Origin: a virus
Virus record (IMG/VR): IMGVR_UViG_3300037042_000145
Location: 1-20,304 of that record
Direction: 5' to 3' (one strand)
Length of the DNA: 20,304 nt
Within the stretch, counting starts at the first letter, position 1. Every line of letters begins with the position of its first letter. The position numbers were made by a program, and so were the translations under genes. The notes below the pieces were generated by a model, which ran no database searches, was not told where the DNA came from, and was given only the letters and a program-made list of their open reading frames with translations. Below are positions 1 through 20,304 of this stretch, in pieces.

Positions 1-699
1 CAAACAACCGCTAACGGATGGATTTTGCAAAATTTAACAACCCAGCAAAACATCTCGACTATCGGCTTTAATATGTACTCAGCCGGAACCTATGATATGA
101 AGGTGGAATACTCCAATGATTTAATCAATTTTTATGATGCTCTTGTCCCCGGAGCAGTTACATACGCTGCCGGAGAGTGGCAGTGGTATGACCTTAACCC
201 TTCCATCAATGGTCAGTATTGGAGATTAGCAGCTCTTAATGGAACCATTCTTGACGTTGCCGAGTTTGTAACAGCAGGCAACCCGACTGAAATTCCGTTG
301 GCTCGTCTCAACCAAGATGACTACACAAACTTGCCTAACAAATCATTCCAAGGTAGGCCGTTGCAGTTCTGGCTGGATAGGCAACTTAATGCTCCAGTTA
401 TGAGTCTGTGGCCGACGCCAAACCAAGCTGCTCAATTTGCGCAGATGGTTACATGGCGGCAACGGCACATCATGGACGTAGGCAGCTTGACACAGACTAT
501 TGAGCTTCCACAGCGTTGGGTGGATGCAATTGCATGGGAACTGGCTCACAGGCTTTGCTATGAGCTTAATGAAGTAGATATTGCAATGGCTGATCGTCTT
601 GCTCCACGGGCAAATGAAGCTATAAACTTTGCATTCATGGAAGAGAGAGACGATTCTCCATTTATGATTTCGCCAAATATTTCAATGTATACGAGGTGA
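1..699 (+). CDS. Virion structural protein, possibly head-tail connector/tail accessory (5' partial)
   Basis: The frame is open from the first base of the window, so the true start lies upstream; an in-frame TTG at 25 is not needed as a start. The visible part has 232 residues. The first ~90 look like a beta-sandwich (alternating polar and aromatic strands ending in YWRLAALNGTILDVAEF), somewhat like the end of a discoidin-type domain. After that comes a segment rich in W, R and Q (GRPLQFWLDRQ, LWPTPN, WRQRHIMDVG) and a helical part with PQRWVDAIAWELAHRL, ending in ISMYTR. From memory of phage proteins this second half is a conserved structural family found near portal and connector genes; I cannot name it firmly. 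The stop is followed 3 bases later by the next ATG. A role in the connector or tail is inference; structural is the safer claim. Confidence 0.6.
   Translation, partial: QTTANGWILQNLTTQQNISTIGFNMYSAGTYDMKVEYSNDLINFYDALVPGAVTYAAGEWQWYDLNPSINGQYWRLAALNGTILDVAEFVTAGNPTEIPLARLNQDDYTNLPNKSFQGRPLQFWLDRQLNAPVMSLWPTPNQAAQFAQMVTWRQRHIMDVGSLTQTIELPQRWVDAIAWELAHRLCYELNEVDIAMADRLAPRANEAINFAFMEERDDSPFMISPNISMYTR
693..699 (+). promoter_or_regulatory. Strong Shine-Dalgarno for the 703 gene
   Basis: GAGGTGA overlaps the last codons and stop of the upstream gene and ends 3 bases before ATG 703. It supports 703 as the real start and suggests translational coupling. Confidence 0.6.
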
Positions 700-702
700 T
701 TC

Positions 703-1002
703 ATGCCAATATTCCTTGATACGAGGGGGCGATCAACTCTTGGAATTGGCGTTTGTGATCGCTGCAATAGAAAGATGTCCATTGAGGATTTGTATTCAGA
801 CCCTAATTCTCCGGGATTGCGCGTCTGTTTAATAGACCGCGATGAGTTTGATCCATACCGTTTGCCTGCTCGTCAACCTGAACGGATTTCATTGCCGTTT
901 GTGCGGCCTGATATTCCAATTAATACACAACCAGCTGGCATTTTGACTGAAAACAATGACCAGTTTATTATTACTAATGATAATGATGAGTTCCTTATAT
1001 AG
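703..1002 (+). CDS. Small phage protein with CxxC motif (zinc-ribbon-like, incomplete)
   Basis: A 99-residue protein. It has CDRC at residues 18-21 and a third Cys at 42 (LRVC). The conserved-looking core GLRVC...DEFDPYRLPARQPE continues to about residue 61, followed by a proline-rich stretch and an acidic Asn/Asp tail (END...NDNDEF). The CxxC plus later Cys suggests a small zinc-binding fold, but a fourth Cys is absent; Asp45 or another residue would have to complete the site. Similar short proteins with a DPYRLP motif occur in many tailed phages between connector and fibre genes, with no established function that I know of. A strong Shine-Dalgarno overlaps the upstream stop. Whether it is a virion component or an assembly factor is not known. 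Confidence 0.65.
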   Translation: MPIFLDTRGRSTLGIGVCDRCNRKMSIEDLYSDPNSPGLRVCLIDRDEFDPYRLPARQPERISLPFVRPDIPINTQPAGILTENNDQFIITNDNDEFLI

Positions 1003-1016
1003 ATTGAAAATACACA

Positions 1017-3146
1017 ATGACAGTCCCATCAAATCTGATTCCGGTAACAATATCAAATTTGCCCATTGCGACAACGCCGCAAGGGACAGACCTGACTATT
1101 ATTGTTCAAGACGGTTCTACTAAACGCACTAATATTGCAGCTTTTGTAGGAGCTGTTGCTGTCCCTTCAACGCGGATAATATCATCTGGAACAGGATTAG
1201 CTGGCGGCGGTGATCTTTCAGCTGACCGTAATATTTATATAGCTAATACTGGCGTCACATCTGGAACTTTTGGATCATCAAGCCAAGTTCCAATCTTAAC
1301 AATTAATGCTCAAGGACAGATAACAAACGTATCTACATCTAGCTTCTCGGTAGCTTTTAACAATATTACTGGAACACCAACTACCCTTGCCGGGTATGGC
1401 ATCACAGACGCCCAACCTTATAGTGTTAATCTTCAGGCATTCTCAAACCTTGCAAGCACAGGTCTGGTAGTCAGAGATGGAATTGGCTCAGTAATTAGCC
1501 GTTCACTCATTGCAGGTACTGGCATGACTGTCAGCAATGGCGATGGCATTTCAGGTAACCCTACTGTTGCCCTTACTAACACAGCAGTTTCTCCCGGAAC
1601 TTATGGAAGCTCTACATCTTCACCAGTTTTTACCGTTAACCAGCAAGGCCAAATAACTTCATCCTCATCGGCAGTTATTACACCTCAATGGTCTAGCATA
1701 ACATCAACGCCAACCACATTATCTGGCTACGGTATTACAGATGCAGTGCCAATAACTCGCACAGTAACTGGTTTAAATTCTGTTTCAGGCGGCGGTGCGC
1801 TCAGTGGTAATATATCATTATCATTGTTAAACGATGTTTTAGCTCCGGGAGTTGGAAAATATTACGGAACAGACGGTTCAGGAACTCGCGGTTGGTATAC
1901 GTCTAGTGGTGGAGGAACTGTTACCCAAATTAATACTGGGACTGGTTTGACTGGTGGCCCAATTACAAGTTCTGGAACAATCAGCATTAATACTACTGGT
2001 GTAACAGCAGCTGCCTACGGCTCTTCAACATCTATTCCATCGTTTACTGTTAACGCTCAGGGCCAGTTAACGGCTGCTGCTGGAAACGCAGTTATAGCTC
2101 CAGCCGGAACTCTCAGCGGAACAACACTTAATTCAACGGTAACTCTATCTTCTTTAACTCAAGTTGGAACAGTCACACTTGGCACTTGGAATGGTACAGT
2201 TGTAGCTGGCCAATATGGTGGGACGGGTGTAGCGAACACTGGAAAAACTATAACACTTGGTGGTAATCTTACAACTTCTGGTGCGTTTACAACGACACTA
2301 ACAGCAACAGCCAATACATCTGTTACTCTCCCTACTTCTGGAACACTTGTTAATACAACGGTAGCAACTCTTTCCAGCCTGTCTTCTATCGGGACAATAA
2401 CAACAGGAACTTGGAACGGTACAGTTATAGCTGGCCAATATGGTGGTACAGGCGTAGCAAATACCGGGAAAACTATAACACTTGGTGGAAATCTCACAAC
2501 TTCTGGTGCTTTTGCAACAACATTAACAACAACTGGAACTACATCATTAACACTTCCTACAACGGGAACCGTTACAGCATTAGGCAATGCCACGATAGGC
2601 TCTGGTTCTATTGTTTTAAATACATCTACAACGCTTGTTACTCCTAATTTGGGAACACCTACAAGTGTTACACTCACCAACGCCACAGGGCTGCCAATCA
2701 GCACAGGTGTATCAGGACTTGGTACGGGTGTAGCAACATTCCTTGCAACACCAACTTACACTAATTTATCTACGGCTGTCACAGGTGATACAGTAGTTGG
2801 TGCTGCTGCTATACAGACGCTTACTAATAAAAGAGTAACTCCTCGCGTATCAGCAATCTCTGCAAATAGTCCAACCCCGGCTTTAAATACTGATGACTTT
2901 GATATGATGGTTATCACTGCTCAATCAGCGGCGATTACCAGCTTTACGATGACTGGAACTCCGACAAATGGTCAAAAATTGTGGATTTCAATTACTGGGA
3001 TAGCGGCTGTTGCTCTTACTTTTGGTGCGTCATTCGAGGCTTCGACTGTGGCTCTGCCAACAACAACGGTTACTACCAACAGGCTAGATATTGGTTTTGT
3101 GTGGAATGTTGCAACTAGCAAATGGCGGTGTGTGGCTACAGCGTAA
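1017..3146 (+). CDS. Tail fibre protein with stalk repeats (709 aa)
   Basis: A long Ser/Thr/Gly/Asn-rich protein typical of trimeric phage fibres. Residues 1-50 (NLIPVTISNLPIATTPQGTD) form a likely virion-attachment head. From about residue 53 to 359 there are three copies of a module with GTGL/M...GTYGSST..P.FTVN.QGQIT; the first two end in TPTTLxGYGITDA. Residues 377-520 hold a 75-residue tandem repeat with TWNGTVxAGQYGGTGVANTG. The last ~100 residues (from TPRVSAI) end in NGQKLWISITG...FEASTVALPTTTV...TSKWRCVATA, a C-terminal domain I recognise from other phage fibre-like proteins. No enzymatic motif, transmembrane segment or collagen Gly-X-Y run is visible. Receptor binding is inferred from type. 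The ribosome site upstream of 1017 is weak. It begins the 9-kb fibre block. Confidence 0.85.
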   Translation: MTVPSNLIPVTISNLPIATTPQGTDLTIIVQDGSTKRTNIAAFVGAVAVPSTRIISSGTGLAGGGDLSADRNIYIANTGVTSGTFGSSSQVPILTINAQGQITNVSTSSFSVAFNNITGTPTTLAGYGITDAQPYSVNLQAFSNLASTGLVVRDGIGSVISRSLIAGTGMTVSNGDGISGNPTVALTNTAVSPGTYGSSTSSPVFTVNQQGQITSSSSAVITPQWSSITSTPTTLSGYGITDAVPITRTVTGLNSVSGGGALSGNISLSLLNDVLAPGVGKYYGTDGSGTRGWYTSSGGGTVTQINTGTGLTGGPITSSGTISINTTGVTAAAYGSSTSIPSFTVNAQGQLTAAAGNAVIAPAGTLSGTTLNSTVTLSSLTQVGTVTLGTWNGTVVAGQYGGTGVANTGKTITLGGNLTTSGAFTTTLTATANTSVTLPTSGTLVNTTVATLSSLSSIGTITTGTWNGTVIAGQYGGTGVANTGKTITLGGNLTTSGAFATTLTTTGTTSLTLPTTGTVTALGNATIGSGSIVLNTSTTLVTPNLGTPTSVTLTNATGLPISTGVSGLGTGVATFLATPTYTNLSTAVTGDTVVGAAAIQTLTNKRVTPRVSAISANSPTPALNTDDFDMMVITAQSAAITSFTMTGTPTNGQKLWISITGIAAVALTFGASFEASTVALPTTTVTTNRLDIGFVWNVATSKWRCVATA
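1174..2094 (+). repeat. Three stalk modules of the GTYGSST/FTVNxQGQIT type
   Basis: Approximate module spans are 1174-1417, 1498-1752 and 1921-2094. Each has a GTGL or GTGM motif, a TxxxVTxGTxGSS segment and a PxFTVNxQGQIT (or ILTINAQGQIT) strand. The first two also share the ending GYGITDA. These are typical repeating elements of phage fibre shafts. Confidence 0.7.
2145..2576 (+). repeat. Tandem 225-bp (75-aa) repeat in the fibre stalk
   Basis: Copy 1 runs 2145-2369 and copy 2 starts at 2370 (LSSL in both), exactly 225 bases later, ending near 2576. Shared motifs include TWNGTV, AGQYGGTGVANTGKTITLGG and NLTTSGAF. The nucleotide sequences are close but carry many third-position differences, so this is not a very recent duplication. 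Confidence 0.8.
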
Positions 3147-3150
3147 AGGA
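3146..3150 (+). promoter_or_regulatory. Shine-Dalgarno that sets the 3157 start
   Basis: AAGGA sits 6 bases upstream of ATG 3157 and directly after the fibre stop. It favours 3157 over the upstream in-frame ATG at 3091, which lies inside the fibre gene. Confidence 0.6.
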
Positions 3151-3156
3151 TTAAAA

Positions 3157-3363
3157 ATGACAATTACAGTTATGGATAATGGTTGGATTTCCGATAGTTT
3201 CACGATTGGTGGACCCCCATCATATACAGATGCTATTGTTATGCCTCCTGATCAATATAATGCTTTGACGGCTGATCAGATAGTGACGATGAAACAAGAG
3301 AGATATGACAGTTGGGTTGCCATGGTCATAGCTGAATCTACGAGGGTCATAGATGGCGAATAG
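3157..3363 (+). CDS. Small phage protein of unknown function (68 aa)
   Basis: A 68-residue protein starting MTITVMDNGWISDSF, with motifs PPSYTDAIVMPPDQYNALTADQI and a helical C-terminus (MKQERYDSWVAMV). I do not recognise a family. Small proteins of this kind, with a conserved aromatic and acidic pattern, often sit next to phage fibre genes and some act as fibre assembly chaperones; this role is inference from position only. The start is chosen from the AAGGA ribosome site 6 bases upstream. The last 11 bases overlap the start of the 1021-aa repeat protein, which suggests coupled translation. Confidence 0.6.
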   Translation: MTITVMDNGWISDSFTIGGPPSYTDAIVMPPDQYNALTADQIVTMKQERYDSWVAMVIAESTRVIDGE

Positions 3364-6300
3364 ATATTGGGTTGGAGGAGCGGGTAGTTGGACTACATCA
3401 GACACAACTCATTGGTCTACTTTTTCTGGCGGTGGTGGTGGTGCATCTGTTCCAACTGCCTCCGATAACGTCTTCTTCGATCAAGTAGCGACGTATACTG
3501 TAACTGTTACGGGCGCACTAGCTTGTCTTGATTTTACAGTTTCTTTTGGAGTAGTAGCATTTGCTTTAAGCGGTAGTTCATCAGTAGCTATTTCTGGCAG
3601 TATGACACTTGCATCTGGAACTGTTAGTTCTTGGGCTGCTAATTTTGGAGTTACTTTTAATGCTACAACATCAAAATCAGTATCAACTAATAATGTTGCT
3701 ATAGGTGCTACAACATTTAATGGTGTAGGCGGTACTTGGACACTCGGTAGTGCCTTTTCAGTAAATAACGGAACACTTACATTAACAAACGGAACATTTA
3801 GCACAAGTGCATCAAATTACGCTGTCAATTCTGCAAATTTTAGCTCAAATAATTCTAACACACGAACACTCAATTTGAACGCTTCTACATATACACTGAC
3901 ATCTACGAGTTGGACTTGCATAACAGCAACTAATTTAACTGTTTCAGGTTCCGGTGCTACTGTCACAATGATTGGTGCTAGTGCCAAAACTTTTTCTGGT
4001 GGAAGTGCTAATTGGGGTGCGATAACATTAGATCAAGGAGGTGCAGGACGACTAACAATTTCTGGTTCCAACACATTTGCGGGTATCTCAAATTCCTACA
4101 ATGCTACAGGTGCAACATCGATTCGTTTTACTTCTGGGACAACACAGACTGTTACAAGTTTTACGGCAGCAGGAACTGCGGGAAAAGTATTAACCATTGA
4201 CAGCACAACACCCGCAACTGCTGCGACGTTATCTAAGGCATCTGGAACAGTCTCGGTTGATTACGTTTCAATTCAAGATAGCACTGCTACAGGTGGTGCT
4301 ACATGGAATGCTGGTTCAAACAGTACAAATGTTAGCGGTAACACAGGATGGGTTTTTACTGATAGATATTGGGTTGGAGGCGCGGGTAATTGGACAACAT
4401 CAGACACAACTCATTGGTCGTTGACCTCTGGTGGTGCAGGTGGTGCATCTGTTCCAACTGCCTCCAATAGCGTTTTCTTCGATCAAGCAGGAACGTATAC
4501 TGTAACTGTTACTGGCCCTCTTACTTGTCGTGATTTTACAGTTTCTGCTGGAGTAGTAACATTTTCTGCTTCCGGTAACCAAGCAATAGCTATTTCCGGT
4601 AGTATGTCACTTGCATCTGGAACTGTTGGTACTTGGGACACCAGTTTTATACCTACTTTCAATGCTACAACATCACAAACAATAACAACTAATAGTGAGT
4701 CTATAGCTGCTACAACATTTGATGGTGTAGGTGGTACTTGGACACTTGGTAGTGCTTTTGTAACTAGCGGACTACTTACATTAACAAACGGAACATTTGA
4801 TACAAGTGCATCAAATTATGCTGTGAATTGTCAACAATTTTCTTCAAATAATTCTAACATTAGAACATTAAATGTAAATGCTTCTATTTTTACAATTACA
4901 ACTAGTAGTTGGACTTGCACAACAGCAACTAATTTAACTGTTTTAGGTTCTGGTGCTACGGTTAAAATGGCAGCTTCGGTAGTTGTTAAAACTTTTGCTG
5001 GTGGCGGTGCTAATTGGGGTGCGATAACATTAGATCAAGGCGGTTCGACACGATTAACAATTAGTGGCTCCAACACATTTGCAAACATTTCAAACTCCTA
5101 CAACGCAACAGGTGCAACATCGATTCGGTTTACTTCTGGGACAACACAGACCGTTACAAGTTTTACGGCAACAGGTAGCTCAGGAAAAGTATTAACTATT
5201 GACAGCACAACACCGGGGACGGCTGCGACGTTATCTAAAGCCTCTGGAACAGTTTCGGTTAGTTTTCTCTCAATTCAAGATAGCACTGCTACGGGCGGTG
5301 CTACATGGATTGCCTTAGACAGTATAGATGTTAGCGGAAACACAGGGTGGGTTATTACTCCTCCTATTAGATATTGGGTTGGTGGAGCAGGTACTTGGGA
5401 CGCATCAGACACAACTCATTGGTCTTCTTCATCAGGTGGTGCAGGTGGCGCGACTGTTCCATATGCGGGTGTAGGCGTTATTTTTGACCAAGCAGGAACG
5501 TATACTGTATCTGTTGATGACGTTTTTTGTAACGATTTTACAATTTCTGCCGGATTAGTAACATTTAACGCTGTGACTGGATTCCGCGATATAACTATTT
5601 CCGGCAACATGTTAGTTGCATCTGGGACGGTTAGTTCTTGGTCGACTAATGTAGGAGCTATTTTTAATGCTACAACATCAAAAACAATAACAACTAATAA
5701 TTTTAATATAGGCAGAACTGATTTCGATGGTGTAGGCGGAACTTGGACCCTTGGTAGTAATTTTTCATGTACAGGCAGCGGTAATGGCGGAGTTATTTTT
5801 TTAATAAACGGAACATTTAGCACAAGTGCATCAAATTATGCTGTGAATTGTAGAACTTTTTACTCAGATTATTCTAGCACACGAACATTAAATGTGAATG
5901 CTTCTACATTTACAATCACTACTTCATGGACTTGCACAACAGCAACAGGTTTAACTGTTTCAGGTTCCGGTGCTACTGTCACAATGACTAGTGCTAGTGC
6001 CAAAACTTTTTCTGGTGGAAGTGCTAACTACGGTGCATTTACATTAGATCAAGGAGGTGCAGGCGCGTTAACAATTAGCGGTTCTAACACATTTGCAAAT
6101 ATCTCAAATTCATACAACGCGACAGCCGCAACGTCGATTCGTTTCACGTCTGGAACAACGCAGACCGTAACAAGTTTTACGGCAGCAGGAACTGTGGGAA
6201 AAGTATTAACCATTGACAGCACAACACCTGCGACTGCTGCGACGTTATCTAAAACGACTGGGACAGTTTCGGTTGATTACCTTTCAATTCAAGATAGCAC

Positions 6301-6418
6301 CGCGACAGGTGGAGCTGCATGGAATGCTGGTTCAAACAGTACAAATGTTAGCGGTAACACAGGATGGGTTTTTACTGCTCCTCCCACCACCAGTCCAAAT
6401 TTCTTTTTATTGATGTAA
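3353..6418 (+). CDS. Large repeat adhesin/fibre protein, three YWVGGAG modules (1021 aa)
   Basis: After MAN, the protein is three ~335-residue copies of one module and a short tail (APPTTSPNFFLLM). Each copy begins RYWVGGAG.W..SDTTHWS, then a Gly-rich turn and VFFDQ, followed by many short beta strands (SGSM.LASGTV, FNATTS, GVGGTWTLGS, NGTF.TSASNYAVN, TLDQGG..LTISGSNTF, IRFTSGTTQTVTSFTA, KVLTIDSTTP, SIQDSTATGGA) and ends GNTGWV.T. The composition and strand periodicity suggest a beta-helix or stacked beta-sandwich adhesin. The opening motif (W, turn, W, then a Gly-rich segment and VFFD) is seen in surface and phage proteins from metagenomes and resembles G8-type beta domains; that link is tentative. 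There is no signal peptide, consistent with a virion component. GAGGG lies 6 bases before ATG 3353. Its role as a host-surface or polysaccharide binder is inference. Confidence 0.75.
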   Translation: MANRYWVGGAGSWTTSDTTHWSTFSGGGGGASVPTASDNVFFDQVATYTVTVTGALACLDFTVSFGVVAFALSGSSSVAISGSMTLASGTVSSWAANFGVTFNATTSKSVSTNNVAIGATTFNGVGGTWTLGSAFSVNNGTLTLTNGTFSTSASNYAVNSANFSSNNSNTRTLNLNASTYTLTSTSWTCITATNLTVSGSGATVTMIGASAKTFSGGSANWGAITLDQGGAGRLTISGSNTFAGISNSYNATGATSIRFTSGTTQTVTSFTAAGTAGKVLTIDSTTPATAATLSKASGTVSVDYVSIQDSTATGGATWNAGSNSTNVSGNTGWVFTDRYWVGGAGNWTTSDTTHWSLTSGGAGGASVPTASNSVFFDQAGTYTVTVTGPLTCRDFTVSAGVVTFSASGNQAIAISGSMSLASGTVGTWDTSFIPTFNATTSQTITTNSESIAATTFDGVGGTWTLGSAFVTSGLLTLTNGTFDTSASNYAVNCQQFSSNNSNIRTLNVNASIFTITTSSWTCTTATNLTVLGSGATVKMAASVVVKTFAGGGANWGAITLDQGGSTRLTISGSNTFANISNSYNATGATSIRFTSGTTQTVTSFTATGSSGKVLTIDSTTPGTAATLSKASGTVSVSFLSIQDSTATGGATWIALDSIDVSGNTGWVITPPIRYWVGGAGTWDASDTTHWSSSSGGAGGATVPYAGVGVIFDQAGTYTVSVDDVFCNDFTISAGLVTFNAVTGFRDITISGNMLVASGTVSSWSTNVGAIFNATTSKTITTNNFNIGRTDFDGVGGTWTLGSNFSCTGSGNGGVIFLINGTFSTSASNYAVNCRTFYSDYSSTRTLNVNASTFTITTSWTCTTATGLTVSGSGATVTMTSASAKTFSGGSANYGAFTLDQGGAGALTISGSNTFANISNSYNATAATSIRFTSGTTQTVTSFTAAGTVGKVLTIDSTTPATAATLSKTTGTVSVDYLSIQDSTATGGAAWNAGSNSTNVSGNTGWVFTAPPTTSPNFFLLM
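3362..4363 (+). repeat. YWVGGAG module, copy 1 (334 aa)
   Basis: It runs from RYWVGGAGSW to GNTGWVFT. The 5' part resembles copy 2 (GASVPTAS..VFFDQ), whereas the 3' part (GSGATVTM..ASAKTFSGGS and the final GSNSTNVSGNTGWVFT) is nearly the same as copy 3. Confidence 0.85.
4364..5368 (+). repeat. YWVGGAG module, copy 2 (335 aa)
   Basis: It runs from RYWVGGAGNW to GNTGWVIT plus a PPI linker. It shares DQAGTYTV and the NVNAS.FTITTS region with copy 3, but has its own 3' end (WIALDSIDVSGNTGWVIT). Confidence 0.85.
5369..6376 (+). repeat. YWVGGAG module, copy 3 (336 aa)
   Basis: It runs from RYWVGGAGTW to GNTGWVFT. It has a longer Gly-rich insertion in the strand region around 5767-5806 (SCTGSGNGGVIFLING) compared with the other copies. 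Its last ~60 bases are almost identical to the end of copy 1. Confidence 0.85.
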
Positions 6419-6435
6419 AGGACCGAGAGAACAAC

Positions 6436-6486
6436 ATGACTATTGATCTTGGAACGGCAGTAGCAATGGCAATCGCTTTAGGGTAA
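6436..6486 (+). CDS. Possible micro-ORF (16 aa) between fibre genes
   Basis: This 94-base gap (6419-6512) contains ATG 6436 followed by MTIDLGTAVAMAIALG and a stop. A GAGAGA stretch at 6425-6430, 5 bases upstream, could serve as a ribosome site. The peptide is mostly hydrophobic. It may be a real mini-gene, a leader that keeps ribosomes moving to 6513, or the leftover N-terminus of a lost virion protein. It could also be chance; the sequence alone cannot decide. Confidence 0.3.
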   Translation: MTIDLGTAVAMAIALG

Positions 6487-6512
6487 TATCCGCAAAACAA
6501 GGAACCATTGAC

Positions 6513-7064
6513 ATGGCTAATACCTTTACTTCTTATGTGGCAAAGAACGTAGGCACTACAGCCTCCACGTTAGCAACTGTTGCCGCTTCTACTCAAACTA
6601 CAGTTATTGGCCTTACAGTGGCTAATACGAGCTTATCTACAATCACCTGCGACGTTTATTTCACTCGATCTGCGGTGGATTACTATGTTGTTAAAGGCGC
6701 TGGAGTCCCGGTTGGTAGATCATTTGTTGCTGTTGGCGGCGATCAAAAAGTTGTTTTAATAACAAGTGATGCGCTAAAAGTTGTAACTGCTGGAACAACA
6801 GCTTTAGCTTCAACAGCAGCTACTGGGAATGGAACAACGGCTACTATAAGTTTTGCTACTCAAACTTTTGCTCCAGCGGTCGGTTCATCAGTAACAGTTT
6901 CTGGTGTTACGCCAGCTGGGTATAATGCTACGGCAACAATTACGGCATCAACAACAAGCTCTATATCGTACTTAAATGCGACAACTGGCGCTCAAACTGT
7001 TGCTGGAACCGTAACACTTGCTCCATCGTCTGATGTTATTGCCTCAGTCTTGAATATTACCTAA
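6513..7064 (+). CDS. Small beta-rich virion protein with an inserted Ig-like domain (183 aa)
   Basis: Residues 1-92 contain a conserved-looking phage core: TSYVAKNVGTT, STQTTVIGLTVANTS, CDVYFTR..VDYYVVKGAGVPVG, GGDQKVVL. The protein ends SSDVIASVLNIT. From memory, related phage proteins join these two parts directly through a short loop. Here ~68 residues (101-168), rich in Thr/Ser/Ala with GTTATISF...VTVSGVTPAGYN...SISYLNATTGAQTVAGTV, lie between them and look like an Ig-like decoration domain. The function is not established; a structural or fibre-associated role fits the neighbours. AAGGA at 6499-6503 precedes the ATG by 9 bases. The next gene starts 12 bases downstream of the stop. Confidence 0.7.
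   Translation: MANTFTSYVAKNVGTTASTLATVAASTQTTVIGLTVANTSLSTITCDVYFTRSAVDYYVVKGAGVPVGRSFVAVGGDQKVVLITSDALKVVTAGTTALASTAATGNGTTATISFATQTFAPAVGSSVTVSGVTPAGYNATATITASTTSSISYLNATTGAQTVAGTVTLAPSSDVIASVLNIT
6813..7016 (+). other. Putative inserted Ig-like domain
   Basis: Residues 101-168 of the 183-aa protein. The motifs SVTVSGVTPAGYNATATIT and ISYLNATTGAQT are of a kind I recall as a repeated bacterial-Ig-like module in phage virion proteins. It separates the N-terminal core from the C-terminal strand SDVIASVLNIT. Confidence 0.5.
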
Positions 7065-7076
7065 TAGGGGATTGAT

Positions 7077-7286
7077 ATGTCTACATACGGCTATTTGGAC
7101 ATCCTCCCCAATCCTCCGCAACCAACTGGTGCGAGTAGTGATAAGATTTTCTTTGAGAACGATCTGACAGTCACGACTAATTATACCATTACAACGGGTA
7201 AGAACGCAGGAACATTTGGCCCAGTGACAGTGAATAGCAGCGTTACGGTCACGGTTCCTTCCGGCAGCACATGGTCGATAGTATGA
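7077..7286 (+). CDS. Small beta-strand phage protein (69 aa)
   Basis: A 69-residue protein with an N-terminal segment (STYGYLDILPN), then DKIFFENDLTVTTNYTITTG and GPVTVNSSVTVTVPSGSTWSIV. The last part repeats the pattern 'xVTVxSxVTVxVPSGSxWxI', which I recall from the ends of small phage and fibre-associated proteins where it forms a short beta-helix-like cap. No enzymatic or membrane features are visible. AGGGG at 7066-7070, 6 bases upstream, supports the start. It sits between two fibre-region genes and is probably a virion or fibre accessory protein, with no precise function known to me. Confidence 0.6.
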   Translation: MSTYGYLDILPNPPQPTGASSDKIFFENDLTVTTNYTITTGKNAGTFGPVTVNSSVTVTVPSGSTWSIV

Positions 7287-7311
7287 TGGACATTATTTTG
7301 GAGACTGTCTG

Positions 7312-8130
7312 ATGCCTGTATCACTCAATGGCGCAACATCTGGATCGGTAACAATAACTGCTCCTGCCGTTGCCGGAACCAACACGCTCACGCTTCCAGC
7401 AGTGACTGACACGCTTGTAGGTCTAGCCGCTACGCAGACGCTTACTGGCAAGACATTAACTAGCCCGACAATTACTGGTGCGGTTTTATCCGCAGGAACA
7501 ACAACAGTTGCTCCGTTGGATTTTACGTCAGGGACCAACCTGACAACCGCCCTTGCTGGTGCAATGGAATATGATGGCAAGGTGTTCTACGGAACCCCGC
7601 AAGGCACGCAGCGCGGTATCATACCCGGCGCTCAGTTCTTTCGGTTGAACTCGAATCTTGGGGGTTCGGACGTAAACACGGTGCAGAGCGTGTTTGGGGT
7701 TAGCGTCACGTTGTCTGCCTCAACGGTATACGCTTTTGAAGGCGTTTATCTTTTTTCTAAAACTGCGGGGGCGACAAACCACTCTATTGGAACGGGGGTT
7801 GGGGGGTCGGCTACGCTTAACAATATTGGTTACAGTTCTCAAGGCGTTTTAAGTTCTGTTAACCCAATTTCAACTAGCAATTTTGGCAATTTTTTAGGAA
7901 CTACTGCTACAGCAACCGCAGTAACTGGCGTAGTTTCGGGTTCGGCTACTTTATTTAGTATATTACAATTAAAAGGCACGGTTAGCATCAATGGCGGCGG
8001 TACGTTCACGCCTCAGTACATTCTGTCTAATCCTCCCGGCGGTGCTTATTCAACTGTTGCAGGCAGCTACTTCCTGATCTACCCAATCGGCGCATCTGGG
8101 TCTAACACATCTGTAGGAACATGGGCATGA
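7312..8130 (+). CDS. Tail fibre/receptor-binding protein A (272 aa)
   Basis: Residues 5-56 are a stalk segment (LNGATSGSVTITAPAVAG, DTLVGLAATQTLTGKTL) of a type common in phage fibres. Residues 84-110 (MEYDGKVFYGTPQGTQRG, IPGAQFFRLN) lead into a ~160-residue C-terminal tip. Tip motifs are VYAFEGVYLFSKTAG, GTVSINGGGTFTPQY, PGGAYSTVAGSYFLIYPIG and NTSVGTWA at the end. I recall this tip as a recurring C-terminal domain in tailed-phage fibre-like proteins. The stalk is closely matched in the next gene, while the tip is different. The stop overlaps the next ATG by an ATGA junction. The receptor is unknown. Confidence 0.75.
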   Translation: MPVSLNGATSGSVTITAPAVAGTNTLTLPAVTDTLVGLAATQTLTGKTLTSPTITGAVLSAGTTTVAPLDFTSGTNLTTALAGAMEYDGKVFYGTPQGTQRGIIPGAQFFRLNSNLGGSDVNTVQSVFGVSVTLSASTVYAFEGVYLFSKTAGATNHSIGTGVGGSATLNNIGYSSQGVLSSVNPISTSNFGNFLGTTATATAVTGVVSGSATLFSILQLKGTVSINGGGTFTPQYILSNPPGGAYSTVAGSYFLIYPIGASGSNTSVGTWA

Positions 8131-8456
8131 CTGTAACTATTAACGGAACCACAGGTATCGCTGGTGTTGATGGCTCTGCTGCCACTCCCGCAGTGCAGGG
8201 CGGCGACACCAACACGGGTGTTTTCTACCCCGTTGCAGATACGGTAGCTATTTCAACGAGTGGCACTGAGCGGATGCGGGTTACAAGCACTGGTGTTAAT
8301 CTAAATGGCTCTACGTCTGGGACGCTTACGATTGCTGCTCCAGCAGTAGCAGGGACTAATACAATCACATTCCCTGCTGCAACAGACACGGTTGCAACCC
8401 TTGCTGCTACCCAGACATTAACCAATAAGACTATCCAAGGTGGTGCTATTACGTCT
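7324..8456 (+). repeat. Shared fibre stalk segment, two copies (7324-7479 and 8301-8456)
   Basis: Both copies encode 52 residues of the form LNGxTSGxxTIxAPAVAGTN, followed by TxxLVGLAATQTLTxKT or its variant. They sit in adjacent genes in front of different tips. A related QTLTNK motif occurs near 2815-2832 in the 709-aa fibre. Confidence 0.7.
8115..8118 (+). promoter_or_regulatory. Shine-Dalgarno that sets the 8127 start
   Basis: AGGA is 8 bases from ATG 8127 but only 2 from ATG 8121. This favours 8127, which also forms an ATGA overlap with the upstream stop. Confidence 0.55.
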
Positions 8457-8918
8457 GCTACCGCACAAGTACAACCAGCATCTCCTTCGGCGGTTGCTAA
8501 TGTTGATTTTACTGGCATCCCGTCATATGTGAAGCGTATTACTGTGATGTTTAGCGGCGTTAGTACAAACGGAACATCAACCCTACAAATTCAACTTGGG
8601 GCGGGGTCAATTACATCTACAGGGTATATTTCAACCTCAGTAAGTTTGACAACTGGAGCGGCGGCGTCAATAACTTCTGGTTTTTCAATTATACAAAATT
8701 CTGCTGCTACAGATACTATTTACGGGTCTGTGGTGATAAATACTTTAGGAAGCAACATTTGGACTGAAACAGGGTTATTACAACAATCAACTTCATCGCG
8801 GCTAGCTGCGTCTGCTGGCGGTGTTACTCTTGGCGGCACTCTTGACCGCGTTCGCATTACAACAGTCCTTGGTGTAGACACTTTTGACGCTGGCACTATC
8901 AACATTATGTACGAGTGA
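8127..8918 (+). CDS. Tail fibre/receptor-binding protein B (263 aa)
   Basis: The start at 8127 is chosen for spacing to AGGA and the ATGA overlap; an in-frame ATG at 8121 would add only two residues. Residues 22-56 contain the fibre motif GDTNTGVFYPVADTVAIS...ERMRVTSTG. Residues 59-110 match the stalk of the previous protein (LNGSTSG, AAPAVAGTNTITFPA, LAATQTLTNKT). The C-terminal ~140 residues start VDFTGIPSYVKRITVMFSGV and end GGTLDRVRITTVLGVDTFD...INIMYE, a tip recurring in unrelated phage fibres. There is no enzymatic signature. It is probably a second fibre or receptor-binding protein made by coupled translation with the upstream gene. The ligand is unknown. Confidence 0.75.
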   Translation: MTVTINGTTGIAGVDGSAATPAVQGGDTNTGVFYPVADTVAISTSGTERMRVTSTGVNLNGSTSGTLTIAAPAVAGTNTITFPAATDTVATLAATQTLTNKTIQGGAITSATAQVQPASPSAVANVDFTGIPSYVKRITVMFSGVSTNGTSTLQIQLGAGSITSTGYISTSVSLTTGAAASITSGFSIIQNSAATDTIYGSVVINTLGSNIWTETGLLQQSTSSRLAASAGGVTLGGTLDRVRITTVLGVDTFDAGTINIMYE

Positions 8919-8930
8919 GGATTAACTACC

Positions 8931-10121
8931 ATGAGTACCGTAAAAGCTACTAACTTCCAGAACGCCTCATCTGCTACCGCCAACATGGTAACAGATGCCA
9001 GTGGCAACGTGTCCTTTGGCAATGCGGTAACTGTGGCTGGAAACACTACAATCACTGGTAGCCTTGTTCCGTCCTCGTCGTTTCTACGCAACCGCATCAT
9101 CAACGGGGATATGCGGATAGATCAGCGTAATTCTGGGACTGAAGTAAATCCTGCGGTCAGTGGCGCATATTATCTTGATAGATGGGAAGCAATATCTAAT
9201 GCCGCATCAAAATTTAAAATTGGTCAAAATGCTGGTGCAGTAACTCCTCCAACAGGGTACACAAACTACCTTGGGTTGACTTCACTTTCAGCATATACGG
9301 TTGGCGCAGCAGAAGTATTTGCCGTTAGACAACTTATTGAAGGCTTAAATATTTCTGATTTTGCATGGGGTACGGCATCTGCGGCAACAGTAACTTTGTC
9401 TTTTTGGGTGCGTAGTTCACTGACTGGAACTTTTGGTGGGTCACTGAAAAATAGTGCTTCAGATCGTTCTTATCCATATACATACACAATTTCTGTGGCA
9501 AATACATGGGAACAGAAAACTGTAACGATAGCTGGTGATACATCTGGAACTTGGCTTACAACCAACGGAATAGGTGTAAATTTATTTTTTAGTATTGGTT
9601 CTGGTGCAACATTTTCTGGAACTGCGGGTGCGTGGGCGTCAGCTAACTACACTTCAGCCACAGGTGCAACCTCAGTAGTCGGCACATCTGGTGCTACCTT
9701 CTACGTCACAGGCGTACAGCTTGAGGTTGGCACAGTCGCCACACCATTTGAGCGGCAGATATACAATGCTCAGTTAGCGCAGTGTCAGAGGTATTATTAC
9801 AGAACTACCGCCGCAGCTGCGTCAAGAGCAATTGGTAACGGATATGTTAATAGTACAACCATTGCGGATTTTACTGCACCGTTTCCTGTGACAATGCGTG
9901 ACGAACCTTCTGCGCTTGAACAAACTGGTACTGCATCAAATTATACTGTTGTAGCAGGGGCTGGCAATGTGGTTTGCTCGGTTGTACCTACTTATGTGGC
10001 ATCCTCACAGTGGGGCGCACAGTATCGGTTTACGGTAGCATCTGGTTTGACAACGGGCCAAGCAACACTAGCCAAAACAACAGTCACGGGTGCATATCTC
10101 GGATGGAGTGCAGAATTATGA
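8931..10121 (+). CDS. Tail fibre protein with NRIINGDMRIDQRN carbohydrate-binding-like domain (396 aa)
   Basis: Residues 1-50 are a short stalk (VTDASGNVSFGNAVTVAGN). Residues 54-67 carry NRIINGDMRIDQRN, and YYLDRW follows at 80-85. Next comes a jelly-roll-like domain with RQLIEGLNI, WGTASAATVTLSFWVRSS, GSLKNSASDRSYPYTYTIS, WEQKTVTIAGDTSGTWL and ATFYVTGVQLEVGT..TPFE. The C-terminal part begins with AQLAQCQRYYYRT. This arrangement is well known in phage and prophage fibre proteins, where the central domain resembles carbohydrate-binding modules. GAGGA at 8917-8921 precedes the start. The stop overlaps the next gene by an ATGA junction. Receptor or glycan binding is inferred from the family. 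Confidence 0.8.
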   Translation: MSTVKATNFQNASSATANMVTDASGNVSFGNAVTVAGNTTITGSLVPSSSFLRNRIINGDMRIDQRNSGTEVNPAVSGAYYLDRWEAISNAASKFKIGQNAGAVTPPTGYTNYLGLTSLSAYTVGAAEVFAVRQLIEGLNISDFAWGTASAATVTLSFWVRSSLTGTFGGSLKNSASDRSYPYTYTISVANTWEQKTVTIAGDTSGTWLTTNGIGVNLFFSIGSGATFSGTAGAWASANYTSATGATSVVGTSGATFYVTGVQLEVGTVATPFERQIYNAQLAQCQRYYYRTTAAAASRAIGNGYVNSTTIADFTAPFPVTMRDEPSALEQTGTASNYTVVAGAGNVVCSVVPTYVASSQWGAQYRFTVASGLTTGQATLAKTTVTGAYLGWSAEL

Positions 10122-10279
10122 TTTTTAAATGTCTTCCATTAATTGAAGGTGAAGAACAAATCTACGCCCGTGTAGATGAGGACGGCCTAATCCGTTTGAC
10201 TTGCACGGCTGAATATCCAGAGTTCAAAGCATGGGTAGCCGAGGGCAACACACCACTACCCGCTGATGAGACAGAATGA
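10118..10279 (+). CDS. Short fibre-associated protein (53 aa)
   Basis: ATG 10118 overlaps the fibre stop (ATGA), so this start is preferred to upstream in-frame ATGs inside the fibre gene. It encodes 53 residues with a two-strand-like start (IFKCLPLIEGEEQIYARV), DEDGLIRLT and the C-terminal pattern EFKAWVAEGNTPLPADE. The W..xGNTPxPAD ending is common in small proteins encoded directly after phage fibre genes, and in the C-termini of some tail fibre assembly proteins. A chaperone role is therefore possible but unproven. Its stop again overlaps the next start by ATGA. Confidence 0.65.
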   Translation: MIFKCLPLIEGEEQIYARVDEDGLIRLTCTAEYPEFKAWVAEGNTPLPADETE

Positions 10280-10512
10280 TGGACACGCAGACCCTAATTA
10301 ATCTTGGCGGTGCAATCATCCTTGCAGGGATGGGATGGTTGGCCCGTGAGCTTTGGGGAGCTGTTAAAGAACTCCGTAAAGACCTCCACATTATAGAGGT
10401 TGCGTTACCGTCAAATTACATTCGGAAAGATGAATTTGCTGATGGGGTCAAAGAGTTAAAAGATATTTGCCGTCAAATATTTGAGCGTTTAGAAAACAAA
10501 GCGGACAAGTAA
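10276..10512 (+). CDS. Small membrane protein with coiled-coil domain, lysis-region (78 aa)
   Basis: It begins at ATG 10276 in an ATGA overlap; a second Met at 10279 is an equally possible start. Residues 8-23 (INLGGAIILAGMGWLA) form one predicted membrane segment. The rest is charged and helical (ELWGAVKELRKDLHIIEV, then RKDEFADGVKELKDICRQI), with heptad-like spacing. The N-terminal TM plus soluble helix layout matches an inner-membrane spanin subunit, but such proteins are also common phage accessory proteins with no known function. Its position two genes before a lipoprotein and three before the holin candidates makes a lysis role reasonable. The evidence is topological only. The next gene follows with no gap. 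Confidence 0.6.
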   Translation: MMDTQTLINLGGAIILAGMGWLARELWGAVKELRKDLHIIEVALPSNYIRKDEFADGVKELKDICRQIFERLENKADK

Positions 10513-10983
10513 ATGGACCCCTTTACGCTTTTGGCAGGCGCAACGGCCCTCTATAATGGAATAAAGAGCGCGACCGACGCTGGCCACGAAGCCATCGACG
10601 TTGTAGAGCGCGTGGGGAGTCTGTTTGCGAGGATTGCGCAGATCACGCAATTAACCTCTGGGCAGCGGAAAAAGAAACTTTTTCAAAGCCAAGCAGAATA
10701 CGAGGCTGAAGCAATTAAGCTATATGCTTTGAGAGCTAAGGCTCAGCAGTTGCAACTTGATACAAAGAACCTGTTTGTAGGGGCATACGGTCAACAGGCG
10801 TGGATTTCCATTCAGAAGGAAGTAACGGAAATGCGTAAAGAGGCCGTGCGTCAGGCCGCTATTGCGCAGAAGGAAGCCGAGGAACGCCAAGCTGAGCTTA
10901 TCTTGGGTGCGTGGATGTTCTTGGGCGTCATTGTTATGGCTCTTGTTCTTGCACTTTTTGTTTATCTGACCGCACACAAATGA
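10513..10983 (+). CDS. Tail-anchored helical phage membrane protein (156 aa)
   Basis: The ATG follows the previous stop immediately. Residues 1-45 are a mixed helical segment (MDPFTLLAGATALYNGIKSA). Residues 55-128 are strongly helical and rich in A, K, E, Q, with EAIKLYALRAKAQQLQ, GAYGQQAWISIQKEV and a likely coiled coil at about 100-128. Residues 130-153 (ILGAWMFLGVIVMALVLALF) form a single C-terminal membrane segment. I recall a family of phage proteins with this architecture (DP.TL start, YG..AW motif, C-terminal TM) near lysis genes of podoviruses and cyanophages. Its function is unknown; holin-accessory or spanin-like roles are guesses. The stop overlaps the lipoprotein start by ATGA. 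Confidence 0.6.
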   Translation: MDPFTLLAGATALYNGIKSATDAGHEAIDVVERVGSLFARIAQITQLTSGQRKKKLFQSQAEYEAEAIKLYALRAKAQQLQLDTKNLFVGAYGQQAWISIQKEVTEMRKEAVRQAAIAQKEAEERQAELILGAWMFLGVIVMALVLALFVYLTAHK

Positions 10984-11162
10984 AATATCTGTTAGCGGTT
11001 GCATTTTTGGTTTTGTCAGGGTGCGAGGACCGCTATCGTTACCCGTGCCAAGACCCTGCTAATTGGGACTCACCTGAATGCAATCCTCCTATTTGCACAG
11101 CCTCTGGAACCTGTTCCGCAGACACCCTAAAAAGAAATCCATGCGGAGCCGTCGCAAGATGA
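10980..11162 (+). CDS. Small Cys-rich lipoprotein, o-spanin candidate (60 aa)
   Basis: ATG 10980 overlaps the upstream stop; the in-frame ATG at 10911 is inside the preceding gene and would disrupt the signal. The N-terminus MKYLLAVAFLVLSGC is a clear type II signal peptide with lipobox LSGC and lipidated Cys15. The mature part is 46 residues with Cys at 23, 34, 39, 45 and 55, and motifs DRYRYPCQDPANW and PECNPPICTASGTC. The size and location in a lysis cassette fit an outer-membrane spanin (Rz1-type), though Rz1 is usually Pro-rich rather than Cys-rich. Similar short lipoproteins with RYRYxCQ and a Cys-Pro pattern occur in other podoviruses. The stop overlaps the next ATG (ATGA). Confidence 0.7.
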   Translation: MKYLLAVAFLVLSGCEDRYRYPCQDPANWDSPECNPPICTASGTCSADTLKRNPCGAVAR

Positions 11163-11416
11163 GGATCAAAGAGGATGAACTCCATGCTCTCTTGCAGTTT
11201 ATCATCGGGGTCAGCCTGTGCCTGACACTGACGGGGACGGTGTTTGCCGTGCTGTATAGCCTGATATTTGTTGTACAGCCTATTGACGGACAAGCTCCAA
11301 ACGACCAAGAATTTTTCAAGTTAATCGCCCCAATCGCAACATTTCTGACAGGCACGCTGTCGGGCATTATGTTAGGGTCAAAATCTACAGGAGGTAAGGA
11401 CGATGGACCTACTTAA
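11159..11416 (+). CDS. Two-TM holin candidate (85 aa)
   Basis: ATG 11159 forms an ATGA overlap with the lipoprotein stop. The protein has a charged N-terminus (MRIKEDE), TM1 at about residues 11-39 (LLQFIIGVSLCLTLTGTVFA), a short loop with QPIDGQAPND, and TM2 at about 53-73 (FFKLIAPIATFLTGTLSGIM), ending in a charged tail. Size, two membrane spans and position before the endolysin fit a small class II-like holin, or a conserved phage membrane protein of this type. An in-frame ATG at 11141 would add six residues, MRSRRK, giving a positively charged extension like that of lambda-type antiholins. Which form is made is unknown. Confidence 0.6.
   Translation: MRIKEDELHALLQFIIGVSLCLTLTGTVFAVLYSLIFVVQPIDGQAPNDQEFFKLIAPIATFLTGTLSGIMLGSKSTGGKDDGPT
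11389..11395 (+). promoter_or_regulatory. Strong Shine-Dalgarno for the GTA-type holin
   Basis: AGGAGGT lies 7 bases before ATG 11403 and inside the end of the two-TM gene. It is among the strongest ribosome sites in the window. Confidence 0.65.
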
Positions 11417-11930
11417 AACATTTGGGCCTTTGCTTGGCTCGGTTGCACCAAGCATTGCAACAGCCCTTGGTGGCCCTTTGGCTGGCATGGCAACAAAGGC
11501 GTTGTCTCAGGCGTTGCTCGGCAACGAGGACGGCTCTGAGGACGATCTGCAAACGGCGCTACGTTCTGCCTCCCCTGAGCAGCTTGCAACGGTTAAGAAG
11601 ATTGACGCAGATTTCCGTGTCCAGATGAAAAGCCTTGATATTGATCTTGAAGCTCTTGCGGTAGACGACCGTAAGTCAGCAAGAGATATGCAAAAAGAAG
11701 TCAAAGACTGGATTCCACGGGCGTTGGCGGTGAGTGTAACTCTAGGATATTTTTCCATTATTGGGTACGTCTTGGCTATGGGGCTGCCCATTAACGGGTC
11801 GGAAGTGCTTCTAATGTTGCTCGGCACTTTGTCGGCAGGATGGACAGGCGTTATGGCTTTTTACTTTGGCTCATCGTCGGGGTCACAGAAGAAAGACCAG
11901 ATGATCTACAACTCGACGCCAAAGGAATAA
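11403..11930 (+). CDS. GTA_holin_3TM-like phage holin/membrane protein (175 aa)
   Basis: It overlaps the previous gene by 14 bases. Residues 8-30 are a hydrophobic Gly/Ala helix (GPLLGSVAPSIATALGGPLA). Residues 41-100 are polar and helical and include DDRKSARDM at 88-96, a hallmark I recall for the family that includes Pfam GTA_holin_3TM (holin of gene-transfer agents). TM2 (about 107-128, ALAVSVTLGYFSIIGYVLAM) and TM3 (134-155, EVLLMLLGTLSAGWTGVMAF) are followed by YFGSSSGSQKKD. The three hydrophobic segments and adjacency to the endolysin support a holin role, and release of endolysin or virions is the known role of the GTA version. Whether this or the two-TM protein is the main holin is open. 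Confidence 0.7.
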   Translation: MDLLKTFGPLLGSVAPSIATALGGPLAGMATKALSQALLGNEDGSEDDLQTALRSASPEQLATVKKIDADFRVQMKSLDIDLEALAVDDRKSARDMQKEVKDWIPRALAVSVTLGYFSIIGYVLAMGLPINGSEVLLMLLGTLSAGWTGVMAFYFGSSSGSQKKDQMIYNSTPKE

Positions 11931-11933
11931 ACC

Positions 11934-12446
11934 ATGAAACAGAACTTTGAAGAATGTCTTGCCCATGTGTTAAAACATGAAGGCGGCTATGTTGATCATC
12001 CCAAAGACCCCGGCGGCGCTACCAACTTGGGATGCACCAAGAAAGTTTGGGAAGAGTGGGTTGGGCATGAGGTAACAAAAGATGACATTAAAGCCCTCAC
12101 AGTCTCCGATGTCGCCCCGCTCTACAAAGCGCGGTACTGGGACAAGTGCCGCTGCGATGACCTTCCGCATGGGGTGGATTTTGCTGTTTTTGACATTGCT
12201 ATTAATTCTGGTCCTTCTCGCGCCGCCAAGTTTCTTCAAGCTGCTTGTAATGTGGTCGCTGATGGGGCTATCGGACCTGCTACACTTGCAGCGGTAGCAA
12301 AGATGGACTCCAGTGAACTGGCGGCGAAAATTTGCGATGCAAGATTGGTTTTCTTGCAAGGTTTGCCCACTTGGAGTACATTTGGAAAAGGATGGGGCCG
12401 TCGCGTAGCAGAGGTTGCTCAGACCTCTGCAAAAATGGTTGGATAA
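11934..12446 (+). CDS. Endolysin, glycoside hydrolase family 108 N-acetylmuramidase (170 aa)
   Basis: AAAGGA 8 bases upstream supports the start. The N-terminal catalytic domain carries the GH108 signature LKHEGGYVDHPKDPGGATN, with the predicted catalytic glutamate at Glu16, followed by TKKVWEEW and LYKARYWDKCRCDDLP. From about residue 80, HGVDFAVFDIAINSGPSRA leads into the Pfam PG_binding_3 region, which contains the DGAIGPAT motif (110-117) and ends near residue 165. Length is typical of the family (~160-180). It cleaves the glycan backbone of peptidoglycan. No signal peptide or SAR-type TM is seen, so it should need a holin. Five cysteines (8, 34, 72, 74, 105, with 134 a sixth) are more than usual for this size. 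No gene symbol is assigned. Confidence 0.9.
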   Translation: MKQNFEECLAHVLKHEGGYVDHPKDPGGATNLGCTKKVWEEWVGHEVTKDDIKALTVSDVAPLYKARYWDKCRCDDLPHGVDFAVFDIAINSGPSRAAKFLQAACNVVADGAIGPATLAAVAKMDSSELAAKICDARLVFLQGLPTWSTFGKGWGRRVAEVAQTSAKMVG

Positions 12447-12447
12447 A

Positions 12448-13107
12448 ATGACTTCACAGACCGGGATGACCTTCAGTGAATTGCAAACCGACATCCAGAA
12501 CTATCTGGAGCGCGGGGCTTCATCTGCTGTCGATCCCATTGTTTACCAACAGATTCCACGGTTAATCACCCTTGCTGAACGACGTATTTCAGCAGACTTG
12601 AAGATTGAAGGCTTTATCGTTGCCGTCACTACAAATTTTCAAAATGGTGTTTCTGTATATCCAAAGCCGGATAGGTGGAGAAGGACTATCTCTATCAACT
12701 TTGGAACTGGTGCAACAAACGCAATCAGGACTTTCTTGTTTCCGCGTAGCTATGAGTATATCAGAAGCTACTGGCCTAATGAGGCACTGACTGACCAACC
12801 TAAATTTTACGCTGATTACAACTATAATAACTGGCTGATTGGTCCTACACCTAACGAGGACACCCCAGCCGAGATTCTTTATTATGAAATTCCAGCCCTT
12901 CTTAGCGACGTTGTACAGACAAACTGGCTTACGGAATACGCCCCACAGCTTATCCTGTATGGTTCATTGCTTGAGGCAACGCCATTTTTGAAGAACGATG
13001 AACGCATTCCGGTCTGGCAAAATTTCTATGACACGGCTCTACAGGCCATCAATAAAGAAGACCTCAAGAGAATTGTTGACCGCAGCACAACGCGAGATGG
13101 GGCATAA
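12448..13107 (+). CDS. Head-tail adaptor-like protein, SU10/phiEco32 type (219 aa)
   Basis: ATG 12448 is 1 base after the endolysin stop; ATG 12466 (MTFSELQTDIQNYL) is a reasonable alternative that removes six residues and matches the usual start of this family. The protein shows SELQTDIQNYLERG, helical IPRLITLAERRISADLKI, a beta region (VYPKPDRWRRTISINF), LFPRSYEYIRSYWP, KFYADYNYNNWLIGPTPN and AEILYYEIPALLSD. These features match phage adaptor proteins that bind below the portal and connect to the tail in podoviruses. It is followed directly by other tail genes, as expected. The family call is from remembered pattern, not a search. Confidence 0.65.
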   Translation: MTSQTGMTFSELQTDIQNYLERGASSAVDPIVYQQIPRLITLAERRISADLKIEGFIVAVTTNFQNGVSVYPKPDRWRRTISINFGTGATNAIRTFLFPRSYEYIRSYWPNEALTDQPKFYADYNYNNWLIGPTPNEDTPAEILYYEIPALLSDVVQTNWLTEYAPQLILYGSLLEATPFLKNDERIPVWQNFYDTALQAINKEDLKRIVDRSTTRDGA

Positions 13108-13109
13108 CT

Positions 13110-14666
13110 ATGAGCTTTACCAGTATCTTTGGTGGATCGACCATCTACCCCAGCCAAGTATCCTATCTTTCCATTGACCTTGATACGGTTGATGTTGTCC
13201 TGACATGGCCACTGGATAATAACGGGGCAGTTGATATTGCCGCTAACATTATCGACGTTAACTGCACGGTCGGTGGTTTTAATATATTTCTCCCCGCCGC
13301 CAATCTGGCATCGACAGGGCAGACCATCCTTTTCAATAACACAGGTACAGACCCGTTTACGGTGGTTGATACCAGCGGAAACACGATTGTAAGTTTGACT
13401 TCCGGCCAGCTTTGGCAAGTTTACATTACGGATAATACAACAGCTAATGGTAGCTGGCAGGTTCTCCAGTATGGCGTTGGTGTATCGTCTGCCACGGCTG
13501 GCGCTCTTGCCGGGCTTGGCATTAAAGCAATTGCAACAACGCTTAATCAGTCTCAGGAAGTTGTTCAATTCAATACCAGCTTTACTGCTGGAAACGGCAA
13601 CCGCTCACAGCTTTTGCTCTGGACTGGCGGCGCAGGAACCCTAACGCTTCCGCTGCCGGGAGCGCTTGGCAACGACTGGTTTATGAGCTTCCGGAATCAA
13701 GGAACTGGTAGCCTTGTGATTGCCACGTCAGGTGGGTATTTGATTGATGGTGGTGCAACCAAGGAAATCCAACCAACCAATTCATGCTTTATTATTTGCG
13801 ACGGCACTGCATATTTCACGGTTGGATTTGGCCAAAACGTAAATTTTGCGTTTAACTACACCTCCATTGCAGTGGCAGGCACAGGTAACTACACCCTTTC
13901 AACGGCTGAACAAAACAAAATTTCCTATCGGTTTACCGGAGCTTTGACAGGCAACCGAGTGATTATCGTACCCCCAACTGTCCAGCAGTATTGGGTCGAT
14001 AACTCAACAACCAATGCCTTCAGCTTAACAATTAAAACATCTGCTGGCACTGGGTTTGCAGTTCCTCAAGCCTCCCGCGCTATCCTGTATTGCGATGGGA
14101 CGGATGTTGTAAATGCGGCAACGGCTGGTATTTCAACTCCAGTCGCAATTGCAAATGGCGGTACTGGGGCAACTACAGCTGGTGGCGCGCTCATCAACCT
14201 TGGTGGTGGCTCTACTGGTATTACAGTATTCCAGTCATCGACTCAGGCCCAAGGCAGAACAGCTATCGGCGGGTCAACAATTGGTCAGGCTCTCTTTACA
14301 TCGTTGGCAACAATTAACAGCCTTAGTACCCTAGTTGGTGGCTCAGGATATGTTAACGGAAATTATGCTAGCGTAACGCTTATCAACGGCTCCGGCATTG
14401 GCGCTCTTGCAGATATTACGGTAGTCGGCACAGCAGTAAGTGTTGTTACATTAATTGATGGCGGTCTTGGCTACGAAGTTGGTGACATACTGTCTGCGTT
14501 TAATACGTCGCTTGGTGGAACTGGTGCTGGGTTTCAGATCAGCGTGGCTACAATTACCGCTACCGCCGCCAGAGCAACCCTTGAGGTTTACTCTATAGAT
14601 CAGGTTGATTCCCTTATATCTCAGACTCAATCAGACGCCCTTGCATATGCAGTGAGCCTTGGATAA
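13110..14666 (+). CDS. Tail/virion structural protein with fibre-type NGGTGATT motif (518 aa)
   Basis: It begins MSFTSIFGGSTIYPSQVSYL, which I recall as a conserved start of a podovirus structural protein encoded between the adaptor and the gp10-like gene. Residues 30-130 are strand-rich (VVLTWPL, ILFNNTGTDPFTVVD, WQVYITDNTTANGSW), with LWTGGAGTLTLPLPGALGN near 180. The region around residues 250-310 (FAFNYTSIAVAG, YRFTGALTGN) is followed by VAIANGGTGATTAGGAL near 350, a typical phage fibre motif. Residues 402-484 appear to be an inserted beta domain shared with the next gene. The C-terminus (ARATLEVYSIDQVDSLISQT) is helical. A role as a fibre or nozzle-associated tail component is inferred. 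The stop overlaps the next ATG (TAATG). Confidence 0.7.
   Translation: MSFTSIFGGSTIYPSQVSYLSIDLDTVDVVLTWPLDNNGAVDIAANIIDVNCTVGGFNIFLPAANLASTGQTILFNNTGTDPFTVVDTSGNTIVSLTSGQLWQVYITDNTTANGSWQVLQYGVGVSSATAGALAGLGIKAIATTLNQSQEVVQFNTSFTAGNGNRSQLLLWTGGAGTLTLPLPGALGNDWFMSFRNQGTGSLVIATSGGYLIDGGATKEIQPTNSCFIICDGTAYFTVGFGQNVNFAFNYTSIAVAGTGNYTLSTAEQNKISYRFTGALTGNRVIIVPPTVQQYWVDNSTTNAFSLTIKTSAGTGFAVPQASRAILYCDGTDVVNAATAGISTPVAIANGGTGATTAGGALINLGGGSTGITVFQSSTQAQGRTAIGGSTIGQALFTSLATINSLSTLVGGSGYVNGNYASVTLINGSGIGALADITVVGTAVSVVTLIDGGLGYEVGDILSAFNTSLGGTGAGFQISVATITATAARATLEVYSIDQVDSLISQTQSDALAYAVSLG
14313..14561 (+). other. Shared beta domain, copy 1 (inserted in the 518-aa protein)
   Basis: Residues 402-484. 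The pattern is LVGGxxYVNGxY near the start, VVTLxDGGxGYEVGDIL in the middle and SLGGTGAGFQI at the end. It matches the second copy at 15791-16051. The flanks GQALFTS and ARATLEVYS would read naturally as one stalk repeat without it. Confidence 0.6.
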
Positions 14667-16462
14667 TGACAACTAGGCCAGTCCGCATTCAGTCAAAGCC
14701 GGGTATCAAACGTGACGGAACCGTCTTTGAAGGCGATTTCTACGTTGATGGACAGTGGGTACGGTTCCAGCGTGGGCTTCCCCGCAAAATGTGGGGCTAT
14801 CGGCAGATTACAAATTCTCTGGGTGGGGCATCTCGCGGGATGTACACCTACCCATTTAACGGGTTGCTTTATACATTCTCCGGAAGCCGCAGCTTGTTTG
14901 AGATGATTACGGTTGATAACCAAGGCATTGGCTCTGCCCCATATGACAGGACTCCATCCGGTTTTGCAGACAACGCTGCAAATATGTGGGGCATGGACGC
15001 GCTGTATGATACAGCGTCAGGGTACACAGCAATATTTGCTCATGCAGCACCTAACCTTTTGGATATCTCGGCCAGCACAAACACAAATATTTATGCTGGA
15101 GACATTACAGCCTCGTCTGCACTGGCTGTTCTTTCTGGCGCTCCGCAAGTTTCTGGCGGCATATTGGCATTGCACCCATACCTTATTGCATACGGCAATA
15201 ACGGTCTTGTTGCATGGTCCGCACCGGGTGACCCTACAGATTGGGTTCCAGTTGCGGCTGGCCCCGGAGAAGCGTCGGTAACAGCCCAAAAGATTGTAGC
15301 CGCTATCAATACCCGTGGCGGTGCTGGTAACTCTCCATCTGCGCTACTCTGGAGTCTGGATAGCGTTATCAGGATGTCCTACGTTGGCGGCGACGCTGTA
15401 TTCTCGTTTGATACAATATCGGATGAGTCGTCTATCCTGTCGGCCCAGTCTGTCATTGAGTATGATGGCATCTACTACTGGTGCGGAGTAGATCGTTTCC
15501 TGTTGTACAACGGCGTTGTAAGGGAAGTACCCAACAATCTAAACTTGAATTGGTTTTTTGATAATCTGAACTATGACCAAAGGCAGAAGGTTTTTGCTAT
15601 AAAAGTCCCTCGTTTTGGTGAAATCTGGTGGTGTTTTCCATTTGGAGACGCAACTGAATGCACTCATGCTGCCATTTACAATGTCCGTGAAGGTACATGG
15701 TATGACACAGAGCTTCCAAATTTAGGCCGCACAAATGGGCAATACCCGCGTGTTTTTCAGTATCCATTGATGATTGGTTCAACAAGCATTGATTCAATCA
15801 GGACGCTTGGGACTCTCGTTGGTGGGACAACCTACGTTAATGGCACATATTACAATGTTGCAACGACAAACACGACCTCGATTGCAGGTTTTGGCGCAAC
15901 AGTAAACGTCACCGTCGCCGGAAACGTGGTTACCGCTGTGACGCTTGTGATCCCCGGCAGTGGGTACGCAATTGGTGATGTTCTAACTGTGAGCAACACA
16001 TTGATTGGTGGAACAGGAAGCGGGTTTACAATCACGGTCGTCACTCTTGCAGGGTACAGCTTGTGGCAACATGAGTATGGATTGGATGAATCGACTGGCT
16101 CGACCGTCAATCCAATTGAATCATATTTTGAAACCAGTGATATATCTCTTGCAGCGGCTGAGCAGTCTCAGAACAAAAGCCTGCGTGTTACTATCGTTGA
16201 ACCTGATTTTGTTCAATCTGGGCCAATGACTGTATCCGTCACTGGTAGGTCAAATGCCAGAGCCAAGGAAGTCAAAAGCGAGGCTATGGAGTTCCCTGAT
16301 ACTGCTACGTCTCCTCCTGAACAGGTTGTGTTTTTCAAGGAAATCCGACGTGAAATGCGGTTTACATTCCGCAGCAACGTAATTGGCGGCAACTACCAAA
16401 TGGGTATGTGCTTAGCTCATGTTGAGGCAGCTGACGGTACTTTGCTGGGAGCTGTTCCATGA
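14666..16462 (+). CDS. P22 gp10-like tail accessory/DNA-stabilisation protein (598 aa)
   Basis: It starts at TAATG overlapping the upstream stop. The N-terminal KPGIKRDGTVFEG and WVRFQRGLPRKMWGYR (residues 11-46) are hallmarks of the phage stabilisation protein family related to P22 gp10 (Pfam Phage_stabilise). Other conserved parts are AHAAPNLLD, the YDGIYYWCGVDRFLLYNG region (266-283), FDNLNYDQRQKVFAIKVPR, GEIWWCFP, YNVREGTWYD, ESYFETSDISL and VEPDFVQSGPM. It would form part of the tail tube/nozzle that closes the portal and holds the packaged DNA. An extra ~87-residue segment (376-462) lies between PLMIGS and YSLWQHE, which I recall as near neighbours in relatives; its sequence matches a domain in the preceding gene. 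Confidence 0.8.
   Translation: MTTRPVRIQSKPGIKRDGTVFEGDFYVDGQWVRFQRGLPRKMWGYRQITNSLGGASRGMYTYPFNGLLYTFSGSRSLFEMITVDNQGIGSAPYDRTPSGFADNAANMWGMDALYDTASGYTAIFAHAAPNLLDISASTNTNIYAGDITASSALAVLSGAPQVSGGILALHPYLIAYGNNGLVAWSAPGDPTDWVPVAAGPGEASVTAQKIVAAINTRGGAGNSPSALLWSLDSVIRMSYVGGDAVFSFDTISDESSILSAQSVIEYDGIYYWCGVDRFLLYNGVVREVPNNLNLNWFFDNLNYDQRQKVFAIKVPRFGEIWWCFPFGDATECTHAAIYNVREGTWYDTELPNLGRTNGQYPRVFQYPLMIGSTSIDSIRTLGTLVGGTTYVNGTYYNVATTNTTSIAGFGATVNVTVAGNVVTAVTLVIPGSGYAIGDVLTVSNTLIGGTGSGFTITVVTLAGYSLWQHEYGLDESTGSTVNPIESYFETSDISLAAAEQSQNKSLRVTIVEPDFVQSGPMTVSVTGRSNARAKEVKSEAMEFPDTATSPPEQVVFFKEIRREMRFTFRSNVIGGNYQMGMCLAHVEAADGTLLGAVP
15791..16051 (+). other. Shared beta domain, copy 2 (inserted in the gp10-like protein)
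   Basis: Residues 376-462. It contains TLVGGTTYVNGTYYN, VVTAVTLVIPGSGYAIGDVL and TLIGGTGSGFTITV, matching copy 1 at 14313-14561 motif by motif. The GSGYxxGDxLT and GGTGSGF pattern is seen in other phage virion proteins. Confidence 0.65.
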
Positions 16463-16701
16463 TCGGGATTAATCCTGCTGGCATGGGAGTGATTGAGTGG
16501 GCCGATAGAATGACGCCTATCATTATAAATGAAGGTGCAAGTGGCGATATTGGCCGATTAGATGATGAGGCAAACTGGCAAGAATGGGCAAGAGGTGTTA
16601 TTCTATCTAATACCAATTGGCAAAGCACGGCTCCTAACCCGTATCAATTCACCGATTGGCGTCTTTGGGCCGAGCGGTTTTTGCAGATTATGGTGACATG
16701 A
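16459..16701 (+). CDS. Small conserved podovirus protein (80 aa)
   Basis: ATG 16459 is in an ATGA overlap with the gp10-like stop. The 80 residues begin MIGINPAGMGVIEWADRM and include IGRLDDEANWQEWA and PNPYQFTDWRLWAERF. I recall this short Trp- and Asp-rich protein as a regular companion of the gp10-like gene in podoviruses, with no demonstrated function. It has no TM segment or signal peptide. A virion minor component or assembly factor is plausible from position. Its stop overlaps the next ATG (ATGA at 16698-16701). Confidence 0.6.
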   Translation: MIGINPAGMGVIEWADRMTPIIINEGASGDIGRLDDEANWQEWARGVILSNTNWQSTAPNPYQFTDWRLWAERFLQIMVT

Positions 16702-17771
16702 TGAGACAGGTCGTTATCAACTTTGACCCTCCTAGTCAGTACAAACAAGGCGGTCTTGCCTCTAAAGCAGAGCAAGTCCGTAGTGCTGGCAAGGGTAGCG
16801 ACAATATGCTTATCCATGTCAATGAAGAAGAATTTGAATGGATGAAGGATAACCTTGGGCCGGGGAGCGTTAACCCCGACACTGGCCTTCATCAGTTCAA
16901 ACCGTTCTATGAACAGGATTGGTTTGGCCCCGTTGCCACAGCTGCGGCAAACGTATTTGCCCCCGGTGTAGGCAGCGCACTTGGTTCTACAGTTGGTAAT
17001 GTATTTGGCGTAACAAACCCTGCAATCCAAGCGGCTATCGGCAGCGGTTTAATTGGTGGTGGCCTTGGTTCATTCTCCGGCAACGCCCTTGGTGGAGCGG
17101 CCCTTGGTGCAATTACGCCATACGCTTTGAACAGTCTTGGCCTCACAGGGTCTAACGGTGCGTTGTCTGGATTGAATATGTATCCGTCCGTTGATCCGGC
17201 GTCTGCGATATTAAACCCTACAAATCCCGCAAATGTTGCAGGGGGTAGCGGAGACTATATGTCCAAGATCGGGGCAGACTCATCTGGCGTAATGTCCCAG
17301 ATAATGAAAGCTGCTCCACTCTTGCTGGCCGCTTCTGCCCTCGGTGGCGGCGGTGGTGAGGCTAAGCAGCCGTCACGTCCAGAGATTGATCCGGAAGATG
17401 ATCCGGGTCTGCAAAAAATAGAATACAGCCGTAAGCAGACAATGCCAGATATTTATACAGACTACGGATTTGGCCCTGAAAAATCTTTCTTTGAGAATAA
17501 TCAACTTCCAGTTGCTGCTGCTGAAGGGCGGTATGTAAGGGGTGGAGGAACTGGCACGTCTGACTCAATTCCTGCCGTGCTGTCTGACGGCGAGTATGTT
17601 ATGGATGCACAGACTGTTTCGATGCTTGGTAACGGGTCATCTGATGCCGGAGCCAAGAAGCTGGACCATATGCGTAAACAGATTAGAAAACAAAAAGGTT
17701 CTGCTCTGGCAAGAGGAAATTTTGCTCCTGATGCCAAAGGGCCGCTATCTTATATGAAGGGGGCAAAATAA
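16698..17771 (+). CDS. Virion protein with conserved SDGEYVMDA C-terminus (357 aa)
   Basis: The start at 16698 (ATGA overlap) is chosen over an in-frame ATG at 16656 inside the previous gene; 16701 is a near-equal option. Residues 14-21 contain YKQGGLAS and 36-62 contain DNMLIHVNEEEFEWMKDN and NPDTGL. Residues 77-150 are a Gly/Ala-rich hydrophobic stretch (VFAPGVGSALGS, AIGSGLIGGGLGSFSG). A Pro/acidic linker follows (PSRPEIDPEDDP, 225-236), then RYVRGGGTGTSDSIPAVLSDGEYVMDA (278-304), the most conserved-looking part. The tail (KKLDHMRKQIRKQKG) is basic. Proteins with the SDSIPAxLSDGEYV motif recur in tailed-phage virion modules. The Gly/Ala segment could insert in a membrane during DNA ejection; this is inference. 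Confidence 0.6.
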   Translation: MMRQVVINFDPPSQYKQGGLASKAEQVRSAGKGSDNMLIHVNEEEFEWMKDNLGPGSVNPDTGLHQFKPFYEQDWFGPVATAAANVFAPGVGSALGSTVGNVFGVTNPAIQAAIGSGLIGGGLGSFSGNALGGAALGAITPYALNSLGLTGSNGALSGLNMYPSVDPASAILNPTNPANVAGGSGDYMSKIGADSSGVMSQIMKAAPLLLAASALGGGGGEAKQPSRPEIDPEDDPGLQKIEYSRKQTMPDIYTDYGFGPEKSFFENNQLPVAAAEGRYVRGGGTGTSDSIPAVLSDGEYVMDAQTVSMLGNGSSDAGAKKLDHMRKQIRKQKGSALARGNFAPDAKGPLSYMKGAK

Positions 17772-18820
17772 TGGGTATTCTTGATTTTCTTTTTCAAGGG
17801 AAGCCGCCTCCATCAGTAACAACATATGGGACAAAAGTTGACAGCATTCCTCAGTTTATGACTGATTACACCCTTGGCCTTCTTAGCAAGGCCAATGCTG
17901 TGGCATCTGAACCATATCAGGCGTATGGCGGCCCAAGGCTGGCTAATTTTACTCCAGAACAGACTCAAGCGTTTAATCTAACAAATGATTCAATGGGGAT
18001 GTACCAGCCCACTCTTAACTCTGCGATTGATATGACGCAGCAAGGTGGCCAGTATAATTTAGCAGGGGCAGCGCAGCCCTATATGTCTGCTGCATCCCAA
18101 ACGGCTCCAAGCGTTGTCGGGCAATACATGAACCCGTATCAGAACGCTGTCGTTGACAGGATTGGTTCTCTTGCTGGCCGTAACTTGCGTGAAAACCTGA
18201 TGCCAAACATCAATACAAACTTTATCCGTGCTGGCCAGTTTGGCTCTGCCGGGCAACAGTCTGCTATTGGCAACGCATTGCGTGATACGCAGGAAAGCGC
18301 GTTGGCGGCACAGGCCAAATCTCTTCAAGAAGGATACGGAGCAGCAACCAAGGCAGCTCAGGACGATCTCAGCCGCCAGAGTGATCTTGCCAAAACTGCT
18401 GGCAACATTGCCCAGAATGAAGCTGCCAATAGGCTTACTGCTGGTAGCCAGATGGGTACGCTTGGCCAGATGGGCCAGTCAATGAACCTGAAGGACATTG
18501 CTGCTCAGGAAGCTGTTGGCCTTACAAAACAAGGTTTGAACCAAAAGAACCTTGATTTGGCATACAAAGACTTTGCTGATCAAAGAAAATACCCACAAGA
18601 TCAACTGGCTATGCTCCACTCTCTTATCCGTGGTTTGCCATACACTAAATCTGAAGAGTCTTCAGCTACTGGGCCAGCAGATTCCTACCAAGCATCACCA
18701 TTGGCTCAACTTGCTGGGGCGGCGGCTCTTGGAAATAGTTTTAGCAAATTTTATAAAGAGGGCGGCGAGGTAAAGCGCAACCCTAACCGTCGTTCATCTC
18801 GCGGCAAAAAGAGGAAGTAA
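17771..18820 (+). CDS. Internal virion (DNA ejection-type) protein (349 aa)
   Basis: TAATG overlaps the upstream stop; AAGGGGG at 17757-17763 is 7 bases upstream. After MGILDFLFQGKPPP, the protein is largely Ala/Gln/Asn/Gly-rich and helical: EPYQAYGGPRLANFTPEQTQAF (47-68), YMNPYQNAVVDRI (119-131), AGQFGSAGQQSAIGNALRDT (154-173), AQEAVGLTKQGLNQKN and YKDFADQRKYPQ. This pattern is common in internal proteins of podoviruses that are thought to be ejected into the host. The C-terminus (FYKEGGEVKRNPNRRSSRG plus KKRK) is strongly basic, consistent with nucleic-acid contact. No enzymatic motif is visible. Assignment to the ejection machinery comes from composition and gene order. Confidence 0.6.
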   Translation: MGILDFLFQGKPPPSVTTYGTKVDSIPQFMTDYTLGLLSKANAVASEPYQAYGGPRLANFTPEQTQAFNLTNDSMGMYQPTLNSAIDMTQQGGQYNLAGAAQPYMSAASQTAPSVVGQYMNPYQNAVVDRIGSLAGRNLRENLMPNINTNFIRAGQFGSAGQQSAIGNALRDTQESALAAQAKSLQEGYGAATKAAQDDLSRQSDLAKTAGNIAQNEAANRLTAGSQMGTLGQMGQSMNLKDIAAQEAVGLTKQGLNQKNLDLAYKDFADQRKYPQDQLAMLHSLIRGLPYTKSEESSATGPADSYQASPLAQLAGAAALGNSFSKFYKEGGEVKRNPNRRSSRGKKRK

Positions 18821-18822
18821 TC

Positions 18823-19560
18823 ATGGTTGACGGTCCACTCTCTTTTGCTACTGGGTATAAGCAGTATGATGATTTGCTTGCTAAGGCTGTTGCTGACAAT
18901 CAGGCAAGGCTAAGTGCCGCTCCAACATCTCCACTGTCAAATGTTGACCCTGTTATGTTGTCTCTTGCTCAGGGCTTGTTGTCCCCGACAAAGACAGGGG
19001 GATTTGGTGAAAGCCTTGGTATTGCTGCCAATAGCATTCAAGCTCCTCTTGCAGCGATGCAAAAGCAAAAGTTGGACGCCCAAGGCAAGATTGATGAGCT
19101 TCAGCTTGCTCGCGCTAAACTTGCAATGGAAGCTCCATATATGGCGGCTCGCGCTGAACATTACGGGAATATGGGTCAATCAGGAGGGGCAAGTATTGCC
19201 CAGCAAAGAATTTTGACAACAACACTTTTGGAAAGGCTTGGCACAGATTATGATCCAGACCTAACCAACCCGGCTACTGGCCAGAAATTTGCAGATGAAA
19301 TGGAATGGAAAGAACTTAAAAATAACCTAGAAATGCGACTATATAACCTTGGAACTCCTAATTCTAACGCGGCTCCTAACGCGGCTCCTAAAGAGACTCC
19401 TAAAAGTGAAACTGATTCTGACTCTAGCAAAGCTACACCAAAAGATGATAGTGTTCCTCCACGCCCTGATGCCCGACGTGGAACTAATCCAGAAACTGGC
19501 AAAGAGGGATGGTTCATACCAGACCCTAACCGTAAGGGTTACTATTTAGAGGTTCAATAA
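18823..19560 (+). CDS. Virion-associated protein with disordered linker (245 aa)
   Basis: GAGGAAG at 18811-18817 lies 5 bases before the ATG. Residues 1-55 include SFATGYKQYDDLLAKAVADN and SNVDPVMLSLAQGLLSP. Residues 58-105 (GGFGESLGIAANSIQAPLAA, KQKLDAQGKIDELQLARAK) are a long amphipathic helix that resembles other phage internal proteins. Residues 178-218 are a low-complexity Asn/Ala/Pro/Ser/Asp/Lys linker with NAAP repeated. The C-terminus (GTNPETGKEGWFIPDPNR) ends in YYLEVQ. It is probably a minor virion or internal protein; I do not recognise a named family. The stop overlaps the next ATG (TAATG). Confidence 0.55.
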   Translation: MVDGPLSFATGYKQYDDLLAKAVADNQARLSAAPTSPLSNVDPVMLSLAQGLLSPTKTGGFGESLGIAANSIQAPLAAMQKQKLDAQGKIDELQLARAKLAMEAPYMAARAEHYGNMGQSGGASIAQQRILTTTLLERLGTDYDPDLTNPATGQKFADEMEWKELKNNLEMRLYNLGTPNSNAAPNAAPKETPKSETDSDSSKATPKDDSVPPRPDARRGTNPETGKEGWFIPDPNRKGYYLEVQ

Positions 19561-20304
19561 TGGCAAAGTTAGTTCCGGTTGATTTTGATCCTTTTTCTGG
19601 TGCAACCTCAAAAGGAGCGACCGGACCAAAACTTGTCCCTGTGGATTTTGACCCGTTTGCTGGAAAACAAACTGAGCCACTTCCCGGCCAAGTTCAGCTT
19701 CAAGATGTTCCCGGATTTATTAGCACAGCTAATATTGGGCCTACGTTCTATACACCTATTGAGACTTTGGTTAAGCAAGAAGAAGAAAAGAGAGCTGCCG
19801 CTCAACCAACTCCGCAGTCAGAACTTGACGCTCTTCCACGGGTTAATGTCCCGTTGCCGCTTGCCAGACCTCCTGAGTTTGGGTCGTCTGAAGTTACATT
19901 GCCGTCAGCACCTCCAGAAGAAAGTGCGCTGTCCCGTACTTTATCGGCATTTGGGGATATTCCTGAATCGTTTGTGCGTGGGTATCAAAGTGCAAAAGCG
20001 GGTGCAAATATTCTTGGACTTGAAACAGGTCAATTGACGGCTAAAGAAGTTGCAAAAAATATTGCAGATAGTGAAGCAGTATCACAAGAAAATGCTATGC
20101 CTGAAAGCGTTAAAAAAGGCATGGAAAAAATAAATAAAGCTCAAGGATGGAGAGAAACTTTAGCAGCTATTGCTGAAAATCCAGATGTTTTGCCATCAGT
20201 ATTGGGGGAAAGCGCGGCTTCATCTTTAGTATCAACCGGAACAGGAATTTTAGGAGCATTAACTGGGGCTGTTACTGGGTCTGTTGTCCCCGGCTTTGGA
20301 ACAG
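19560..20304 (+). CDS. Large internal virion protein, N-terminal part (3' partial)
   Basis: ATG 19560 overlaps the previous stop, and the frame stays open to the window end (248 codons). It begins with KLVPVDFDPFSG at residues 3-14 and KLVPVDFDPFAG at 24-35, an exact-like duplication, followed by a proline-rich, low-complexity region (to about 125). It then becomes helical: LSRTLSAFGDIPESFVRGYQ, ENAMPESVKKGMEKINKAQG, and a Gly/Ala/Ser-rich segment SSLVSTGTGILGALTGAVTG at the edge. This layout is what one sees at the start of very long podovirus internal proteins (T7 gp16-like position), which often carry transglycosylase or other domains further on. No catalytic motif lies in the visible part. 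The competing frame starting at 19579 has no such features and is rejected. Confidence 0.65.
   Translation, partial: MAKLVPVDFDPFSGATSKGATGPKLVPVDFDPFAGKQTEPLPGQVQLQDVPGFISTANIGPTFYTPIETLVKQEEEKRAAAQPTPQSELDALPRVNVPLPLARPPEFGSSEVTLPSAPPEESALSRTLSAFGDIPESFVRGYQSAKAGANILGLETGQLTAKEVAKNIADSEAVSQENAMPESVKKGMEKINKAQGWRETLAAIAENPDVLPSVLGESAASSLVSTGTGILGALTGAVTGSVVPGFGT

Follow-up and report, generated by a model that had tools for sequence, protein, structure and literature searches.

The window, by which the whole 20,304-base stretch analysed here is meant, is an uncultured virus contig. The region of interest carries, in this order, the genes for an adaptor, a fibre-like protein (gene A), a nozzle protein (gene B), and an ejection-type protein (PHROG 4287), and this gene order suggests a short-tailed phage. 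All coordinates refer to the plus strand. The SU10-type adaptor protein (Pfam PF24175, 5e-24) is encoded one gene upstream of gene A, at positions 12415-13107. Gene A is an open reading frame (13110-14666) for a 518-aa fibre-like tail protein (PHROG 12796, tail fibre, 6.8e-11), and gene B (14666-16462) codes for a 598-aa protein (PHROG 3287, 4.9e-33); the two genes overlap by one base (TAATG). Each of the two proteins contains one copy of the same domain, copy A at 14298-14555 (residues 397-482) and copy B at 15782-16048 (residues 373-461). Beyond these two, no copies were found in the 20,304-base record.

In a BLASTP comparison of the two proteins, the domain copies give the single significant match (43 of 89 residues identical, 73.6 bits, E 4e-18). 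Global alignment of the two copies scores 215, whereas 2,000 shuffles averaged 16 and never exceeded 68, which rules out chance or low-complexity similarity. The original prediction, made from the letters of the DNA, that one domain sits within both adjacent tail proteins is thus borne out; the limits proposed for it were roughly right, except that the relatedness begins ~5 residues earlier (TSLATINSLSTLVGG / TSIDSIRTLGTLVGG). At the codon level, the identity between the copies is 67, 66, and 34% for positions 1, 2, and 3, respectively. With third positions only 34% identical, the relationship between the copies must be old, and a recent DNA duplication between the genes is ruled out.

The product of gene A consists of a conserved N-terminal part of ~400 aa that includes an anchor-like domain (residues 148-243), then tail-fibre repeats (residues ~344-395), the domain described above, and a C-terminal helix. 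The monomer prediction has a pTM of 0.33. Residues 148-243 can be described as a virion-anchoring N-terminal beta domain, with Z scores of 8.7-11.6 to the anchor domains of Solidus_gp83, TSP4, T4 gp9, and the Pa223 capsid spike. Copy A (HMM 5.2e-32) splits a 22-residue tail-fibre repeat (IGGSTIGQALFTS / ATAARATL), and the interrupted repeat unit, with the domain included, extends over 14262-14585 in the alignment of gene A relatives. Bare repeats are seen in one uncultured relative (L109, ..ISVFTAANQSAAQSALGG..) and in Caulobacter phage GB2A (..GDALFTAASASAARTTLG..), and they match the flanks GQALFTS / ATAARATLEVYS, which had been expected to join without the domain. Fibre-like relatives are without the domain at its exact insertion point, which favours insertion.

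The number of copies per gene A homologue is 0, 1 or 2. In the closest relatives the domain is located within one tail-fibre repeat, in L097 and L099 the whole repeat unit with its domain is duplicated (two units each), and in L011, L103, L104, and L105 both the domain and the repeat unit carrying it are missing. Many relatives are ~401 aa long and end shortly after the start of the repeats. On a tree of the N-terminal part (94 rows) the domain is limited to one 16-row clade, with four state changes, most simply read as one gain and three losses.

The AlphaFold model of the gene B product (pLDDT 87.6) comprises a platform and a 7-bladed beta-propeller, with Z scores of 31.1 to the Pa223 nozzle, 28.7 to the VP1 nozzle, 27.8 to SU10, and 24.4 to P22 gp10. 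In the profile search the Pa223 tail chain 9nwi_Y (E 1.6e-18) and the VP1 nozzle (E 4e-16) were matched, and SU10 gave no match at the sequence level. Having the platform and propeller fold, sequence kinship to a solved nozzle, and an adaptor gene nearby, gene B is, as judged from its predicted structure, a tail nozzle protein of the P22 gp10 / SU10 gp17 type. WD-repeat proteins align to residues ~41-473 of the model, and therefore, by strand order, residues 373-463 interrupt the last blade directly before its closing strand (464-469). The nozzle sites are numbered here after P0003, the Caulobacter phage homologue in which they are empty, and copy B occupies site 377. A second site, 98, is located between the first and the second blade by strand order and is empty in the window (14951-14977, around residues 96-104, RTPSGFADN).

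Many nozzle relatives are empty or otherwise filled at exactly site 377, which again favours insertion. The cultured Caulobacter phages (GB2A and kin) have a nozzle that is 54% identical and lacks the domain; the empty site reads PLLTGVLPNSSNKYKLWVHE, in agreement with the junction proposed originally. When uncultured virus contigs were scanned, 138 distinct nozzle ORFs were obtained, and 125 well-covered rows were aligned. The contents of site 377 fall into 7 classes. The domain is present in 31 of the 125 rows, between PLxxG and YxLWxHE, and only a linker of 5-14 aa is found in 33. A module of ~80 aa with SNAGxY and GGTGYxxGDxL motifs occupies the site in a further 34 and is possibly distant kin of the domain, as judged by profile comparison (hhalign E 1.4e-5, probability 58%). 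Nineteen rows carry a short RITE-repeat stretch, and two further unrelated modules of ~100 aa are present in 3 and 2 rows. The remaining 3 rows are unclassified (by eye, two are RITE-like, L049 and L110, and L050 is mixed). A clean cassette swap is seen in the near-isogenic L113 and L128, where the 50 residues flanking the site on either side are 98 and 96% identical in protein sequence, and a module of ~112 aa in one nozzle stands in place of GEGND (5 residues) in the other.

On a nozzle backbone tree of 82 rows, from which the columns around both sites were left out, the contents of site 377 require 11 changes and those of site 98 require 3. A few of the changes come from the unclassified rows, so that the cautious count for site 377 is about ten. 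The domain at this site is found in two separated clades. The placement of long branches (L004) on the nozzle tree is unsure.

Site 98 carries a single copy of the domain in four relatives (MW202545, which is L004, L192, L211, and L221) and a module of ~100 aa, termed GSV, in 28 rows. In L145 and L113 the GSV module is present at both sites, and the GSV modules of the two sites belong to a single family (hhalign E 5e-31). By hhalign, neither the GSV modules nor those of the L054 type show a relation to the domain. Eight nozzle ORFs, each on a contig of its own (L175, L176, L178, L182, L188, L190, L191, and L194), 1,138-1,627 aa long and several of them cut by contig ends, contain 11-13 recognised domain stretches each. 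All of these copies, or all but one, are located at site 98, and ORFs that include the C-terminal part have a further copy at site 377. L188 and L190 have identical length and layout, so that the distinct cases of such arrays are perhaps seven.

Two further virus scans together with an HMM gave 114 domain-bearing ORFs. Nozzles account for 39 and fibre-like proteins for 8, while the remainder group, with the domain masked, into 21 clusters, some of which represent fragments or different parts of one protein type. According to the names in PHROGs or in the sequence records, the other hosts include a tail sheath (L261), the head closure protein Hc3 (L251, with 7 stretches), a PHROG 6013 tail protein (L205), a PHROG 6005 virion protein, PHROG 5107 (L189, annotated as an amidase, without Pfam support), and the baseplate gp7 of the cyanophages P-HM1 and P-HM2. 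The domain thus occurs in several unrelated structural proteins, and it is dispensable for the core role of its host protein, natural homologues without it being available. As relatives lack it at exactly the insertion points, the nozzle site holds other modules, and unrelated virus proteins carry it, the domain is inserted and mobile, just as had been proposed. In cultured phages, the searches applied here detected it only in a small number of cyanophage structural proteins, gp7 among them; two domain-only tblastn queries, short and filtered, gave no match at 1e-3. One scan of cellular genomes showed no clear cellular source and returned four matches, all weak and partial, to metagenome-assembled genomes titled Akkermansiaceae, Opitutae, Akkermansia, and Chthoniobacter.

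In respect to the fold, a profile search of the domain against solved structures gave no match. In Pfam, no Ig or other family was found above the cut-off for the domain in either protein, and the BACON models gave no match at E <= 1 for either of them. Residues 400-483, compared as part of the gene A model, have a best Z score of ~3.5 (EF-Tu domain 3), which is at noise level. An internal half-repeat is indicated by hhalign (E 1.6e-4, with a probability of only 25%). Between close relatives the dN/dS ratio in the domain is ~0.06-0.13, like that of the backbone, and the domain is therefore maintained and not decaying. At larger distance it diverges somewhat faster than the backbone, and the domain-bearing reading frames are open throughout.

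For a domain that is homologous in the two proteins, inserted, repeatedly exchanged at fixed sites, shared by many unrelated hosts, and under purifying selection, the best explanation is an accessory, outward-facing adhesion or decoration module, moved by recombination between structural genes of tailed phages and kept on tolerant outer surfaces. The probability of this reading is put at about 0.62. The domain would be small and all-beta, spreading among the structural genes by recombination and persisting only in host proteins whose outer surface can bear additional mass. In the nozzle of phage SU10, blades 1-3 are located at a distance from the tail axis, and between blades 2 and 3 there are four inserted Ig-like domains; a loop of blade 1 docks the short fibre, and these parts rearrange into a 28-nm nozzle (PMC9509320). 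By strand order and by analogy with SU10, sites 98 and 377 would both fall on the outward side. In the window, the domain fills one repeat unit of gene A and a site in what would be the outer part of the propeller, immediately ahead of the strand that completes the last blade. If a hexameric nozzle and six trimeric fibres are assembled, as in the solved relatives, roughly 6 + 18 knobs would surround the tail tip. Their likeliest job would be to bind the cell surface or its polysaccharides in a weak, multivalent manner, or they may merely provide a changeable outer surface, in line with proposals for phage Ig-like domains (PMC9230969). It is rather doubtful, yet conceivable, that the nozzle propeller serves more generally as a display rack, with at least two fixed outward sites at which short-tailed phages swap unrelated modules. 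In one lineage, the site-98 array would then give a long extensible or strongly adhesive tip, which could be likened to the 28-nm nozzle of SU10, to which four Ig-like domains and short fibres contribute.

Alternatively, the domain could merely stabilise the tail or serve as a spacer. A purely structural role, in which it only adds bulk or inter-subunit contacts stiffening the tail tip and binds no cell, is unlikely, though it survives better than the other alternatives. For tail sheaths, a virion-stabilising effect of extra domains has been proposed (PMC9230969), the Ig-like nozzle domains of SU10 touch neighbouring subunits (PMC9509320), and the purifying selection agrees with such a role. 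However, site 377 works when empty or filled with unrelated modules in close relatives, and therefore one specific structural contact is disfavoured.

It is improbable that the two copies are partners, either binding each other or with the nozzle copy docking the fibre at the place of the short fibre in SU10, as would follow from the suggestion that the domain lets the two proteins interact. Genes A and B are adjacent, with the one-base overlap, the short fibre gp16 and the nozzle gp17 of SU10 are consecutively numbered, and site 377 lies in the blade expected by strand order to bear the SU10 dock loop. Both copies are present in 26 loci, all of them in the window's clade (25 with one copy of each, and the two-copy L099). 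Against this, 17 loci have a nozzle copy without a fibre copy, the fibre copy was lost ~3 times (in L011/L103, L104, and L105) while the nozzle copy was kept, and site 377 is often empty despite the presence of the fibre-like gene. In the three apparent fibre-only cases (L086, L097, and L100), the contig ends within the nozzle ORF. The identity between copies A and B is 44-55% within a genome and 49% on average between genomes, and thus it is not raised within genomes, which also speaks against an interaction. In the domain tree the A copies and the B copies of the clade form separate groups, with the exception of A_L102, and no sign of gene conversion between them is seen. For the most part the closest kin of the clade's A copies are its B copies and vice versa, but their joint group has a support of 87/77, which is moderate and not decisive. 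Because of the separate grouping and the identity that is not raised within genomes, each copy must have followed its own line of descent after an early event, perhaps a gene-to-gene copying in the common ancestor or else two gains.

Still less probable is that the domains are ancestral parts of both families, lost in other lineages. Midpoint rooting places one basal nozzle clade with the domain at site 377, which would be compatible with its presence in the nozzle ancestor followed by replacement, but the site also holds unrelated modules, virus proteins of unrelated kinds carry the domain, and among gene A homologues it is confined to a single clade; moreover, the solved nozzles of Pa223, VP1, and P22 have ~470-520 aa, with little room for it. 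Least probable of all is a nearly neutral passenger, placed by recombination in permissive sites and persisting with little function, for which the frequent gain, loss, and replacement and the tandem expansion to 11-13 recognised copies could speak, but it predicts a dN/dS near 1, far from the values between close relatives given above, and the open frames and the only somewhat faster divergence at larger distance do not agree with it either.

The accessory module favoured here resembles several known systems. With SU10 gp17 gene B shares the nozzle fold, the extra beta domains between propeller blades, and the closing-blade extension (PMC9509320), whereas the insertions differ in place (between blades 2 and 3 in SU10; by strand order, between blades one and two, and in the last blade, here) and their contents are exchangeable here. 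Phage Ig-like domains undergo horizontal exchange, and weak carbohydrate binding has been proposed for them (summarised in PMC9230969). Like them, the present domain is a small, presumably beta, domain found in varied unrelated structural proteins, absent in close relatives, exchanged horizontally, and assumed to lie on the surface. Unlike them, it has no Ig match in Pfam above the cut-off, a possible internal half-repeat, fixed beta-propeller sites, and, in some nozzles, the tandem arrays described above. The BACON tandem repeats of crAss-like phages also form tail-associated arrays that grow by duplication and transfer (PMC6949934), but the present domain has no BACON match in Pfam and is located, or arrayed, within the nozzle core protein. 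Domain mosaicism and shuffling in phage proteins are well known (Smug et al. 2023, PMC10684548); what differs here is that one module family is traced through the nozzle sites and its turnover is followed site by site.

No papers on the domain in nozzles were found in the open-access literature, and its occurrence there, with two fixed sites, interchangeable contents, and arrays, is apparently new. In general, sites 98 and 377 pinpoint where whole domains are swapped in a core tail protein, and both empty and filled forms are available in close relatives. Phage Ig-like accessory domains have raised the question of whether such domains aid adsorption, and the near-isogenic natural pairs allow a direct test. 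The domain would thus be one of the exchangeable parts by which phages alter the exterior of their tails.

The nozzle genes of two relatives from uncultured virus contigs, L113 (5179-7353) and L128 (2390-4243), are near-isogenic, the difference between them being a module of ~112 aa, and they constitute a natural insertion pair. The family of this module is also present at site 98 in both nozzles (sites are numbered according to P0003, the empty Caulobacter phage homologue). At nozzle site 377 of L015 and its relatives, the SNAGxY module is found, which is matched by PHROG 9703 ('head decoration', 7.9e-14) and shows remote similarity to the ~85-residue domain of the window's fibre-like and nozzle proteins.

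The domain itself is observed in 11-13 recognised copies in each of eight nozzle homologues (L188, L190, L175, L176, L182, L194, L178 and L191, with lengths up to 1,627 aa), nearly all of these copies forming a tandem array at site 98. Three copies are present in a tail sheath protein of 1,529 aa (L261:2432-7018), where they precede the C-terminal sheath part.

Among the other proteins of the window, the one encoded at 3353-6418 (1,021 aa) consists of three repeats of ~330 aa, each starting with RYWVGGAGxWxxSDTTHWS; the comparison with Pfam and PHROG families gave nothing above weak noise. The truncated protein at 1-699 shows weak family matches in both parts, to the F5/F8-type C (galactose-binding) family in the N-terminal part and to tail proteins in the C-terminal one. 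The 16656-17771 protein resembles many tape-measure families in a short motif that they share, the matching region being residues ~287-325, around TSDSIPAVLSDGEYVMDAQTV; despite this motif, the window phage looks short-tailed.
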